Source: Sphingomonas sp. Root720 (GTDB lineage: Bacteria; Pseudomonadota; Alphaproteobacteria; Sphingomonadales; Sphingomonadaceae). From it: 64,000 nucleotides of DNA. The notes below the pieces were generated by a model that had not been told where the DNA came from, did not search any database, and saw only the letters and a program-made list of their open reading frames with translations. Below, piece by piece: positions 1 to 64,000 of this stretch. The DNA lies in assembly GCF_001428605.1 (NCBI RefSeq), contig NZ_LMID01000012.1:248001-312000 (forward strand), written 5' to 3'. Made by a program: the position numbers and the translations under genes. Numbering within the stretch: the first letter of the stretch is position 1; each line of letters begins with the position of its first letter.

Positions 1-88
1 CGGCGGTGCCGCGATTTTTCGCTTGCGTTTTCACGTTCGCACCTGCACAAAGATCGGGCCTTTCAGGCATCCTCTCCTAAAACTTTCA

Positions 89-120
89 AGGCCGGTCCTT
101 CGGGATCGGCCTCTTTTTTT
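89..120 (+). terminator. Rho-independent terminator of a gene left of the window
   Basis: The GC-rich stem GCCGGTCC / GGATCGGC with a TTCG loop (91-110) is followed by CTC and seven T residues. It is oriented to stop rightward transcription entering from before base 1. No coding sequence or RNA gene could be recognised in bases 1-88. Confidence 0.8.
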
Positions 121-213
121 GTGCTCGTGGCGGGGTAGCTTTCCGTCCCGCCAGCGGAGACTGGCATCCATGTCCGTTTTCACCCGCGTGATCATCAGGG
201 AGACGAGAGACGT

Positions 214-238
214 GGACCCCAGCCTTCGCTGGGGTGAC
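214..238. repeat. Solitary REP-like palindrome
   Basis: This imperfect palindrome of the ACCCCAGCCTTCGCTGGGGT type belongs to the family found in pairs elsewhere in the window. It lies downstream of the leftward phaZ gene. Bases 121-288 hold nothing else except a CCCTCCC/GGGAGGG inverted repeat near 253-280. Confidence 0.75.
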
Positions 239-288
239 GTGGTGACGTACGCCCCCTCCCATCGCCAGGGTGGGGAGGGACAGCCGCC

Positions 289-1506
289 TCAGCAGGCCCC
301 GAGGATGAAGCTGCGCACCTGCGGGTAGATCTGGTTTTCCCATTTCCGGCCGCTGAACACGCCATAATGGCCGACCCCGGCCTGGAGATAATGGCGCTTC
401 ATATGCGGGCGCAGGCCCGTGCACAGCTCATGCGCCGCCGCGGTCTGGCCGACCGCGCAGATATCGTCGCGCTCGCCCTCGACGGTCAGCAGCGCGGTGC
501 GCCGGATCAGGCCGCAGTCGATCCGCTGGCCGCGATAGTCGAGCTCGCCCCTGGCGAGCAGCGCGCGCTGGAACACGCGGTCGATCGTCTCGAGGTAGAA
601 TTCGGCGGTCAGGTCGAGCACCGCGAAATATTCGTCGTAGAAGTCGCGGATCGGCCGGGCCTCCTCGACCTCGCCGTCGGCGAGGTGCTGGTAGAGCGCG
701 CGGTGCTGGTCGAAATGGCGGCCGGCGTTCATCGCCATGAAGGCGGTGAGCTGGAGAAAGCCGGGATAGACCTTGCGACCGCCCCCGGCATAGCGCCCCG
801 GCACGGTGTGGATCAGATTGTCGGCGAACCACTGATAGTCGTGCTGGTTGGCGAGGTCGTTGACCGTGGTCGGATTGGCCCGCACGTCGACCGGCCCGCC
901 CATCAGGGTGAGGCTGAGCGGCGTCGCGGGATGGCCGTCCTTCGACATCAGCGCCACCGCCGCCAGCGCGGGCACGCAGGGCTGGCACACCGCGACCATA
1001 TGGGCTGCCGGCCCGATCTCCGCCATGAAATGGACGAGGTGATCGACATAGTCGTCGAAGCCGAACGCCCCCGCCGACGGAGGCACGTCGCGGGCGTTCT
1101 TCCAGTCGGTGATGTAGACGTCGTGATCGCGCAGCAGCACCTGCACCGTATTGCGGAGCAGCGTGGCGAAATGGCCCGAGATCGGCGCCACGAGCAGCAG
1201 CTTGGGCTGGGGAAGGCCGCCCTCCTCCTTGGCGAAGTGGAGCAGGTCGCCGAACGGCGTCGCGGCCACCACCTCCTCGCGGACCGCCACCTCCATATTG
1301 CCGGAGATGACGCTGTCGATCGCATAATCGGGGCGTTCGGCGCCGAGCCGGGTATGCACCGCCATGTCGAGCGCGGCGAACAGGCTGCTGGCGATGGGCT
1401 GCTGCCCGAAGGCGCCGAGGAAAGGCCGGGCCCGCAGCCCCGCGGCCGCGAATTGCCGGCCGGGTTCGGCCAGGTCGGTCATCGTCTGGAAAAGCTGATA
1501 CAGCAT
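289..1506 (-). CDS. phaZ: Intracellular polyhydroxyalkanoate (PHB) depolymerase
   Basis: A 405-residue alpha/beta-hydrolase protein of the native-PHB depolymerase family (PhaZ of Cupriavidus necator), which mobilises stored polyhydroxybutyrate granules in the cytoplasm. The N-terminal MLYQLFQTM..L.EPGR block is typical. The nucleophile position is VAVCQPCVPAL (Cys174), so this is the cysteine-nucleophile intracellular type and not a Ser lipase-box secreted enzyme. The C-terminal VGHYGVFSG carries the likely catalytic His. There is no signal peptide. The length fits the family. It is divergent from the GST gene; the phaC synthase is not in the window. Confidence 0.93.
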   Translation of the reverse strand: MLYQLFQTMTDLAEPGRQFAAAGLRARPFLGAFGQQPIASSLFAALDMAVHTRLGAERPDYAIDSVISGNMEVAVREEVVAATPFGDLLHFAKEEGGLPQPKLLLVAPISGHFATLLRNTVQVLLRDHDVYITDWKNARDVPPSAGAFGFDDYVDHLVHFMAEIGPAAHMVAVCQPCVPALAAVALMSKDGHPATPLSLTLMGGPVDVRANPTTVNDLANQHDYQWFADNLIHTVPGRYAGGGRKVYPGFLQLTAFMAMNAGRHFDQHRALYQHLADGEVEEARPIRDFYDEYFAVLDLTAEFYLETIDRVFQRALLARGELDYRGQRIDCGLIRRTALLTVEGERDDICAVGQTAAAHELCTGLRPHMKRHYLQAGVGHYGVFSGRKWENQIYPQVRSFILGAC

Positions 1507-1637
1507 CGCGACCTATACCCCCGGCGGGAGGCTAGACCGCCCATGCGATCGCATCCAGCCTTTTATGCTGCACCGCGCCATAAAATTTTGACGCCCCCGC
1601 ACATTCGATGCATGTTCCCTGGACAAGGGGGATGCAG

Positions 1638-2294
1638 ATGCCGCGAGCCGTCCTGACCATTTCGAGCCGCAACTATTCGTCCTGGTCGCTGCGCGGATGG
1701 CTTCTTTGCAAGCTGGCCGGCCTCGACGTCGGCGAGGAGATGGTGTCGATCGACTCGCCCGGGCAGCGCGCCGAGCTGCTGCTGCTGTCGCCGTCGGTGC
1801 TGGTCCCCCGGCTGACCCATGAGGGCGCGAGCGTGTGGGACACGCTGGCGATCGCCGAATATCTCGCCGAGACCTTTCCCGAAGCCGGCCTCTATCCCGC
1901 CGACAAGCTCGCCCGCGCGCATTGCCGGTCGGTGTCGGGGGAGATTCATTCGGGCTTCTACAACCTGCGCTCGGCGCTGCCGATGAACCTCAAGGCGCGG
2001 CACGACAGCTTCCGCCTGTTCACGGGCGCCAAGTCCGACATCGAACGGGTCCAGGCGATCTGGCGCGATTGCCTCGAGCGCTATGGCGGCCCCTGGCTGT
2101 TCGGCGCGAAGCCGGGCGTCGCCGACGCGATGTTCGCCCCGGTCGCGACCCGCTTCGTCACCTACGCCATCCCGCTCGACCCGGTCTGCGGCGCCTATGT
2201 GAAGACGATCACCGACTGGCCGCTGATGCGGGAATGGACCAGGGCGGCGCTGGCGGAGCCCGAAGAGGTCGAGGAACTCGACGCGGAATTCTAG
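1638..2294 (+). CDS. Glutathione S-transferase family protein
   Basis: A 218-residue cytosolic GST. The N-terminal thioredoxin-like half begins LTISSRNYSSWSLRGWLL, where the SSWSLR segment is the expected site of the glutathione-activating residue. The mid-protein motif DTLAIAEYLAETFP is the usual GST loop and helix. An all-alpha C-terminal domain follows. The start at 1638 was chosen because AAGGGGG lies just upstream (1625-1631); an in-frame ATG at 1632 is also possible. The substrate cannot be read from sequence. The gene ends 7 bases before the convergent galE gene. Confidence 0.88.
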   Translation: MPRAVLTISSRNYSSWSLRGWLLCKLAGLDVGEEMVSIDSPGQRAELLLLSPSVLVPRLTHEGASVWDTLAIAEYLAETFPEAGLYPADKLARAHCRSVSGEIHSGFYNLRSALPMNLKARHDSFRLFTGAKSDIERVQAIWRDCLERYGGPWLFGAKPGVADAMFAPVATRFVTYAIPLDPVCGAYVKTITDWPLMREWTRAALAEPEEVEELDAEF

Positions 2295-2301
2295 AAGGGG
2301 T

Positions 2302-3342
2302 TTAGCCCCGCTCCGCCAGTCCCCGTTCCCACCCCAGCGCGTGCGCCACGATCGTGTCGAGGTCCGCCAGCCTCGGCCGCCACGGCGTGGTCGCCAGGAT
2401 GCGGGCATTGTCGGCGATCAGCGCGTCGGGATCGCCGGCGCGGCGCGGTTCCATCCGGCGGGGGACGGTGGTGCCGGCGATGCGGTCGACCGAGTCGAGC
2501 ACCTCGAGCACCGAGAAGCCGCGACCATAGCCGCAGTTCATCACATGGCTGTCGCCGGGCCGGGCGACCAGCGTGTCGAGCGCGTGGAGATGCGCGTCGG
2601 CGAGATCGCTGACATGGATATAGTCGCGCACCCCGGTGCCGTCGGGGGTCGCATAGTCGGTGCCGAACACCGCCACTTCGGTCCGCTTGCCGAGCGCGGC
2701 CTCGACCGCGACCTTGATCAGGTGGGTGGCCCCCGCGGTCGACTGGCCGGTGCGCCCTTCGGGGTCGGCGCCGGCGACGTTGAAGTAGCGCAGCGCGCAA
2801 TAGTTCATCGGATGCGCGGCGGCGACGTCCCCCAGCATCGCCTCGGTCATCAGCTTCGACATGCCATAGGGGTTGATCGGCACGGTCGGCATGTCCTCGC
2901 GCACCGGGATCGCGTCGGGGATGCCGTAGGTCGCCGCGGTCGAGGAGAAGATGAAGTGGCGCACCCCGCCCTTCACCGCGCTTTCGATCAGCGAGCGGCT
3001 GTTGGCGGTGTTGTTGCGATAATATTTGAGCGGGTTCTCGACCGATTCGGGGACGACCACCGATCCCGCGAAATGCAGGATCGCACCGATCCCGTCCTCC
3101 GCCAGGATGCGCGCGACCAGCGCCTCGTCGGCGATGTCCCCCTCGTGGAAGCGCGCGCGCGGATCGACCGCCCAGCGGAAGCCGGTGACGAGATTGTCGA
3201 TCACCGAGACCCGCCAGCCGGCATCGAGCAGCGCGAGGACGGCGTGGCTGCCGATATAGCCGGCGCCCCCGGTGACGAGGACGGCGAAGGGCTTGGGGCC
3301 GGGATCGGAATGGGGCTCGGACCGGGTCGTGCTGCTGCTCAT
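2302..3342 (-). CDS. galE: UDP-glucose 4-epimerase
   Basis: A 346-residue extended SDR enzyme interconverting UDP-glucose and UDP-galactose (possibly the N-acetyl forms) for envelope glycan precursors. The NAD-binding motif GGAGYIG is at residues 25-31, the catalytic Tyr-Lys in YGMSK at 159-163, with SST near 134. The family block LRYFNVAGADPEGRTGQ follows. The first 17 residues are a polar extension before the Rossmann fold. The gene stands alone, with a REP pair upstream and convergent with the GST gene. Confidence 0.92.
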   Translation of the reverse strand: MSSSTTRSEPHSDPGPKPFAVLVTGGAGYIGSHAVLALLDAGWRVSVIDNLVTGFRWAVDPRARFHEGDIADEALVARILAEDGIGAILHFAGSVVVPESVENPLKYYRNNTANSRSLIESAVKGGVRHFIFSSTAATYGIPDAIPVREDMPTVPINPYGMSKLMTEAMLGDVAAAHPMNYCALRYFNVAGADPEGRTGQSTAGATHLIKVAVEAALGKRTEVAVFGTDYATPDGTGVRDYIHVSDLADAHLHALDTLVARPGDSHVMNCGYGRGFSVLEVLDSVDRIAGTTVPRRMEPRRAGDPDALIADNARILATTPWRPRLADLDTIVAHALGWERGLAERG

Positions 3343-3418
3343 GTCCCTGAATATCCCCGGCGCGCGTTACGGGTCAAACCGTGCCGCGCCGCACCCGTTC
3401 CGACCGCCCCTCTAATCC

Positions 3419-3507
3419 GTCACCCCGGCGCAGGCTGGGGTCTCGTGAGGCCCTTGCCGCATGCCCTTCCCCTCCCCTCCGGAGACCCCAGCCTGCGCCG
3501 GGGTGAC
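3419..3507. repeat. Pair of inverted REP-like palindromes
   Basis: Two 26-base elements (3419-3444 and 3482-3507) in head-to-head orientation are exact reverse complements of each other, each itself near-palindromic (ACCCCGGCGCAGGCTGGGGT core). They lie between galE and the fixJ-like gene and could form one large hairpin. Confidence 0.85.
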
Positions 3508-3523
3508 GAATGAGCGGCGCGCC

Positions 3524-4150
3524 TCAGCGCGGGAAGACCGGCACCAGCCCTGCCGCGAAGGCGATGCGAACCGCCTCGGCAACGCTGCGCACGCGCAGCT
3601 TGTCCATCAGGTTGGCGCGATAGATCTCGACGGTGCGCGGGCTGATGTCGAGCTCATAGGCGATGATCTTGTTGGCCTTGCCGTCGATCAGGCCGAGCAG
3701 CACGTCGCGTTCGCGCGGCGTCAGCCGGTCGATGCCGTCGCGCGCCGACTGGATCGCGCTCGCTTCCTTCTCGCGGTCCTCGATACGGTCGAAGCCGTTG
3801 TCGAGCGCGTTGAGCAGCATGCGGTTGTCATAGGGCTTCTCGATGAAGTCGATCGCCCCCGACTTCATCGCCTCGACCGCGACGCCGATATCGCCCTGCC
3901 CCGTCAGCAGGATCGTCTCGAAGCGGTTGTCGAGCTTGCGCAGCCGATGGAGCACCTCGAGCCCGTTGAGGCCCGGCATGTTGAGATCGAGCAGCACGCA
4001 GCCCGCCTCCATCGACGGGACCTCGTCGAGAAAGGACTCGCCCGACGCGAAGGCGCGGGTGACGAAGCCCCCCGCGACGTCGAGCAGCACCTCGACCGAC
4101 TGGCGGAGCGCGTCGTCGTCGTCGACGATGTAGATATGCCTCGGGTTCAT
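3524..4150 (-). CDS. FixJ-family two-component response regulator
   Basis: A 208-residue response regulator. The receiver domain (about 1-120) has the acidic pocket DDDD at 10-13, phospho-acceptor Asp55 in LLDLNMPG, and the Lys of FIEKPYD. The C-terminal LuxR/GerE HTH (about 140-200) contains LTPRERDVLLGLIDG and SPRTVEIYRANLM. This is the FixJ/TodT/NarL-like arrangement that activates transcription after phosphorylation. The start codon overlaps the kinase stop by 4 bases (ATGA), so the pair is translationally coupled. No fixK or cytochrome cbb3 genes are nearby, so target genes are unknown. Confidence 0.92.
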   Translation of the reverse strand: MNPRHIYIVDDDDALRQSVEVLLDVAGGFVTRAFASGESFLDEVPSMEAGCVLLDLNMPGLNGLEVLHRLRKLDNRFETILLTGQGDIGVAVEAMKSGAIDFIEKPYDNRMLLNALDNGFDRIEDREKEASAIQSARDGIDRLTPRERDVLLGLIDGKANKIIAYELDISPRTVEIYRANLMDKLRVRSVAEAVRIAFAAGLVPVFPR

Positions 4151-6222
4151 CGCGCCGCCTCCTCTTCCATCACCGGCAGGGTGAAGCGGAAAATCGCACC
4201 GCCGTCCTGCGCCGAGGCGGCCGACAGCTGGCCGCCATGCGCCTCGATGATCCGCCGCGAGATCGCCAGGCCGAAACCGAGCCCCTCGCGCTTGGTGGTG
4301 GCAAAGGGGCTGAACAGCCGCTCGAGAATCTCCGGCGCTATCCCCGGCCCCGAATCCTTCACCATGAGCTCGATCAAATTATCTCTCGCCATCTTCGTTG
4401 AAATCAGCAGCTCGCGCCGCCCGTTGCCCTGCGTGGTCATCGCGTCGGCGGCGTTGCGGATGAGGTTGACCAGCACTTGCTGGATCTGGATCCGGTCGCC
4501 CAGCACGATCCTGCCCTCATTCTCGAAATCGTAGAAGAGGCGGATGCCGAAGCTGCTGCTGTTGAACAGCGCCAGCGCCGCCGCCTCGCGCACCAGGCTG
4601 GTCAACGGCTCGGCGCGCATGTCGGCTTCGCCGCGCAGGATGAAGGCGCGCAGCCGGCGGATGATCTCGCCCGCGCGCGACGCCTGTTCGCTGGCCCGCT
4701 GCAGCGCCTGGCGCAGGCGGGCGACATCGGTGCCGTCGCCGCTGTCGAGCATCAGGTCGACCGCGCCCAGGAAGTTGACGATCGCCGACAGCGGCTGGCT
4801 CAGCTCATGCGCGAGCGCGCCCGCCATCTCGCCCATCATGCCGAGGCGGGAAACCTGGGCCAGATCGTTGTTGAGGCGGTGGAAGCGCTCCTCGGTCGCG
4901 ATCGTCGGGCGCATGTCGCGGCCGAACACGACATACATGCGCGTGCCCTCGACGAAGGCGTCGCCCAGCACGAAGGAGATCGGCACATGTTCGCCGTCGG
5001 CGCGCCGCACGTTGACCGGCACCGGCCACTGCCCGCCAGGGCCCAGCTTGCGCGCCCGGGCGAGATCGCGGCGCATCGCCGCGGGGCCGCGCCGGTTTTC
5101 GACCAGATCGCTGAGCGCGACGCCGATCAGCTCGCCCTCGCTATAGCCGAGCAGCTGGCAGGCGGTGGCGCTGCAGGCGCGGACATGGCCGCGCGCGTCG
5201 CAGACGAACATCGCGTCGGGAACGGTCGCCAGGATCGCCTGCCGCTCGGCCTCGCCCGCGCGCAGCTCCTGCTCGCGCTCGCGCCGCTCGGTGACGTCGA
5301 GATGGGTGCCCAACAGGCGGACCGGCCGGCCGTCGCGGCTGCGAATGATGCGCGCCCAGCCCTCGGCGCGACGCGCGGCGCCGTCGGGGTGGCGGAAGTC
5401 GAAATCGAAATGGGCGCGGTCCTGGCCGTTCGCCACCGCCGCCTCGACGACCTCGCGGACCTGGCTGTCGAGCGCCTCGCTCCAGTAGCGCGGGCCGGTC
5501 CCGGCCTCGTTGCCGCCGAGGCCGAAGAAGATGTCGCCGCTGGTCGTCCAGATCGGCTGGCCGGCGACCAGGTCATATTCGTAGATGAAGATGCCCTGCA
5601 CCGCGACCGAGGTGGCGAGCCGCGCCTCGCTCAGCCGCAGCGCCTCCTCCGCCCGGCGCCACTCGGTGACGTCGGTGACGGCGACCACCGCCGAATGGCG
5701 GCGGGTGCCGTTCTGGACCAGCTTGGCATGGTCGTGGACGATCAGCTCGTGGCCGTCGCGATGCCGCTCGACCAGTTCGACGCTCAGCCGCCCGGCCGCC
5801 CGGAGCTGTCGCCACAGCTCCTCCATCGACACCGGCATCTGGGTGCCGAGCAGGTCGATGCGCTTGCGGCCGACCGCCGCCGCGGCGGGCCAGCCGTAAA
5901 GCTCCTCGCAGCCGCGCGACCAGTGACGGATCGTTCCCTCCTCGTCGACCACCATCACCGCGGCGAGGTCGACCGCGTCGACCAGGTCGCGCCGTTCGAT
6001 CAGGCCCTGTTCGGCGACATGTGCGCGCCACGACCACATCATGGCGCCGGCCGAGGCGACGCCCGCGACGATCAACAGGGCGATCTGGATCGTGTCGGCC
6101 CGGCCGAACGGCGGGTGCAGATAGGCGGCCTTGACGATCGCCACGACGATGATGGCCGCGAACAGCGCCATGAAACCCAGGGTCCGGCGATCCGCAGCCA
6201 TGCGCGGCCAGCCGCGCGGCAT
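4147..6222 (-). CDS. Membrane PAS-domain sensor histidine kinase, FixL/TodS-like
   Basis: About 691 residues. Two N-terminal membrane helices (LGFMALFAAIIVVAIVKAAYL and a second about 20 residues on) are followed by three PAS/PAC-like segments, then HisKA with the H-box LAHELSQPLSAIVNF. The HATPase has NLIRNAADAM, DSGPGIAP and GLGFGLAISRRIIEAHGG. The block linking the last PAS to the H-box is typical of FixL. Whether any PAS binds heme cannot be judged here. Start choice is uncertain: ATGs at 6303, 6222 and 6201 are in frame and none has a clear ribosome binding site; 6222 keeps both helices complete. It acts with the overlapping FixJ-like gene. Confidence 0.87.
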   Translation of the reverse strand: MPRGWPRMAADRRTLGFMALFAAIIVVAIVKAAYLHPPFGRADTIQIALLIVAGVASAGAMMWSWRAHVAEQGLIERRDLVDAVDLAAVMVVDEEGTIRHWSRGCEELYGWPAAAAVGRKRIDLLGTQMPVSMEELWRQLRAAGRLSVELVERHRDGHELIVHDHAKLVQNGTRRHSAVVAVTDVTEWRRAEEALRLSEARLATSVAVQGIFIYEYDLVAGQPIWTTSGDIFFGLGGNEAGTGPRYWSEALDSQVREVVEAAVANGQDRAHFDFDFRHPDGAARRAEGWARIIRSRDGRPVRLLGTHLDVTERREREQELRAGEAERQAILATVPDAMFVCDARGHVRACSATACQLLGYSEGELIGVALSDLVENRRGPAAMRRDLARARKLGPGGQWPVPVNVRRADGEHVPISFVLGDAFVEGTRMYVVFGRDMRPTIATEERFHRLNNDLAQVSRLGMMGEMAGALAHELSQPLSAIVNFLGAVDLMLDSGDGTDVARLRQALQRASEQASRAGEIIRRLRAFILRGEADMRAEPLTSLVREAAALALFNSSSFGIRLFYDFENEGRIVLGDRIQIQQVLVNLIRNAADAMTTQGNGRRELLISTKMARDNLIELMVKDSGPGIAPEILERLFSPFATTKREGLGFGLAISRRIIEAHGGQLSAASAQDGGAIFRFTLPVMEEEAAR

Positions 6223-6355
6223 CAGGTCTTGGGCGCGCGTCTGCGTAGTCCCCTCTTGTTCTTTCAGGTGCGAGCCTTGTCGGGAACAGTCTATCATCGG
6301 CATAAAACAGCGAAAAGGCGAACATTTACGAGCTTTACGCCAGCCCGCGCGCCGC

Positions 6356-7219
6356 TTAGCTTGGGCGATCGTCCGCCATCGCCAGGATTGCCCTCGCCTG
6401 ATCGAGGTGCAGCCGTTCGACCATCTCGCCGCCGACGCTGATCGCCCCCTTGCCGGCATTTTCGGGCGCGGCGAAGCCCTCGACCGCGGCACGCGCCCAG
6501 GCGATCTCCGCGGCATCGGGGCCGAAGGCGCGATTGGCCGGCTCGATCTGGCGCGGGTGAATCAGCGTCTTGCCGTCGAAGCCGTAGCCCCGCGCCTCGG
6601 AACATTGCCGCACCAGCCCCGCTTCGTCGTCGAAGGCGTTGTAGACCCCGTCGAGGATGGCAAGGCCATGGCCCTTCGCCGCCGCGACCGCCATCGCCAT
6701 CATGCCGAGGAAGGGGGTCCGCTCGACCGTGAGCCGCGCGCCCATCTCCTTGGCGAGGTCGTTGGTGCCGAGCACGAACGCCCCCCCGGCCGGCCGGGCC
6801 GCCATCGCCTCGGCGATCGCCTCGAGCCGGAAGATCGCGCGGGTCGTCTCGACCATCGCCCAGAAACCGGTCGTGGCCGGCGCCGCCGCGATCGCCCGGT
6901 GGTAGCGCAGGACCGTCTCGGCATCGCCGACCTTGGGGGCGAGGATCGCGTCGGCGCCCGACGTGGCGGCCGCGGCCAGATCATCCTCGGCCCAGGGCGT
7001 GCCGAAGGCGTTGACCCGGATCACCAGCTCGCGGTCGCCGAAGCCGCCCGCGCGCACCGCCGCCACCGCATTGGCGCGCGCCTCGGCCTTCGCCTCGGGC
7101 GCCACCGCATCCTCGAGATCGAAGACGACGACGTCGCATGGCAGCGAGCGCGCCTTCTCGATCGCACGGACGTTCGATGCGGGCATGTAGAGCGCGCTGC
7201 GGCGCGGACGGATGGTCAT
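6356..7219 (-). CDS. HpcH/HpaI aldolase / citrate lyase beta-like (CitE-like) protein
   Basis: A 287-residue TIM-barrel lyase of the CitE family, which cleaves acyl-CoA thioesters such as citramalyl-, malyl- or methylmalyl-CoA. Family marks: MTIRPRRSALYMPASN at the N-terminus, FDLEDAVAPEAK with the acidic metal-binding segment, MVETTRAI, and GFDGKTLIHPRQIE. The start at 7219 is fixed by GAGGGGAAG directly upstream; longer in-frame extensions run into a repeat and are rejected. The citC, citD and citF subunit genes are absent, so a stand-alone lyase is more likely than citrate lyase. The exact substrate is unknown. Confidence 0.85.
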   Translation of the reverse strand: MTIRPRRSALYMPASNVRAIEKARSLPCDVVVFDLEDAVAPEAKAEARANAVAAVRAGGFGDRELVIRVNAFGTPWAEDDLAAAATSGADAILAPKVGDAETVLRYHRAIAAAPATTGFWAMVETTRAIFRLEAIAEAMAARPAGGAFVLGTNDLAKEMGARLTVERTPFLGMMAMAVAAAKGHGLAILDGVYNAFDDEAGLVRQCSEARGYGFDGKTLIHPRQIEPANRAFGPDAAEIAWARAAVEGFAAPENAGKGAISVGGEMVERLHLDQARAILAMADDRPS

Positions 7220-7233
7220 GGCTTCCCCTCTCA

Positions 7234-7357
7234 TTCCTCCCCGATATGGGGAGGGGGACCGCGCAGCGGCGGAGCGGCGGCGCGAAGCGCCGTGTGCGGC
7301 GTCGCCCCCTCCACCACCTCGGGCGGTCCCCCTCCCCTGCATCGCAGGGGAGGAATT
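7234..7357. repeat. Intergenic repeat with two terminal hairpins
   Basis: A CCTCCCC-GATAT-GGGGAGG hairpin at 7235-7253 and a CCTCCCCTG-CATCG-CAGGGGAGG hairpin at 7331-7353 bracket a GC-rich core. This layout differs from the REP pairs elsewhere in the window and looks like a second small repeat family. It lies between the CitE-like gene and the LytTR regulator gene. Confidence 0.6.
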
Positions 7358-7358
7358 A

Positions 7359-8159
7359 TCAATGAACGAAGCGGGCGACGACCTCGCGATAGGAGCGGCT
7401 GACCTTCACCTGCGCGCCCGAGTCGAGCACGAGGAAGCATTCGCCGTTGGTGTGCGGCTTGACCTGGCGGACGAGGTCGAGGTTGACGATCGTCGAGCGG
7501 TGGACGCGCTGGAAGCGGCGCGGATCGAGGCGCTTCTCGAGGTCCTTCATCGTCTCGCGCAGGATCAGCGTGTTGTCGCCGGTGTAGATGCACATATAGT
7601 CGCCGGCGGCGTCGATCCGCTCGATCGTGTCGACGTCGACGCGGAAGATCTGGCCGCGATCCTTGATGTTGATCATCTTCTCGAAGCGATTCGACGCGGG
7701 CGCGTCGTCGCCCTCGACATAGTTGTCGGCGGCGTCGGGCGCGACCTCGGCCAGCACCTCCTTGAGCCGGCCGACCTCCTCGACCCCTTTCTTCTCGGCG
7801 AGGCGCTGGCGCACCCGGTCGAGCGTGTCGGCCAGCCGCTGCTCGTCGACCGGCTTGAGCAGATAGTCGAGCGCCTGCGCCTGGAATGCCCGGATCGCAT
7901 GGTCCTCATAAGCGGTCACGAAGACGAACAGCGGCGGCTCGACCTCCATCAGCCCCTGGATCACCGAGAAGCCGTCGAAACCCGGCATCTGGATATCGAG
8001 GAAGACGAGGTCGGGCTTGTGGGTCTTGATCGCCCGGATCGCCTCGCGGCCGTTCAGGCAGGTCTCGATGATTTCGACATCCTCGTGCGGCGCCAGCCTC
8101 AGCCTCAGGCCCTGAATGGCGAGCGGCTCGTCATCGACGAGAATGGTTCGGATCGTCAT
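7359..8159 (-). CDS. LytTR-family response regulator
   Basis: A 266-residue LytR/AlgR-type regulator. The receiver has the DDE pocket at 9-11, phospho-acceptor Asp55 in FLDIQMPG, and Lys in LLKPVDEQR. The C-terminal LytTR DNA-binding domain (about 165-266) has FRVDVDTIERIDAAGDYMCIYT and FQRVHRSTIVNLDLV. A charged linker separates them. It overlaps the upstream kinase gene by 4 bases, so the two form a coupled two-component operon. Targets are unknown. Confidence 0.93.
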   Translation of the reverse strand: MTIRTILVDDEPLAIQGLRLRLAPHEDVEIIETCLNGREAIRAIKTHKPDLVFLDIQMPGFDGFSVIQGLMEVEPPLFVFVTAYEDHAIRAFQAQALDYLLKPVDEQRLADTLDRVRQRLAEKKGVEEVGRLKEVLAEVAPDAADNYVEGDDAPASNRFEKMINIKDRGQIFRVDVDTIERIDAAGDYMCIYTGDNTLILRETMKDLEKRLDPRRFQRVHRSTIVNLDLVRQVKPHTNGECFLVLDSGAQVKVSRSYREVVARFVH

Positions 8160-9265
8160 GCATTGTCCTTGCGCTGTTTCGCGGTCTGGAAGGGGATGTC
8201 GATGACGACTCCGAAACCTTCCTGACGGTCAGTCTGGACCTCAAATCGCTGGTCCGTTCCATAAGCCTGCGCCAGCCTGTCGCGAATATTCGCCAGACCG
8301 ACGCCTGTGGAGTAGGTGGGGCGCGTCACTCCATCGGTCAACCCCGGCCCGGTGTCCGTGACCGTAATGATCAGGCGCCGGTCCGGTTCCATCCCCGACA
8401 GCCGCGCCGCGACGAAGATGTCGGCGCCCTGCTCCAGCGGCGTGACCGCATATTTGATCGAATTCTCGACCAGCGGCTGGAGCAGCAGCGAGGGCAGCCG
8501 CCCCTCCGACGCGGCCGGGTCGACGTCGAAGTCGGCGCGCAGGCGGTCCTCGAAGCGCATCTTCTCGATATCGAGATAGAGCTTCAGCGTCTCGATCTCC
8601 TGGGCGAGGCTGACCGTGCCCTCGGGCTCGTTGGCCAGCGTGTAGCGCAGGAAGGACGACAGGCGCGACAGCATCGCATTGGCGCGCTGGGTCTCCTTCA
8701 GCAGCACCAGGGTCGAGATCGAGTTGAGCGTGTTGAACAGGAAATGGGGGTTGAGCTGGTAGCGCAGCATCGCCAGCTGCGCCGAGCTGGCCTGGCTTTC
8801 CAGCCGTTCGACCCGGTCCGACTGCTGTTCGAGCAGCAGGTAGAAGTTGATGCCGTAATAGAGCGAGGACCAGGCCGCGAGCAGCGCGAGATCGAGCAGG
8901 ATCGCGCCGAAGAACTGGATGCCCTTGGGCATCTCCTGCGGCCGGTAGAAGGTGGCGTGCGCCCAGGTCTCGATCGAGGAGAAGACGCCCGCGGCGAGGA
9001 CCAGGATCAGGATCGACACGGTCCAGGTGACGATCGGCTTGAGCTTGATCAGCCGGCGGAAGGCCGAGGCCATCAGCAGGGTCAGCGAATAGCCGGTCGC
9101 GGTGGTCAGCGCGGTGGGCACGACGAACAGCAGGCCCATGTTGTTGGCGAGGCCGCCCAGCGCGCGCAGCACGAAATAGCCGCTCCATCCCGCCGACTGG
9201 AGTACCCAGAAGGCGCGATTCTTGTCGTCGAAGAAGGGCTTTGAGCCGATAAAGGAGAGTGCCAT
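8156..9265 (-). CDS. LytS-type membrane sensor histidine kinase
   Basis: A 369-residue kinase of the PF06580 (His_kinase) family. About four N-terminal membrane helices lie between residues 20 and 145, followed by a coiled coil (EQQSDRVERLESQASSAQ). The phospho-acceptor His174 sits in YQLNPHFLFNTLNSIS, and the ATPase domain has LLQPLVENSIKYAV, VTDTGPGLTD and GVGLANIRDRL. There is no periplasmic sensor domain of note, so the signal is likely sensed in the membrane. It pairs with the overlapping LytTR regulator. Confidence 0.93.
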   Translation of the reverse strand: MALSFIGSKPFFDDKNRAFWVLQSAGWSGYFVLRALGGLANNMGLLFVVPTALTTATGYSLTLLMASAFRRLIKLKPIVTWTVSILILVLAAGVFSSIETWAHATFYRPQEMPKGIQFFGAILLDLALLAAWSSLYYGINFYLLLEQQSDRVERLESQASSAQLAMLRYQLNPHFLFNTLNSISTLVLLKETQRANAMLSRLSSFLRYTLANEPEGTVSLAQEIETLKLYLDIEKMRFEDRLRADFDVDPAASEGRLPSLLLQPLVENSIKYAVTPLEQGADIFVAARLSGMEPDRRLIITVTDTGPGLTDGVTRPTYSTGVGLANIRDRLAQAYGTDQRFEVQTDRQEGFGVVIDIPFQTAKQRKDNA

Positions 9266-9381
9266 CGGACGATGGTCTTACTGGAAAGACGCGACGGGAT
9301 GAAGCCTGTCGGCGATCATCGTCCGCCGCCTCGTCCGGCGGCACTGGCGCGCGGGGCGTGGTCTGGCATAAGCGGCGGCCG

Positions 9382-11007
9382 ATGACCGCCTTCAAGCTCC
9401 CCCGCCCCGCCCTGGTCCTTGCCGTCGCCCTGATCGCCGGCTTCGCGCTGTGGACGCGCGTCTGGAACATCTGGGCCGAGCCGATGTGGCTCGACGAGGG
9501 CTACAGCGCCTATGCCGCGGCGAAGGGCTGGGATTTCCTGTGGAACGTGGTTCCCCGCTACGAGACGCATCCGCCCTTCTATTATTCGCTGCTGCGCGCC
9601 TGGACGCTGGTCGCGGGCGACGGGCTGGTCGCGCACCGGCTGCTCGGCGTGCTGTGCGGGATGGCGACGCTGCTGGTCGCGGCGCTGGCGGCGCGGCGGC
9701 TGGCGCGAATCGCCGGGGTCGACGCCGCCTCGGCGGCCCCCCGGATCGCGCTCGCCGTCGCGGCGCTGGTCGCGGCCTCGCCGGTGCTGATCTGGATGAC
9801 GCGCGAGATCCGGCCCTATCCGCTGATGATCCTCGCCTATGCCGGCGCGACCCTGGCCCTGCTGGCGATCGCCGAGCGGCGCGCGGCCGGGCTGCCGCTC
9901 GCGGGTCGCGCCTTCGCCGCCTGGCTCGGCTGCGGGCTGGCGATGCTGTGGCTCCACAATCTCGGGCCGCTCTACGCCGGGGCGATGGGCCTTGCGCTGC
10001 TCTGCGTCGTGCGGGTGCGGACGATGGACCGCGCCGACTGGCTCTGGTTCGCCGGCGGCCATCTGCTGGCGATCGCGCTGTGGCTGCCCGCGCTGTTCAT
10101 CCTGCTCGACCAGGCGCCCGAATGGGTGAAGGCGACCTGGCTGAAATTCTCCACCGTCGACCTGTGGCGGCGAGCGACCTACATGTTCACCGGCCCGCAC
10201 GACGACATCCGCGCCGCCGCCGCGATCCTGGCGGTGTTCGGCGGCGCCCTGCTGTGGCGCGCGCGGCAGCGCCGCCTGCTCGCCGCGCTGCTGATCCTGG
10301 CGCTGCTGCCGGTCGGCGTGTCGCTGGTCGTGTCCCACTATGTCACCCCGGTCTTCATCATCCGCACGATGACCGCGCTCGCCATCCCGGCGCTGCTGCT
10401 GATGGGGCTGGGAATCGGCTGGACTCCGGCCGGCGAAGACCGGCGGGGCTTCGTCCGGCTGCTGCCCGCCGCCGCGCTGGTCTGGGTGCTGGTCGGACAG
10501 GCGGTCATCGACGTCGAGGCGCGCTTCGGCCATCTGCAGCGCGACTGGTACCGCGCCGTCGAATGGCTCGCGCCGCGCTTCGGTCCCGGGGACGTGGTGT
10601 TCGCCTATCCCAACGAGGGGGCGCTGCCCTTCGACCGCGCGGTGCGCGACCATGGCCTGGCGATGCCGAGCCGCCCGATCCCGACCGAGGTGCCGAGCCT
10701 GAACCCGCCGCCGGGGAGCTGGTATGTCAGCGGCTCGCGCGGCGTCCCCTCGCTCGACCGGGTGCAGCTGCGCGCGATCGCCCGCGCGCCCGCGACCCGC
10801 GCCGTGCCGACCATCTGGCTGCTGCGCCTCGGCCCCTGGGCCTATGACAAGGGCGACGTCTTCCTCGAGGAGCTGTCGCAGGGCCGGGTCGAGGTCGGGC
10901 GCTTCAAGGACGGCGCGATCGACATCGTCGGGCTGCGGCGCGACGACGCCCCCGTGCCCGTCACCCCAGCGAAGGCTGGGGTCTCAGCAGAGGGTCGCGC
11001 GCGCTAA
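9382..11007 (+). CDS. GT39/ArnT-like polytopic membrane glycosyltransferase
   Basis: A 541-residue multispanning protein (about ten or more hydrophobic helices). Near the N-terminus EPMWLDEGYSAY carries the acidic DE pair typical of the first periplasmic loop in GT39/GT83 (Pmt/ArnT) enzymes, which use polyprenyl-phosphate sugars. THPPFYYSLLRAW is also family-like. The start at 9382 was chosen because the Rossmann-free hydrophobic core begins right after it; the ribosome binding site is weak. The last residues (VPVTPAKAGVSAEGRAR) are encoded by a REP element that has entered the 3' end of the gene. Acceptor unknown. Confidence 0.82.
   Translation: MTAFKLPRPALVLAVALIAGFALWTRVWNIWAEPMWLDEGYSAYAAAKGWDFLWNVVPRYETHPPFYYSLLRAWTLVAGDGLVAHRLLGVLCGMATLLVAALAARRLARIAGVDAASAAPRIALAVAALVAASPVLIWMTREIRPYPLMILAYAGATLALLAIAERRAAGLPLAGRAFAAWLGCGLAMLWLHNLGPLYAGAMGLALLCVVRVRTMDRADWLWFAGGHLLAIALWLPALFILLDQAPEWVKATWLKFSTVDLWRRATYMFTGPHDDIRAAAAILAVFGGALLWRARQRRLLAALLILALLPVGVSLVVSHYVTPVFIIRTMTALAIPALLLMGLGIGWTPAGEDRRGFVRLLPAAALVWVLVGQAVIDVEARFGHLQRDWYRAVEWLAPRFGPGDVVFAYPNEGALPFDRAVRDHGLAMPSRPIPTEVPSLNPPPGSWYVSGSRGVPSLDRVQLRAIARAPATRAVPTIWLLRLGPWAYDKGDVFLEELSQGRVEVGRFKDGAIDIVGLRRDDAPVPVTPAKAGVSAEGRAR
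10960..10985. repeat. REP-like palindrome inside a coding 3' end
   Basis: A member of the window-wide palindrome family (ACCCCAGCGAAGGCTGGGGT core) is read in frame as VTPAKAGVS at the C-terminus of the preceding glycosyltransferase gene. Confidence 0.9.
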
Positions 11008-11060
11008 TCCTATGAGATGCCAGCCGCGCGGGACCTTTGCGTAAACGCCGTCCCCTTGCC

Positions 11061-11153
11061 GTCATCCCGGCGAAAGCCGGGATCTCCCTTCTTCCTCGTC
11101 TTTGTCCCGGCGGCGTGGAAAGGCAAGGGGATCCCAGCCTTCGCTGGGATGAC
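11061..11153. repeat. Inverted REP pair
   Basis: Left element at 11061-11086 (TCCCGGCGAAAGCCGGGA core) and right element at about 11130-11153 (TCCCAGCCTTCGCTGGGA core) face each other, with about 45 bases between. They sit between the rightward glycosyltransferase gene and the leftward argG gene, so may also work as a bidirectional stop. Bases 11154-11228 show nothing further. Confidence 0.85.
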
Positions 11154-11228
11154 GATTAAGGCACTGGAGACGGGGCCCTTACGCAAGGATCCCGCCTGCG
11201 CTGGCCTGACGACAGGGGCGACGTCGAA

Positions 11229-12446
11229 TCAGCGCCCGTCGCGGCGGCCGAGCAGGCGCAACCGCAGCGCGTTGAGCTTGATGAAGCCCGCCGCGTCGCG
11301 CTGGTCGTAGGCGCCGGCGTCGTCCTCGAAGGTGACGACCTTCTCGGAATAGAGCGTGTTGGGCGACTTGCGGCCGACCACATGGACCCCACCCTTGTAG
11401 AGCTTGAGCCGGACGGTGCCGGTCACCTTCTCCTGGCTGTGGTCGATCGCGGCCTGGAGCATCTCGCGCTCGGGGCTGAACCAGAAGCCATTGTAGATCA
11501 GCTCGGCATAGCGCGGGGCCAGCTCGTCCTTGAGATGCGCGGCGCCGCGATCGAGGGTGATCTGCTCGATGCCGCGATGGGCGAGGTGGTAGATGGTGCC
11601 GCCCGGGGTCTCGTACATGCCGCGCGACTTCATGCCGACGAAGCGGTTCTCGACCAGGTCGAGCCGGCCGATGCCGTGCCTGCGGCCATAGTCGTTGAGC
11701 GTCTCGAGCAGCGTCGCGGGGCTCATCCCCTCGCCGTTGATCGCGACGCCGTCGCCGCGCTCGAAGTCGATGGTGATGATCTCGGGCTGGTCGGGCGCGT
11801 CCTCCGGATTGACGGTGCGCGAATAGACATAGTCGGGCACCTCCTCCCACGGATCCTCGAGCACCTTACCCTCGGACGAGGTGTGGAGCATGTTCGCGTC
11901 GGTCGAGAAGGGCGATTCGCCGCGCTTGTCCTTGGGCACCGGGATCTGGTGCTGCTCGGCGAAGGCGATCAGCGCGGTGCGGCTGGTCAGGTCCCATTCG
12001 CGCCACGGGGCGATCACGCGGATGTCGGGGGCGAGGCCGTAATAGCCGAGCTCGAAGCGGACCTGGTCGTTGCCCTTGCCGGTCGCGCCATGGCTGACCG
12101 CGTCGGCGCCGACCTGACGTGCGATCTCGATCTGGCGCTTGGCGATCAGCGGCCGGGCGATCGAGGTGCCGAGCAGGTAGAGCCCCTCGTAGAGCGCGTT
12201 GGAGCGCATCATCGGGAAGACATAGTCCTTCACGAACTCCTCGCGGAGATCGTCGATGAAGATGTGCTTGTCGGGCACGCCCATCAGCTTCGCCTTGGCG
12301 CGGGCGGGCTCGAGCTCCTCGCCCTGGCCGAGGTCGGCGGTGAAGGTCACGACCTCGCACTGGTAGGTCTGCTGCAGCCATTTCAGGATCACGCTCGTGT
12401 CGAGCCCGCCCGAGAACGCCAGCACCACCCGCTTCACATCGCTCAT
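11229..12446 (-). CDS. argG: Argininosuccinate synthase
   Basis: A 405-residue enzyme joining citrulline and aspartate with ATP in arginine biosynthesis. The N-terminal [18 protein letters not shown] holds the PP-loop nucleotide motif. [19 protein letters not shown] and REWDLTSR are typical of ArgG, and full length is retained. The start at 12446 is supported by GGAGACAG immediately upstream. It is a single gene, divergent from a small EF-hand gene. Confidence 0.95.
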
Positions 12447-12562
12447 CTCTGTCTCCGTCCGCCCCGTCGTCCGGGCGCGGCGGCGCCTTGCCATGCGTTA
12501 GGCCGCCGTTCAAGCTGATAGCGGCACAAGATGGCGAAACGGCTGCAACGCGGGAGAATGAA

Positions 12563-13045
12563 ATGCGTCTCGGTGCCATGATCGCGATACTGACGGCCGC
12601 CGCGCCGGCGGCGGCCCAGGAGCTGCCGATGACCAGCGAGGGGCTGAGCAGCGCGCTCGCCCAGTATTTCGCGGGTGCCGACCGCAACCGGGACCAGCGC
12701 ATCGACCGGGGCGAGGCGGGCGAGGCGCTGGGCTATGCCCGGTCGCTGCTGACCGCGAAGCGCGAGCTGGAACCCTTCACGATGGACGTCGCCCCCGACG
12801 GCACCCCGCGCCTGTCGCTCAACGAGAACGGCCCGCTGAGCACGGCCGGAATGGTCGACATGGCCTATCGCCTGGCCGATCGGGACGGCGACCAGCGGCT
12901 CTCGCTCGCCGAGGTCCAGGCGGTCGGCCGCGCCGCCTTCGACGCAGCCGACGCGGACCATGACGGCATCCTCGACGACCAGGAGCGCCAGGCGGCGATG
13001 GAGAAGCTGACCCTGTTCCGGAAGGGCCTGTCCGCGGCGGACTGA
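12563..13045 (+). CDS. Secreted EF-hand protein
   Basis: A 160-residue protein with a signal peptide (MRLGAMIAILTAAAPAAAQ) and EF-hand calcium-binding loops: DRNRDQRIDRGE, DRDGDQRLSLAE and DADHDGILDDQE. The first and third fit the loop consensus well. Likely periplasmic. The start at 12563 follows GGGAGA by a few bases. A second EF-hand gene lies about 220 bases downstream, suggesting a calcium-related pair; the function is unknown. Confidence 0.85.
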   Translation: MRLGAMIAILTAAAPAAAQELPMTSEGLSSALAQYFAGADRNRDQRIDRGEAGEALGYARSLLTAKRELEPFTMDVAPDGTPRLSLNENGPLSTAGMVDMAYRLADRDGDQRLSLAEVQAVGRAAFDAADADHDGILDDQERQAAMEKLTLFRKGLSAAD

Positions 13046-13266
13046 GGCGCCAAGCTCCCCTCGGCATGACGATTTGGGGAGGACGCCTGAACGCCGGTTC
13101 AGGAACGGGGCAGCGATCCGCCCTTATATTTCAACGCCGACACAACAATTTCAGCATCGAACTATGGGGGCAAGATTCGGCCCCTAGACCGCATCTCAGG
13201 GCGGACCGGCCCTTTCCTGTTGTGACCGGTCCGCCCACCCCATCTACGCTTACGGAGGATGCCCCG

Positions 13267-13893
13267 ATGAAGAAGTCTCCCCTGATCGCCGGCGCCGCGC
13301 TGGCCGCCCTGCTCGCCGGTGCCGCGATCGCCGCCCCCGGACCACGCGGCGACGGCCCGCCGCCGCCCCAGACCCGCGCCGAGGTGCAGGCGAAGGTCGC
13401 CGAGCGTTTCAAGCGGGCCGACGCCAATGGCGACGGCTTCGTCACCAAGGCCGAGGCCGACGCCGCCCGCGCCAAGATGCGCGAGGCGTTTGCCGAGAAG
13501 CGCCAGGAGCGCAAGGGCGAGCGCTTCGCGATGCTCGACAAGGACGGCAATGGCTCGCTGTCGAAGGACGAATATCTCGCTCCGCCGCCGCCGCGCGCCG
13601 GCAAGGAAGCCGGCCGGCCCGGCCGCGACGGCAAGCATGGCCGTCCCGGCTGGGGCCGGATGCACCATGGCGGCGGCATGGCGATGATGGGCCACTGGTT
13701 CGATCGCGCCGACGCGAACAAGGACGGCAAGGTCAGCCTCGCCGAGGCGCAGGCCGCGCCGCTGGCGATGTTCGACCGGGTCGACACCAACAAGGACGGG
13801 ACGATCAGCCCCGAGGAGCGCACCGCCGCCCATGAGGCGATGCGCGCCAAGTGGAAGGAGCGCCGCGAGGCGGCCAAGCCCTCGCAGGGCTGA
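13267..13893 (+). CDS. Secreted EF-hand protein with a His/Gly/Met-rich centre
   Basis: A 208-residue protein. The signal peptide MKKSPLIAGAALAALLAGAAIAA is followed by a Pro-rich segment and four EF-hand loops: DANGDGFVTKAE, DKDGNGSLSKDE, DANKDGKVSLAE and DTNKDGTISPEE. Between loops two and three is a basic, His/Gly/Met-rich stretch (HGRPGWGRMHHGGGMAMM). GGAGG at 13254-13258 sets the start. It is most likely a periplasmic calcium binder; no enzymatic domain is visible. A terminator follows the gene. Confidence 0.88.
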   Translation: MKKSPLIAGAALAALLAGAAIAAPGPRGDGPPPPQTRAEVQAKVAERFKRADANGDGFVTKAEADAARAKMREAFAEKRQERKGERFAMLDKDGNGSLSKDEYLAPPPPRAGKEAGRPGRDGKHGRPGWGRMHHGGGMAMMGHWFDRADANKDGKVSLAEAQAAPLAMFDRVDTNKDGTISPEERTAAHEAMRAKWKERREAAKPSQG

Positions 13894-13917
13894 TCTCCAT
13901 CCCTCTGCCAACCTTTT

Positions 13918-13947
13918 CCCTCTCCCGCTTGCGCGGGAGAGGGTTTT
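13918..13947 (+). terminator. Rho-independent terminator after the EF-hand gene
   Basis: CCCTCTCCCGC / GCGGGAGAGGG stem with a short TTGC-type loop followed by TTTT. It may also serve the convergent tetR gene, which ends at 13949. Confidence 0.8.
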
Positions 13948-13948
13948 G

Positions 13949-14566
13949 CTATGGGCGCCCGAGCTGGGCGCGAAATCCCGCCGCCGCCATCTCGGCGAAG
14001 GCGCGCAGTTCGTCGGCGGTCGCGCCGTCGCGCGCCGCGGCCGACAGCCCCTTGAGCGCGGTCGTGACGGTCGCCGCCAGCCGGTCGGCGCGGTCGGGCG
14101 CCTCGCGGGCGATGTGCGCCGCGATCGCGGACTGGCTTTCCTCCATCTTGCGCCGGGTCAGCGCCACCGCCTCGGGGTCGCCGCTGCCCCGCGCGCCGTC
14201 GATCACCAGGCAGCCGGCGATCCCGTCCTTGCGCGCATAGAGGCGCGCCGCGTCGTGCAGCACCCGCTCGATCGCCTCGGCGACGCCGCCGCCCCCCTCC
14301 AGCGCTTCGGGAACGAAACGGCCGAAGCTCCCCGCATAGCGGTCGAGCACCTTGTCGAAGAGCGCCGCCTTGCTGCCGAAGGCATTGTAGAAGCTCGGGG
14401 GCGTGATGCCGAGCGCGCGGCCGATATCGGCGACGCCGACGCCGTCATAGCCCTTCTCCTGGAACAGCGCCTGGGCGGTCGCGATGGCGGCTTCCGGGTC
14501 GAAGCCGCGCGGCCGGCCACGGCCTTGCGGTTTTTTTATATCGGCCACTATAAAAACCTCTTGCAT
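13949..14566 (-). CDS. TetR-family repressor, BdcR-like
   Basis: A 205-residue TetR regulator. The N-terminal HTH (about 25-65) contains AIATAQALFQEKGYDGVGVADIGRALGI and PSFYNAFGSKAALFDKVLDRY. The C-terminal ligand domain includes GCLVIDGA, as in the AcrR/NemR/BdcR subgroup. It is divergent from an SDR gene, the same arrangement as E. coli bdcR/bdcA. Two matching 16-base near-palindromes flank its start codon, one inside its first codons, so it probably represses both itself and the SDR gene. The name BdcR is by context only. Confidence 0.87.
   Translation of the reverse strand: MQEVFIVADIKKPQGRGRPRGFDPEAAIATAQALFQEKGYDGVGVADIGRALGITPPSFYNAFGSKAALFDKVLDRYAGSFGRFVPEALEGGGGVAEAIERVLHDAARLYARKDGIAGCLVIDGARGSGDPEAVALTRRKMEESQSAIAAHIAREAPDRADRLAATVTTALKGLSAAARDGATADELRAFAEMAAAGFRAQLGRP
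14537..14552. promoter_or_regulatory. Probable TetR operator, copy 1
   Basis: TATATCGGCCACTATA matches copy 2 at 13 of 16 positions and is an imperfect palindrome. It overlaps codons 5-10 of the leftward TetR gene. Confidence 0.6.
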
Positions 14567-14583
14567 CGGCGATTCGATATTTA

Positions 14584-14599
14584 TATAGCGATCACTATA
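14584..14599. promoter_or_regulatory. Probable TetR operator, copy 2
   Basis: TATAGCGATCACTATA is palindromic except for one base pair and lies 20 bases before the SDR start codon. Its centre is 47 bases from that of copy 1. Confidence 0.7.
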
Positions 14600-14619
14600 G
14601 AAATTGAAAGGAACATCCC

Positions 14620-15333
14620 ATGTCGAATATCGCTTCCCGTAAGGTGGTCGTGCTGGGCGGTAGCCGGGGCATCGGCGCCGCGCTCGTCCGCAGGTTCGCA
14701 GGCGCCGGCGACAGCGTCGTCTTCAGCTATGCCGGATCGGTCGATGCCGCCGCCGCGCTGGCCGAAGAGACCAGCGCCAGGGCGGTCCGGGTCGACAGCG
14801 CCGACCGCGACGCCCTGATCGCAGCGGTGGCGGCCGAGGGCCCGATCGACGTGCTGCTGGTCAATGCCGGCACGCTGGCGATGGGCGATCCGCTGACGCT
14901 CGACCCCGACGCGATCGACGCGATGATCGACGTCAACGTCCGCGCGCCCTATCATGCGGCGGTCGAGGCGGCGCGGACGATGCCCGACAATGGCCGCATC
15001 CTGATCATCGGGTCGACCAATGGCGACCGCATCCCGTTCGAAGGCGGCGCGGCCTATGCGATGACCAAGGCGGCGACCCAGGGCATGGTCCGTGGCCTCG
15101 CCCGCGACTTCGGCGCGCGCGGCATCACCGTCAATGCTATCCAGCCGGGGCCGACCGACACCGACATGAACCCGGCGACTGGCCCGATGGCGGACACGAT
15201 GCACGGCTTCATGGCGATCAAGCGCCATGTCCATGCCGGCGAGATCGCCGACTATGCCGCCTTCCTGGCCAGCACGTCGGGCGCGATGATCACCGGATCG
15301 CTGCAGACGATCGACGGCGGCTTCTCGGCGTAG
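14620..15333 (+). CDS. SDR-family oxidoreductase, BdcA-like
   Basis: A 237-residue classical short-chain dehydrogenase. NAD(P)-binding GGSRGIG is at 13-19, NAG at 82-84, the catalytic Ser132, Tyr146 and Lys150 are in place (YAMTK), and the C-terminus reads TGSLQTIDGGFSA. Closest in character to E. coli BdcA (described as a c-di-GMP-binding biofilm-dispersal protein), chiefly because of the divergent TetR gene. GAAAGGA upstream gives the ribosome binding site. It could equally be an ordinary stress-induced reductase. Confidence 0.87.
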   Translation: MSNIASRKVVVLGGSRGIGAALVRRFAGAGDSVVFSYAGSVDAAAALAEETSARAVRVDSADRDALIAAVAAEGPIDVLLVNAGTLAMGDPLTLDPDAIDAMIDVNVRAPYHAAVEAARTMPDNGRILIIGSTNGDRIPFEGGAAYAMTKAATQGMVRGLARDFGARGITVNAIQPGPTDTDMNPATGPMADTMHGFMAIKRHVHAGEIADYAAFLASTSGAMITGSLQTIDGGFSA

Positions 15334-15393
15334 AGCGATTTCGCGGCAGATGGAAACATCTGCCGACCCGGACATCGCGGCAGGGGCAGCGCC

Positions 15394-15415
15394 CTCTCCC
15401 GCCTTCGCGGGAGAG
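15394..15415. terminator. Bidirectional terminator-like hairpin
   Basis: CTCTCCCGC-CTTC-GCGGGAGAG, a 9-base-pair stem with no long T tract, sits between the SDR gene and the convergent small gene that ends at 15424. Confidence 0.55.
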
Positions 15416-15423
15416 CGGCTATT

Positions 15424-15747
15424 TCAGCCCTGCTTGAACAGCTCGGGATCGTCGAGCCGCATCGGGAAGGCCCAGAGCGGCGTCGACCCCGCCTTCATCG
15501 CCGGATCGGCGACCCGCATATAGTCGGCGCACAGCGCGTCCCACTCGGCGACGATCGCGCGGGTCTCGTCCGAGTCGGGGTCGAGCGGCAGCGCGGCCTG
15601 CACCCGGGCGTTATAGTCGACCCAGGCGGCGGCATGGCCGTCATGGTCGAACGCCGGGCCCAGCCTCTGCTTGGCCGCCTTCCATTCGGCGAGTTCGTCG
15701 CCCACGAAGCATTCGCCGAGAATCCTCTTCCAGGCACCTTCCGCCAT
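15424..15747 (-). CDS. Hypothetical protein, 107 residues
   Basis: A soluble, acidic, tryptophan-containing protein (MAEGAWKRILGECFVG...AEWDALCADYMRVADP) with no signal peptide and no membrane helix. GGGGAGAGAG precedes the start with good spacing, and codon use matches the neighbours, so the gene is likely real. It follows the CFA synthase gene in the same direction, 44 bases downstream. No family was recognised. Confidence 0.7.
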   Translation of the reverse strand: MAEGAWKRILGECFVGDELAEWKAAKQRLGPAFDHDGHAAAWVDYNARVQAALPLDPDSDETRAIVAEWDALCADYMRVADPAMKAGSTPLWAFPMRLDDPELFKQG

Positions 15748-15791
15748 CGGCTCTCTCCCCTGTTCGAGAGCAGCCTAGCAGGCCCCGCCGG

Positions 15792-17018
15792 TCAGCGCGG
15801 CAGCGCCGCTTCCTTTTCCGCCATATAGGAACGGGTGATCGGCAGCGCCCGGCGATCGCGGACATACTGGACCTGATAGTTACACAGATTGCCGTGGTAG
15901 AAGGCCGCCCGCGCGCCTGCGAGATAGAAGGTCCACATCCGGAAGAAGCGCTCGTCGTAGAGATCGACGATCGCCTCCTTCGCCGCCACCGTGCGGTCGT
16001 ACCAGCGGTCGAGCGTCATCCCGTAATGGAGGCGGAGCGTCTCGACGTCGGCGACGATCATCCTGGCCGGCTCGCTGGCCGCGACGATCTCCGACAGCGC
16101 GGGGTTGTAGCCGCCGGGGAAGATATATTTGAGGGTGAAGGCGTCGGTCTTGCCCGGCCCGCCGAGCCGTCCGATCGTGTGGAGCAGCATCACCCCGTCG
16201 TCGGCCAGCAGCTCGCGGCACTTCATGAAGAAGGTCTCGTACTGGGGCACGCCGACATGCTCGAACATGCCGACCGAGACGATCCGGTCGAACCGGCCCT
16301 CGAGCGCGCGATAGTCGACGAGCTCGAACTTGACCCGGTCGGACACGCCCGCCGCCTCGGCGCGGGCGCGCGCGACCTTCAGTTGCTCCTCGGACAGGGT
16401 GATGCCGAGCACGTCGACGCCCGCGACGCGGTTCAGGTAGAGCGCCATGCCGCCCCAGCCGCAGCCGATGTCGAGCACCCGCTGGCCCGGCTTCAGGTGG
16501 AGCTTGGCGGCGATATGCGCCTTCTTGTCGGCCTGCGCCTGTTCGAGATCGTTGTCGGGATCGGTGAAATAGGCGCAGCTATATTGGCGGTCGGCATCGA
16601 GGAAGAGATCGTAGAGCCGGTCGCTCAGGTCGTAATGATGCGCGACGTTCGCCTTGGAACGGCTTGCCCAGTTGATGCTCTGGATCTGCGCGCGCAGCCG
16701 GTCCCGGACCAGGCTGCGCAGGGTGCCGCGCAGGGTGACCCTGCCCTCCTCCCACTTGCCGTTGGAGCGGACGAGGTCGACGAGGTCGCGGATGTCGCCC
16801 TGCTCGATCGTCAGCCGGCCCTCCATGAACGCCTCGGCCGCATGGAGATGCGGGTTGCGGGCGATGAAGGCGGTGACGCCCTTGTCGACGAAACGGATGG
16901 TGACGGGTTTGATCGCGGGATCGGGGGTGCCGTAGCGGCGGACCGAGCCGTCCGCCATGATGATGGTCATTTCACCGCGTTTGAACAGGTGGCCGGCGAA
17001 GCGGTCGAATAGCGACAT
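15792..17018 (-). CDS. cfa: Cyclopropane-fatty-acyl-phospholipid synthase family protein
   Basis: A 408-residue SAM-dependent methyltransferase that adds a methylene bridge to unsaturated acyl chains of membrane phospholipids. The N-terminal lipid-binding-like domain (EAFMEGRLTIEQGDI) is followed by NVAHHYDLSDRLYDLFLD and YSCAYF. The SAM motif VLDIGCGWGGMALYL is at 181-195, then GITLSEEQ and VSVGMFEHVG. All CFA family blocks are present. The product is membrane-associated. Upstream to about 17179 lies the end of the RlmN cluster and its intergenic region. Confidence 0.92.
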   Translation of the reverse strand: MSLFDRFAGHLFKRGEMTIIMADGSVRRYGTPDPAIKPVTIRFVDKGVTAFIARNPHLHAAEAFMEGRLTIEQGDIRDLVDLVRSNGKWEEGRVTLRGTLRSLVRDRLRAQIQSINWASRSKANVAHHYDLSDRLYDLFLDADRQYSCAYFTDPDNDLEQAQADKKAHIAAKLHLKPGQRVLDIGCGWGGMALYLNRVAGVDVLGITLSEEQLKVARARAEAAGVSDRVKFELVDYRALEGRFDRIVSVGMFEHVGVPQYETFFMKCRELLADDGVMLLHTIGRLGGPGKTDAFTLKYIFPGGYNPALSEIVAASEPARMIVADVETLRLHYGMTLDRWYDRTVAAKEAIVDLYDERFFRMWTFYLAGARAAFYHGNLCNYQVQYVRDRRALPITRSYMAEKEAALPR

Positions 17019-17179
17019 AGGTCAGGGTCTCCGGAACCTATTCAACCGCTGCCCGCGAAACGATGCAAGGGGTCATGTGGCGAAAATTTAACGGTTAAAC
17101 GGAGGGAATATTTCGAAGGCCGCCGCGTAACCGCGCTGATCCCGCCGCTCCGGGCGGGGGTGTGCCACCGATCCTGCCC

Positions 17180-17362
17180 TCAGCGCAGCTTGGCGATGTT
17201 CAGCCCGTCGGCCTTGGCGCGGTCCTTGGTCGATTCCTCGCTGCGCTTGAGCGCCTTGGCGATGGCCTTGAGCGCCATGCCCTTCTTGGCCAGCAGATGC
17301 AGCTTCTGGATCTCGTCCTGGGTCCAGGGCTGGCGATGCCGCTCGAAACGATCCCCCGACAT
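17180..17362 (-). CDS. Small helix-turn-helix (SANT/Myb-like) protein, 60 residues
   Basis: [21 protein letters not shown]... reads as a compact three-helix fold: W-T..E...L.LLAKKGMALKAIAKALKRSEESTKDRAKADGL, resembling SANT/GcrA-like DNA-binding modules. Its ATG overlaps the rlmN stop by one base (TGATG), so it is translationally coupled to rlmN. The codon pattern and conserved Trp support a real gene. DNA binding is inferred; partner and target are unknown. Confidence 0.75.
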   Translation of the reverse strand: MSGDRFERHRQPWTQDEIQKLHLLAKKGMALKAIAKALKRSEESTKDRAKADGLNIAKLR

Positions 17363-18585
17363 CAGCCCAGGGCCGCCTGCTTCTCGGCCGCGAGACGGTC
17401 AAGCTCGGCGCGGCTCTTCTTCTCCGACGCCGACTTGAGCTGGCCGCAGGCGGCCATGATGTCGCGCCCGCGCGGGGTCCGCACCGGGGCGGAGATGCCG
17501 CCCTTGAACACGATGTCGGAGAAGCGGGCGATCCGGTCGCGGTCCGAACATTGATAGTCGGAGCCGGGCCAGGGATTGAACGGGATCAGGTTCACCTTGG
17601 CGGGCAGCTTGTACTTCTTGATCAGCCGGACCAGCTCGCGCGCGTCGTCGTCGCTGTCGTTCTTGTCCTTGAGCATGACATATTCGAAGGTGATGCGCCG
17701 CGCATTGTTGGCGCCCGGATAGTCGGCGCAGGCCTGGAGCAGCTCCTCCAGCCCATATTTGCGGTTGAGCGGAACGATCTCGTCGCGCACCGCCTTGGTC
17801 ACCGCGTGGAGCGACACCGCCAGGTTGACCCCGATCTCCTCGCCGGCGCGCGCCATCATCGGCACCACGCCCGAGGTCGACAGCGTGATCCGCCGCTTCG
17901 ACAGCGCGAGGCCGTCGCCGTCCATGACCAGCTTGAGCGCGTCGCGGACATTGTCGAAATTATAGAGCGGCTCGCCCATCCCCATCATCACGATGTTGGT
18001 GAGCATCCGGCCCTCGGGCTGCGACGGCCATTCGCCGAGCGCGTCGCGCGCCAGCATCACCTGCCCGACGATCTCGCCCGGGGTCAGGTTGCGGACCAGC
18101 CGCATCGTGCCGGTGTAGCAGAAGCGGCAGTTGAGGGTGCAGCCGACCTGGCTGGAGACGCAGAGGGTGCCCCGGTCGGCGTCGGGGATGAACACCATCT
18201 CGTAATCCTGGCTCCCCTGCCCGTCATTGGCGTCCGAGCGGAGCAGCCATTTGCGGGTGCCGTCGGTCGAGACCTGCGCCTCGACCACCGACGGCCGCGA
18301 CACGGCGAAGCGCTGTTCGAGCCAGACGCGCATGTCCTTGGCGATGTCGGTCATCACCGCGAAGTCGGTGGCGCCGCGATTGTAGATCCAGTGCCACAGC
18401 TGCTTGGCGCGCAGCTTGGCCTGGCGAGGTTCAAGCTGGGCGGTCTCGAGCGCCATCCGCAGGTCGTCGCGCGACAGGCCGAGCAGGTCGATGCGGCCGT
18501 CGACCCGCGGCTTCAGGTCGCGCGGAACGGGCACAGGATCGATATGGCCGGGAATCGGCATGGTGAGCGGCTGCGGGTGATTCAT
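17362..18585 (-). CDS. rlmN: Dual-specificity rRNA/tRNA adenine-C2 methyltransferase
   Basis: A 407-residue radical-SAM enzyme methylating A2503 of 23S rRNA and A37 of some tRNAs. The radical-SAM cysteines are Cys149, Cys153 and Cys156 in [14 protein letters not shown]; the C-terminal mechanistic cysteine is in [19 protein letters not shown] and [13 protein letters not shown] are typical. The start at 18585 was preferred to far-upstream alternatives that only overlap the ltrA gene. It is followed without gap by the small HTH gene. Confidence 0.94.
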
Positions 18586-18655
18586 CGCCGTCCCATAGTC
18601 GATCGCGCGCCGATTTTCCACTGGGCCGCTCGGGGAAGGCCCGGGCGCGGGCGGA

Positions 18656-19822
18656 TCAACCTCGCGCGGTCCGCCGGTGGCCGGCCCAGGCGCGGACGAT
18701 GGCGGCCAGCACCGCGAGCGCGGCGATCGCCTCCAGCGCGGGAAAGACGAAGGGCAGGACCAGGATCGCGAGCGCGAAGAGCGGCAGGACCAGACCGGCG
18801 CCGCCGCCGAGGACGAAGCGGTCGCGCACGAACCAGATGCCGCCCATGTAGAGCGCGAGCGGGATCGCCACCGCGAGGTCGCCGGTGCGCAGCGGCACAT
18901 GGGCATGGCCGGCGACGATGTCGACCAGCACCGCGAAGCCCGCGCCGACCGCGGCCCCCGCCGCGAAGATCGGCAGATGGCCGTACCCCCATAGCAGCGC
19001 GCGGCGGAGCCCCGATCCCTGCAGCTGTTCTTCCTCGCAGAAATAGAGCCACCACATCGCGAAGGTGATCGCCAGCGCCGCCAGCGCGACATGGACGAGC
19101 CGGGCGTCGAACCCCTCGCGCGCGGCCGCCTGGAGCGCGAGCGAAGCGCCGAGCAGGATCTCGCCGAGCACGATCAGGGTCAGCAGGCCATAGCGTTCGA
19201 CGATATGATGGCGGTGCCAGGGGGTCGTGACGCTACGCTCGGCGAAGGCGGGCACGGCCAACTCGAACAGGAAGCCGAGCAGCATCAGCGGCACGAACGC
19301 GGTCGAACCGGGCGAACCGATCGCGACGAGCCCCACCCAGTAGAGCTGAACGACGAGGATGCCGCCCGCATAGCGCAGGTTGGTCGTTCGCCGGGCCCGA
19401 TCCGCCCCGGCGGCGCGTAGCCACAGAAGCGCCATGGCGAGGCGCATCACCACATAGCCGCCGACCACCAGATCGATGTCGAGCGACCGGAACAAGGCGT
19501 CGACCCCGGCGGCCAGCGCCAGCGATCCGGCCATGATCACCATCGTCAGCAGCCTGAAGACGACGTCGTCATTGTCATAGGCCGACGCGAACCAGGTGAA
19601 GTTCATCCAGGCCCACCAGATCGAGAAGAAGGCGAGCGCGAAACGCAGCACGCCCTGCCCCGCATGCGCCTCGGCGATCGCATGGTGGAGGCCCTCGGCC
19701 GCGGTGGCGATCGCGATCACCGTGACGAGGTCGAACAGCAGTTCGAGCGGGGTCGCGGCGCGGTGCGGCTCGGCCGGATCGCGCGGCCGCATCGGCAGGA
19801 TCGCCCGTTTGCGTTCGCTCAT
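18656..19822 (-). CDS. Low-temperature-requirement A (LtrA) family membrane protein
   Basis: A 388-residue protein with about ten membrane helices and the LtrA signature blocks: [26 protein letters not shown] near the N-terminus and [23 protein letters not shown] in the middle. LtrA was named from a Listeria cold-growth mutant and its biochemical role is unknown. The start at 19822 has a GGGGGG-containing ribosome binding site. Its end lies 70 bases before rlmN, in the same direction. Confidence 0.87.
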
Positions 19823-20028
19823 GTCATCGTCCCCCCATCCGCCATCGACCCGCCTCCTGCCTGCCAGCAAGCCGCGCGCAGCGTCAATCGTGGCGGACGG
19901 TCTGGCCCCATATCCCGGCTTCGGTCGCGACCGATATGGCGTATTCGACCATATTTCGCTTCCGCCGGTTCCGGCAGGCTGTATAGCGGCCCCGTCGTCG
20001 GAACCGCTGTCGAATCCGGAGAGAAGAA

Positions 20029-20424
20029 GTGACCAAGTCCGCAGCCGAGGTCATGCACGACGTGATCGTCGCGGCCGTGATCGATGGGCTCGGTGCCCTG
20101 CGCACCGCATCGAAGGGCGTGCCCAATGCGCTGTTGCGCGATCTGGCCGCGATCCATCCCAACACCACTTTCCAGGATCTGCCGGCGGACCTGCAGGCGT
20201 CGATCCAGACCAGCGTGCGGGCCGCCTTCACCAAGCTGCAGTCCGAGGGCTACACCGTGCTCAACCCCAAGGTCGCCGGCGTCACGCCGCGGCCGGCGCC
20301 CCGCCCGCAGGCCGGGCCGGGCCGCGGGCCGGGTGGCGGCGGACGTCCCGGAGCGCCGCGCGACCAGCCGCGCCGGCCACGGCCCGATCGCCCGCCGTCG
20401 GGCAAGCGGCCGCCGCAGCGCTGA
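20029..20424 (+). CDS. Hypothetical protein with disordered Pro/Arg/Gly-rich tail
   Basis: A 131-residue protein starting at GTG, with GGAGAGAAGA as ribosome binding site. Residues 1-85 form an alpha-helical domain (VMHDVIVAAVIDGLGALRTASKGVPNALLRDLAAIH), not recognised. Residues 86-131 are nearly all Pro, Arg and Gly and strongly basic, suggesting nucleic-acid or membrane-surface contact. It is divergent from ltrA across 206 bases that show no other gene. Confidence 0.75.
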   Translation: MTKSAAEVMHDVIVAAVIDGLGALRTASKGVPNALLRDLAAIHPNTTFQDLPADLQASIQTSVRAAFTKLQSEGYTVLNPKVAGVTPRPAPRPQAGPGRGPGGGGRPGAPRDQPRRPRPDRPPSGKRPPQR

Positions 20425-20538
20425 GCGCCGACCGTCCCCGCTTCCGCGGGAATGGCGAGCGGAAAGGACGAAGCGATGCCCCCTTCCCGAAGGAAAGGGG
20501 CACCATGATGCTGCGATGCTTCGACCGCCGCCGGGGTC

Positions 20539-21744
20539 TTACGGGACGATCACATAGTCGGGGTTGGCGATGCCGAACACCGCGTCGCGATCGGGCGCGG
20601 GCGGGTAGATCCAGACGCCGTTGATCTCGCGCTTGATCGCCTTGCCCTCGTCGCGGGTGAAGCGGACCTTGCGGTCCCAGCCCTCGGTATAGAGCGCGCC
20701 CCATGGTCCGAGGTCGAGGCAGGTGACATATTTGGGCTGGCTGTAGGGATGCAGCGGCAGGCCGACCAGCTCGGCGGCGGCGTTGTGACCGGCGACCCGG
20801 CCCAGGCTCATCGCATGCTGGCAGGACATGACGTTGACGTTGCCCTGGTCGTCGGTCGCGACCTGGACCGTGTCACCAGTGACGAAGACGCCCGGCGCCT
20901 CGGGGGCGCGGAGGAAGACATCGCCGACCACGCGGCCGAGCGGGTCGTGCTCGCCGGGGATCTTCGCCGCCAGCGGATGGGCGCGCATGCCGGCGCTCCA
21001 TACCACCGTGTCGGTCTCGATCCGCTCGCCCGAGGACAGGCGCACCGCGCCGGGCTCGACCGCGGCGACGCGGACGCCGGCGCGCGATTCGACCCCCGCC
21101 TCGTCGAGCGCCTCGCGGATATGCGGCACCGCCTCGGCCCCCATCGCCGCGCCGATCGTCGCGGCGGTGTCGACGATGACCACGCGGATCGCCGCGTCGG
21201 GCCCCAGCGCGGCGCGGAGCCGTCCGGGCATCTCGGTCGCGGTCTCCAGTCCGGTGAGGCCGCCGCCGGCGACGACGACGGTGTTGCGGGCGGGCGTCGC
21301 GGGCTCGTCGGCGAGCGCCTTCAGGTGGCGGTCGAGCGCCTGCGCCGAGTCGTGCTGGTCCGAATCGAAGACCAGGTCGATGCCGGGGAGGTCCGGACGG
21401 AACAGGCGGCTGCCTGCGGCGAGGACGAAGCGGTCATAGCCGATCGTCTGCCAGCCGCCGTCGCTGGTGCGGACGGTGGCGGTGCGCGCCGCGCCGTCGA
21501 CCGCGTCGACCAGTCCGGCGATGTGCCGGACGCCGACCGCGGCGAGCAGCGCCGAGATGTCGGGGTTCATGTCGGCGAGCTCGGCTTCGTAGAGGCGCGG
21601 CCGGATCGCGACATTGGGTGTGGGCGAGACGATGGTCACCTCGACGTCGCCCTCGCGCCCGGCGAGCGAAACGGCGCGGGCGGCGGAGAGAGCGGCCCAC
21701 AGGCCGGCGAAACCGGAACCGGCGATCAGGATCTTCTGGGTCAT
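20539..21744 (-). CDS. NADH dehydrogenase-like FAD-dependent oxidoreductase (NDH-2 type)
   Basis: A 401-residue two-dinucleotide-binding flavoprotein. The FAD motif IAGSGFAGLWA is at residues 6-16, the NAD motif VVAGGGLTGLETA in the middle, and the third block (PGVFVTGDTVQV) near 290. It is shorter than NDH-2 of E. coli and has no clear C-terminal membrane anchor, so quinone reductase activity is not certain. It lies 153 bases downstream of an Rrf2 regulator gene in the same direction and is probably regulated by it. Confidence 0.85.
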   Translation of the reverse strand: MTQKILIAGSGFAGLWAALSAARAVSLAGREGDVEVTIVSPTPNVAIRPRLYEAELADMNPDISALLAAVGVRHIAGLVDAVDGAARTATVRTSDGGWQTIGYDRFVLAAGSRLFRPDLPGIDLVFDSDQHDSAQALDRHLKALADEPATPARNTVVVAGGGLTGLETATEMPGRLRAALGPDAAIRVVIVDTAATIGAAMGAEAVPHIREALDEAGVESRAGVRVAAVEPGAVRLSSGERIETDTVVWSAGMRAHPLAAKIPGEHDPLGRVVGDVFLRAPEAPGVFVTGDTVQVATDDQGNVNVMSCQHAMSLGRVAGHNAAAELVGLPLHPYSQPKYVTCLDLGPWGALYTEGWDRKVRFTRDEGKAIKREINGVWIYPPAPDRDAVFGIANPDYVIVP

Positions 21745-21897
21745 GATGGTCTCCTCTTCATGCTTGATGGTCGCCGGACATGCGGGGGCGTTCCCTGCCG
21801 CCGTCGGTCACGGCGCGCAGGGGGGCTTTCTCGGAACGTCCGGCAGGAGCCGAGAAAGAGATCGGAAAGGTCGGAAGGGCCCTAGGGGGCGGTCAGG

Positions 21898-22440
21898 TCA
21901 GCCCGGCGATTCGCGCGCCGCTTTGCCGCCACGGCCGGTGCGGCCGCTCATGCGGCCGCCGAGCCAGGCCTCGACGTCGCCGAAGAAGCCGTCGGGCACC
22001 TTGCGCCCGAAACGGGTGGCCACGTCCATCAGCGATTGGGAGGCGAGCGCGTCGCGCATCGCCTTCTCGGCCTGGAGCATCACGCCGTGGACCGCGCACA
22101 CGCCGTCGGTCGCCCAGGAAGGGGCACCGCCCGCGAACAGGGCGCAGCGGCCGCGCACCTCCTGGCAATCGAACAGCGGCTTGTCGCCTTCGATCGCGTC
22201 GACGATGTCGAGGAAGCTGATCTGGTCCGCCGGGCGCGCCAGCCGATAGCCGCCGCGCACGCCCTCGCTCGCCGCGACGAGCCCGGCCTTTTCGAGCTTG
22301 GGGAAGATCTTCGCGACGAAGCTGGGCGAGACGCCCTGCAGTTCGGCGAGGTCGCGGCTGCTCAGCGCCCGGTCGCTCGATTCCACGAGCCACAGCAGAC
22401 AGTGGATGCCATATTCGACACTGGTGGTGATGTGCGCCAT
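21898..22440 (-). CDS. Rrf2-family (probable Fe-S) transcription regulator
   Basis: A 180-residue winged-helix regulator of the IscR/NsrR/RirA family: SVEYGIHCLLWL, SSRDLAELQGVSPSFVAKIFPKLEKAGLV, and GVRGGYRLARP. Three cysteines, Cys92, Cys99 and Cys115 (C-X6-C-X15-C), are placed as in members that ligate an iron-sulfur cluster and sense iron, NO or redox state. The C-terminal extension of about 40 residues is not conserved in the family. Two 25-base palindromes precede the gene, so it very likely regulates itself and the following NDH gene. Confidence 0.9.
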   Translation of the reverse strand: MAHITTSVEYGIHCLLWLVESSDRALSSRDLAELQGVSPSFVAKIFPKLEKAGLVAASEGVRGGYRLARPADQISFLDIVDAIEGDKPLFDCQEVRGRCALFAGGAPSWATDGVCAVHGVMLQAEKAMRDALASQSLMDVATRFGRKVPDGFFGDVEAWLGGRMSGRTGRGGKAARESPG

Positions 22441-22465
22441 AACGCGGACTCATAGACTCCGCGTT
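22441..22465. promoter_or_regulatory. Probable Rrf2 operator, proximal
   Basis: A 25-base inverted repeat, AACGCGGA...TCCGCGTT, begins on the base next to the rrf2 start codon. It shares length and arms with the distal copy 42 bases away. Confidence 0.8.
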
Positions 22466-22482
22466 TGTTTCGTCAAGTATAA

Positions 22483-22507
22483 AACGCAGACTAACTTAGT
22501 CCGCGTT
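22483..22507. promoter_or_regulatory. Probable Rrf2 operator, distal
   Basis: A 25-base inverted repeat, AACGCAGACT...AGTCCGCGTT. Starts of the two copies are 42 bases apart (four helical turns). The AT-rich stretch between them could hold the -10 of the leftward rrf2 promoter. Confidence 0.8.
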
Positions 22508-22588
22508 CCATTCCCGTCCACTCCGGCGGTGGCCGCGAAGGACGAGTGAGTGGAAGGCGGGCGACCCTCGGCCGCCCGCGCGATCCGC

Positions 22589-23014
22589 TCAGGCGACGCC
22601 GAGCTTCACTTCGATATTGCCGCGTACCGCGTGGCTGTAGGGGCAGATCGTGTCCGCTTCTGCGACCAGCGCCTCGGCGGCGGCGCGGTCTACGCCCGGC
22701 AGGCTTATCTCGAGCGCGACGGCGAGGCCGAAGCCCTTGTCGGCACGCAGGCCGATGCCGACCGTGGCGGTGACGGTCGCGTCGGCGGGCACCTGTACAT
22801 GCTGGCCCTGCGCGGCGACGAACTTCATCGCACCGAGAAAGCAGGCCGCATAGCCAGAGGCGAACAGCTGTTCGGGGTTGTTGCCCTGACCGTTGCCGCC
22901 CAGCTCCTTCGGCGTGCCGAGGGTCACTTCGAAGCTGCCGTCGGCCGTGCGGGCGCGGCCGTCGCGACCGCCGGTGGCCGTCGAACTGGTGGTGTAGAGG
23001 ATCTTCGTAGCCAT
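22589..23014 (-). CDS. ohr: Organic hydroperoxide resistance protein
   Basis: A 141-residue OsmC/Ohr-family peroxidase that reduces organic hydroperoxides with lipoyl or thiol donors in the cytoplasm. The redox pair is Cys58 (YAACFLGA) and Cys124 (ICPYSHAVRGN), with GGNGQGNNPEQLFA typical of Ohr, not OsmC. The start at 23014 fits family length. It is divergent from the MarR-type ohrR gene with two operator-like sites between. Confidence 0.95.
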   Translation of the reverse strand: MATKILYTTSSTATGGRDGRARTADGSFEVTLGTPKELGGNGQGNNPEQLFASGYAACFLGAMKFVAAQGQHVQVPADATVTATVGIGLRADKGFGLAVALEISLPGVDRAAAEALVAEADTICPYSHAVRGNIEVKLGVA

Positions 23015-23066
23015 GGTCCTGTTCCTTGTTCGGGGCCCGAAGGCCAATTTAATCTTCCACGATTAG

Positions 23067-23082
23067 ATCGTGTGCGATTTAT
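23067..23082. promoter_or_regulatory. Probable OhrR operator, ohr-proximal
   Basis: ATCGTGTGCGATTTAT differs from the second copy by two bases. It lies about 53 bases upstream of the ohr start codon. Confidence 0.65.
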
Positions 23083-23121
23083 CTAGGCGAGTCGCGTGAC
23101 GCTGTCAATGCTTGCGATCAT

Positions 23122-23137
23122 ATCGCGCGCGATTTAT
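23122..23137. promoter_or_regulatory. Probable OhrR operator, ohrR-proximal
   Basis: ATCGCGCGCGATTTAT contains the perfect palindrome ATCGCGCGCGAT and ends 9 bases before the ohrR start codon. Confidence 0.7.
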
Positions 23138-23146
23138 ATCGGGGCG

Positions 23147-23608
23147 ATGACCTCGCCCGCTTCCGGGGCCTCCGGCCCGCTCGACGACATGCTGTGTTTC
23201 GCCGTCTATGCGGCGGGCCATGCCTTCAACCGCGTCTACAAGCCCCTGCTCGACCGGCTGGGGCTGACCTATCCACAATATCTGGTGATCTTGGCGCTAC
23301 GCCACACCGACGGCCAGACGGTCGGCGCGCTGGGCGAGCATCTGTTCCTCGAATCGAACACGCTGACCCCGCTGATCAAGCGGCTCGAGGCGGCCGGCTT
23401 CGTCCGGCGGCAGCGCGACACCGCCGACGAGCGGGTCGTGCGCGTCCACCTGACCGACAAGGGACGCGCCGCCGGCAAGGAGGCAAGCTGCCTGTCGCCC
23501 GAGCTGTTCGATGCGATCGGCCTGCCGGTCGGCGAGATCGCCGCGCTCCAGCAGCGGCTGACCACGCTCGGCGACAATCTGCGCCGGAGCGCGGAGGAGC
23601 GGGGCTGA
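23147..23608 (+). CDS. ohrR: MarR-family organic-peroxide sensor
   Basis: A 153-residue winged-helix repressor. The peroxide-reactive cysteine of the family is Cys17 in LDDMLCFAVYAA, and the MarR core has LTYPQYLVILAL, LFLESNTLTPLIKRLEAAGFV and RVVRVHLTDKGR. Oxidation of the Cys is known to release OhrR from DNA, inducing ohr. The start at 23147 is at normal distance from the Cys; the upstream in-frame ATG would include the operator. Confidence 0.93.
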   Translation: MTSPASGASGPLDDMLCFAVYAAGHAFNRVYKPLLDRLGLTYPQYLVILALRHTDGQTVGALGEHLFLESNTLTPLIKRLEAAGFVRRQRDTADERVVRVHLTDKGRAAGKEASCLSPELFDAIGLPVGEIAALQQRLTTLGDNLRRSAEERG

Positions 23609-23634
23609 GCGGGCAGGTTTCCGCCCGGCGACGT

Positions 23635-23677
23635 CTCCATCGTCCCGGCGTTCGCCGCGAAGACGATGAGCGTGGAG
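23635..23677. repeat. Degenerate REP-like inverted repeat
   Basis: The outer arms CTCCATCGTC and GACGATGAGCGTGGAG flank a CGGCG...CGCCG centre. It sits between ohrR and the convergent hypothetical gene and could act as a transcription stop. Confidence 0.5.
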
Positions 23678-23682
23678 AAACC

Positions 23683-24321
23683 CTATCGCCCGGCGGTGAA
23701 GTCCGGGAAGCCGTAGCTCTGCGCGACCAGCATCGTGTGGGTGCCGGCGATATGGGCGACCACCTGGACCACCTCGCGCGTGTAGCGCAGCAGGTTGTAG
23801 GGATTGCGATATTGCGCGCTGATCAGGATGTCGAAGGCGTTCGATCCGTGGATGATGCTGGCATTGACCAGCAGCAGCGGCAGCTTGCCGCCGTCCATGT
23901 TCTGCTCGATCCAGACCCGCGAGCGATCGACGATCTCGCTGATGATCCGTTCCTGGCTCGGCTCGGGCCCCTGCCGGTCCACTTCCCAGGCCAGCCGCTC
24001 CTCGCGCAGCGAGCCGAGATTGACCGACACCGCAATCATCCCCTGCTCGGGCAGCTGCACCTTGTCGCTATGCCCCGCCGGCCACAGCAGCTCGGACACG
24101 GTGCCGTCGCTGATCATCCGGGTGAGCGTGCGCGCCGCGGCCTGGCGCTCGTTATCGGCGAGGGCGACCCCCTCGTCCTTCTCGTAGCCGGCGCGCAGCG
24201 CGTCGCTGTCGAGAAAGGACTGGCGGTCGTGCAGCCGCGGAAATTCCGCCGACAAAGCCCGCAAGATACGTTCGGCCGCTCCGATGGAGCGCCCGGCGCC
24301 CGATTCGTCTATCCCCCGCAT
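23683..24321 (-). CDS. Hypothetical protein, 212 residues
   Basis: A soluble protein without signal peptide. Recognisable pattern: mixed alpha/beta, with LPLLLVNASIIHGSNAFDILISAQYRNPYNLLRYTREVVQVVAHIAGTH in the C-terminal half and a helical N-terminal half. No known family was identified. Its codon use matches the chromosome. It is transcribed away from the OmpR-type regulator gene, separated by 249 bases that include a perfect TCGTCG-AA-CGACGA repeat at 24372-24385. Confidence 0.72.
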   Translation of the reverse strand: MRGIDESGAGRSIGAAERILRALSAEFPRLHDRQSFLDSDALRAGYEKDEGVALADNERQAAARTLTRMISDGTVSELLWPAGHSDKVQLPEQGMIAVSVNLGSLREERLAWEVDRQGPEPSQERIISEIVDRSRVWIEQNMDGGKLPLLLVNASIIHGSNAFDILISAQYRNPYNLLRYTREVVQVVAHIAGTHTMLVAQSYGFPDFTAGR

Positions 24322-24570
24322 GATCGACTAGTGACGAATTTTTCGCCGTTGTAACAATGGAAAAGCGGCCATCGTCGAACGACGACCGATATCGGGCCGG
24401 TGTATGACATATATGCAACAGCAATACGCCCCGTCCGTCCCGCCGCCGCGCCGGAGTCGAAATTCCGCCGAAGTCTGACGTCGAAGTGGCGGCAATGCTG
24501 CATTATGGTGACAATCGCGCTTTCGTCGCCGCGGCGCTTCTGCTGGAGCGACGCGCGAAGTGAGGACGCG

Positions 24571-25251
24571 ATGAGCCTGAAGCTGCTGCTGGTCGAGGAT
24601 GATGCCGCCCTGGTCGCGATGCTCGAGCGCGACCTGCGCGCGCTGGGACATGTCGTCGCGGTGGCGATGGACGGGCGGGCGGCGATCGAGGCGGTGGCGC
24701 GCGACCGGTTCGACGCGATGATCCTCGACCTGATGCTGCCGACGGTCGACGGCCTGTCGGTGCTGCAGCGGGTCCGCCAGGACGACATGGGCCTGCCGGT
24801 CATCATCCTCAGCGCGCTCGGCCGCCCGGTCGAGAAGGTCGAGGGGCTGGAGGCGGGCGCCGACGACTATGTCGTCAAGCCGGTCACCGCCGCCGAGCTC
24901 CACGCCCGGCTCAACGCCATCCTGCGCGGCCGCCGCCAGCCGGCCCAGGACGGCGATACGCTGCGCGCCGGCGACATCGTCGTCAGCCCGGCCCGCTTCC
25001 GCGCCTGGCGCGATGGCAAGGCGGTCGACCTCAGCAAGATCGAGTTCAACCTGCTGCTCGAGCTGGTCCGCAACGTCGACTCGATCATCTCCCGGGCGAT
25101 GCTGCTCGAAAGGGTATGGGGCTATGATTTCGAGCCCGCGACCAACCTGGTCGAGGTCCATATCCGCCGGCTGCGCGCCAAGCTGACCGCGAACGGGGGT
25201 AGCGATCCGATCACCACGGTGCGCGGCGTCGGCTATCTCCTGCCCGGATGA
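24571..25251 (+). CDS. OmpR/PhoB-family response regulator
   Basis: A 226-residue regulator: the receiver has EDD at 9-11 and the phospho-acceptor Asp in ILDLMLPTVDG, and Lys in VVKPVTAAEL. The C-terminal winged helix has SKIEFNLLLELVRN, LLERVWGYDFEPATNLVEVHIRRLRAKL and VRGVGYLL. GAGGAC upstream supports the start at 24571. The kinase gene follows 7 bases after its stop. Confidence 0.94.
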   Translation: MSLKLLLVEDDAALVAMLERDLRALGHVVAVAMDGRAAIEAVARDRFDAMILDLMLPTVDGLSVLQRVRQDDMGLPVIILSALGRPVEKVEGLEAGADDYVVKPVTAAELHARLNAILRGRRQPAQDGDTLRAGDIVVSPARFRAWRDGKAVDLSKIEFNLLLELVRNVDSIISRAMLLERVWGYDFEPATNLVEVHIRRLRAKLTANGGSDPITTVRGVGYLLPG

Positions 25252-25258
25252 GGCGCCG

Positions 25259-26602
25259 GTGACCGGCCTGCGATCGCTGCGCGCGCTGACCGCGGCGTTC
25301 CTGCTGGCGTTCATCGCCGCGACGGGGCTGACCGGCGTCGCGGTCTACCGGGCCACCCACAGCACGATCGCCACGCTGGTCGACCGGCGCATCGCCAGCG
25401 TCAGCGGCGAACTGGCGGCGATGGGCACGCACAGCGGCACGCCCGAACTGGTCCGCCAGATCCGGGCGCTGACCGGCGAACGCGACACCGGCGACCTCGG
25501 CCTGTTGCTGACCAGCGCCAACGGCCGCGTCCTGGCCGGCAACATCCGGCTGCGGCGCCCGCTGCCCGAGGGCTTCTCGACGGTCGATCGCACGCTGGGC
25601 CTCAAGGGCCTGTCGGTCGGCCGCGCGCTGGTCCGCCCGATCGGCGACGGCCTGATCCTGACCGTCGTGGCCGAGACCGAGCCGATCGACGACTATGATA
25701 GCCGGCGCGCGCGCATCTATCTGTTCGGCTTCGGATCGATCGTCCTGATCGTCGTCGCCGGCGTCGCGACCTTCGGGCTGGTGATCGGCCGGCGGATCGT
25801 GGCGATGCGCCATACCGTCGAGGCGATCGTCGACGGCGACATGCAGCGCCGCGTCCCGGTCGACGGATCGCACAGCGCCTTTGACCAGCAGGCGCACGCC
25901 TTCAACGCGATGCTCGACCGGATCGCGGCGCTGATGGCGGAGATCAGCAACGTCTCCAACGACATCGCCCACGACCTGCGCACTCCGCTCGCTAGGCTGC
26001 GCGGACGCCTCCAGGCGCTGGCCGGGCGCGCCGGGGACGGCGGCCTCGCCGACGAGATCGAGGCCGCGATCGCCGACAGCGACGAGCTGCTCGCCATGTT
26101 CGCGGCGATCCTCCGCATCGCCGAGATCGAGGGCGGCGCCCGGCGCGCGGGCTTCGAGCGGATCGACCTCGGTACGCTCGTCCACCATGTCGCGACGACG
26201 ATGCAGCCCGCCGCCGCCGATGCCGGCCGGCGCCTCACCGACGGCGAGCCCGCCTATCTGCCGGTGCTCGGCGACCGCCAGCTGCTGGCCCAGGCGCTGA
26301 TCAACCTCGTCGAGAACGCGATCCGCCACACGCCCCCGGGCAGCCGCATCGGTATCGCCGCGACGCGCGTCGGCGACGCGGCGGCGATCGTCGTCGAGGA
26401 TGACGGGCCCGGGATCGCCGCCGCCGACCGGACGCGCGCGCTGCGCCGCTTCGGCCGCCTCGACGGCAGCCGGGGCAGCGGCGGCCATGGACTGGGCCTG
26501 CCGCTGGTCGAGTCGATCGTGCGCCTCCACCGGGGATCGATGCGGCTCGAGGATGCGGGACCGGGACTGCGGGTGGTGATCGGGCTGCCGCTGGCGCCGT
26601 GA
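25259..26602 (+). CDS. HAMP-containing sensor histidine kinase
   Basis: A 447-residue kinase starting at GTG. Membrane helix 1 (about 8-30), a periplasmic sensor of about 125 residues, and membrane helix 2 (YLFGFGSIVLIVVAGVATFGLVIG) lead to HAMP (GRRIVAMRHTVEAIVDGD). The HisKA H-box is NDIAHDLRTPLARLRGRL, and the ATPase has NLVENAIRHTPPG, EDDGPGIA and GHGLGLPLVESIV. It is the partner of the preceding OmpR-type regulator. The signal is unknown. Confidence 0.93.
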   Translation: MTGLRSLRALTAAFLLAFIAATGLTGVAVYRATHSTIATLVDRRIASVSGELAAMGTHSGTPELVRQIRALTGERDTGDLGLLLTSANGRVLAGNIRLRRPLPEGFSTVDRTLGLKGLSVGRALVRPIGDGLILTVVAETEPIDDYDSRRARIYLFGFGSIVLIVVAGVATFGLVIGRRIVAMRHTVEAIVDGDMQRRVPVDGSHSAFDQQAHAFNAMLDRIAALMAEISNVSNDIAHDLRTPLARLRGRLQALAGRAGDGGLADEIEAAIADSDELLAMFAAILRIAEIEGGARRAGFERIDLGTLVHHVATTMQPAAADAGRRLTDGEPAYLPVLGDRQLLAQALINLVENAIRHTPPGSRIGIAATRVGDAAAIVVEDDGPGIAAADRTRALRRFGRLDGSRGSGGHGLGLPLVESIVRLHRGSMRLEDAGPGLRVVIGLPLAP

Positions 26603-26683
26603 CCGGGCGGCGCGGTCGCGCCGGGCTTGAGCCCGGCTGCGAAACGCGCCACCCTCGGTCCATCCCAACGCCAGAGGTCCTCC

Positions 26684-28759
26684 ATGCTCAAACCGACCCT
26701 CTCCGCGCTGCTCCTCGGAGCGACGCTGCTTTCGACGCCCTCGCTCGCCCAGGGTCCCGTCGCCCCCGTCGCGCCGCCGACCCTCTCGACCCGTTTCGAG
26801 GGGAGCGACATCTTCGCGCTGCAGGTCGCGTCCGACCCGCAGATCAGCCCCGACGGCAGGACCGTCGCCTATGTCCGGCGCCAGGCCGACATCATGAGCG
26901 ACAAGCAGAAGGGCGCGATCTGGCTGGTCGACGTGGCGACGGGCACGCAACGGCCGCTGGTCGCCGATGCGGGCCAGCCGCGCTGGTCGCCCGACGGCAA
27001 GCGGCTGGCCTATGTCGCCGCCGATCCCAAGGGCAAGCCGCAGCTGTTCGTCCGCTGGCTGGCCGACGACGCGACGGTCCGCGTCACCCAGCTTCCCGAC
27101 GGCCCGCAGGCGATCACATGGTCCCCCGACGGCAGGAGCATCGCCTATGTCATGCGCGTGCCGGGCGAGCCGGCGAAGCTGGGCAAGGCGCCCGACAAGC
27201 CCGAGGGCGCCGAATGGGCCAAGCCGCTCGAGGTGATCGACCGGGTCGACTATCGCGCCGACGGCGGCGGCTATGTCGAGCCGGGCTACGACCATATCTT
27301 CGTCGTCGCCGCCGATGGCGGGCCGCCCCGGCAGCTCAGCTTCGGCGACTATCAGGATGGCGGGCCGCTGAGCTGGACGCCCGACGGGCGCTCGATCCTG
27401 TTCAGCGCGGTGCGCAAGCCCGACTGGCAGCACAATGTCTTCGATCCCGAGATCTATGCGCTCGACGTGGCGACCGGCGCGATCCGCGCGCTGACCAGCC
27501 GCGCGGGGCCCGACATCGCCCCCGCCGTCTCGCCCGACGGGTCGAAGGTCGCCTATCTCGGCTATGACGACAAGCGGCTCTCCTACCAGAACACGCTGCT
27601 CTACGTGATGAACCGCGACGGCAGCGGCGCGCGCGCCGTCACCGCGGGCTTCGACCGCAGCATCGACCGGGTCGACTGGGCCGCCGACGGCCGCGCGCTC
27701 TACGCGCAATATGACGAGCGCGGGGTCAACCGCGTCGCCCGCATCACCCTCGACGGCAAGGTCACCGAACTGGCGACCGGGCTGACCGGCACCGGTCTCG
27801 ACCGGCCCTATAGCGGCGGCGACTTCACCGTGTCGAAGGGCGGCGCGATAGCCTTCACCAGCGGATCGCCGCTGCGCCCGGCCGACCTGTCGGTCGCGAG
27901 CGGCGGCCGCACCCGGCAGCTCACCCGCCTCAACGAGGATTTCCTCTCGGCCAAGAGCCTCGGCCAGGTCCGCGAGCTGGCGGTCACGGCGCCCGACGGC
28001 CGTGCCGTCCCGGCCTGGCTGGTGACGCCGCCGGGCTGGCGCGAGGGGCAGCGCGTGCCGCTCGTGCTGGAGATTCACGGCGGCCCGCACAGCGCCTATG
28101 GCCCGCATTTCTCGACCGACGACCAGCTCTACGCCGCCTCGGGCTATGCGGTGCTCTATACCAATCCGCGCGGCTCGACCTCCTATGGCGAGGAATTCGC
28201 GCTGCTGATCCACCATAAATATCCGGGCGACGACTATGGCGACCTGATGGCGGCGGTCGACGCCGCGATCGCCGCCGGGGTCGCCGATCCCGACAATCTG
28301 TTCGTCACCGGCGGATCGGGCGGCGGCGTGCTGACCAGCTGGATCGTCGGCAAGACCGACCGCTTCAAGGGTGCGGCGGCGCAGAAGCCGGTGATCAACT
28401 GGATCAGCGAGGCGTTGACCATGGACGCGACGCTGTTCACCTCGCGCTACTGGTTCCCGAAGCTGCCCTGGGAGGACCCGACCGGCTATTGGGCCCGCTC
28501 GCCGCTCAGCCTGGTCGGCAACGTCAAGACCCCGACCCTGGTCGTGGTCGGCAGCGAGGATTACCGGACCCCGGTCAGCGAGGCCGAGCAATATTATGCC
28601 GCGCTGCAGATCCGCGGCGTGCCGACCGCGCTGGTCAAGGTGCCGGGCGCGAGCCATGGCGGCATCGCCGCCCGCCCGTCGCAATCGGCCGCCAAGGCAT
28701 CGGCGATCATCGCCTGGTTCGACCGGTACAGGACCAGCAAGACCGCCGCGAAGCCCTGA
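26684..28759 (+). CDS. Secreted S9-family prolyl oligopeptidase-like peptidase
   Basis: A 691-residue protein. The signal peptide (MLKPTLSALLLGATLLSTPSLAQ) leads to an N-terminal beta-propeller with WSPDGK-type repeats, then the alpha/beta-hydrolase domain. The nucleophile motif is VTGGSGGGVLTSW, Asp is in VGSEDYRTP and His in GASHGG. YTNPRGSTSYGEEF is typical of acylaminoacyl-peptidase/DPP-like S9C members. Probably periplasmic. It is 81 bases after the kinase gene and may be part of that regulon. The exact substrate is unknown. Confidence 0.91.
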   Translation: MLKPTLSALLLGATLLSTPSLAQGPVAPVAPPTLSTRFEGSDIFALQVASDPQISPDGRTVAYVRRQADIMSDKQKGAIWLVDVATGTQRPLVADAGQPRWSPDGKRLAYVAADPKGKPQLFVRWLADDATVRVTQLPDGPQAITWSPDGRSIAYVMRVPGEPAKLGKAPDKPEGAEWAKPLEVIDRVDYRADGGGYVEPGYDHIFVVAADGGPPRQLSFGDYQDGGPLSWTPDGRSILFSAVRKPDWQHNVFDPEIYALDVATGAIRALTSRAGPDIAPAVSPDGSKVAYLGYDDKRLSYQNTLLYVMNRDGSGARAVTAGFDRSIDRVDWAADGRALYAQYDERGVNRVARITLDGKVTELATGLTGTGLDRPYSGGDFTVSKGGAIAFTSGSPLRPADLSVASGGRTRQLTRLNEDFLSAKSLGQVRELAVTAPDGRAVPAWLVTPPGWREGQRVPLVLEIHGGPHSAYGPHFSTDDQLYAASGYAVLYTNPRGSTSYGEEFALLIHHKYPGDDYGDLMAAVDAAIAAGVADPDNLFVTGGSGGGVLTSWIVGKTDRFKGAAAQKPVINWISEALTMDATLFTSRYWFPKLPWEDPTGYWARSPLSLVGNVKTPTLVVVGSEDYRTPVSEAEQYYAALQIRGVPTALVKVPGASHGGIAARPSQSAAKASAIIAWFDRYRTSKTAAKP

Positions 28760-28846
28760 CCGGCCAGCGACCGATCGACGACGATCGCCGAACCCGTCCC
28801 CGCTTTCGCGAGGATGGGCCGGCGGTCCACCTTCGGTAGAGGGGGA

Positions 28847-31396
28847 TCAGAAGTGGACGGAAACCTCTCCGCCGAAGGTGCGCGGCGGGTTGAGGTTGGC
28901 ATAGTCGCCCAGCACGCCGCCATAGTTGGTCGAGACCAGCGTGCTGCCGTTATAGTTCGACACCGGCGCAGAGTTCGCCGCCGAACGCCGATAATAATAG
29001 GTCGTGTCGAGCAGGTTGCGCGACCATAGCGAGAAGGAGACCTTGCTGTTGCCGCCGACCGCGATGTCGCCGAGGGTGATGCGGCCGTTCACGACGAAGC
29101 TCGCATCGGTCCGGGTCGGCTCCAGCTGGAAGCTGTACTGCCTGCCCGAATAATTGCCGTCGAGGTGGAAGCGGATGTTCGCGTCGCTGGCGATGGCGGG
29201 GACGGGCAGGACATAATCGATCGCGCCCGACGCCGCGTTCGTCGGCGTGTAGACGATGTACAGCTGCTGCGGCCGGCCGCCGGTGATCGGGTTCACCGCC
29301 GAAGGCGCCTTCCAGTGGGTATAGGCATAGGACGCCGTCAGGGTCAGCCCGTCGATCGGCATGACCGCGAGGTCGACCTCGACGCCGCGGATCTTGGTCT
29401 TGCCCGCATTCTGCGTCTGCTCGATGTGGCTGCCCAGCGTCGGACTGCCCGACGCGGTATCGTAGAGGTCGAAGTCGAACTGCGTGTTCGAACGATCCAT
29501 GATGTAACCGGCGACGTTCAGGCGCGCGCGGTGCTGCCAGAAATCCATCTTCGCGCCGGCTTCGTACGACTTCACCGTCTCCGGGCCGAACGCATTGAAC
29601 TGCTGCGAACGGTCGTTGGCGCCGCCGGCGCGGAAGCCGGTCGCATATTTGGCGTAGACGTGGGTGTCGTTTGACAGGTCGACCGCGAGGTTCAGCATCG
29701 GGTCGAAGCGGCTGATGCTGTTCCGGAAGGTGAACGGCTGCTTCGCGTTGTTCACGACGTAGAGCTGGCCGCGGCGGCGATCCTTCGTCCAGCGGCCGCC
29801 GGCGGTCAGGTGGACGATATCCAGGCCCTCCGGCGTGTAGGTGACGTTGCCGAACAGCGCGTAGCTATGGTCGTGCGCCTCGCTGGCGCGGGCGATGAAG
29901 CGGCAGCTGTTCGCGAATTGCGGGACGGTGGCGGCCAGGCTGTTGATGCACGACGGGTCGGAGGGCTGGTAGCCCGAGTTCGCGCTGGTGACCGTGCCCG
30001 ACACGATCGGGCTGCGAACCGTGTAGCCCGTGCCGTCCGCGTTCCACAGGTTGCTCAGCGGGGTCGCGGCATATTCGGTCGCATGTTCGGTGTAATAATA
30101 GGCGCCGGCCACATAGTCGAATTGATCGACGCTGCCGACGGCCTGGAATTCCTGGCTGAACTGGTTCTGGCGCAGGAAGGAGAGGCTGTAGCGGCTGAAG
30201 TTCGCGCCGGGCGAAAAGGTCTGGCGCGCCGCGCCGCCGCTATTGTCCCACTGATCGGTCGAGACGCCGCGCCACGCCGTGATCGAGCGCAGCGCCAGCC
30301 AGGGCGCCACGTCATATGTGATGTTCGACGAGACGCCGTGTGTGATGTCGACGCTGGGCTGCTGCGGCACGCCGATATCGGACGAGGACTGGCGCCCGGC
30401 GTGCGGGACGACCGCCGGCGCCAAGGGCGCGATACAGGCGGGGCGGGCGGTGCCGGCCGCGATCGTTCCGCCGCACGGAGTCGTCGTGCCCGGCAGGAAC
30501 AGCGCCGAGCCCGAGGTGGCGCCGTTATACGAGCCGACCGTGTAGCCGTTCGGGTTGTAGTTGATCAGCTGGCTGAAGTTCGGGGTGTTCTCGTCCTTCG
30601 CATAATCATAGCTGAAGTCCGCGGTGAGGCCGCTGAACGGCGTCCAGCGCGCCGCGACGCGGCCGCCCTTGCGATCATAATAGTTCCAGCCGGTGGAGCC
30701 GGCGAGCGGATCCTTCACGGTCGGATCCTGGTGCTGGTAGACGCCCTCGAACTTCAGGGCGATGTTGGCGAAGGCCGGCAGGTCGACATGCGCGTCGGCG
30801 CTGTGGCTGCCGTAATTGCCGACCCCGGCGTCGATGTGGCCGCCGAATATGCCGGTGGGCGCCTTGGTGACGATCGACAGCGCGCCGCCCTCGGTGTTGC
30901 GGCCGAACAGCGTGCCCTGCGGCCCCTTCAGCACCTCCATGCGCTCGATGTCGAACAGCGCGGCGTTGAGGCCCTGGGTCTTACCCAGCGCGACCCCGTC
31001 GATGTAGACGCCGACGCCGCCGTCGCGGGCGGTCTGGTTCTGGTCATAGGGGACGATGCCGCGGATGCCGATCGTCAGCGCCGACTGGCGCGCCTCGAAG
31101 GTGGCGACGCGCAGCGACGGGATCGAACCGTCCGTCAGGTTGTACAGGCTCTGGATATGGCGATCCTCGATGCCCTGGGCGCCGATCACCGAGATCGAGA
31201 TCGGGGTCTTCTGCAGGTCGGTCTCGCGCCTGGTCGCGGTGACGACGATGTCGCTGAGGCCGCCGCCCGCATCGTCGGCGGCGGCTTCGTCGGCCGGCGC
31301 GGCCGTGGGGACGGCCTGTGCAAGCGCCGGCGCGGCGATCGCCAGCGCGGCCGAGGCCGTCAGCAGGCGCAGGTGAAACTGGGTGCGGGACCGCAT
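28847..31396 (-). CDS. TonB-dependent outer-membrane receptor
   Basis: An 849-residue receptor. The signal peptide ends near APALAQA, followed by the TonB-box-like segment DIVVTATRRE and a plug domain with LTIGIRGIVPYDQN, VYIDGVALGK and VLKGPQGTLFGRNTEGGALSIVTKAP. A long 22-strand-type barrel ends in aromatic VSVHF, as expected for outer-membrane insertion. No N-terminal signalling domain, so no FecI-type regulation. The acyl-CoA ligase upstream suggests a lipophilic carbon substrate, but this is only context. AAAGGGG precedes the start. Confidence 0.94.
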   Translation of the reverse strand: MRSRTQFHLRLLTASAALAIAAPALAQAVPTAAPADEAAADDAGGGLSDIVVTATRRETDLQKTPISISVIGAQGIEDRHIQSLYNLTDGSIPSLRVATFEARQSALTIGIRGIVPYDQNQTARDGGVGVYIDGVALGKTQGLNAALFDIERMEVLKGPQGTLFGRNTEGGALSIVTKAPTGIFGGHIDAGVGNYGSHSADAHVDLPAFANIALKFEGVYQHQDPTVKDPLAGSTGWNYYDRKGGRVAARWTPFSGLTADFSYDYAKDENTPNFSQLINYNPNGYTVGSYNGATSGSALFLPGTTTPCGGTIAAGTARPACIAPLAPAVVPHAGRQSSSDIGVPQQPSVDITHGVSSNITYDVAPWLALRSITAWRGVSTDQWDNSGGAARQTFSPGANFSRYSLSFLRQNQFSQEFQAVGSVDQFDYVAGAYYYTEHATEYAATPLSNLWNADGTGYTVRSPIVSGTVTSANSGYQPSDPSCINSLAATVPQFANSCRFIARASEAHDHSYALFGNVTYTPEGLDIVHLTAGGRWTKDRRRGQLYVVNNAKQPFTFRNSISRFDPMLNLAVDLSNDTHVYAKYATGFRAGGANDRSQQFNAFGPETVKSYEAGAKMDFWQHRARLNVAGYIMDRSNTQFDFDLYDTASGSPTLGSHIEQTQNAGKTKIRGVEVDLAVMPIDGLTLTASYAYTHWKAPSAVNPITGGRPQQLYIVYTPTNAASGAIDYVLPVPAIASDANIRFHLDGNYSGRQYSFQLEPTRTDASFVVNGRITLGDIAVGGNSKVSFSLWSRNLLDTTYYYRRSAANSAPVSNYNGSTLVSTNYGGVLGDYANLNPPRTFGGEVSVHF

Positions 31397-31814
31397 TCTA
31401 TAAACCCCTTTGTTGAACTGGTTCGACGGGGCCTATAGGTTTTCGTCACGACACTTATGTTACGATCATAGTAAAGTGCGTGAAATCACCAGTTCATTTT
31501 CGCTTCATTTTCAAGTTACTTGGTAGATTATTATCCTATAACATGCTGTCTTCGGGGATAGCCTAAAGTCGGTTCGACGATATATTTTTCGGGGCATCCT
31601 TAAAATATTCGGGATGATCGGAAAATTCCTCGCATGTGGGGAATTTTTTCTGCGATCTACTCAAGATGTCGAACGGCGGGCCGTGCGGCGTGCGCGCGCG
31701 GATATTACAATATCACGTAATTTTCGTGTCGCGCGTGTAACCGGTGTCGGCGGCGCCGTCCGACTATTGGCCTCGCGAACCGCTTGCGAGGTTCGCGCGG
31801 GGAGAGGCTTCCCG
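31397..31814. other. AT-rich intergenic region upstream of the TonB receptor gene
   Basis: No gene seen in 418 bases. The stretch 31440-31750 is much richer in A+T than its surroundings. It contains an AAAATTCC/GGAATTTT hairpin (31622-31647) and the palindrome GATATTACAATATC (31701-31714). The leftward receptor promoter presumably lies near 31430-31500 (a TATGAT-like box on the minus strand near 31470). It starts with a terminator-like hairpin after the ligase gene. Confidence 0.6.
31774..31797 (-). terminator. Terminator-like hairpin after the acyl-CoA ligase gene
   Basis: CGCGAACC-GCTTGCGA-GGTTCGCG, a perfect 8-base-pair stem 17 bases past the ligase stop. There is no strong T tract, so termination is plausible but unproven. 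Confidence 0.45.
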
Positions 31815-33587
31815 CTACCCGTAGAGCGCGTCGATCCGATCGCCATAGACCGCGCGGATCGCGTGGCGGCGGTTCTTCATCGACGGGGTCATCTGTTCGT
31901 TGGCGATCGAGAAGGGCTCGTCGGCCACCACGATCCGGCGGACCTTCTCGATCACCGACAGGTCGCGATTGACCCGGTCGACCGCCGCCATCAGCGCGCG
32001 GTGGAGATCGGCATCGCCCGCGAGCCGGCCCAGCTCGGGGGACAGGCCGCGCTCCTCGGCCCAGCCGGCGAGCCATTCCTGGTCGGGGACCACGAGGCCG
32101 ACGACATAGGGACGCTTGTCGCCCGACACCATCGCCTGGGCGATCTCGGGCTGGAGGGTCAGCATGCCCTCGACCTTCTGGGGCGCGATATTGTCGCCCT
32201 TGTCGTTGACGATCAGGTCCTTCTTGCGGTCGGTGATCTTGAGCCGACCGCGCCCGTCGAGATGGCCGACGTCGCCGGTGTGGAGCCAGCCGTCGCGGAG
32301 CACCCGCTCGCTTTCGGCCTCGTTGCGCCAATAGCCGGCCATGACCAGTTCGCCGCGCACCAGTATCTCGCCGTCCTCGGCGATCCTGACCTCGACCCCC
32401 TTCATCGGCGGGCCGACCGTATCGTAGCGGATGCCGGCCTTGGGGCGGTTGCACGAGACGACGGGCCCGGCCTCGGTCTGGCCATAGCCCTGGAGCAGCG
32501 TGAGCCCGAGCGAGCCGAAGAACTGGCCGACCTCGGGATTGAGCGGCGCGCCGCCCGAGACCAATGCCTTGATCCGCCCGCCGAAGCGCTTCTGCACCTT
32601 GGGCTTGAGCAGCAGGTCGATCGCGAACCTGGCCGGATAGTCGGCGAGCCGCAGCTTTTCGCGCGCGCCCAGCTCCAGCGCCTTGTCGAGCAGCTTCTGG
32701 GCGAGGCCGCCCTGCTTCTCGACGGTCTTGATCAGCCGGGCGCGGAGCAGTTCGAACAGGCGCGGCACGACGACCATGATCGTCGGCCGCGTCTCCTCGA
32801 TATTGGCGGCGAGCTTCTCCAGCCCCTCGGCATAGTAGATCTGCCCGCCCAGCGCGATCGGCAGGAACTGCCCGCCCGAATGCTCATAGGCGTGGCTCAG
32901 CGGCAGGAAGGACAGGAACACCTCGTCGCCCCAGCCGAAATCCTCGGCGATGATGTCGACGCAGCCCTCGACGTTGCACAGGATCGCGCCGTGATGCTGG
33001 CGGACGCCGCGTGGCGCGCCGCCGGTGCCGCTGGTGTAGATCAGGCAGGCGAGGTCCTCGCGCCGCATGTCGGCGGCGGCGGCCTCGGCCGCGGCGACGT
33101 CGGCCGCCGCGTCGCCGGCGAGGGTGGCGAAGTCGAGCGTGCGCACCCCGGTCGCGGGCAGCGGCTCCATGCCGATCAGGAATTCGCAGGTCGAGGAGCG
33201 CACGATCGCGGGGAGCAGCACCTGCGCCAGCTTCGCGGTCGAGACGATCGCCGCCCGCGCGCCGCTATTCTCGAGGATATGGGTGTGGTCGCGTTCGGTG
33301 TTGGTCGTGTAGGTCGGCACCGTCACGCAGCCTGCGGTCATGATCGCGAGGTCGGCGATGCAGAATTCGGGGCGGTTCTCGGACACCAGCACCACGCGGT
33401 CGCCGTCCTTCAGTCCCTGCGCCCGCAGCCCGGCCGCGAGCGAGGCGACCCGGCGCGCGACCTCCGCCCAGCTCAGCGGGGTCCAGGCGCCGTCCTGCTT
33501 CGCCCAGAGGAACGGCGCGTCGCCCTTCTCGCGGGCGCGCGCGAAGAACATGGTGACGAGATTCGGAAATCGCTCGAAGGTCCGCAT
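31815..33587 (-). CDS. Long-chain fatty acyl-CoA ligase (AMP-binding)
   Basis: A 590-residue ANL-superfamily enzyme activating fatty acids to acyl-CoA via acyl-AMP. The phosphate loop LIYTSGTGGAPRGV is near 200, FLPLSHAYEH follows, the A5 motif is GYGQTEAGPVVS, A7 is GWLHTGDVGHLD and the C-terminal hinge is DRKKDLIV. It resembles the FAA1-type long-chain ligases more than E. coli FadD. Cytoplasmic or membrane-associated. Divergent from the J-domain gene. Confidence 0.92.
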   Translation of the reverse strand: MRTFERFPNLVTMFFARAREKGDAPFLWAKQDGAWTPLSWAEVARRVASLAAGLRAQGLKDGDRVVLVSENRPEFCIADLAIMTAGCVTVPTYTTNTERDHTHILENSGARAAIVSTAKLAQVLLPAIVRSSTCEFLIGMEPLPATGVRTLDFATLAGDAAADVAAAEAAAADMRREDLACLIYTSGTGGAPRGVRQHHGAILCNVEGCVDIIAEDFGWGDEVFLSFLPLSHAYEHSGGQFLPIALGGQIYYAEGLEKLAANIEETRPTIMVVVPRLFELLRARLIKTVEKQGGLAQKLLDKALELGAREKLRLADYPARFAIDLLLKPKVQKRFGGRIKALVSGGAPLNPEVGQFFGSLGLTLLQGYGQTEAGPVVSCNRPKAGIRYDTVGPPMKGVEVRIAEDGEILVRGELVMAGYWRNEAESERVLRDGWLHTGDVGHLDGRGRLKITDRKKDLIVNDKGDNIAPQKVEGMLTLQPEIAQAMVSGDKRPYVVGLVVPDQEWLAGWAEERGLSPELGRLAGDADLHRALMAAVDRVNRDLSVIEKVRRIVVADEPFSIANEQMTPSMKNRRHAIRAVYGDRIDALYG

Positions 33588-33747
33588 CGTCTCTCCTGCT
33601 TCGGCGGTGACGTCCGCTCTTCCCGGCCGCTATAACGCAGAAATCGGGGAATGTACCCCCGATGTTCCCTGCCGATGACGGCCACAGGGCACCGCTTCCG
33701 ATTCCGCAATGGTCCGTTCAGCCGTTCGGCGCTACAAGGGAAGGCTT

Positions 33748-34278
33748 ATGGCCCGATCTTCTTCCCGTTCGAACGACTGGGGTTTTCCCCGCTGGCGCGG
33801 CTATGGCAGCGAGCGCGGCGCGACCAAGGTCCGCATGTGCGACCGGCACGGCTGCGACCAGCCCGGCGATTGCCCCGCGCCCAAATCGCCCAACAGCCCC
33901 GAGCGCTGGTATTTCTGCCCGAAGCATGCCGAGGAATATAATCGCAACTGGGATTATTTCGCCGGGCTGTCGGCCGAGGACGCCGCCAAGCGCGAGGAGG
34001 ACGAGCGCCGCTCCGCCTCCGGCTATGCCGAGCAGGCCCACTATAGCTGGGGCGGCCCCGGCGACGGCCGCTGGACCCGCGACGAGCTGCGCGCCTTCGA
34101 GACGCTCGAGCTGGAAACCGATGCCGATTTCGAAGCGATCAAGACGGCATGGCGGCGGCTGGCCAAGGTCAACCACCCCGACGTGAACCCCAACGACGCC
34201 GCGGCCGCCGTCCGCTTCCAGGCGGTCCAGGCCGCGTTCGAAGTCCTCCGCCGCGCCGAGGAACGCCGGCCGCGGTGA
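33748..34278 (+). CDS. J-domain (DnaJ-like) protein with N-terminal Cys cluster
   Basis: A 176-residue co-chaperone. The C-terminal J-domain (about 115-175) has ETLELETDADFEAIKTAWRRLAK and the HPD motif in KVNHPDVNPND, needed to stimulate DnaK. The N-terminal part has Cys31, Cys36, Cys42, Cys57 and His60 (CDRHGCDQPGDC...WYFCPKH), a probable zinc site. There is no Gly/Phe region or DnaJ zinc-finger domain. AAGGGAAGG sets the start at 33748. Found widely in alphaproteobacteria; client unknown. Confidence 0.9.
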   Translation: MARSSSRSNDWGFPRWRGYGSERGATKVRMCDRHGCDQPGDCPAPKSPNSPERWYFCPKHAEEYNRNWDYFAGLSAEDAAKREEDERRSASGYAEQAHYSWGGPGDGRWTRDELRAFETLELETDADFEAIKTAWRRLAKVNHPDVNPNDAAAAVRFQAVQAAFEVLRRAEERRPR

Positions 34279-34400
34279 GGGGCGCCGGTCGCGATTCGGC
34301 CCCGGTTCGACCCGATTGCCTCACGGCGCGCTTGCCGATACCATGACTCTACGGCGGTCTATGATGGTTGCGTAACGACCATTCCCGCCGGAGGAGGTTC

Positions 34401-34772
34401 ATGTTGCGTATCCTGTGCGTCGATGACGATGGACTTGTCCTTGCGATAACTTCCGATCTGCTGCGCGCGCTCGGTCATGAGGTGGTCGAGGCGATCGGCG
34501 GCGACCGGGCGACGATCGTGATCGACGAGGGCGAAGTCTTCGACCTGCTCGTCACCGACGTCCACATGCCCGGCGGCCCCGGCGGCCCCGACCTTGTGCA
34601 ACGCGCGCGCCGGACCCGCCCCGACATGCCGGTCATCTACTTCAGCGGGATCGAACAGGTTTTCCTCGGCACCGGCGACCGGGTGCTGCGCAAGCCCTGC
34701 ACCCTCGGCGAGCTGCAGCAGGCGATCGCGATGGCCACGCCGCCGCCGCAGTCCAGCGCCGCCGCGCTCTGA
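34401..34772 (+). CDS. Single-domain response regulator
   Basis: A 123-residue CheY-like receiver without output domain: DDD at 8-10, phospho-acceptor Asp in LLVTDVHMPGGPGG, Lys in VLRKPCTL. GGAGGAGG gives a strong ribosome binding site. No kinase gene is adjacent; it may serve a phosphorelay encoded elsewhere. Confidence 0.88.
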   Translation: MLRILCVDDDGLVLAITSDLLRALGHEVVEAIGGDRATIVIDEGEVFDLLVTDVHMPGGPGGPDLVQRARRTRPDMPVIYFSGIEQVFLGTGDRVLRKPCTLGELQQAIAMATPPPQSSAAAL

Positions 34773-34792
34773 CCTCCGTCCGCCGCTGATCC

Positions 34793-35752
34793 TCAGGCCG
34801 GGGCGGTCAGCACCGCCAGGCTGGCCCGTTCGTTCGCGCGCAGCGGGCGCGGCACGGCGGGGACATGCTCGATCCAGCGACCCGCCTTGGCCATCTCGAT
34901 GAAGGCCGGGGCGACATAGGATTTGCGGCACACCGCCGGGGTGTTGCCGAGCTGGCGCGCCACCTCCTCCAGCAGCGTCTTGACCGAGGTCCGTCGCCCC
35001 CGCGCCAGCATCCCCGCCGCGACTGCGCAGGCGCGCCAGGTCCGGAAGGTCTTGGCGGTGCCGGTCCCGTCGGTCAGCTCGCAGATCCACTGGTTGATGT
35101 CGGCGGCGCGGATGCGCAGGCCCGATCGCATCGCGAACAGATTGCCCGGGCCCGCCGCCTTGAGCTCGGCGAGCGCCGCCGCCAGGGCCGCGTCCTTGCC
35201 CGACAGCTCGGCGCGGATGCCATGCTTGCCGTAGAAGCAGAGCTGGATCACGTCGCCGTCGATCCGCGCATGGCGGTTGAGCAGGGTGGTCGCGCCGAAG
35301 CTGCCATGCGCCGCCGAATCGGCCGACCCGACCCGGATCGCGAAGCCGTCGAGCAGCCGCACCGCCGCCGCCCGTGCGCGTTCCCAGGGATCGTCGCTGC
35401 GCAGGCTCCGGCGGACGACCGCGCGCAGGTGGGGCAGGTGCCGGGCGAATTCGGGAAGCGCCGCGAACTTCTCCTCGTCGCGCGCCTCGCGCCAGCTGCT
35501 GTGGTAGCGATATTGCTTGCGCCCGGCGGCATCGAGCCCGGTCGCCTGGACCGGAGCGTCCGGATCGGGATTGATCCACACCTTGCGCCAGGCGGGCGGG
35601 ATGCCGAGCGCGAGGATGCGCATCCGGTTCTCGACGTCGCGGACCGTCGCGCCGTCGGGCGCCAGGAAGCGCCATCCGCTCCCCCGCCGGATACGGGTGA
35701 TGCCGGGGGCGGAGTCGACCGTGTCGACCTGGTCGATGGGGCGGTGCTGCAT
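34793..35752 (-). CDS. DNA topoisomerase IB (poxvirus-like type)
   Basis: A 319-residue type IB topoisomerase that relaxes supercoils through a 3'-phosphotyrosine link. The N-terminal domain has GRKQYRYHSSWREARDEEKF; the catalytic domain has FAIRVGS, FYGKHGI and AKTFRTWRACAVAAG. The nucleophile is Tyr279 in TPAVCRKSYVAP. The family is found in a minority of bacteria, often sphingomonads, rhizobia and pseudomonads, next to the essential type IA and IIA enzymes. Confidence 0.92.
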   Translation of the reverse strand: MQHRPIDQVDTVDSAPGITRIRRGSGWRFLAPDGATVRDVENRMRILALGIPPAWRKVWINPDPDAPVQATGLDAAGRKQYRYHSSWREARDEEKFAALPEFARHLPHLRAVVRRSLRSDDPWERARAAAVRLLDGFAIRVGSADSAAHGSFGATTLLNRHARIDGDVIQLCFYGKHGIRAELSGKDAALAAALAELKAAGPGNLFAMRSGLRIRAADINQWICELTDGTGTAKTFRTWRACAVAAGMLARGRRTSVKTLLEEVARQLGNTPAVCRKSYVAPAFIEMAKAGRWIEHVPAVPRPLRANERASLAVLTAPA

Positions 35753-35848
35753 GGGAATGGGAGAACGCTGCGAACGGCCGAAAGGGTGCAGCCTTTCTGT
35801 ACGCTGGCGTTCTTCCTCGTCCGTCGTCCGGCGAGAAGGAGCGGAGCG

Positions 35849-36283
35849 CTACTCCGCCAGATCGTCGGGCAGCGGGTCCCGGCCGGAGATGCGGCGCGCG
35901 AGCGCCTCGCCGTCGCCGAGGTTCCAGCGTCCCGGGATCTCGATCACCCCGTCGGCGATCGGCTTGCGGATCAGCTCGGCGGCGAGCGCCCGCCCGTCGA
36001 GCGCGACGAGCATCGGCTTGCCGACCAGCGATGCGGTGATCGCTTCGAGCCGTTTCGCCGCGGCGGGGACGAGCGTCAGCATGATCCCGACCTTGCCGTT
36101 GACGTCGGGCAGCGCGCGGGCATCGAGGACGTCGGCCGGCGCGAACGCCTCCCCCGCGATGGTGAGCCTGCCGGTCGCGAACGTGGCGGCGACAGGCGCC
36201 CCCGCGGCGCAGGCCGGCGCGGCGAGCGATGCCAGGGCGAGCGGCGGCGCGGCGAGCAGCGCCAGGACGCGCCGGCGCATCAT
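35849..36283 (-). CDS. Secreted hypothetical protein, 144 residues
   Basis: The signal peptide MMRRRVLALLAAPPLALASLAAPACA is followed by a compact domain (GRLTIAGEAFAPADVLDARALPDVNGKVGIMLTLVPAAAKRLEAIT), which resembles the small SecDF-P1 head-like fold seen in periplasmic proteins; the match is only by pattern. Its start overlaps the sufE stop by 4 bases (ATGA), so it is translated with sufE. Function unknown. Confidence 0.75.
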   Translation of the reverse strand: MMRRRVLALLAAPPLALASLAAPACAAGAPVAATFATGRLTIAGEAFAPADVLDARALPDVNGKVGIMLTLVPAAAKRLEAITASLVGKPMLVALDGRALAAELIRKPIADGVIEIPGRWNLGDGEALARRISGRDPLPDDLAE

Positions 36284-36693
36284 GCGTAGCGCTCGGCGGT
36301 CGAGCGGATCAGCGCGATCATGTTCGGTATCCCCTGGGTGCGGTTCGAGCTGAGCTGGTTCTTCAGGTCGAAGGGCTCGAGCAGCGCGGCGATGTCGGCG
36401 TCGCGGATTTCGGCAGCCGGCCTGTCCTGCACGGTCAGCAGCACCAAGGCGATGATCCCCTTGGTGATCGCGGCATTGCTGTCGGCGAGGAAATGGAGCG
36501 TGCCGCCATCGGCGACGGTAGGATAGACCCATACCGATGCCGAGCAGCCGCGCACCAGCGTCGCATCGGTCTTCAGCGCATCGGGCATCGGCTCCAGCGC
36601 CCGGCCGAGCTCGATCAGCAGGCGATAGCGGTCGTCGCCATCGAGGAATTCATATTCTTCGCGGATGTCGGAAAGACGGGCTGGCTCGGTCAT
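36280..36693 (-). CDS. sufE: SufE-family sulfur acceptor
   Basis: A 137-residue SufE protein, which takes the persulfide sulfur from the cysteine desulfurase SufS for iron-sulfur cluster assembly. The active cysteine is Cys50 in LVRGCSASVWV, and DSNAAITKGIIALVL and LSSNRTQGIPNMI are typical. It stands apart from any suf operon, coupled only to the secreted protein gene downstream. Confidence 0.94.
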   Translation of the reverse strand: MTEPARLSDIREEYEFLDGDDRYRLLIELGRALEPMPDALKTDATLVRGCSASVWVYPTVADGGTLHFLADSNAAITKGIIALVLLTVQDRPAAEIRDADIAALLEPFDLKNQLSSNRTQGIPNMIALIRSTAERYA

Positions 36694-36829
36694 GGCGAGC
36701 GGGGACTAGTCTATTTTCTGCCGCTCGTCATCCCGGCGAACGCCTGATCCCCCTGCCGCTTTCCCGGCTGGTTCGGCGAAAGCGGGACTATCGCGTGCAT
36801 TTGCCGGGACAATGGTGTCCGGTCGGTCG

Positions 36830-37078
36830 TCAGAGGTCCACCCCGGCGGCGATCGCCTCGAGCTTGCGGATGCGCTCCTTGAGGTCGGCCAGTTCGATGC
36901 GCGCGGCGGGCGACGGGCCGCCGGCGGGCTCGGGCATGGCGGCGGCTGCGCGGCGATCGAGCTTCATCCGCTCGAGCTCCAGCCAGCCGCGCCAGCCGCT
37001 GAGCGCGGCCCAGGCGACCACGCACAGGCCGACCAGGCCCGCGCCGCTGATGGTCATCCACAATATGGGATCGGTCAT
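36830..37078 (-). CDS. Small membrane/coiled-coil protein, array member 4
   Basis: An 82-residue protein: one membrane helix (about 5-28), basic middle, C-terminal coiled coil RIELADLKERIRKLEAIAAGVDL. It is the last and most divergent of four consecutive leftward genes with the same design. It has the LK.R...LE.IA heptads of array members 1 and 3 but lacks the C-terminal EI..LR signature. It resembles PspB in size and layout. The gap to member 3 is 71 bases. Function unknown. Confidence 0.78.
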   Translation of the reverse strand: MTDPILWMTISGAGLVGLCVVAWAALSGWRGWLELERMKLDRRAAAAMPEPAGGPSPAARIELADLKERIRKLEAIAAGVDL

Positions 37079-37149
37079 GCTTCTCGTTCCCTCAGGGCGA
37101 CGCCGGGGCGGATGCTGGCATCCGCGGGCTCGGTGCCGCGATGGTTGGC

Positions 37150-37413
37150 TCAGTCGCGGTGCCGGAGCGCCTCGATCTCGCGATCGAGGGACAGGCCGCG
37201 GTCATTGTCGGTCGCGATCCTCTCGAGCACCGCGACCCGCTCCTTGAGCGCGCGCAGTTCGGCCCGGAGCCGCTCGTTCTCGCCGTCGTCGGGGCGGACG
37301 AAGTCCTCGCCCTTGCCGCGGCGGACGACGCCATATTTGGCGCGATAGACGCTGGCGATCGCCGAAATCGCGACGATCAGCACGATCATGGTGAAGACGC
37401 CGATCTCCGGCAT
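37150..37413 (-). CDS. Small membrane/coiled-coil protein, array member 3
   Basis: An 87-residue protein with an N-terminal membrane helix (VFTMIVLIVAISAIASVY), a polar linker, then the coiled coil NERLRAELRALKERVAVLER and the shared tail IATDNDRGLSLDREIEALR. This tail matches members 1 and 2 and the C-terminus of PspC. It is 21 bases downstream of member 2. Probably an inner-membrane adaptor of PspB type; no catalytic residues are visible. Confidence 0.83.
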   Translation of the reverse strand: MPEIGVFTMIVLIVAISAIASVYRAKYGVVRRGKGEDFVRPDDGENERLRAELRALKERVAVLERIATDNDRGLSLDREIEALRHRD

Positions 37414-37434
37414 TGTCGGTCTCCTGTGGTCGGT

Positions 37435-37692
37435 TCAGTTCAGCGGCTGGTCGCGCAGCCGGTCGATCTCGTCGGCCAACAGGGCGGAACGGTCGGTCAG
37501 GATGCGTTCGAGCACCGCGACCCGCTGCTCGAGCCGTTCGGTCTTGGCGACATATTGGGCGGCCTTCTCGGCGGTCTCGGCCGAGATCGCCTCGATCCGC
37601 TTTTCCTTCAGCCGGAACCAGTCGGTGAGCACCCAGGCGACGATGGCGAGGATCGGGATGCTCAGCACCGTGAAGGGGAAGATATTGGACAT
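37435..37692 (-). CDS. Small membrane/coiled-coil protein, array member 2
   Basis: An 85-residue protein: membrane helix FPFTVLSIPILAIVAWVLT at the N-terminus, then a long charged coiled coil (AEKAAQYVAKTERLEQRVAVLERI) and tail LTDRSALLADEIDRLRD. It is the closest in plan to PspB (LVFHYVTQWKK...LDERLGTLERI). It is 18 bases downstream of member 1. Confidence 0.85.
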   Translation of the reverse strand: MSNIFPFTVLSIPILAIVAWVLTDWFRLKEKRIEAISAETAEKAAQYVAKTERLEQRVAVLERILTDRSALLADEIDRLRDQPLN

Positions 37693-37710
37693 TGTCGCGT
37701 CTCCCTCGCG

Positions 37711-38025
37711 TCAGTTGGCCGGGCCGCGCAACGCGTCGATCTCGCGATCGAGACGATAGCTGCTATCGGTGACGATCCGCTCGACGGTGGCGAGCCGCTC
37801 CTTGATCGCCGACAGCTCGGCGCGGAGCTGCGCGTTCTCGCCGGAGAGCAGCTTGATCCGCTCGCTGGTCTCGTCGCTGGTGCGCGGATAGACCGCCTTG
37901 CCCCAGCTGTTCTCCAGCGGATAGCCGTGCCGGATCCGGAGCCAGGTGGTGAACACCCAGGCGGCCAGGCCGAGCATGCCGAGCAGGGCGGCAACCGGAG
38001 CGAAGGCTTCGAATGGCAACGTCAT
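37711..38025 (-). CDS. Small membrane/coiled-coil protein, array member 1
   Basis: A 104-residue protein, first of the four-gene array. Membrane helix VAALLGMLGLAAWVFTTWL, a 20-residue polar insert, coiled coil SGENAQLRAELSAIKERLA and tail TVERIVTDSSYRLDREIDALR. AGGGG upstream of ATG gives the ribosome binding site. The 149-base gap to pspC, with a perfect palindrome, suggests its own promoter. Confidence 0.84.
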   Translation of the reverse strand: MTLPFEAFAPVAALLGMLGLAAWVFTTWLRIRHGYPLENSWGKAVYPRTSDETSERIKLLSGENAQLRAELSAIKERLATVERIVTDSSYRLDREIDALRGPAN

Positions 38026-38069
38026 CGTTCAAACCCCTAAACTCTGAGCCGATCACCGTTTACACCGAT

Positions 38070-38092
38070 GTTTGTCGAATTTTTCGACAAAC
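38070..38092. promoter_or_regulatory. Perfect palindrome before the small-gene array
   Basis: GTTTGTCGAA-TTT-TTCGACAAAC: 10-base arms around 3 bases, between pspC and array member 1. No T tract follows on either strand, so an operator is more likely than a terminator. Confidence 0.6.
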
Positions 38093-38174
38093 GCCATGGG
38101 GCGTCGACGAACGGCGCGAAGTGCGTAATCTTATTCCAACGTTCGTGCGGATGCTTGAAACATCCGGTCGCGAA

Positions 38175-38558
38175 TCAGCGCAGCGCGTCGATCTCGCGGG
38201 CCAGCGCCGAATTATGGCTGGTCACATGCGTCTCGATGTCGGCGATTCGGCGATCGATGTCGCGGAACTTGGCGCGGACGTCGCGGACCGAGGCGCCCGG
38301 CCGGGCCCGCACCGTCTGCCAGAATTTGTCGTCCTCGCGGCTGGCACCGTAGAACTCGCCCGGCTTGTCGTTGGCGAGCCAGTTGACCACCAGATAGGCG
38401 ACCACCGTCCACGGGAAACCGCCGATCAGCGTGAGGAGCACCGTGCCGACCCGGACCAGCGTGACGTCGATCCCGGTATAGTCGGCGAGCCCGGCGCAGA
38501 CGCCCAGCCATTTGCGGTTACGCTTGTCGAGGTAGAATTTGGTGCGGCGAGCGGACAT
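38175..38558 (-). CDS. pspC: PspC-domain membrane protein
   Basis: A 127-residue protein. The PspC domain (about 5-65) has KFYLDKRNRKWLGVCAGLADYTGID and a hydrophobic helix FPWTVVAYLVVNWL. The C-terminal part is a coiled coil ending SALAREIDALR, the signature seen in three small array proteins downstream. In E. coli PspB and PspC sense envelope damage and release PspF from PspA. It is located 33 bases after pspB. Confidence 0.92.
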   Translation of the reverse strand: MSARRTKFYLDKRNRKWLGVCAGLADYTGIDVTLVRVGTVLLTLIGGFPWTVVAYLVVNWLANDKPGEFYGASREDDKFWQTVRARPGASVRDVRAKFRDIDRRIADIETHVTSHNSALAREIDALR

Positions 38559-38591
38559 TTCGAACTCCTTCCTGTTGGCGGCGGCCTGCGA

Positions 38592-38861
38592 TCAAGGCTC
38601 GCGGCGCCACTCTTCCTCATGGGCACGGTCGACGCTCTGGCGGGGGCGCCAGGCGGGATCCTGGCTGTCCAGGATCCGCTCCAGCGTGCCGAGCCGTTCG
38701 TCGAGCCGGCGGGCCATGTCGTGCATGTCGTCGAGAAGCTTCTCGTCCTCGACCGTCAGGCCGCCATTCTTCTTCCACTGGGTGACATAGTGGAAGACCA
38801 GCCAGGGCAGGCCCAGGAAGAGGATGCCGACGACGACGATCGGGACGAGGGTGTCTTCCAT
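38592..38861 (-). CDS. pspB: Phage shock protein B
   Basis: An 89-residue protein with one N-terminal membrane helix (LVPIVVVGILFLGLPWLVFHYVTQWKK) and a cytoplasmic coiled coil (DEKLLDDMHDMARRLDERLGTLERIL), the standard PspB layout, then a short basic-acidic tail. It is three bases downstream of pspA. It transmits envelope stress with PspC. Confidence 0.92.
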   Translation of the reverse strand: MEDTLVPIVVVGILFLGLPWLVFHYVTQWKKNGGLTVEDEKLLDDMHDMARRLDERLGTLERILDSQDPAWRPRQSVDRAHEEEWRREP

Positions 38862-38864
38862 CGA

Positions 38865-39530
38865 TCAGGCTCCCTTGGCCTTCGCCTTCAGCGCGGCGAG
38901 CTCGGCATCGACCTTGTCGGCGGAGCGCAGCTCGGCGATCTCCTCCTCGAGGGTCTTCGGCGCGGCGCCCATGCCCGCCGCTTCGGCGCGGCCCTCGGCA
39001 TAGTCGACCCGGCGCTCGAGCAGCTCGAAGCGCGAAAAGGCCTCGTCGACCTTCGCACCGGCATACATCTCGCGCATCTTCGCGCGGTTGTTCGCCGATT
39101 CGAGCCGGGTGACGATGCTGTTCTGGCGGGCCCGCGCCTCGCGCAGCTTGCCCTGCAGCTTGGCGATGTCGCCCTCGGACGCCTTGAGCGCCTCGTCGAG
39201 CAGGGTGATCTCGTCGTGCAGCTGCTCGCCGAGGTCGGCGGCCTTCTGCTTCTCGATCAGCGCGGCCTTGGCGAGGTCCTCGCGGTCCTTCGACAGCGCC
39301 AGCTCGGCCTTTTCCAGCCAGTTGGCCTGGACGGTATCGAGCTTGGCGATCTGGCGGCGCAGCTCCTTCTGGTCGGCGATCGTGCGCGCCGCGGAAGCGC
39401 GGACCTCGACCAGCGTCTCCTCCATCTCGAGGATGATCATGCGGATCATCTTCGCCGGGTCTTCCGCCTTGTCGAGCAGGTCGGTGACGTTGGCGGCGAT
39501 GATGTCGCGGGTTCGGGAGAAAATCCCCAT
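38865..39530 (-). CDS. pspA: Phage shock protein A
   Basis: A 221-residue PspA/IM30 coiled-coil protein. The N-terminal amphipathic segment [33 protein letters not shown] is followed by four long helices with [21 protein letters not shown]. It binds stressed membrane as an oligomer and, in the resting state, inhibits PspF. It is second in the unit behind the miniprotein gene, with a 98-base gap. Confidence 0.95.
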
Positions 39531-39628
39531 CTTCAGGCTCCTTGGCTTACGCTCTGCACTGCTGGCGATACTGTGTCGGAGAAGCGCCCGGCGGATATCC
39601 TATACCCGTTGGACCCGGACGCCACGGC

Positions 39629-39775
39629 TTAGTCGACGATCTGGACGACCTTGGCGGCCGCCACATCGGCACGCGCCGGGGCAACCGCACCGGTCACGCA
39701 GATAACCGACAGGACCGCGGCACCGATCGTCGAGACGGTGATGCGCTGGAGGTCGATCTTGTCGAACTTGAACAT
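39629..39775 (-). CDS. 48-residue secreted or membrane miniprotein, first gene of the psp unit
   Basis: The reading frame encodes [20 protein letters not shown]..., a hydrophobic core [11 protein letters not shown], a signal-peptidase-like site APARA and a short tail [13 protein letters not shown]. An AGGGA ribosome binding site lies 8 bases before the ATG (39784-39788 on the minus strand). It is the first open frame after the sigma54 promoter (about 48 bases of leader). Nothing was recognised by family. Either a tiny secreted peptide (about 13 residues after cleavage) or a single-pass membrane peptide. Confidence 0.75.
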
Positions 39776-39833
39776 GACTTATGTCCCTGGGCTGGCGTTT
39801 CGTTCCGGCCTGCGCCGGTGTTGCCATCTTCTT

Positions 39834-39850
39834 TGCAGGGACCGTGCCAA
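39834..39850 (-). promoter_or_regulatory. Sigma54 (-24/-12) promoter of the psp unit
   Basis: On the minus strand TTGGCACGGTCCCTGCA has the invariant GG and GC ten bases apart and fits the TTGGCACG-N4-TTGCA consensus except for one base. The predicted transcript starts near 39823, about 48 bases before the miniprotein gene. Confidence 0.88.
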
Positions 39851-39913
39851 TTCCCGTTCCGGCGGAAATCCGCGCTTTCCGCCCCTTACCGCCACGGCCG
39901 GTACAATTTTCTG

Positions 39914-39940
39914 TTGCCACAACTTGGCAAAATGCGCCAA
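39914..39940. promoter_or_regulatory. Probable PspF upstream activating sites
   Basis: Two overlapping inverted repeats: TTGCCA-CAACT-TGGCAA (39914-39930) and TTGGC-AAAATGC-GCCAA (39924-39940). They lie about 90-115 bases upstream of the predicted psp transcript start, the usual enhancer distance, and reach into the 5' end of pspF. Confidence 0.65.
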
Positions 39941-39949
39941 CTGTCGGCC

Positions 39950-40992
<1,043 letters not shown>

Positions 40993-40996
<4 letters not shown>

Positions 40997-41727
40997 CCCC
41001 GGACCGGATCTTCCGCAGCTTCGACCGGATCTATGTCATCAACCTGCCCGACCGCGCCGACCGGCGGCGCGAAATGGCGGCCGAGCTGGCGCGGATCGGC
41101 ACCGGCTTCGACGATCCGCGGGTGCGGCTGTTCGCGGCGATCCGCCCGGCCGATGCGGCCGGGTTCCGCAGCATCGGCGCGCACGGGGCCTTCCTCAGCC
41201 AGCTCGCCGTGCTGCGCGAGGCGCGCGCGCAGGGCCTGGGCCGCATCCTGATGCTCGAGGACGATTGCGACTTCGTCGGCGCGATCGGCCGCCGCCTGCC
41301 GCCGCTGCTCGACCGGCTCGACCGCGAGGGCTTCGCCTTCTTCAATGGCGGCCATGCGCTGCCCGAGGGGCCGGGTGCGCTCGACCTGTCGGCGGGTCCG
41401 ATCCTGCGCGCCGATCCCGGCCTGACGATCCGGCTCGCCCATTGCCTGGGCTTCGGCCCCGCCGCGATCGACGGCCTGCCCGCCTATCTCGAGGCGATGC
41501 TCGCCCGGCCGCCGGGCAGCCCCGACGGCGGGCCGATGGATGTCGACGGCGCCTATAACTGGTTCCGCCGCGCCCGGCCCGACCTCGCGACCTGGCTGGC
41601 GATGCCGCCGGTCGCCCACCAGCGGCCCTCGCGCACCGACATATCGGCACCCGGACCGCTCGACCGGCTGCCCGAGCCGCTCGCACGACTGGCGCGCGCG
41701 GCGCGGCGCCGAATGCTGCGGCACTGA
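40993..41727 (+). CDS. Glycosyltransferase family 25 protein
   Basis: A 244-residue enzyme of the LPS-biosynthesis GT25 family: [20 protein letters not shown] at the N-terminus, [16 protein letters not shown], and the acidic [11 protein letters not shown] metal/nucleotide site. [13 protein letters not shown] near the end is also typical. Cytoplasmic, likely adding galactose or a related sugar to a lipid-linked or LPS-core acceptor. The start overlaps pspF by 4 bases, an odd partner that may reflect coupling to envelope stress. Confidence 0.88.
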
Positions 41728-41743
41728 CGCCTCCTCTCTCCCC

Positions 41744-41823
41744 GTCATTCCAGCGAAAGCGGGAATCTCGGGAGGCTGTGTCCCGCCCTTGTCTCGCGAG
41801 ATTCCAGCTTTCGCTGGAATGAC
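41744..41823. repeat. Inverted REP pair
   Basis: Left element 41744-41769 (ATTCCAGCGAAAGCGGGAAT core) and right element 41798-41823 (ATTCCAGCTTTCGCTGGAAT core) face each other, separated by 28 bases, downstream of the GT25 gene. Confidence 0.85.
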
Positions 41824-41864
41824 GCAGGGAGAGGCGGGACGGAGGAGCCCGTCCTGGTTCACGA

Positions 41865-41895
41865 CAAAGGGCCGGAGGATCGCTCCCCCGGCCCC
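41865..41895 (-). terminator. Terminator of the PuuD-like gene
   Basis: The stem GGGCCGG / CCGGCCC (41869-41875 with 41888-41894) is followed on the minus strand by CTTTG. It lies 24 bases beyond the stop codon of the leftward gene. Confidence 0.7.
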
Positions 41896-41918
41896 TGTTC
41901 CGTCAGCTATGGGATGGC

Positions 41919-42485
41919 TCAGCCGAGATTGGCGTTGGTCATCGCGTAGAGCATCGGGATCGACAGCAGCGTGTTGGCGCGCGAGAAGATCATCGCGGTC
42001 TTCGCGGCCTTCGCCTTGGTGTCGGCGTCGGCCTCGACCAGGCCCAGCGCCTTCTTCTGCGCCGGCCAGATCAGGAACCACACGTTGAAGGCCATGATCA
42101 GCGCCAGCCACATGCCGATGCCGATCAGGCGATAGTCGGCCTGCAGCGCCAGCGCCTGGTGCAGATAGCCGGTGACATAGGCGACCGCGAGGCCGGTCAG
42201 CACCGTGAAGGCCGCGCCCCAGCGGAAAAAGAACAGCGCCTTGGGGGCGATGTACTTGCTGACGCCCGGCTTCAGCTCGGCGGGCACCGACGGCATGGTC
42301 GGAATCTGCACGAAGTTGAAATAATAGAGCAGGCCGATCCAGGTAATGCCGAAGAACACGTGCAGCCAGCGCAGCACATAGTTGACCAGCAGCGACTGGT
42401 CCGGATGGACATAGGCGATCAGCGCGATCGCGGCGACGAGGCCGACGATCAGCACCAGATGCAGATTGGCGAAGAATTTATCCAT
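41919..42485 (-). CDS. PuuD-like membrane protein lacking the cytochrome c domain
   Basis: A 188-residue protein with four to five membrane helices: LVAAIALIAYV, WLHVFFGITWIGLLYYFNFVQIPTMP, FRWGAAFTVLTGLAVAYVTGYLH, and GMWLALIMAFNVWFLIWPAQKKAL. These are the membrane blocks of the urate hydroxylase PuuD family. Full PuuD proteins are usually over 400 residues with a C-terminal cytochrome c; this one ends after the membrane part. No purine-degradation genes are nearby, so urate oxidation is doubtful. Confidence 0.8.
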   Translation of the reverse strand: MDKFFANLHLVLIVGLVAAIALIAYVHPDQSLLVNYVLRWLHVFFGITWIGLLYYFNFVQIPTMPSVPAELKPGVSKYIAPKALFFFRWGAAFTVLTGLAVAYVTGYLHQALALQADYRLIGIGMWLALIMAFNVWFLIWPAQKKALGLVEADADTKAKAAKTAMIFSRANTLLSIPMLYAMTNANLG

Positions 42486-42699
42486 GGCGTTCCCCTGCGT
42501 GTTGCGCCCGCGCCCTTGACCTATGCGGATCGCTTCCGGCGTGCAGTGTAAGAATTCGTTGCGCCCTTGTCACACATTATGATGCCGGAGCGATGTTGCG
42601 CCGCAAAAACGCGACGGAAATGTGCGATTCTCCTGGACCTGCATGTGCTTAGGATCGTTAGGGAAACATTCCACCCCCCTATCCATACGGAGAATTTCC

Positions 42700-43332
42700 A
42701 TGGCGTTCGCCCTTCCCCCCCTGCCGTTTGATCGCGCGGCGCTGGAACCGGTGCTGTCCGCCGAGAGCTTCGACTATCACCATGGCAAGCATCACAAGGC
42801 CTATGTCGACAAGGTCAACGGCTGGATCGACGAGAAGGGACTCGCCGGCAAGTCGCTGGTCGAGGTGATCCGTCTCGCCAAGGACCAGGGCGACAAGCCG
42901 CTGGCCAACAATGCCGGCCAGATCTGGAACCACGACTTCTTCTGGCAGTGCCTCGCCCCGGAGGGATCGACCCGTCCGTCCGACAAGCTCGCCAAGCTGA
43001 TCGAGGCGAGCTTCGGCAGCCAGGAGGCGCTGGTCGAGAAACTGGCGAACGAGGCGGTCGGCCATTTCGGCAGCGGCTGGGCCTGGCTCGTGCTGGCCGG
43101 CGACGCGCTCAAGATCACCTCGCTCCACGACGGCGAGACCCCGCTCGCGATCGAGAACGTCAAGCCGCTGCTGACGCTCGATGTGTGGGAACATGCTTAT
43201 TATATCGATTATCGCAACGAACGCCCCCGCTTCGCCAAGACCGTGCTCGGCACCGTCGTGAACTGGGACTTCGTCTCGCAGAATGTCGACGGCGACGCGG
43301 TCGCCAGGGGCGACCAGCTCGTCGAGGCTTAA
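42700..43332 (+). CDS. sodB: Superoxide dismutase, Fe type
   Basis: A 210-residue enzyme converting superoxide to peroxide. Metal ligands: His27 in YHHGKHHKAYV, His in QIWNHDFFWQCL, and Asp and His in LDVWEHAYYIDY. The WNHDFFW plus AGQIWN pattern favours iron. ACGGAGAA upstream sets the start at 42700. Cytoplasmic, no signal peptide. The 214 bases before it are a divergent promoter region with the PuuD-like gene. Confidence 0.95.
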   Translation: MAFALPPLPFDRAALEPVLSAESFDYHHGKHHKAYVDKVNGWIDEKGLAGKSLVEVIRLAKDQGDKPLANNAGQIWNHDFFWQCLAPEGSTRPSDKLAKLIEASFGSQEALVEKLANEAVGHFGSGWAWLVLAGDALKITSLHDGETPLAIENVKPLLTLDVWEHAYYIDYRNERPRFAKTVLGTVVNWDFVSQNVDGDAVARGDQLVEA

Positions 43333-43340
43333 ACTGATAC

Positions 43341-43363
43341 CCCCTCTCCCGACGGGAGAGGGG
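43341..43363. terminator. Terminator-like hairpin between sodB and the chemoreceptor gene
   Basis: CCCCTCTCCC-GAC-GGGAGAGGGG, a 10-base-pair stem between convergent genes without a T tract. Confidence 0.55.
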
Positions 43364-43366
43364 CCT

Positions 43367-44698
43367 TCACGCCATCTCTATCTCTGCGAGGAACCGGCCC
43401 AGCCGCTGCTGGAGCCGGTCGGCGCCGACGGTGAGCGAGCGCGCGATGTCGAGCACCGCGCCCGATCCGGCGGCGGCATCGCTCGCCGTCGCGCTGATCT
43501 CGGCCGCCTGTTCGCGGATATGGGCGTTGGCCCCCGCCGCGTCGCGGACATTGGCGCTGATCCGCGCCCCCGCCGCCTGGTTGCTGAGGACGGTGTCGTC
43601 GATCGTCGAGGACAGGCTGTCGAGCGTGGTCATCGCCGCCTCGATCCCGGCCTGGCCGGCGGCGACCTCGCCCACCCCGCTGCGCACCCCCATGATCCGC
43701 CCCGCGATGTGCCGCGCCGCCTCGCGGGTCTGCTGGGCGAGCGCCTTGACCTCGGCCGCGACCACCGCAAAGCCGCGACCGGCGGCGCCGGCATGCGCCG
43801 CCTCGATCGTCGCGTTGAGCGCGAGCAGGTTGATCCGCCGCGCGATCGTGTCGATCGTCTCGACCACCGCGCCGATCTCGCGGGTCGCGTCGTGGAGCTG
43901 CCGTGCCTTCAGGCCGCCCTCCTCGACCAGCGCGCTGACCCGCGCGGTCGAGGCGCGCGCCTGGCCGACCTCGCGGCCGAGCGATTCGAGCTGTTCGACC
44001 AGGGTGCGGCCCTGGTCGGCGATCGCGCCGACATTGTCGGCCGCCTGCGCCGCCGCCGCCATCACCGACAGGCCTTTCGCGCCCGCGTCGCCGGCCCGGT
44101 CGTTCATCGTCCGCGCGGCATCCTCGAGCTGCTCGGAAGCGCCCGTCATCTCGCGCGACAGCAGCGCCGCCTCGGCACGCATCGCCTCCGACGCCTCGCG
44201 GATCCGGCGCAGCCGCGCGGCCCGGCCGGCGGCCAGCCCTGCCTCCCGGTCGGCCGCCATGCGCAGCAGGTTGCGCCCGCTGACCACGCCGCGGAAGCGC
44301 CCGTCCTCGGTCAGGATCACCGCGTCGTGCCCCTCCCCGCCCGAGATCAGCGCGAAGAGATGGCCGAGGCCCATGCCGGCGTCGGCGACCGGCACCTGGC
44401 TGACGAAGCCGTCGAGCCGGCGATAGAGGCTGTGGTTGCAGAGCAGCGCATGGCCGAAGGGGTTGAGCAGCAGCCGGCGGATGTCGCGTTCGAGCACCGC
44501 GCCGGCCGGGCGGCCGTCATCCTCGACGACCGGCAGCACCTCCAGGTCGGGCTGCTCGCGGAAGCGCGCGATCACCTCGCGCAGGTTCGCGGTCGCGGCG
44601 ATCGTGTCGATCGTCATCGCCGCCGCGATCGGGTCGGGAATCGCCCCGGACGTCCGATCGGGCGGCACCGGTCTGGCAATCGCTGGATGGCGGCTCAT
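43367..44698 (-). CDS. Soluble chemoreceptor-like protein with CBS-pair input
   Basis: A 443-residue protein without membrane helices. The N-terminal part (about 20-150) reads as two CBS motifs (EVLPVVEDDGRPAGAVLERDIRRLL and AVILTEDGRFRGVVSGRNLLRM). The rest is a methyl-accepting signalling domain with the hairpin tip RRINLLALNATIEAAHAGAAGRGFAVVAAEVKALAQQT. The ligand may be a nucleotide, as CBS pairs often bind AMP or similar. No che genes are adjacent. Confidence 0.9.
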   Translation of the reverse strand: MSRHPAIARPVPPDRTSGAIPDPIAAAMTIDTIAATANLREVIARFREQPDLEVLPVVEDDGRPAGAVLERDIRRLLLNPFGHALLCNHSLYRRLDGFVSQVPVADAGMGLGHLFALISGGEGHDAVILTEDGRFRGVVSGRNLLRMAADREAGLAAGRAARLRRIREASEAMRAEAALLSREMTGASEQLEDAARTMNDRAGDAGAKGLSVMAAAAQAADNVGAIADQGRTLVEQLESLGREVGQARASTARVSALVEEGGLKARQLHDATREIGAVVETIDTIARRINLLALNATIEAAHAGAAGRGFAVVAAEVKALAQQTREAARHIAGRIMGVRSGVGEVAAGQAGIEAAMTTLDSLSSTIDDTVLSNQAAGARISANVRDAAGANAHIREQAAEISATASDAAAGSGAVLDIARSLTVGADRLQQRLGRFLAEIEMA

Positions 44699-44828
44699 CG
44701 TCGGGGCTCCTTGCCCGCGACCTCTAGGCCCCGTCTGGTAAACGAGGGGTAAGCCGGGCGTGACAGAACGATGAAACTTCCGTGAATTTCAGCGCTTTAT
44801 CGGTCTTTCGCGGCCGATCGCCCCCCGG

Positions 44829-45452
44829 TCAGCCCTGCGGCGGCAGCGCGGCGTCCTCGGCCTTGTCGGTCGCCAGGCCATGCTTCATCAGCATCGGCAC
44901 ATTGGCGAGCGCGAACAGGATGGTCGCCGGCATCGCACCCCATAATTTATAGCCGAGCCAGAACTCCATGCTGGTCGATCGCCACACCGCCTCGTTGGCG
45001 ATCGCCATCGCGACGAAGAACAGCGCCCAGTTGCGGGTGAGCTTGGTCCAGCCGAGGTCGCTGAGCCCCGGATAGGCCTGCCCCAGCACCGCCTTCAGGG
45101 TCGGCCGGTCGGTGGCGAGGCCGAAGCCGAGGATCGCGGCGACCATCACATAATAAGCGGTCGGCTTCATCTTGATGAAGGTCGCGTCGTGGAGCCAGAC
45201 GGTCAGCCCGCCGAACACCAGCACCATCGCGCCCGAGAAGAGCAGCATCGCCGAGACGCGGCGGGTGGTGAACCAGGACACCGCGATCGCGGCGAAGGTC
45301 GCCGCCATGAAGATGCCGGTCGACAGCACGACATTCTTGGTCAGCCAATAGACGACCAGATAGACCAGCAGCGGGCCGAGATCGATCGCCAGCTTCAGGC
45401 CGGCGGTCGGCTCGCGCTTCTCGGAGGGATTCGGCGCCACCTCGGTCCTCAC
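44829..45452 (-). CDS. yciB: YciB/IspZ-family inner-membrane septation protein
   Basis: A 207-residue membrane protein starting at GTG, whose codon overlaps the ftsY stop (GTGA). Five or so helices: LAIDLGPLLVYLVVYWLT, STGIFMAATFAAIAVSWF, AMLLFSGAMVLVFGGLTVWLHD; then FIKMKPTAYYVMVAAILGFGL and LTRNWALFFVAMAIANEAVWR. These are the conserved YciB blocks. It is linked to cell-envelope synthesis and septation. It is last of a four-gene coupled operon. Confidence 0.92.
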   Translation of the reverse strand: MRTEVAPNPSEKREPTAGLKLAIDLGPLLVYLVVYWLTKNVVLSTGIFMAATFAAIAVSWFTTRRVSAMLLFSGAMVLVFGGLTVWLHDATFIKMKPTAYYVMVAAILGFGLATDRPTLKAVLGQAYPGLSDLGWTKLTRNWALFFVAMAIANEAVWRSTSMEFWLGYKLWGAMPATILFALANVPMLMKHGLATDKAEDAALPPQG

Positions 45453-46381
45453 TTCAGCCGCTCGAGCCCGGCGATGGCGCGCGCCACCTCGGCCGGGTCG
45501 AAGGGCCTGAGGTCGTCGACGCCCTCGCCGATGCCGATCGCATGAACGGGCATGCCGGTGCGCTCGGCGGCCGCGACCAGCACGCCGCCGCGCGCGGTGC
45601 CGTCGAGCTTGGTCATGATCAGCCCGGTCACCCCCGCCGTCTCCTTGAAGATCTCGATCTGGCTCAGCGCATTCTGTCCGGTGGTCGCGTCGAGGACGAG
45701 CAGGACGTCGTGCGGCGCGGCCGGATTCAATCGGCCGAGCACCCGCCTGATCTTCGCCAGCTCGTCCATCAGGCCAGCCTTGTTCTGCAGACGACCGGCG
45801 GTGTCGACGATCAGCACGTCGATGCCCTTCTCGGTCCCCTGCTTCACGCCTTCGAACACCAGGCCGGCCGCGTCGCCGCCCTCCTGCCCGCTGATGATCG
45901 GCACGCCGATGCGGTCGGCCCACACCTTGAGCTGGCCGATCGCGGCGGCGCGGAAGGTGTCGCCGGCGACCAGCATCACCGCATAGTCCTGCTCCTGCAG
46001 CATATGCGCCAGCTTCGCGATCGTCGTCGTCTTGCCCGATCCGTTGACGCCGATGACGAGGATCACCTGCGGGCGGGGAAAGGCCTCGATCTCGAGCGGC
46101 TTGGCGACCGGGGCCAGCACCTTCTCGATCTCCTGCGCGACGATCTCGCGCAGCGCCCGCTCGTCGAGGCCCTTGTCGAACATCTCGCCCTTGAGCCGCG
46201 CGCGGATGCGGCCGGCGGTCGCGGGACCGAGGTCGGACGCGATCAGCGCCTCCTCGATCTCGTCGAGGGTCGCATCGTCGAGCGCGGCCTTGCCGAACAG
46301 CCCGGTCAGATTCTCGCCGAGCTTGTCGGAGGTCTTGCGAAAGCCCCCGAACAGCTTCTCGTGCCAGCGCGCGTCGCTCAT
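45449..46381 (-). CDS. ftsY: Signal recognition particle receptor
   Basis: A 310-residue SRP GTPase that receives ribosome-SRP complexes at the membrane for protein insertion. NG domain: GVNGSGKTTTIAKLA (G1), DTFRAAAIGQLKVWADR (G2), DTAGRLQNKAGLMDEL (G3), TKLDGTARGG (G4) and GIGEGVDDLRPFD (G5). The acidic A domain of E. coli FtsY is missing, as in many alphaproteobacteria. Start and stop overlap its neighbours by 4 bases each. Confidence 0.95.
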   Translation of the reverse strand: MSDARWHEKLFGGFRKTSDKLGENLTGLFGKAALDDATLDEIEEALIASDLGPATAGRIRARLKGEMFDKGLDERALREIVAQEIEKVLAPVAKPLEIEAFPRPQVILVIGVNGSGKTTTIAKLAHMLQEQDYAVMLVAGDTFRAAAIGQLKVWADRIGVPIISGQEGGDAAGLVFEGVKQGTEKGIDVLIVDTAGRLQNKAGLMDELAKIRRVLGRLNPAAPHDVLLVLDATTGQNALSQIEIFKETAGVTGLIMTKLDGTARGGVLVAAAERTGMPVHAIGIGEGVDDLRPFDPAEVARAIAGLERLK

Positions 46382-47637
46382 GCCGTCCCGTCCGCCCATA
46401 GTCCCGTCAGCCCGTCATCGTCGAGGCCGGTGATGATGATGTCCGCGATGCTGCCCGGTGGCGGCGCCGCCCCGTCGAAACGCACCCGCGCGAAATTGGG
46501 CGCATGGCCCGCGCCGCCGCGCTCGGCCAGCACCGCCTGGCGGGTGCCGACCAGCGTCCGCAGCCAGCGGGTGCGCCGCGCCTCGGCCCGCGCGCGCAGC
46601 GCCGCCGCGCGCCGCCGGATCGTCGCGCGGTCGAGTTGCGGCATGCGCGCGGCGGGGGTGCCGGGGCGCGGCGAATAGGGAAAGACATGGCCGAAGACGA
46701 TGTCGCAATCGTCGATCAGCGCGGCGCTGTTCGCGGCCATCGCCTCGTCCTCGGTCGGAAAGCCGGCGATCAGGTCGGCGCCGATCGCGATGTCGGGCCG
46801 CGCCGCCCGGAGCCGCTCGACGGTCGCCACCGCCTGCGCGCGGCTGTGGCGGCGCTTCATCCGCTTGAGGATCATGTCGTCGCCGGCCTGGAGCGACAGG
46901 TGGACGTGCGGCATCACCCGCGCCTCCTGCGTCAGCAGCGCGAACAGCCGGTCGTCGATCTCGATCGAATCGAGCGAGGACAGCCGCAGCCGCTTGAGCC
47001 CCGGCACATGGGTCAGGATGCGCTCGACCAGCTGGCCGAGGGTCGGGGCGCCCGGCAGGTCGGGGCCGTAGCTGGTCAGGTCAACCCCGGTCAGCACCAC
47101 CTCGCCATGGCCCTGGTCGACCAGCGCGGCGATCCGCTCGACGACGAGGCCGGCGGGGACCGAGCGGCTGTTGCCGCGGCCATGGGGAATGACGCAGAAG
47201 GTGCAGCGATGGTCGCAGCCATTCTGCACCTCGACGAAGGCGCGGGCATGGGCGGCGAAGGCGGGGGCCAGGTGCGGCGCGGTCGCGCGCACCGCCATGA
47301 TGTCCGAGACATGGACGTCGGCGCGCTCGCCCCGGTCGAAGAACAGCAGCTCGGCCCGGCCCTTCTCGGCATTGCCGATCACGCGCGCCACCTCGGGCAT
47401 CGCCGCGAAGCCCGCCGGATCGGTCTGGGCGGCGCAGCCGGTGACGACGATCCGCGCCTCGGGCCGGCGGCGCGCGGCCTGGCGGATCGCCTTGCGCGCC
47501 TGCTTGACCGCCTCGGCGGTGACCGCGCAGCTGTTGACGATGATCAGGTCGTCGGCATCGGCGGCGGCCGCGCGCATCGCCTCGCTCTCGGCGATGTTGA
47601 GCCGGCAGCCCAGGGTGATCAGCTCGGGACCGCTCAT
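46378..47637 (-). CDS. mtaB: tRNA t6A37 methylthiotransferase
   Basis: A 419-residue radical-SAM enzyme converting t6A to ms2t6A at position 37. The MTTase domain cysteines are in LGCRLNIAESE, IVNSCAVT and VVTGCAAQ; the radical-SAM cluster is in NGCDHRCTFCVIPHGRG. A C-terminal TRAM-like segment follows. Third cluster motifs and the GRGNSRS block fit MtaB over MiaB or RimO. Overlaps dapF by 4 bases. Confidence 0.92.
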   Translation of the reverse strand: MSGPELITLGCRLNIAESEAMRAAAADADDLIIVNSCAVTAEAVKQARKAIRQAARRRPEARIVVTGCAAQTDPAGFAAMPEVARVIGNAEKGRAELLFFDRGERADVHVSDIMAVRATAPHLAPAFAAHARAFVEVQNGCDHRCTFCVIPHGRGNSRSVPAGLVVERIAALVDQGHGEVVLTGVDLTSYGPDLPGAPTLGQLVERILTHVPGLKRLRLSSLDSIEIDDRLFALLTQEARVMPHVHLSLQAGDDMILKRMKRRHSRAQAVATVERLRAARPDIAIGADLIAGFPTEDEAMAANSAALIDDCDIVFGHVFPYSPRPGTPAARMPQLDRATIRRRAAALRARAEARRTRWLRTLVGTRQAVLAERGGAGHAPNFARVRFDGAAPPPGSIADIIITGLDDDGLTGLWADGTA

Positions 47638-48458
47638 CCGCGGGCGGCGCTTCCGAACGCGCTCAGGTCGATCTCGGCGGTGAAGACATGGGTGGCGGGG
47701 CCCGTCATGGTGATCGGCCGCCCCGGCGCCCAGTCGATCGTCAGCGGGCCGCCCGGCAGGATGACCGTCACCGGCGAATCGGCCAGCCCGGCGCGGATCG
47801 CCGAGACCGCCGTCGCGCAGGCGCCGGTGCCGCAGGCGTCGGTCAGGCCGACGCCGCGCTCCCACACGCGCAGGCGGATCGTCGACCGGTCGTCGACCGT
47901 CGCGACGTTGACGTTGATCCGCGCGGGGAACAGCGGGTCGGTCTCGATCAGCGGGCCGAGCCGGTCGAGCGCGACCGCGTCGGTCTCGGGCACGAAGAAG
48001 ACGACATGCGGATTGCCGACATTGGCGGCCATCGGCGACGCGAGCTCGTCCCAGCCGACCGGCATCGCGCGGGTGTCCATCGCATAGGCCAGCGGGATCG
48101 CGTCCCAGTCGAAGCGCGGCTCGCCGAGCGCGACCGAGACCTGCCCGTCGAGGCTGCGCCCTTCGAGCAGCCCCCCGACCGTCTCGATCCGCGCGCTGCC
48201 GCCGAGCAGGCTGACGACGCAGCGCGTGGCGTTGCCGCACGCCTCGACCTCGCCGCCGTCGGCGTTGAAGATCCGCATCCGGGCGTCGGCGACCTCGGAC
48301 GGCTCGAGCAGGATCAGCTGGTCGCACCCGACCCCGGTCTTGCGGTCGGCGAGCGCGCGGGCTCGCGCGGCGGTCATCTCCACCGGCGCGGTGGCGCGCG
48401 CATCGATCACGACGAAATCATTGCCGAGACCATGCATCTTGTGAAAGCGGACCTGCAT
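47634..48458 (-). CDS. dapF: Diaminopimelate epimerase
   Basis: A 274-residue enzyme interconverting LL- and meso-diaminopimelate for lysine and peptidoglycan. The two catalytic cysteines are Cys74 in EACGNATRC and the one in DACGTGACA. KMHGLGNDFVVID at the N-terminus is typical. It is the first gene of the dapF-mtaB-ftsY-yciB operon, in which each pair overlaps by 4 bases. Confidence 0.95.
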   Translation of the reverse strand: MQVRFHKMHGLGNDFVVIDARATAPVEMTAARARALADRKTGVGCDQLILLEPSEVADARMRIFNADGGEVEACGNATRCVVSLLGGSARIETVGGLLEGRSLDGQVSVALGEPRFDWDAIPLAYAMDTRAMPVGWDELASPMAANVGNPHVVFFVPETDAVALDRLGPLIETDPLFPARINVNVATVDDRSTIRLRVWERGVGLTDACGTGACATAVSAIRAGLADSPVTVILPGGPLTIDWAPGRPITMTGPATHVFTAEIDLSAFGSAARG

Positions 48459-48520
48459 CGCCCGCGCGATCTAGGGATTCGGGCGCGACAAGTCCACCGT
48501 GCCGATACCGTGCCCACCCC

Positions 48521-48613
48521 GTCATCCTGGCGAAAGCCGGGATCTCCCTTCATCTTCGTCTTTCTTCCCGAAGGGCGGAAAGGCAGAGAGATCCCGGCTT
48601 TCGCCGGGATGAC
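48521..48613. repeat. Inverted REP pair
   Basis: Left element 48521-48546 (ATCCTGGCGAAAGCCGGGAT core) and right element 48588-48613 (ATCCCGGCTTTCGCCGGGAT core) face each other, 41 bases apart. The right and left arms resemble the pair at 11061 closely, including the CCTTC.TC linker. Located upstream of dapF. Confidence 0.88.
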
Positions 48614-48687
48614 GATGAAGCGAATGGAGATGGGCTCTTACACAAGGTCCCGCCTGCGTTGGCATGACGGCTTGGTGCCGTCGAAGC

Positions 48688-50331
48688 TCACGCCCGCTTG
48701 CGGCGGCCCTGGCGCATCGCGACCACCTCCCCCGCCACGGCGCTCGGGCTGGCCGCGCCGAGCAGGCCGCGCCCGGCGAGGAGGCCGCGCGTCGTCCGCG
48801 CCGGGGCCGGGCGGCCGAAATGCCAGCCCTGGCCGCTGGTGCAGCCGATCCCGGTCAGCATCGCCGCGATCTCGCCATTCTCGACGCCCTCCGCCATCGC
48901 CGAGACGCCCAGGCTCTCCGCGAGCGAGACGATCATGCGGACGAGCGCCGCCGCGTCGGCGTCCTGGGTCATGCGCAGCACGAAGCTGCGGTCGATCTTG
49001 ATCCGGTCGAGCGGCAGCGCGCGCAGGTGGGTCAGGCTCGAATAGCCGGTGCCGAAATCGTCGAGCGCGATACGGATGCCCTGGTTCTTCAGGCTGGCGA
49101 TGATCGCCACCGCGAAGCCGAGATTCTCGAACAGCGCCGCCTCGGTAATCTCGACCTCGAGCCGCTCGGCGGGGAAGCTCGTCTCGGTCAGCAGCTTGAC
49201 GATCTTCTGGGCGAGCCAGGGATCGCGCATCTGCGACGGGCTGATGTTGACCCCGAGCAGCAGCGACGGGTCCCAATGGCGCGCCTCCTCGATCCCGGCG
49301 CGCATCACCGACATCGACAGCTCGCCGATCAGGCCCGATTCCTCGGCGACCGGGATGAACATCGCCGGCTCGACGATGCCATGGTCGGGATGGTCCCAGC
49401 GCGCCAGCAGCTCGAAACCGGTCAGCGCGCCGCTGGTCATGTCGACCTGCGGCTCGAACCAGGGGACGATCTGGCCCGAGGGAATGCCCGCGCGCAGGCC
49501 CAGCTCGATCTCGTTGCGCAGCTCCAGCTCGCGCTCCATGCTCGAATCGAACCAGGCGCGCTGGTTGCGGCCGGCGCGCTTGGCCGCGTAGAGCGCGATG
49601 TCCGATCGGCGCATCAGCGTGTCGACGGTGCGGCACCCCGCCTCGGTGCGGGCGATGCCCATCGAGGCGCCGATCCGCGCCTCGACCCCGCCGATCAGGA
49701 AGGGCTCGGCCATCCGCGCGAGGATCGCGTCGGCGACATGCTCGACCGCGCCGGGCTGGTCGGGATCGAACGCGAAGGCGCAGGCGAACTCGTCGCCGCC
49801 GAGGCGGGCGGCCAGCGCCTGCGCCGGCAGCGGCGCGACGATCGCGGCCGAGGCGGCGCGGAGCAGCTGGTCTCCGGCGAGATGGCCGTGCAGGTCGTTG
49901 ATCGACTTGAAATGGTCGAGGTCGATCATCAGCATCGCGACCGGCCGCTGGCGGCCGAGCGACGCCTCGATCAGCCGGGCGCCGCCTTCGCCCAGCGCGC
50001 GGCGGTTGAGCAGGCCGGTGAGCGGGTCGCTCGTCGCCAGCGCGCTCGCCCGCGCCTCGGCGGCGCGGCGCCGCGCCACCTCATGCTGGAGCGCGCGGTA
50101 GCGGCGCCAGCCGAGCAGGCTGAGCGCGACGTTGAGCAGCAGCACCGAGATCATGAGATTGTCGGTGACCGACAGCTCGCCGCGGAGCGAGCGGAGCACC
50201 GATCCGGTGACGGTGAAGCCGGAGGCGCAGACCAGCAGCACCGCGGCGATCGTCACCCCGGCGGTCAACCGGTCGCCGCGATCGCGCGGCGGGCGCGCGG
50301 ACGTGCCCTCCTCGATCGTCTTGCCAAGCAT
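48688..50331 (-). CDS. GGDEF-EAL protein (c-di-GMP turnover)
   Basis: A 547-residue protein: two membrane helices (about 22-75), a short coiled coil, GGDEF domain with ATSDPLTGLLNRRA and intact RLGGDEFACAF, then EAL domain. The EAL signature reads GFELLARW (Glu kept) with DDFGTGYSSL, KIDRSFV and AEGVEN present, so both synthase and hydrolase activities are possible on paper. Membrane-bound. The actual direction of activity needs biochemical evidence. Confidence 0.9.
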   Translation of the reverse strand: MLGKTIEEGTSARPPRDRGDRLTAGVTIAAVLLVCASGFTVTGSVLRSLRGELSVTDNLMISVLLLNVALSLLGWRRYRALQHEVARRRAAEARASALATSDPLTGLLNRRALGEGGARLIEASLGRQRPVAMLMIDLDHFKSINDLHGHLAGDQLLRAASAAIVAPLPAQALAARLGGDEFACAFAFDPDQPGAVEHVADAILARMAEPFLIGGVEARIGASMGIARTEAGCRTVDTLMRRSDIALYAAKRAGRNQRAWFDSSMERELELRNEIELGLRAGIPSGQIVPWFEPQVDMTSGALTGFELLARWDHPDHGIVEPAMFIPVAEESGLIGELSMSVMRAGIEEARHWDPSLLLGVNISPSQMRDPWLAQKIVKLLTETSFPAERLEVEITEAALFENLGFAVAIIASLKNQGIRIALDDFGTGYSSLTHLRALPLDRIKIDRSFVLRMTQDADAAALVRMIVSLAESLGVSAMAEGVENGEIAAMLTGIGCTSGQGWHFGRPAPARTTRGLLAGRGLLGAASPSAVAGEVVAMRQGRRKRA

Positions 50332-50597
50332 CGCCTACTCCGGGGTCTGTTTCGAAGGCGCGAGTCTAGGGCCAGGCCGGTTTCCAAGGCTTTAACGCGA
50401 CGCCGCTTTTCGCCGCCTTCCGTAACGGAGCCGCGGCCCGAACCGGCGCCGACTCCGTGTAAATATCCTTACAACTTTTCTTCTTTACCACACCGAAAAC
50501 CGACTATCCGACCCGATTTTCTGACAATATCGGGCTGACTCGGCGCGCGTTTCGCGGTTCTGCCATGCCATTGGGCTCGTACAACCGAGGAAGTGAC

Positions 50598-52193
50598 ATG
50601 ACCTACCAGGACGAAATCGCGCAGGCCGAACAGCTGATCCGCAGCCAGGGATCGCCCTGGGCCGGCATCGGCGCCGAAGCGGTCGCCCGCATGCGGGTGC
50701 AGAACCGCTTCCAGAGCGGCCTCGACATCGCCCGCTACACCGCGAAGATCATGCGCGAGGACATGGCCGCCTATGACGCCGACCCGGCCAGCTACACCCA
50801 GTCGCTGGGCTGCTGGCACGGCTTCATCGGCCAGCAGAAGATGATCTCGATCAAGAAGCATTTCGGCACCACCAAGCGCCGTTATCTCTACCTGTCGGGC
50901 TGGATGGTCGCCGCGCTGCGTTCGGACTTCGGTCCGCTGCCCGACCAGTCGATGCACGAGAAGACCAGCGTGCCCGCGCTGATCGAGGAGCTCTACACCT
51001 TCCTGCGCCAGGCCGACGCCCGCGAGCTGGGCCTGATGTTCCGCGAGCTCGACAAGGCGCGCGAGAGCGGCAACCAGGTCGAGGAGCAGCGACTGGTCCA
51101 CGCGATCGACAATTACCAGACCCATGTCGTGCCGATCATCGCCGACATCGACGCCGGCTTCGGCAATGCCGAGGCGACCTATCTGCTCGCCAAGAAGATG
51201 ATCGAAGCCGGCGCCTGCGCGCTGCAGATCGAGAACCAGGTGTCCGACGAGAAGCAGTGCGGCCACCAGGACGGCAAGGTCACCGTACCGCACGAGGACT
51301 TCGTCGCGAAGATCCGCGCCTGCCGCTACGCCTTTCTCGAACTGGGCATCACCGACGGCATCATCGTCGCCCGCACCGACTCGCTCGGCGCCGGCCTGAC
51401 CAAGCAGATCGCCTTCTCGGCCGAGCCGGGCGACATCGGCGACCAGTATAACAGCTTCCTCGACTGCGAGGAGATCACCGACACCAGCACGATCAACGGC
51501 GACGTCGTGATCAACCGCAACGGCAAGCTGATGCGTCCGAAGCGGCTGCGCTCGAACCTCTACCAGTTCCGCTCGGGCACCGGCGCGGACCGCTGCGTCC
51601 TCGACGGCATCAACTCGCTGCAGAACGGCGCCGACCTGCTGTGGATCGAGACCGAGAAGCCGCATATCGAGCAGATCGCCGGCATGGTCGACCGCATCCG
51701 CGAGGTGATCCCGAACGCGAAGCTGGTCTACAACAACTCGCCCTCGTTCAACTGGACGCTCAACTTCCGCCAGCAGGTGTTCGACGCCTGGGCCGAAGCG
51801 GGCAAGGACGTGTCGGCCTATGACCGCGCCAGGCTGATGAGCGTCGACTATGACGGGTCGGAGCTGGCGGCCGAGGCCGACGAGAAGATCCGCACCTTCC
51901 AGCGCGACGCGGCGAAGCGGGCGGGCATCTTCCACCACCTGATCACGCTGCCGACCTATCACACCGCGGCGCTGTCGACCGACAACCTCGCCAAGGAATA
52001 TTTCGGCGACGCCGGCATGCTCGGCTATGTCGCGGGCGTGCAGCGCCAGGAGATCCGCCAGGGCATCGCCTGCGTGAAGCACCAGAACATGTCCGGCTCG
52101 GACATCGGCGACGACCATAAGGAATATTTCGCAGGCGAAGCCGCGCTGAAGGCCGGCGGCATCCACAACACGATGAACCAGTTCGCGGCATAA
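50598..52193 (+). CDS. aceA: Isocitrate lyase
   Basis: A 531-residue enzyme cleaving isocitrate to succinate and glyoxylate, the key step of the glyoxylate shunt. The catalytic motif is DEKQCGHQDGK, with ADIDAGFGNAEATYLLAKKMIEAGA and NNSPSFNW. The length, about 100 residues more than E. coli AceA, matches the long subclass with the middle insert. GAGGAAGTGAC precedes the start. It stands alone with its own terminator; malate synthase is not nearby. The upstream 266 bases are A+T-rich near 50460-50530. Confidence 0.94.
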   Translation: MTYQDEIAQAEQLIRSQGSPWAGIGAEAVARMRVQNRFQSGLDIARYTAKIMREDMAAYDADPASYTQSLGCWHGFIGQQKMISIKKHFGTTKRRYLYLSGWMVAALRSDFGPLPDQSMHEKTSVPALIEELYTFLRQADARELGLMFRELDKARESGNQVEEQRLVHAIDNYQTHVVPIIADIDAGFGNAEATYLLAKKMIEAGACALQIENQVSDEKQCGHQDGKVTVPHEDFVAKIRACRYAFLELGITDGIIVARTDSLGAGLTKQIAFSAEPGDIGDQYNSFLDCEEITDTSTINGDVVINRNGKLMRPKRLRSNLYQFRSGTGADRCVLDGINSLQNGADLLWIETEKPHIEQIAGMVDRIREVIPNAKLVYNNSPSFNWTLNFRQQVFDAWAEAGKDVSAYDRARLMSVDYDGSELAAEADEKIRTFQRDAAKRAGIFHHLITLPTYHTAALSTDNLAKEYFGDAGMLGYVAGVQRQEIRQGIACVKHQNMSGSDIGDDHKEYFAGEAALKAGGIHNTMNQFAA

Positions 52194-52230
52194 GCGCACG
52201 GTTCGGTCCCTCTCGGGAGAGGAACGGGAA

Positions 52231-52258
52231 GGCCCGGGGCGCACGCTCCGGGCCTTTT
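52231..52258 (+). terminator. Rho-independent terminator of aceA
   Basis: GGCCCGG / CCGGGCC stem with a 10-base loop followed by TTTT, 37 bases after the aceA stop codon. Confidence 0.85.
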
Positions 52259-52293
52259 CCTATGGGGAGCCGCGACCTCGCCTCACCCTCGCT

Positions 52294-52356
52294 TTCACAC
52301 CCACGGGCGTGATGTTCACACCCACGGACGTCATGTTCAGACCCACGGACGTCATG
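52294..52356. repeat. Three tandem 21-base repeats joined to a REP element
   Basis: Three direct copies (52294-52314, 52315-52335, 52336-52356) of TTCACACCCACGGACGTCAT plus G, with three or fewer differences each. The end of copy 3 is also the start of the following REP pair. Confidence 0.9.
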
Positions 52357-52429
52357 CCAGCGTAGGCTGGCATCTCAGGAGAGGTGCGGCCCCCCTGTCT
52401 CACGAGATGCCAGCCTGCGCCGGCATGAC
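52351..52429. repeat. Inverted REP pair
   Basis: Left element 52351-52376 (ATGCCAGCGTAGGCTGGCAT core) and right element 52404-52429 (ATGCCAGCCTGCGCCGGCAT core), 27 bases apart, between aceA and the convergent pyrD gene. Confidence 0.85.
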
Positions 52430-52446
52430 GGTGTGGAAGGGGCGCC

Positions 52447-53493
52447 TCAGCCCTTCCCGACCGCCTCGCCGATCGTCGCGAAGCCGTCGCGGTCGAGCAG
52501 CGCGACCAGCCCGGCATTGATCCGCCGCGCCAGCCCCGGCCCCTCGTAGACCAGCGCCGAATAGAGCTGGACCAGGCTCGCGCCCGCGCGGATGCGGGCA
52601 TAGGCGTCCTCGGCCGAGGCGATGCCGCCCGCCGCGATCAGCGGGATCGCGCCGCCGGTCGCCACGCGGAAATCGGCGATGCGCTGCTGCGCCAGCGCCT
52701 TCAGCGGCGCCCCCGACAGGCCGCCCGCCTCGCCGGCATGGGCGCTGCGCAGCGCCGGGCGCGAGATGGTGGTGTTCGACACGATCAGCCCGTCAAGCCG
52801 GAACTCGCCCGCGATCTCCGCGATGTCGTCGATGTCGGCGGGCTCGAGATCGGGGGCGACCTTGAGGAAGACCGGGGGCGCGGCGACGCCCCCCCCGGCG
52901 GCCCGCGCCGCCATCACCGCCGCGAGAAGCTCGGTCAGCGCGCCGCGATCCTGCAGCGCGCGCAGCCCCGGCGTGTTGGGCGAGGAGATGTTGACCGTCA
53001 GATAGCGGGCGACGCCGGCCATCACCCGCACGCCATTGGCATAGTCGGCGATGCGGTCGGCGGCGTCCTTGTTCGCACCGATATTGACCCCGACGATGCC
53101 GGGCCGGTCGTTGCGCCGCAGCAACCGCTCGAGCGCCGCCGCCTGGCCGCCATTGTTGAAGCCCATGCGGTTGATCACCGCGCGGTCCTCGACCAGCCGG
53201 AACAGGCGCGGGCGCGGGTTGCCGGCCTGCGGAAAGGGGGTCAGCGTCCCCACTTCGGCGAAGCCGAAGCCGAGGCCGAGGATCGCGTCGGGCACCTGCG
53301 CGTCCTTGTCGAACCCGGCAGCGAGGCCGACCGGATTGGGGAAGCGCAGCCCCGCCACCGCGCTGGCGAGGCGCGGGTCCGATGCCGGGATCGCCCGCCG
53401 CGGCCGCAGCCGCAGGGCGCGGATCGTCGCGCGGTGGGCGCGTTCGGCGTCGAGCGTGAAGACCAGCGGGCGGAGGGCGGCATAGAGCGACAT
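52447..53493 (-). CDS. pyrD: Dihydroorotate dehydrogenase (quinone)
   Basis: A 348-residue class 2 FMN enzyme oxidising dihydroorotate with the membrane quinone pool, in pyrimidine synthesis. N-terminal membrane-associating helix (MSLYAALRPLVFTLDAERAH); catalytic Ser in NISSPNTPGLR; FMN blocks PVGLAAGFDKDA, EVGTLTPFPQAGNPRPRLFRL and GGIASAEDAYARIRAGASLVQLYSALVYEGP. It is followed in the same direction, 97 bases upstream, by a dihydroorotase-family gene. Confidence 0.95.
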   Translation of the reverse strand: MSLYAALRPLVFTLDAERAHRATIRALRLRPRRAIPASDPRLASAVAGLRFPNPVGLAAGFDKDAQVPDAILGLGFGFAEVGTLTPFPQAGNPRPRLFRLVEDRAVINRMGFNNGGQAAALERLLRRNDRPGIVGVNIGANKDAADRIADYANGVRVMAGVARYLTVNISSPNTPGLRALQDRGALTELLAAVMAARAAGGGVAAPPVFLKVAPDLEPADIDDIAEIAGEFRLDGLIVSNTTISRPALRSAHAGEAGGLSGAPLKALAQQRIADFRVATGGAIPLIAAGGIASAEDAYARIRAGASLVQLYSALVYEGPGLARRINAGLVALLDRDGFATIGEAVGKG

Positions 53494-53590
53494 GCCGATC
53501 GCTTAGCGGTCCCGTCCGGCTTCGTCATCACCCCAGACGCGGCTCACGAGCGGCGGCGGCGATCGCGGCGGCGGATTCAGCCCGGCGGAT

Positions 53591-54925
53591 TCAGCCCAGC
53601 GGCACGCTGTCGTAGCGGACGGGCGCGCCGATCGCGGCGTTGGCGAGGCTGCCCTCCCACATCACCCGGTTGCCGCGGATGATCGTGCCGACCGGCTTGC
53701 CGGTGATCTCCATGCCGGCGAAGGGCGACCAGCCGCAGCGCGAGGCGAGCCAGCTCTGCTCGATCGTCCAGCGCGCCTTGAGGTCGACGACGGTGAAGTC
53801 GGCATCGTAGCCGAGCGCGATGCGGCCCTTGGTCCTGAGCCCGAACACCCGCTGCGGGCCGGCCGAGGTCAGCTCGATCAGGTGCTGGAGCGACAGCCGC
53901 CCCGCGGCGACATGGTCGAGCATCAGCGGCAGCAGCGTCTGGACGCCGGGCATGCCGCTCGGGCTGGCCGGATAGGTCCTGGCCTTCTCCTCGATCGTGT
54001 GCGGCGCATGGTCCGAGCCGAGCACGTCGGGCACGCCCTGGCGCAGGTAGCGCCACAGCCCGTCGCGATGCGCGCCCGACCGGATCGGCGGGTTCATCTG
54101 CGCATGGGTGCCGAGCCGGGGATAGGCCTCCTCGCCGGCCAGGGTCAGGTGCTGCGGCGTCACCTCGCAGGTGGCGATGTCCTTGTTCTGCGCGATCAGC
54201 GCCAGCTCGTCGGGGGTGGTGATGTGGAGGATGTGGATCTTGCGCCCGGTCTCGCGCGCGATCTTGAGGATGCGGCGGGTGGCGAGCAGCGCGCTCTCGT
54301 CGTCGCGCCACACCGGGTGGCTCGACGGATCGCCCTCGACCCGCTCGCCCTGCCGCGCGATCATCCGCTGCTCGTCCTCGGCATGGATCGCGACCCGGCG
54401 CTTGCCGGCGCGCAGCACCCGGGCGAGATGCTCGTCCTCGGCGACCAGCAGGTTGCCGGTCGACGATCCCATGAAGATCTTCACCCCCGCGGTGCCGGGC
54501 AGCATCTCGAGCTCGGCGAGCGCCTCGGCATTCTCGGTGGTCGCACCGACGTAAAAGGCGTGGTCGCACCACATCCGGTTCTTCGCGCGCGCCAGCTTGT
54601 CGGCGATCGCCTCGGCCGAATCGGTGTTGGGCTTGGTGTTCGGCATCTCGAACACCGCGGTGACGCCGCCGAGCACCGCCGAGCGGCTGCCCGATTCGAG
54701 ATCCTCCTTCGCCTCGAGTCCCGGCTCGCGGAAATGGACCTGGCTGTCGATCACCCCCGGCAGCACGTCGAGCCCGGTGCAGTCGATCGTCTCGCCCGCG
54801 TCGCCGCCCAGCGCGCTGGCGCTGCCGATTGCGGCGATCCTGCCGGCGGTGACGCCGACATCGGCCTGCACCGGACCCCCGACCGTCCAGACGGTGCCGT
54901 TCTTCAGGATCATGTCGTAGGTCAT
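53591..54925 (-). CDS. Dihydroorotase-family amidohydrolase with altered metal motif
   Basis: A 444-residue amidohydrolase of the PyrC/AllB group. Kept: carbamylated-Lys segment GVKIFMGSSTGN, His in IHAEDEQR, LHITTPDEL and Asp in GSDHAPHT. Altered: the first metal motif reads DSQVHFREPG where dihydroorotases normally have HxH; the first His is Gln. The start at 54925 has AAGGTGG upstream. It may be the real PyrC of a Gln-bearing subfamily or a related hydrolase. pyrD lies next in the same direction. Confidence 0.85.
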   Translation of the reverse strand: MTYDMILKNGTVWTVGGPVQADVGVTAGRIAAIGSASALGGDAGETIDCTGLDVLPGVIDSQVHFREPGLEAKEDLESGSRSAVLGGVTAVFEMPNTKPNTDSAEAIADKLARAKNRMWCDHAFYVGATTENAEALAELEMLPGTAGVKIFMGSSTGNLLVAEDEHLARVLRAGKRRVAIHAEDEQRMIARQGERVEGDPSSHPVWRDDESALLATRRILKIARETGRKIHILHITTPDELALIAQNKDIATCEVTPQHLTLAGEEAYPRLGTHAQMNPPIRSGAHRDGLWRYLRQGVPDVLGSDHAPHTIEEKARTYPASPSGMPGVQTLLPLMLDHVAAGRLSLQHLIELTSAGPQRVFGLRTKGRIALGYDADFTVVDLKARWTIEQSWLASRCGWSPFAGMEITGKPVGTIIRGNRVMWEGSLANAAIGAPVRYDSVPLG

Positions 54926-54978
54926 TGCAGCCACCTTCACGGGTTAACTTCCGGATGGGAAGCTCCTACCTTCGCTCC

Positions 54979-55656
54979 ATGTCCGGCACCACCCTTTCCG
55001 ACCGCGCCCTGATCCGTCTCTCGGGACAGGGGGTGCGCGATTTCCTGCAAGGCCTCGTCACCAGCGACGTCGCCGGGCCCCTCCCCGTCTGGGCGGGACT
55101 GCTGACGCCGCAAGGCAAGGCGCTGTTCGATTTCATCGTCTGGGCCGATCCCGACAGCGGCGACGACCTGCTGATCGACGCCGAGAGCGAACAGGCCGAT
55201 GCGCTGGTCAGGCGGCTGAGCCTCTACCGGCTGCGCAGGCCGATCGCGATCGCGCGCGACGAGGGACTCGCGGTCCACTGGGCGGCGGAGGGCGACCGGG
55301 GCGTGCCCGATCCGCGCCTGCCCGCGCTCGGCCGCCGCTGGATCGCGCCCGCGGACGGCGCCGCCCATGGCTGGCACGAGCATCGCCGCGCGCTCGGCGT
55401 GCCGGAAGGCGTCGACGAGCTGGGATCGGACAGGAATCTCTGGCTCGAATGCAATGCCGACCTGCTCGGCGGGGTGAGCTTCACCAAGGGTTGCTATGTC
55501 GGGCAGGAGAACACCGCGCGGATGAACTGGCGCGCCAAGGTCAACCGGCGGCTGGTGATGCTGCCCGACGGGACGGTCGAGCGGCGGCAGGTCGACGGGC
55601 TCGATCCCGCGATCATGCCCGGCTGGATGAAGGACGGCCTGGCGGAAAAGGCCTGA
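54979..55656 (+). CDS. ygfZ: YgfZ/GcvT-like folate-binding protein
   Basis: A 225-residue protein of the YgfZ family, which uses folate to help repair or assemble iron-sulfur proteins. The signature KGCYVGQENTARM includes the conserved cysteine; LSGQGVRDFLQGLVTSDV is the N-terminal GcvT-like part. It is shorter than E. coli YgfZ (326). Divergent from the dihydroorotase gene by 53 bases and followed 6 bases later by a transporter gene. Confidence 0.9.
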   Translation: MSGTTLSDRALIRLSGQGVRDFLQGLVTSDVAGPLPVWAGLLTPQGKALFDFIVWADPDSGDDLLIDAESEQADALVRRLSLYRLRRPIAIARDEGLAVHWAAEGDRGVPDPRLPALGRRWIAPADGAAHGWHEHRRALGVPEGVDELGSDRNLWLECNADLLGGVSFTKGCYVGQENTARMNWRAKVNRRLVMLPDGTVERRQVDGLDPAIMPGWMKDGLAEKA

Positions 55657-55662
55657 TTCGCG

Positions 55663-56976
55663 ATGGGCGGGGGCGCGATGGATGGGCGCGCGATCGGTGG
55701 GAGCGACGGGGGCGGCGTGACACGGCCCGTCTCGAACCGGTCGATGGCGATCGCCGGCCTCTCGACCATCGTCGAATGGTATGATTTCACCCTCTATCTC
55801 TACCTGACCACGGTCCTGTCACGGGTGTTCTTCGGCGGCGGGGCGGGATCGCTGGTCGAGACGCTGGCGGGCTTCGCGCTCGCCTATCTGATGCGGCCGC
55901 TCGGCGCGCTCGTCTTCGGCCATGTCGGCGACCGCTTCGGGCGGAGGCGGATGATGCTGCTGTCGATGGCGCTGATGGCGCTGGCGATGCTCGCGACCGC
56001 GCTGTTGCCGACCTATGCCCGGATCGGGCCGATGGCGGGATGGCTGCTGTTCCTGCTGCGCTGCCTCACCGCCTTCGCGGTCGGCGGCGAATATACCGGG
56101 GTGGTCGCCTATCTGCTCGAAGGCGCGCCCGAGCGGCGTCGCGGGCTGATCACCTCCTCGGCCTCGGCGGCGAGCGAGGTCGGCGGGCTGCTCGCGGTCG
56201 GGCTTTCGGCGGTGGTGGTGGCGTCGATGGACCAGGCGGCGCTCGACGGCTGGGGCTGGCGCATCCCCTTCCTGGTCGGCGCGGCGATGGCGGTGGCGAT
56301 CCTCGTCGCGCGCTCGACGATGGAGGAATCGCCCGAGTTCGAACGGCAGCGGGCCCACGGCACCGTTCCCGCCCGCCCGCTCCACCACGCCCGGACCCGC
56401 CATCGCGGCGCCATCGCGCGGGGCTTCGCCATCTCGGCGCTGGGGTCGATCACCTATTATGTCGGCATCACCTATGTGCCGACCTTCCTCCACGCGGTGG
56501 GCGCGATGGACGAGGCCCGCGCGCTGGGGCTGTCGACCGTCGCGGCGGTGGCAGTGATCGCGGTCACGCCGCTGGTCGGCGCGCTGTCCGACCGGCTGGG
56601 CCGCCGCCCGATCCTGATCGCGGTCGGCCTGGGCGGCGCGGTCCTGCCGATGACGCTGTTCTGGCTGATGGCCGAGGGCAGCCTGTGGCAGGCGCTGGCG
56701 GGTGCGGTGCTGCTCGCCTGCCTGGGCGGCGCGGTGAGCGCGGTCGGCGCGGTCGCCACCGCCGAGCTGCTGCCCGGCGAGGGCCGGCTCAGCGGCCTCG
56801 CCCTCGGCGCAACCACCGCGACCGCGATCTTCGGCGGCCTCACCCCGCTGGTCGCCCACCTGCTGATCGACGCGACCGGCTGGGCGATCGTCCCCGGCGC
56901 GATGATCGCCCTGGTCGCGATCGTCATCCTCCCGCTGTTCTGGCGCCTGCCCGAAACCGCGCCGGGGCGGGGGTAG
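55663..56976 (+). CDS. MFS transporter, metabolite:H+ symporter (ProP/ShiA-like) family
   Basis: A 437-residue protein with 12 predicted helices. N-terminal STIVEWYDFTLYLYLTTVLSRVFF, then the MFS loop motif GHVGDRFGRRRMMLLS and the second-half copy GALSDRLGRRPILIAVG mark the MHS subfamily. Substrates of this family are organic acids, betaines or shikimate. The start lies 6 bases after ygfZ, so the two are co-transcribed. Its end, 56976, borders a low-GC segment. Confidence 0.88.
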   Translation: MGGGAMDGRAIGGSDGGGVTRPVSNRSMAIAGLSTIVEWYDFTLYLYLTTVLSRVFFGGGAGSLVETLAGFALAYLMRPLGALVFGHVGDRFGRRRMMLLSMALMALAMLATALLPTYARIGPMAGWLLFLLRCLTAFAVGGEYTGVVAYLLEGAPERRRGLITSSASAASEVGGLLAVGLSAVVVASMDQAALDGWGWRIPFLVGAAMAVAILVARSTMEESPEFERQRAHGTVPARPLHHARTRHRGAIARGFAISALGSITYYVGITYVPTFLHAVGAMDEARALGLSTVAAVAVIAVTPLVGALSDRLGRRPILIAVGLGGAVLPMTLFWLMAEGSLWQALAGAVLLACLGGAVSAVGAVATAELLPGEGRLSGLALGATTATAIFGGLTPLVAHLLIDATGWAIVPGAMIALVAIVILPLFWRLPETAPGRG

Positions 56977-57182
56977 GTTCCGGGAGATGCTTTTTAATCA
57001 GTATGTGTTGGTTTCAGGCCCAAGTGAATCCACCGCTTTTTCCGATAAACCAATATTAATGAATGCCAATGCGCCGCTGTGAGCGTCCATTTAACCGTTT
57101 AAACTATTACTAGCCAGTGGAGCTGCTCGTAGACCCACCTTACGCCCGACGGCGTGATGCACGACGTGACGGGATTAAAGTA

Positions 57183-57626
57183 CTATCCGATAATGATACC
57201 ATTTCGCCCAAGCTTAGTGGGGACGTGTGAAACCATCCCTCCTTGCCCACCGTGGGCAGCTAGTTCGCCATTGGCCTTGTACAGGTTCACGTCGACAACG
57301 CAGATTTTGCCATCGACATGGTAGCCAAAAATAACTTCTCCATGCTCGTCCAGCAGCTCATACCCGTCTGCGTCTAACTTCCGCCGCTGCGTCCACCCCT
57401 CCTGAACTGGCCCCTTTGGAAATGAATCGATTAAGGTGCCCAGTTTCCCATTCTTCAGATAAAGCCGGCCGTTGAAAACAAATTCCCCCTCGACAATCCG
57501 TCCTTCGAGCCAGACATCGTTCCCCGACGAATTACCCAACTCGAAGTAGTCGCACATATTCGTGAGCACATTAAATGCCGGGTCACCTGGACGAACATTG
57601 ATCCAATTTCCACTCATGCTAGCCAT
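57183..57626 (-). CDS. Low-GC orphan protein, 147 residues
   Basis: A soluble protein (MASMSGNWINVRPGDPAFNVLTNMCDYFELG...) rich in Gly, Asn and beta-type sequence: VWLEGRIVEGEFVFNGRLYLKNGKLGTLIDSF, ELLDEHGEVIFGYHVDGKICVVDVNLYKANGEL. No family recognised. AGGGAG six bases upstream supports the ATG at 57626; an ATG at 57629 is adjacent. Base composition is near 50% GC against roughly 65-70% around it, and codon use is different, which suggests recent acquisition. The flanking 200 bases on each side are also A+T-rich. Confidence 0.7.
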   Translation of the reverse strand: MASMSGNWINVRPGDPAFNVLTNMCDYFELGNSSGNDVWLEGRIVEGEFVFNGRLYLKNGKLGTLIDSFPKGPVQEGWTQRRKLDADGYELLDEHGEVIFGYHVDGKICVVDVNLYKANGELAAHGGQGGMVSHVPTKLGRNGIIIG

Positions 57627-58042
57627 CATACTCTCCCTGATTCGAAGCTTTAATGTTACGGAACCGTACTCGATATAGAAAGCGCTCAGGATCAGGATTA
57701 GCGCGGTCGCGAACCGGATCGCGCTTGCGATGTAGGATCCGGCTTGCTGTTGTGGGGCCGCCGGGCCCGGGGCTTCCCCCCGCACGCCAAGGCAGGCTCC
57801 TTCTCATCATTGGATAATCGAGCGCCATCGCGTGTCGGGGATGGCGATGCGCCTCCCTGCCCAGCTTGCCACCGGCGGCGCCGGGTCGTTCTCCCACGTC
57901 AGATGCCGCGGTCTCCGACCCCGGACCAGCCTGCGCAAAACGAAAAAAGTAAAAAAACGAACAGGCAACCCCATGCACCCGGAAATGGGGGGTGGAAAGC
58001 CGTCCGCCGGGGGGTGGGCCGCGCCTTCGGAGCGGCGGCCGG
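57627..58042. other. Intergenic region, low-GC start and GC-rich end
   Basis: No gene could be supported in 416 bases. From 57627 to about 57720 the base composition resembles the low-GC orphan gene; then it returns to high GC. A run of A (57929-57955) lies next to a CCCCAT/ATGGGG hairpin at about 57970-57990, which could end the leftward transporter transcript. No transposase remnant or tRNA end was found. Confidence 0.5.
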
Positions 58043-59407
58043 TCAGGCCCGCCGTTCGCGGTCGGCCTGGTCGATCGCGAGCAGCGAGACGCCCTTGCTC
58101 TCGGTCATGATCAGCGCCGCGACCAGGCTGATCGCGCCGGCGGCGGCGACGTAGAGCGCGATCGGGTGCCAGCTGCCATAGCCGCGCAGCAGCGCGGTGC
58201 CGATCAGCGGCGCCCAGGAACCGGCGAAGATCGCGGTCACCTGATAGCCGAGCGACACCCCCGAATAGCGCATCCGGGTCGGGAACATCTCCGCCATGAT
58301 CGCCGGCTGGGGCGCGTACATGAAGGCGTGGACGACCATGCCGATCATGATGCCGCCCAGGATGATCGGCGCGCGGCCGGTATCGAACAGCGGGAAGACG
58401 ACGAACGGCCAGGCGATGGTGAGCGCCGCGCCGACGATATAGACCGGCCGCCGTCCGATCCGGTCCGCCAGCCGGCCGATCAGCGGGATCAGCACGACGT
58501 GCAGCAGGTGCGCGCAGAACAGCAGCGCCAGGATCTCGGTGGTGTCGACGCCGATATAGGCGAGATAGGTGATCGAGAAGGTGACCACCATATAATAGAG
58601 GATGTTCTCGGCCACCCGGAGGCCCATCGCGGTGAAGACCCCGCGCGGGTAGCGGCGGAACACCTCGGTCAGGCCGTAGCCCGCATCGGCGCGCTGCTCG
58701 GCTTCCGCCTTCGCCGCCTCGAAGATCGGCGAATCGCTGACCTTGGTGCGGATATAATAGCCGATGGCGACGATGATCACCGACAGCCAGAAGCCGACCC
58801 GCCAGCCCCAGGCCAGGAATTCGGCGCTCGACAGGGTGGCGGACAGCAGCAGCAGGACGATCGTCGCCAGCAGGTTGCCCATCGGCACCCCGGCCTGCGG
58901 GAAGCTGCCCCAGAAGGCGCGGCTGCGGTTGGGGCTGTGCTCGGCGACGAGCAGCACCGCCCCGCCCCATTCGCCGCCCAGCGCGAAGCCCTGGACGAAG
59001 CGCAGCGCCACCAGCAGCGCCGGCGCCCAATAGCCGATCGCGTCGAAGGTCGGCAGGCAGCCCATCAGGAAGGTCGAGACCCCGATCAGCATCAGGCTGA
59101 ACTGGAGCAGCGACTTGCGGCCGATCCTGTCGCCGATATGGCCGAACACGATCCCGCCCAGCGGCCGGGCGATGAAGCCGACCGCATAGGTGCCGAAGGC
59201 GGCGATGATGCCGTCGAGCTCGTTGCCGGTCTGGGGGAAGAACAGCTTGCCGAACACCAGCGTCGCGGCGGTGCCGTAGAGGAAGAACTCATACCATTCG
59301 ACGACCGTCCCGGCCATCGACGCCCCGACCACCTTGCGCAGATAGGGAAGGTCGGCGGTTTCCTCATGCTGCATGGCCGGCACGTCCCGTCTTTCCGCGA
59401 TCGTCAT
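58043..59407 (-). CDS. MFS transporter, metabolite:H+ symporter family
   Basis: A 454-residue 12-helix transporter: VVEWYEFFLYGTAATLVFGKLFFP, the loop GHIGDRIGRKSLLQFSL, the repeat GRLADRIGRRPVYIVG, and RFVQGFALGGEWGGAVLLVAEHSP are MHS-family marks (as in ShiA, ProP, KgtP). The start at 59407 overlaps the upstream LytTR gene stop by 4 bases; a second ATG at 59371 is possible. Probably under control of that regulator. Substrate unknown. Confidence 0.88.
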   Translation of the reverse strand: MTIAERRDVPAMQHEETADLPYLRKVVGASMAGTVVEWYEFFLYGTAATLVFGKLFFPQTGNELDGIIAAFGTYAVGFIARPLGGIVFGHIGDRIGRKSLLQFSLMLIGVSTFLMGCLPTFDAIGYWAPALLVALRFVQGFALGGEWGGAVLLVAEHSPNRSRAFWGSFPQAGVPMGNLLATIVLLLLSATLSSAEFLAWGWRVGFWLSVIIVAIGYYIRTKVSDSPIFEAAKAEAEQRADAGYGLTEVFRRYPRGVFTAMGLRVAENILYYMVVTFSITYLAYIGVDTTEILALLFCAHLLHVVLIPLIGRLADRIGRRPVYIVGAALTIAWPFVVFPLFDTGRAPIILGGIMIGMVVHAFMYAPQPAIMAEMFPTRMRYSGVSLGYQVTAIFAGSWAPLIGTALLRGYGSWHPIALYVAAAGAISLVAALIMTESKGVSLLAIDQADRERRA

Positions 59408-60219
59408 TCTTCGTTGCCGTCGAGCCAGCCGCAGGCGCGCAGGATCGCCACGCGGTTCCGGGCGACCGGCACCCGCAGGCCGTTGACGAGGATCAGGCCG
59501 ATCGACCGGCCGTCGCGCTGCCAGCCGCGGACGGCGTCGCGCGCCACCCACCAGGAGCGGTGGACCTGGAGGCCGCGCCGTTCGTCGAGCGCCCCGACGA
59601 CCTTCCGCATCACCGCGTGGTGGAGCACCGACCGGCCGTGCAGGTGCACCCGGACATGATGGTCCTCCATCTGCAGGCACAGCGCGCCGGCCAGCAGATG
59701 ATCGGGCAGGGTGGTGGCCGGGATGGGGGCCGGGACGCGGGCGAGGACGGGCGCCGGAATGGGGGCGCCGGCGGGGGTCCGGCCACGCCAGGCGGCGATC
59801 AGGCGCGTCCCGCCCAGTTCGACCCAGAGCAGCCCGGCCATCGCCGGCAGCGCCACGACGATCGTCAGGCCGTACCATTCGAGCCCATGCATCGCCGCCG
59901 CCCGCGCCGGCCAGAACAGGTGCGTGCCGATCGCGCCGAGCATCGCCAGCGGCACGCAGGCGAGCAGGATGACGGCGACGCCCGAGAAGAGCGGCGGAAA
60001 GCCCCGGCGCGGCCCGAGCGCCAGCGCGGCGACGACACAGGGCCAGAGCAGCAGGCCGCCGACCCAGAACAGCAGGGTCCAGTAGGCGATTCGCGTGAAG
60101 ACGTGCGAGGCATAGCTGCCGAACGGACCGATCAGGCCGAATTCGAGCCCGGCCAGCGTCGCCCAGCCGAGCACGCTGGCCCAGCGTTCGGGCCGTTTGA
60201 GGAGATCGTCGACGTCCAT
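59404..60219 (-). CDS. Membrane-anchored LytTR transcription regulator
   Basis: A 271-residue one-component regulator: four membrane helices (about 18-165: VLGWATLAGLEFGLIGPFG, IAYWTLLFWVGGLLLWPCVVAALAL, ILLACVPLAMLGAIGTHLFW, LTIVVALPAMAGLLWVELGG), a Pro/Ala linker, then a LytTR DNA-binding domain (LQMEDHHVRVHLHGRSVLHHAVMRKVVGAL...GLQVHRSWWVARDAV). No receiver domain. It overlaps the MFS gene by 4 bases and likely senses a membrane signal to control it. Confidence 0.86.
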   Translation of the reverse strand: MDVDDLLKRPERWASVLGWATLAGLEFGLIGPFGSYASHVFTRIAYWTLLFWVGGLLLWPCVVAALALGPRRGFPPLFSGVAVILLACVPLAMLGAIGTHLFWPARAAAMHGLEWYGLTIVVALPAMAGLLWVELGGTRLIAAWRGRTPAGAPIPAPVLARVPAPIPATTLPDHLLAGALCLQMEDHHVRVHLHGRSVLHHAVMRKVVGALDERRGLQVHRSWWVARDAVRGWQRDGRSIGLILVNGLRVPVARNRVAILRACGWLDGNEE

Positions 60220-60376
60220 CGCCGTTTTCTGTTCCAAGCGCGCGGCTTCATCAAGAGCCGATATGCCGTCCGCCCGTTCGCCAGATCGCCCATTCGCCTG
60301 TTCACGAAGAAGCGGTCGCACGGCGCGCGCGTCGCAGCCAGGGTCGAGGGCGGGCAGCGAAGCGCAGGGGACCGAC

Positions 60377-61627
60377 ATGATGGAGAGCCGGCAGGAGGTC
60401 GTGTACGCCAGCGAGAATCTTCTGGTCCGGCAGCGCCCGTCGCACCGGCCGGACCTGTTGGTCGTCACCTTCGATCATTACGGTATCACCGGCCGGTTCG
60501 ACCGGCCCGGCTTCGCCGAGGATTTCCTGGCGTCGCGCGGCATCTCGGTGCTGACCTTCCTGGGCCGAGGAAACGACTGGTACCAATATCCGGACATGCG
60601 TGACGCGCTCGCCGCGGCGCGCACCGTCGCCGCCGGGCGGCGGCGGGTGATGACCTACGGGTCGAGCATGGGCGGCTATGCGGCGATACGCTTCGCCGAC
60701 GCGCTCGGCGCGCAGGCCTGCCTCGCCCTCTCGCCGCAATATTCGCTCGATCCGCGCAAGGTGCCGTTCGAGCGGCGGTGGGGGGACGACGCGAACCGTA
60801 TCGCATGGCGGCCGGAACTCGACGGGACGATCCGCTGTGCCGCCGATCCGGTGATCGTCTACGATCCCGCCAGCAGCGACGGCGCGCATGTGCGGCTGAT
60901 CGAGGCCGACATCGCTTGCCGCGGCATTGCGCTGCCCTACACCGCGCATCCGGCGACCACATTTCTGCAGTCGATCGGCGCGCTGGCGGGCCTGATCGGC
61001 GACATGCTCGATGGCACGTTCGACCTGGCAGCCGCCGCGCGCAGCCTCGACGCGCCGCGCAAGAACGATCCGATCTACCTGAGCGAACTGGCGCGGCGTC
61101 AGCCCGCATGGCGGCCACGGCTCGGGGTTGCGCTGGCCCAGCGCGCAGCGGACCGCTCCCCCGGTACGGACCTGTTACTCCATATCCTCGCATCCAAGCT
61201 GGCCGCCGCCGGACGCTATGCCGAGGCGCTGCCGGCCCATGCCCGCGCGCGCAGACTGTCCGGCGACATACCATGCTATGCGCTTCCGCACGCGCATACG
61301 CTCGCGCAATCGGGCGACCTCGCGGGGGCGCTGGCGCTCGCCCGGCAACTCGCCGCCCGGCATCCCGGGGACGCGCATATCCATCATTTCCTGAGCCATA
61401 TGCTCTGGCGGACGAAGCAGCGGAGGAAGGCCGTCGCGGTCGCGAAACAGGCGTTTCGCCTGTCGCCGCACGATCCCTTCTTCCGCAGCGTCCTCAACCA
61501 ATATCGCTGGTCCCGCCTGCGCCTCCGCGCCCGCTGGGCGATGCGTTTCGCGGACAGCCTGCGCGAACAGCTACGCCGCGCGGCCGTGACGCCGCCTGAC
61601 CGATGGGTTTCCTGGTATCGGCGCTAG
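60377..61627 (+). CDS. Alpha/beta-hydrolase-fold protein with C-terminal TPR-like repeats
   Basis: A 416-residue soluble protein. The N-terminal half is an alpha/beta-hydrolase with YGSSMGGYAAIRFADALGAQACLALSPQYSLDP (GxSxG, probable nucleophile Ser) and a His in ALPYTAHPATTF. The C-terminal half has TPR-like helical repeats (GRYAEALPAHARARRLSG, GDLAGALALARQLAARHPGDAHIHHFLSHML). Proteins of this kind occur in polysaccharide and glycan-modifying contexts. AGGGG sets the start. Divergent from the membrane LytTR gene. Substrate unknown. Confidence 0.78.
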   Translation: MMESRQEVVYASENLLVRQRPSHRPDLLVVTFDHYGITGRFDRPGFAEDFLASRGISVLTFLGRGNDWYQYPDMRDALAAARTVAAGRRRVMTYGSSMGGYAAIRFADALGAQACLALSPQYSLDPRKVPFERRWGDDANRIAWRPELDGTIRCAADPVIVYDPASSDGAHVRLIEADIACRGIALPYTAHPATTFLQSIGALAGLIGDMLDGTFDLAAAARSLDAPRKNDPIYLSELARRQPAWRPRLGVALAQRAADRSPGTDLLLHILASKLAAAGRYAEALPAHARARRLSGDIPCYALPHAHTLAQSGDLAGALALARQLAARHPGDAHIHHFLSHMLWRTKQRRKAVAVAKQAFRLSPHDPFFRSVLNQYRWSRLRLRARWAMRFADSLREQLRRAAVTPPDRWVSWYRR

Positions 61628-61656
61628 AGGCCCCAACCCGGCCGATCCCAGGGAAA

Positions 61657-61687
61657 AGGGCCGGTCCGCATGGCGCGGGCCGGCCCT
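61657..61687 (+). terminator. Terminator-like hairpin
   Basis: AGGGCCGG / CCGGCCCT stem with a 15-base loop, 29 bases after the hydrolase-TPR gene; only a weak T-rich tail (GTCTTGT). Confidence 0.5.
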
Positions 61688-61795
61688 GTCTTGTCGGCGG
61701 ATCAGCGTCCCGCGTGGATCATGCGGGTCGGATGACGGTCTTGCCCGTGACCGGCCCTGCGCTAAGCAGGCGCGACGGATGCAGGGAGACGGCCG

Positions 61796-62839
61796 ATGCG
61801 CGCAGGGGACGGACAGACGACGGCCCGGCGATGGATCGCGGCGGTCGGCTGGCTTCTCCTGGCCGGACGGGCGGCGGCGGGGCCTCTGGAGGTGGCGCCG
61901 CCGCCGCCCGCCGATGCGTTGACGGTCGAGATCCACGCCGAGGATGCCGACCGCTTCGCGCGCCTGTTCGCCGCGACCGGGGGCAAGCCGACCGCCGCGC
62001 AGCTCCAGAAGGGCTATCTCGACGGTGCCAGCTACGGCGTGGCGGTGTTCACGCCCGGCCGGATCGGCGATGCCGCGCGGCTGGCGAAGGCGGTCGCGCG
62101 CGATCCCGCCGCCTATGACCGCGCGATCCGCGAATGCCTGCCGGCGGCGAAGGCGGCGGTGACCGACCTGCGCGCCATCTATCTCGCGCTGCACGGGCTG
62201 CTGCCCGAGCGGAAGCTGCCGCAGATCTACCTCGTCTTCGGTGCGGGCAATTCGGGCGGCACGGCGGGTCCAGGCGCGCAGGTGCTGGGGCTCGAGGTGC
62301 TGTGCGCGCAGGACAGGACCGTCGACGGCTTCCGCGCGATCCTGCGCCGCTTCTTCGCGCATGAGACGGTCCACACCTTGCAGCGCGACCCCGCGACCCG
62401 GGCGCCCGAGCCGCTGCTGACCGGCGCGCTGGAGGAGGGCGCCGCCGATTTCGTCGCGGCGATCGTCACCGGCCAGGTGCCCGACCCCGAGCGCGCCGCC
62501 TGGGCCGCCCCGCGCGAGGCCGGGCTATGGTCCGAGTTCCGCAAGGACATGGCGAAGACGCGCGGCATCGACCTCGGCGCCGAGCCCGAGCCTAAGGCGG
62601 CGGTGGCGGCCTATCTCCGCTGGCTCGGCAACTACGGGAACGCGCCGCCGGGCTGGCCCTACGAGCTGGGCTACTGGATCGGCATGCGGATCTGGCAGAG
62701 CTATTATGACGCCGCCCCCGACAAGCGCGCGGCGATCCGCGCCATGCTCGACTTCGAGGACGCCGAAGCGGTGCTGGAGCGGAGCGGCTATCCGCCGGCC
62801 ACCGTGCGCAGCGACGCCTCGATCTCGCCACCGCAATAG
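61796..62839 (+). CDS. Secreted HExxH putative zinc protease (DUF2268-like)
   Basis: A 347-residue protein with an N-terminal signal-like helix (RRWIAAVGWLLLAGRAAAG). The zinc motif is RFFAHETVHTLQ (His-Glu-x-x-His), followed by EEGAADFVAAIVTG, whose Glu could be the third ligand, as in DUF2268/gluzincin-type proteins. CAGGGAGAC gives the ribosome binding site. The last 52 bases overlap tail-to-tail with the opposite GST gene. Periplasmic protease is inferred, not shown. Confidence 0.8.
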   Translation: MRAGDGQTTARRWIAAVGWLLLAGRAAAGPLEVAPPPPADALTVEIHAEDADRFARLFAATGGKPTAAQLQKGYLDGASYGVAVFTPGRIGDAARLAKAVARDPAAYDRAIRECLPAAKAAVTDLRAIYLALHGLLPERKLPQIYLVFGAGNSGGTAGPGAQVLGLEVLCAQDRTVDGFRAILRRFFAHETVHTLQRDPATRAPEPLLTGALEEGAADFVAAIVTGQVPDPERAAWAAPREAGLWSEFRKDMAKTRGIDLGAEPEPKAAVAAYLRWLGNYGNAPPGWPYELGYWIGMRIWQSYYDAAPDKRAAIRAMLDFEDAEAVLERSGYPPATVRSDASISPPQ

Positions 62840-63489
62840 CCGTCGCCGTAAAGGTCGTCGGACCTGCGGGCCAGGGCCGCGAGCGCGGGCAGGTCGGACA
62901 TCCTGCGGCACAGCGCGGCGATCCGCGGCGCCGCGTCGTCGAGCATCTCGCCGATGACCGGGAAGCGGTCGCGCATCGTCGACCACAGGGTGGCGGTGGC
63001 GATGTCGGCGATGCCGGGCGCCGTCCCGCCCAGCACGAAGCCCGTGTCGGGCTCGAGGCCGTGGCGCGTGCCGGTGATCTCCCAGAAGCGCATCCAGCGC
63101 CGGAGGCGGGGCACGAAGGCGCGCCATTTTTCGGGCGTCCACATCTCGCGGCCGCCGTCGAGCGTGATCTCGTCGATCACGTCGTTGGCGTCGTTGACGA
63201 TCCTCATGGTCATCGCCTGCCCCTCGGCCGAGGCGGGCATCAGATCGAGCGCCCGGCCGAGATAGAGGGCGATCGCGGGCATCTCCGCCAGCGCGAAGCC
63301 GGTCCGCTTGTCGACAAGCAGCGGCGGTCCCATGAACGGCACCGGCTGGTCGCCGGGGTCCGCCTGCATCAGCGCGGAGATCGCGTCTTCGCCATGTTCC
63401 GTCCAGCTCTTGCCGGCATGGGCCAGGATGGCGCGGATGAACTGGCCGCGAAAGGGCAGGGGCCAATAATAGAAATCATAATCCGACAT
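62788..63489 (-). CDS. Glutathione S-transferase family protein
   Basis: A 233-residue GST. The N-terminal thioredoxin-like part DYDFYYWPLPFRGQFIRAILAHAGKSW and FMGPPLLVDKRTGFALAEMPAIALYLG are followed by a helical C-terminal domain (RRWMRFWEITGTRHGLEPDTGFVLGGTAPGIADIATATLWSTM). It is not closely similar to the GST at 1.6-2.3 kb. Its 3' end overlaps the HExxH protein gene by 52 bases. Substrate unknown. Confidence 0.88.
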   Translation of the reverse strand: MSDYDFYYWPLPFRGQFIRAILAHAGKSWTEHGEDAISALMQADPGDQPVPFMGPPLLVDKRTGFALAEMPAIALYLGRALDLMPASAEGQAMTMRIVNDANDVIDEITLDGGREMWTPEKWRAFVPRLRRWMRFWEITGTRHGLEPDTGFVLGGTAPGIADIATATLWSTMRDRFPVIGEMLDDAAPRIAALCRRMSDLPALAALARRSDDLYGDGYCGGEIEASLRTVAGG

Positions 63490-63681
63490 GGGGACTAAAC
63501 CCGCGGCCGCCCTTGCCGATCCATCGCGCCGTCCGCGCCGACGCCGTCGCAGGAAACCCCCTGCGGCACCTTGTCAGTCCAGCCTGGTTGGCGTACCGGA
63601 GCCCCCGTCAGCCGAGGCCGGATCGACGCCGGTGGGCGCCTTTGCGCCGGGCTCCGTGCACTTCATTGGGGTGGGATTATC

Positions 63682-64000
63682 ATGAGCGTCTACCTGGATT
63701 ACCTCGCCGAAATCGAAAGCAGGAAAATTCAGGGGCTTGCGCCCAAGCCGATCGACGACGGCGGCCTCATCTTCGAGATCATCGCCCTGATCAAGGATGC
63801 CGGTAACGAGCACCGGGCCGATGCGCTCAAATTCTTCATCTACAACACGCTGCCCGGCACGACGAGCGCGGCGGCCGTCAAGGCCAGCTTCCTGAAGCAG
63901 ATCATCCTGGGCGATGCGGTCGTACCCGAGATCACGCCCGCCTTCGCGCTCGAGCTGCTGTCGCACATGAAGGGCGGTCCGTCGGTCGAAGTGCTGCTCG
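63682..64000 (+). CDS. acnB: Aconitate hydratase B, N-terminal part (cut by window end)
   Basis: The first 106 residues of AcnB: SVYLDYLAEIESRKIQGLAPKPID, LIFEIIALIKDAGNEHRADALKFFIYNTLPGTTSAAAVKASFLKQII and VVPEITPAFALELLSHMKGGPSVEVLL match the helical HEAT-like N-terminal domain of this enzyme. It isomerises citrate and isocitrate (and 2-methylisocitrate) with a 4Fe-4S cluster carried further on. GGGGTGG precedes the start. The gene continues past the window. Confidence 0.88.
   Translation, partial: MSVYLDYLAEIESRKIQGLAPKPIDDGGLIFEIIALIKDAGNEHRADALKFFIYNTLPGTTSAAAVKASFLKQIILGDAVVPEITPAFALELLSHMKGGPSVEVLL

Follow-up and report, generated by a model that had tools for sequence, protein, structure and literature searches.

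The window analysed here is a 64,000-nt stretch of DNA from Sphingomonas sp. Root720 (GCF_001428605.1, NZ_LMID01000012.1, positions 248,001–312,000, forward strand). It contains a psp locus in which pspA, pspB and pspC are followed by four small genes, termed P1 to P4, all on the minus strand. An earlier, sequence-only reading of this DNA had reported four consecutive genes of 82–104 residues downstream of pspABC, and checking ORFs and translations in the window confirmed every ORF of the locus at the position it had given. The features are as follows.

39932..40996, plus strand: divergent pspF-type sigma-54 activator (sequence read by eye, start codon chosen by eye)
39834..39849, minus strand: promoter-like site of the sigma-54 type, TGGCACGGTCCCTGCA (motif)
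39629..39775, minus strand: leader ORF of 48 codons, lying between the sigma-54 site and pspA and encoding one hydrophobic segment
38865..39530, minus strand: pspA (TIGR02977, 277.3 bits against a cut-off of 242.95)
38592..38861, minus strand: canonical pspB (PF06667, 89.2 bits against a cut-off of 25.6)
38175..38558, minus strand: pspC, C-terminal tail FRDIDRRIADIETHVTSHNSALAREIDALR (TIGR02978, 119.3 bits against a cut-off of 104)
38070..38092, no strand: perfect inverted repeat with 10-bp arms and a 3-base loop, inside the 149-nt spacer that separates pspC from P1
37711..38025, minus strand: P1, array gene, 104 aa (35-row alignment A1)
37435..37692, minus strand: P2, array gene, 85 aa, PspB-like over its whole length with a PspC-type tail (PF06667, P2a profile)
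37150..37413, minus strand: P3, array gene, 87 aa; of the array types, closest to the stand-alone relatives in the rest of the phylum
36830..37078, minus strand: P4, last array gene, 82 aa, strongly conserved end DLKERIRKLEAIAAGVDL (38-row alignment A2)

PspA, PspB and PspC clear Pfam and TIGR cut-offs. The divergent ORF carries GERGTGKE and GAFTGA motifs, which we take to be typical of a pspF-type sigma-54 activator; with pspA, this pspF (assigned by eye), a sigma-54 site and close co-directional genes, the locus has the parts of a PspF-type psp operon. P1–P4 look like real genes because their dN/dS values, from comparison with six genus-mate loci, are 0.12–0.49, and they are under purifying selection. 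In the window's family (its named relatives are Sphingomonadaceae), 42 psp loci were sampled; 41 of them have the same sigma-54 motif no more than 600 nt upstream of pspA, and the motif was not found inside the operons. The leader ORF, whose start at 39775 is the end point given in the sequence-only reading, has counterparts before pspA at 40 loci out of 45, against 1 of 45 on the reverse strand as a control. Genes in the family loci are tightly packed: 254 of 277 gaps are no longer than 50 nt, and in 78 cases neighbours overlap by 1 or 4 nt. In the window, the 149-nt spacing between pspC and P1 makes a single transcript uncertain. The inverted repeat in this gap was considered as a possible operator or additional promoter for P1, and the idea was dropped, as the repeat occurs in just 2/10 genus loci.

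The ends of the array proteins resemble that of PspC. P1, P2 and P3 terminate in VERIVTD...DREIDALR, LERILTD...DEIDRLR and LERIATD...DREIEALR, respectively; PspC ends in LAREIDALR, PspB has LERILDS, and P4, which lacks the T-D tail, has only KERIRKLEAIA. The claim that three of the four genes share a C-terminal signature with PspC held up: a full-signature pattern, drawn up after the alignments had been inspected, was carried by 4 of the 310 ORFs in the window that reach 60 aa, namely P1, P2, P3 and PspC. Residues 64–99 of P1 align to positions 86–121 of the TIGR02978 PspC model (E 1.1e-4, far under the model's cut-off), and no PF04024 match to the PspC domain was found in P1–P4. In profile-profile comparison with the family's PspC tail, P1 reached 95.6%, P0 91.0% and P3 87.6%. 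The canonical PspC tail gave 81.2% with the P1 profile, 46.8% with P3 (reversed control 25.3%) and 9.2% with P2a, and E. coli PspC matched the P1 profile weakly (E 0.05 at Z 1000).

As the sequence-only reading had noted, each of P1–P4 has a single N-terminal hydrophobic segment. It is preceded by no K or R and followed by two to five within the next 15 residues, so the proteins are predicted to lie N-out and C-in, like PspB. A single N-out span with a cytoplasmic helical domain is thus predicted for all four from hydrophobicity and charge, and by AF2 for P1, the only array protein folded (helices 5–33 and 51–100, mean pLDDT 79.9, pTM 0.38). P1 comprises the predicted membrane helix, a conserved GYPLE..WG stretch, a long helix and the PspC-type tail. 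The coiled coil proposed for each protein fared unevenly in a heptad-periodicity test, which gave p 0.0005 for PspB, 0.09 for PspC and 0.046 for P1, and detected no periodicity in P2 (p 0.65), P3 (p 0.29) or P4 (p 0.58).

The array proteins are related to one another and, in part, to PspB. The P0, P1, P2a, P2b and P3 profiles match pairwise at 97.2–99.9% probability, with reversed-profile controls mostly below 10%. In the HMM-HMM comparison that had been proposed as a check, P2a matched canonical PspB over its full length (95.6%), whereas the P4 profile showed no tie to PspB (1.3–2.2%). The family's own PspB profile gave 6.7–55.7% with P0–P3, and PspB and the PspC tail compared directly did not match (0.4–8.1%). 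By profile comparison, P1–P3 form one family with a body like PspB and an end like the PspC tail. P4 (91.3% with P2a, 87.8% with P3) appears joined to them less firmly, and its tie to PspB is not demonstrable from the profiles. Against PF06667 (cut-off 25.6 bits), P2 scored 25.9 and P3 12.3, with P1 and P4 unlisted; against TIGR02976 (cut-off 51.7 bits), P2 (32.6) and P3 (15.8) both fell below. At E 0.01, PF06667 matched 15/33 P2 rows, and the Pfam PspB and PspC models matched 0/35 P1 rows and 0/38 P4 rows. Searches of their own genome found only P1 and P3 with P1 (E 0.001) and only P3, P1 and P2 with P3 (E up to 10); together with the reversed profiles, this rules out chance helix similarity for these two. 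The P2 search returned P1 (E 0.013) and P3 (E 0.031), with unrelated matches from 0.59, and for P2 it is only the profiles that argue against chance. Weak matches to bZIP, ZapB and DUF4164 in scans of P1 relatives varied from row to row and were taken as chance.

A neighbourhood survey, also proposed earlier, found array genes in all 42 sampled family loci, with one to eight per locus, and in six further loci chosen for missing P4. These counts omit short ORFs of about 40–54 codons in array gaps and include two longer ORFs (L015, L035) added by hand. P4 is present in 204/213 family genomes and, as weak matches, in 2/83 genomes of sister families. Every one of the 212 pspA-bearing family genomes sampled has P4 or, in the eight without it, a different array gene within its psp locus. 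The only family genome of the 213 without pspA (G266) also has no PspB, P3-type or P4 match.

One rival reading of these genes, as recent tandem pspB copies that retain the function of PspB and act simply by dosage, is very improbable. P2 does clear the Pfam PspB cut-off, one sister-family locus (L047) has a true second PspB with a canonical end behind pspC, and PspB duplicates are mentioned in the accessible text of Ravi et al. 2024 (PMC11237479). However, a tree separates PspB (34 rows) from the array proteins and their stand-alone relatives (103 rows) with SH-aLRT support of 100, and no array group was found inside the PspB clade of this tree, which comes from a quick search on a short alignment of 84 columns. 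Unless the short alignment misleads, this split rules out recent pspB copies. Moreover, P0, P1, P2, P3 and P4 have distinct motifs, each kept across the family. The split suggests that a PspB sister family was recruited, or diverged early, and multiplied afterwards. Of the tandem duplication of a PspB-like ancestor proposed in the sequence-only reading, mutual paralogy and kinship with PspB stand, and duplication of pspB itself does not.

PspB kinship and a PspC tail together suggest a multi-adaptor form of the psp stress system. We put at roughly 0.55 the probability that the array is a family-wide, variable set of single-span inner-membrane adaptors of the PspF/sigma-54 psp operon, supplying extra PspC-type tails for PspA. 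Each of P1–P4 would provide a PspB-like anchor, N-out with its helix in the cytoplasm, and P1–P3 would also provide a PspC terminal tail. Under membrane stress, array proteins may be produced alongside PspA and join PspC (and PspB) in an assembly in which both membrane and cytoplasmic helices make contact; PspA would then find several PspC-type tails to bind. The array could in this way set the number of PspA docking sites in the membrane and the timing of PspF release. In favour of this reading, the PspB model finds nothing anywhere in three genomes (G146, locus L025; G186; G053), all of which retain P2- and P3-type genes. In E. coli, a PspC fragment of residues 69–119 binds PspA if PspB is present, according to the accessible part of PMC3068692.

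The same machinery might instead act in the off state. Array proteins would then be extra PspB-type silencers that, in the unstressed cell, hold the PspC tail, compete with PspA and raise the threshold or tune the choice of stress. The PspB-like bodies fit this account, as does the title of Flores-Kim and Darwin 2016, by which cytoplasmic PspB-PspC contacts reportedly silence the response. It is nonetheless doubtful, as the ends of P1–P3 are of the PspC type and not the PspB end. Additionally, in G053 PspC is only 88 aa long and its tail is absent, so P2 and P3 persist although the tail to be held is gone.

Relatives of the array also occur outside psp loci. Searches with the P3 profile found stand-alone relatives in other parts of the phylum. 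In 18 regions from 12 genomes, no PspA, PspB or PspC was found within about 5 kb of these relatives, and the family may therefore work outside psp operons in those bacteria. Outside these regions, the P3 profile also gave two stronger matches (G943, G881) and four weak ones (G709, G780, G903, G914) in the phylum and four weak ones in the class (G343, G378, G496, G551; 4e-5 to 1e-3). An alphaproteobacterial P1-profile match (L081, E 2.5e-4) was dropped as a soluble-looking helical protein with no adjacent psp matches. The stand-alone relatives, like the absence of P1 and P4 from several family genomes each, would suit an independent module stabilising the envelope (as a membrane scaffold or a partner of secretins), driven by the psp promoter but making no contact with PspA. 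This is improbable given that the tail is common to the array and PspC, that array and pspA are jointly absent in G266, and that an array gene sits at the psp locus in all pspA-bearing family genomes sampled.

The adaptor reading permits a bolder and more tentative extension, in which the sensor and effector parts of PspC are split. In Sphingomonadaceae, the PspA-docking tail would be carried by a combinatorial, fast-changing set of PspB-like membrane proteins able to replace PspB and even the PspC tail (G053), forming a modular, species-variable scaffold for PspA recruitment; elsewhere among bacteria, the same family would work with no psp genes nearby, as an unrecognised class of membrane adaptor.

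The psp mechanism is known mainly from enterobacteria, which have one PspB and one PspC. One to eight extra PspB-like proteins, mostly tail-bearing, are natural variants with which to study stress sensing by PspB and PspC and the transfer of PspA, bearing on the PspA-binding part, the need for PspB and the importance of docking-site number. Genomes that lack PspB, in one case along with the PspC tail, offer natural test cases for this mechanism. The analysis also brings to light a sister family of PspB in other parts of the phylum, claimed at cut-off by none of the Pfam/NCBIfam models searched, and the overlooked leader ORF before pspA.

Canonical PspB (PF06667, TIGR02976) shares with the array proteins one N-terminal span, a cytoplasmic helix, an R-x-x-x-h-E core and its place in the operon. 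However, it ends in ILD.E.PDWR, whereas the array ends in T-D...E-I-x-x-L; the two form separate clades, and only P2 among P1–P4 reaches the Pfam PspB cut-off. The PspC tail (TIGR02978 86–121) is resembled by the P0, P1 and P3 profiles, but the PspC domain is absent from P1–P4. E. coli PspD is likewise encoded by a small gene after pspC; kinship was rejected, since every array profile scored it at E 41 or worse (Z 1000). Ravi et al. 2024 give as an example AOL22920.1, which we take to be an Erythrobacter protein. In its accessible text, that paper (mSystems, PMC11237479) devotes a single clause to duplicated PspB in psp operons; these are likewise extra PspB-like genes in a pspABC operon and probably include the array phenomenon, but the text names no taxon, gives no number and mentions neither subfamilies nor a PspC-type tail nor P4. 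The earlier statement that no psp system of this form had been described was nearly right, this clause being the exception, and a literature search with most subscription journals outside its coverage found no other paper on array genes. The same text describes a divergent PspB fused to the C-terminal end of PspC, which would explain the tail common to the array and PspC. In Zymomonas mobilis, a sphingomonad relative, ethanol or xylose stress raises expression of the psp genes ZMO1063–1065 and also of ZMO1062, a small neighbour called pspD; array genes are unmentioned in the accessible parts of these reports (PMC3495753, PMC8645129). Judged from its locus tag, ZMO1062 would precede pspA, in the place that the leader ORF has in the window.

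In the window, pspA, pspB and pspC lie in that order on the minus strand, followed by four small genes, P1 to P4, and a PspF-type activator, recognized by eye, sits divergently upstream. PspA, PspB and PspC all pass curated cut-offs. The small genes form an array, the term used here for a variable row of genes for PspB-like one-helix membrane proteins at the psp locus:

37711-38025 (-), P1, array gene
37435-37692 (-), P2, array gene
37150-37413 (-), P3, array gene
36830-37078 (-), P4, array gene

The C-terminal signature LER-I-x-T-D...E-I-x-x-L is common to P1, P2 and P3 and also closes PspC (the PspC tail). Composed after the alignments had been inspected, this pattern occurs in just 4 of the 310 ORFs in the window that are 60 aa or longer, namely these four, which confirms the shared tail described in the sequence-only reading. 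P4 retains just its K-E-R-I-R-K-L-E-A-I core. All four array genes have dN/dS of 0.12-0.49 in comparison with genus mates.

Array genes accompany the psp genes at every family locus sampled. A PspA search found pspA in 282 of 296 genomes of the order (212/213 in the window's family, 70/83 in other families), and 60 regions were fetched around the best-scoring PspA places among the matches listed: 42 from the family, representing 27 of its 50 sampled genera, and 18 from six sister families. In a neighbourhood survey of the kind first proposed, array genes follow pspC in 42/42 family loci, numbering one (1 locus), two (1), three (4), four (14), five (12), six (8) or eight (2); P4 is present in 40/42 and PspB in 41/42. 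Among the sister-family loci, three, all from one family (f8), carry a single array-type gene, placed behind a second, short PspC, and array genes were not found in the other 15, two of which end early at contig ends (L046, L056). Genome-wide, where counts give presence and adjacency to pspA is established for fetched loci only, P4 was matched in 206/296 genomes, comprising 204/213 of the family and 2/83 others (E 6.7e-5 and 7.1e-4). In eight of the nine P4-less family genomes pspA is present and one or more array genes occupy the psp locus (L025 and L033 included); the ninth, G266, gave no match for pspA, PspB, P3-type or P4. Full-length P1 occurs in 8/14 genomes of the window's genus, one with an additional P1-like copy. 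The best 80 of 551 loci in a P1-profile scan of named genomes belong to Sphingomonadaceae genera (Rhizorhabdus, Sphingobium, Sphingopyxis, Sphingomonas, Novosphingobium, Croceibacterium, Sphingosinicella and others) and to metagenome bins with broader labels, the closest named relative among them being Rhizorhabdus histidinilytica UM2 (90%). These labels indicate that the window's family is Sphingomonadaceae in the wide sense and that its genus is probably Rhizorhabdus. A second short, tail-less PspC-domain gene adjoins full pspC in some loci (L038:2463-2654 (+), L059-L061, L063), and one array-less sister-family locus (L047) has a true second PspB of 74 aa with a canonical PspB end behind pspC.

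Tree and profiles divide the array proteins into types P0, P1, P2 (a and b), P3 and P4, plus strays. Profile-profile probabilities within the array are high (P0-P1 99.9, P0-P3 99.6, P0-P2a 99.3, P1-P3 98.8, P2a-P3 98.3). Canonical PspB matches P2a at 95.6 over its full length, P2b at 91.2, P3 at 90.3, P0 at 89.4 and P1 at 42.1; the family's own PspB gives 55.7 with P1, 51.6 with P2a, 38.7 with P0, 38.6 with P2b and 6.7 with P3. The family's PspC tail matches P1 (95.6), P0 (91.0), P3 (87.6), P2a (71.7) and P2b (21.8), and the canonical tail P1 (81.2), P0 (65.4), P2b (48.3), P3 (46.8) and P2a (9.2). Reversed-profile controls are mostly below 10, the highest being 25.3 (P3 against canonical PspC tail), 22.4 and 18.8. 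Direct comparison of PspB with the PspC tail gives only 0.4-8.1. P4 matches P2a (91.3) and P3 (87.8) but reaches only 1.3-2.2 against PspB. E. coli PspB hits the P3 profile (E 2.8e-5) and the P2b profile (E 8e-4), both at Z 1000, compared with 1.5 and 120 for the reversed profiles, and does no better against P4 than against reversed P4; E. coli PspC reaches only E 0.05 with P1 (Z 1000), and PspD matches no array profile.

Relatives also stand alone. A P3-profile search of the class found 10/385 genomes (5 of the family, one strong other, G489, at 8e-23, and four weak), and one of the phylum 31/299 (13 of the family, 2 resembling G489, and 16 from other classes of the phylum, 4 of these weak); the other-class bearers are, at a guess, Gammaproteobacteria. 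In 18 regions around P3-profile hits from 12 genomes, PspA, PspB and PspC were absent within ~5 kb. All four stand-alone relatives scanned against NCBIfam match both the PspB and PspC models below cut-off, the PspC match extending to the model's last positions (in L119, PspB 2.2e-10 and PspC positions 44-121 of 121 at 3.2e-6). Two genomes that do not belong to the family (L136, L119) have such relatives side by side in pairs, which indicates that tandem duplication occurs outside the psp operon too. At a distance from psp, a protein that looks soluble and has CxxC pairs (L137:4728-5117 (+)) ends in a P0-type tail (LETIATDPAERTAREIEALR), hinting that this tail is a portable module.

A tree of 137 rows, limited to 84 columns and with 63/132 inner branches unresolved, separates PspB (34) from array and stand-alone proteins (103) with support 100. 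Judged by sequence, the array is therefore a sister family of PspB, and young pspB copies are rejected as its origin on this 84-column split. The duplication of a PspB-like ancestor proposed earlier is partly supported: P0-P3 are related to one another and to PspB, but they are not duplicates of pspB itself.

With start codons set by script, 254/277 gaps between neighbours in the 42 family loci are ≤50 nt, neighbours overlap by 1 or 4 nt in 78 cases, and 12 gaps exceed 100 nt. A sigma-54-type motif, TGGCA[C/T]-N6-TGC, occurs no more than 600 nt upstream of pspA in 41/42 family and 17/18 sister-family loci, with none within the operons or in the 600 nt behind them. The next array gene follows pspC within 85 nt in 36/42 family loci; the window's pspC-P1 gap is 149 nt, so transcription may break there. 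Two further features lie in the window:

38070-38092, inverted repeat in the pspC-P1 gap, with perfectly matching 10-bp arms; only one of nine genus mates has it too
39629-39775 (-), ORF of 48 codons encoding a single hydrophobic segment, after the sigma-54 site and before pspA

A leader-position ORF of 36-75 aa with a hydrophobic segment occurs in 40/45 loci (42 family loci, the window and two near relatives) vs 1/45 on the reverse strand. Several sister-family loci have, by eye, a different, arginine-rich ORF there. Inside the array, an extra ORF of ~39-54 codons precedes P3 in L005, L006, L007, L008, L009 and L011; its product has a membrane segment and a basic end (D-R-P-x-R-R).

Possible natural replacements occur. 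Three family genomes (G146, G186, G053) have no PF06667 match and lack both P1 and P4, and retain PspA, PspC, P2-type and P3 genes; in G053 PspC is a tail-less 88 residues, and P2 and P3 carry the tail. This suggests that P2 and P3 may be able to substitute for PspB and for the PspC tail.

The earlier view that no such psp system had been described stands except for one clause on PspB duplicates (PMC11237479), which probably covers such genes and was the only relevant mention in a literature of main texts and few subscription journals. The main text of a phyletic survey contains no word beginning 'sphingo' (PMC9239133), and the accessible part of a Novosphingobium genome comparison merely lists PspC among genes (PMC5443232). 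In Zymomonas mobilis, ethanol or xylose stress raises expression of the psp genes together with a small neighbour (PMC3495753, PMC8645129), so the psp operon responds to stress in a relative; the accessible parts of these studies do not mention the array. ZMO1062, up-regulated together with pspABC, may be the counterpart of the leader ORF.

Array proteins would be produced from the same promoter as PspA and would combine a PspB-like anchor with a PspC-type tail. The preferred reading is that they probably serve as additional PspA docking or PspC-gating subunits; they could instead be silencers, form an independent scaffold or act through dosage. PspB and PspC are described as an inner-membrane complex; in E. 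coli, PspB self-associates and a PspC 69-119 fragment, regarded as possibly periplasmic in a second topology, binds PspA when PspB is present (PMC3068692). A divergent PspB fused to a PspC end, reported by Ravi et al. 2024 (PMC11237479), agrees with our inference that PspB, the PspC end and the array family descend from one ancestor.
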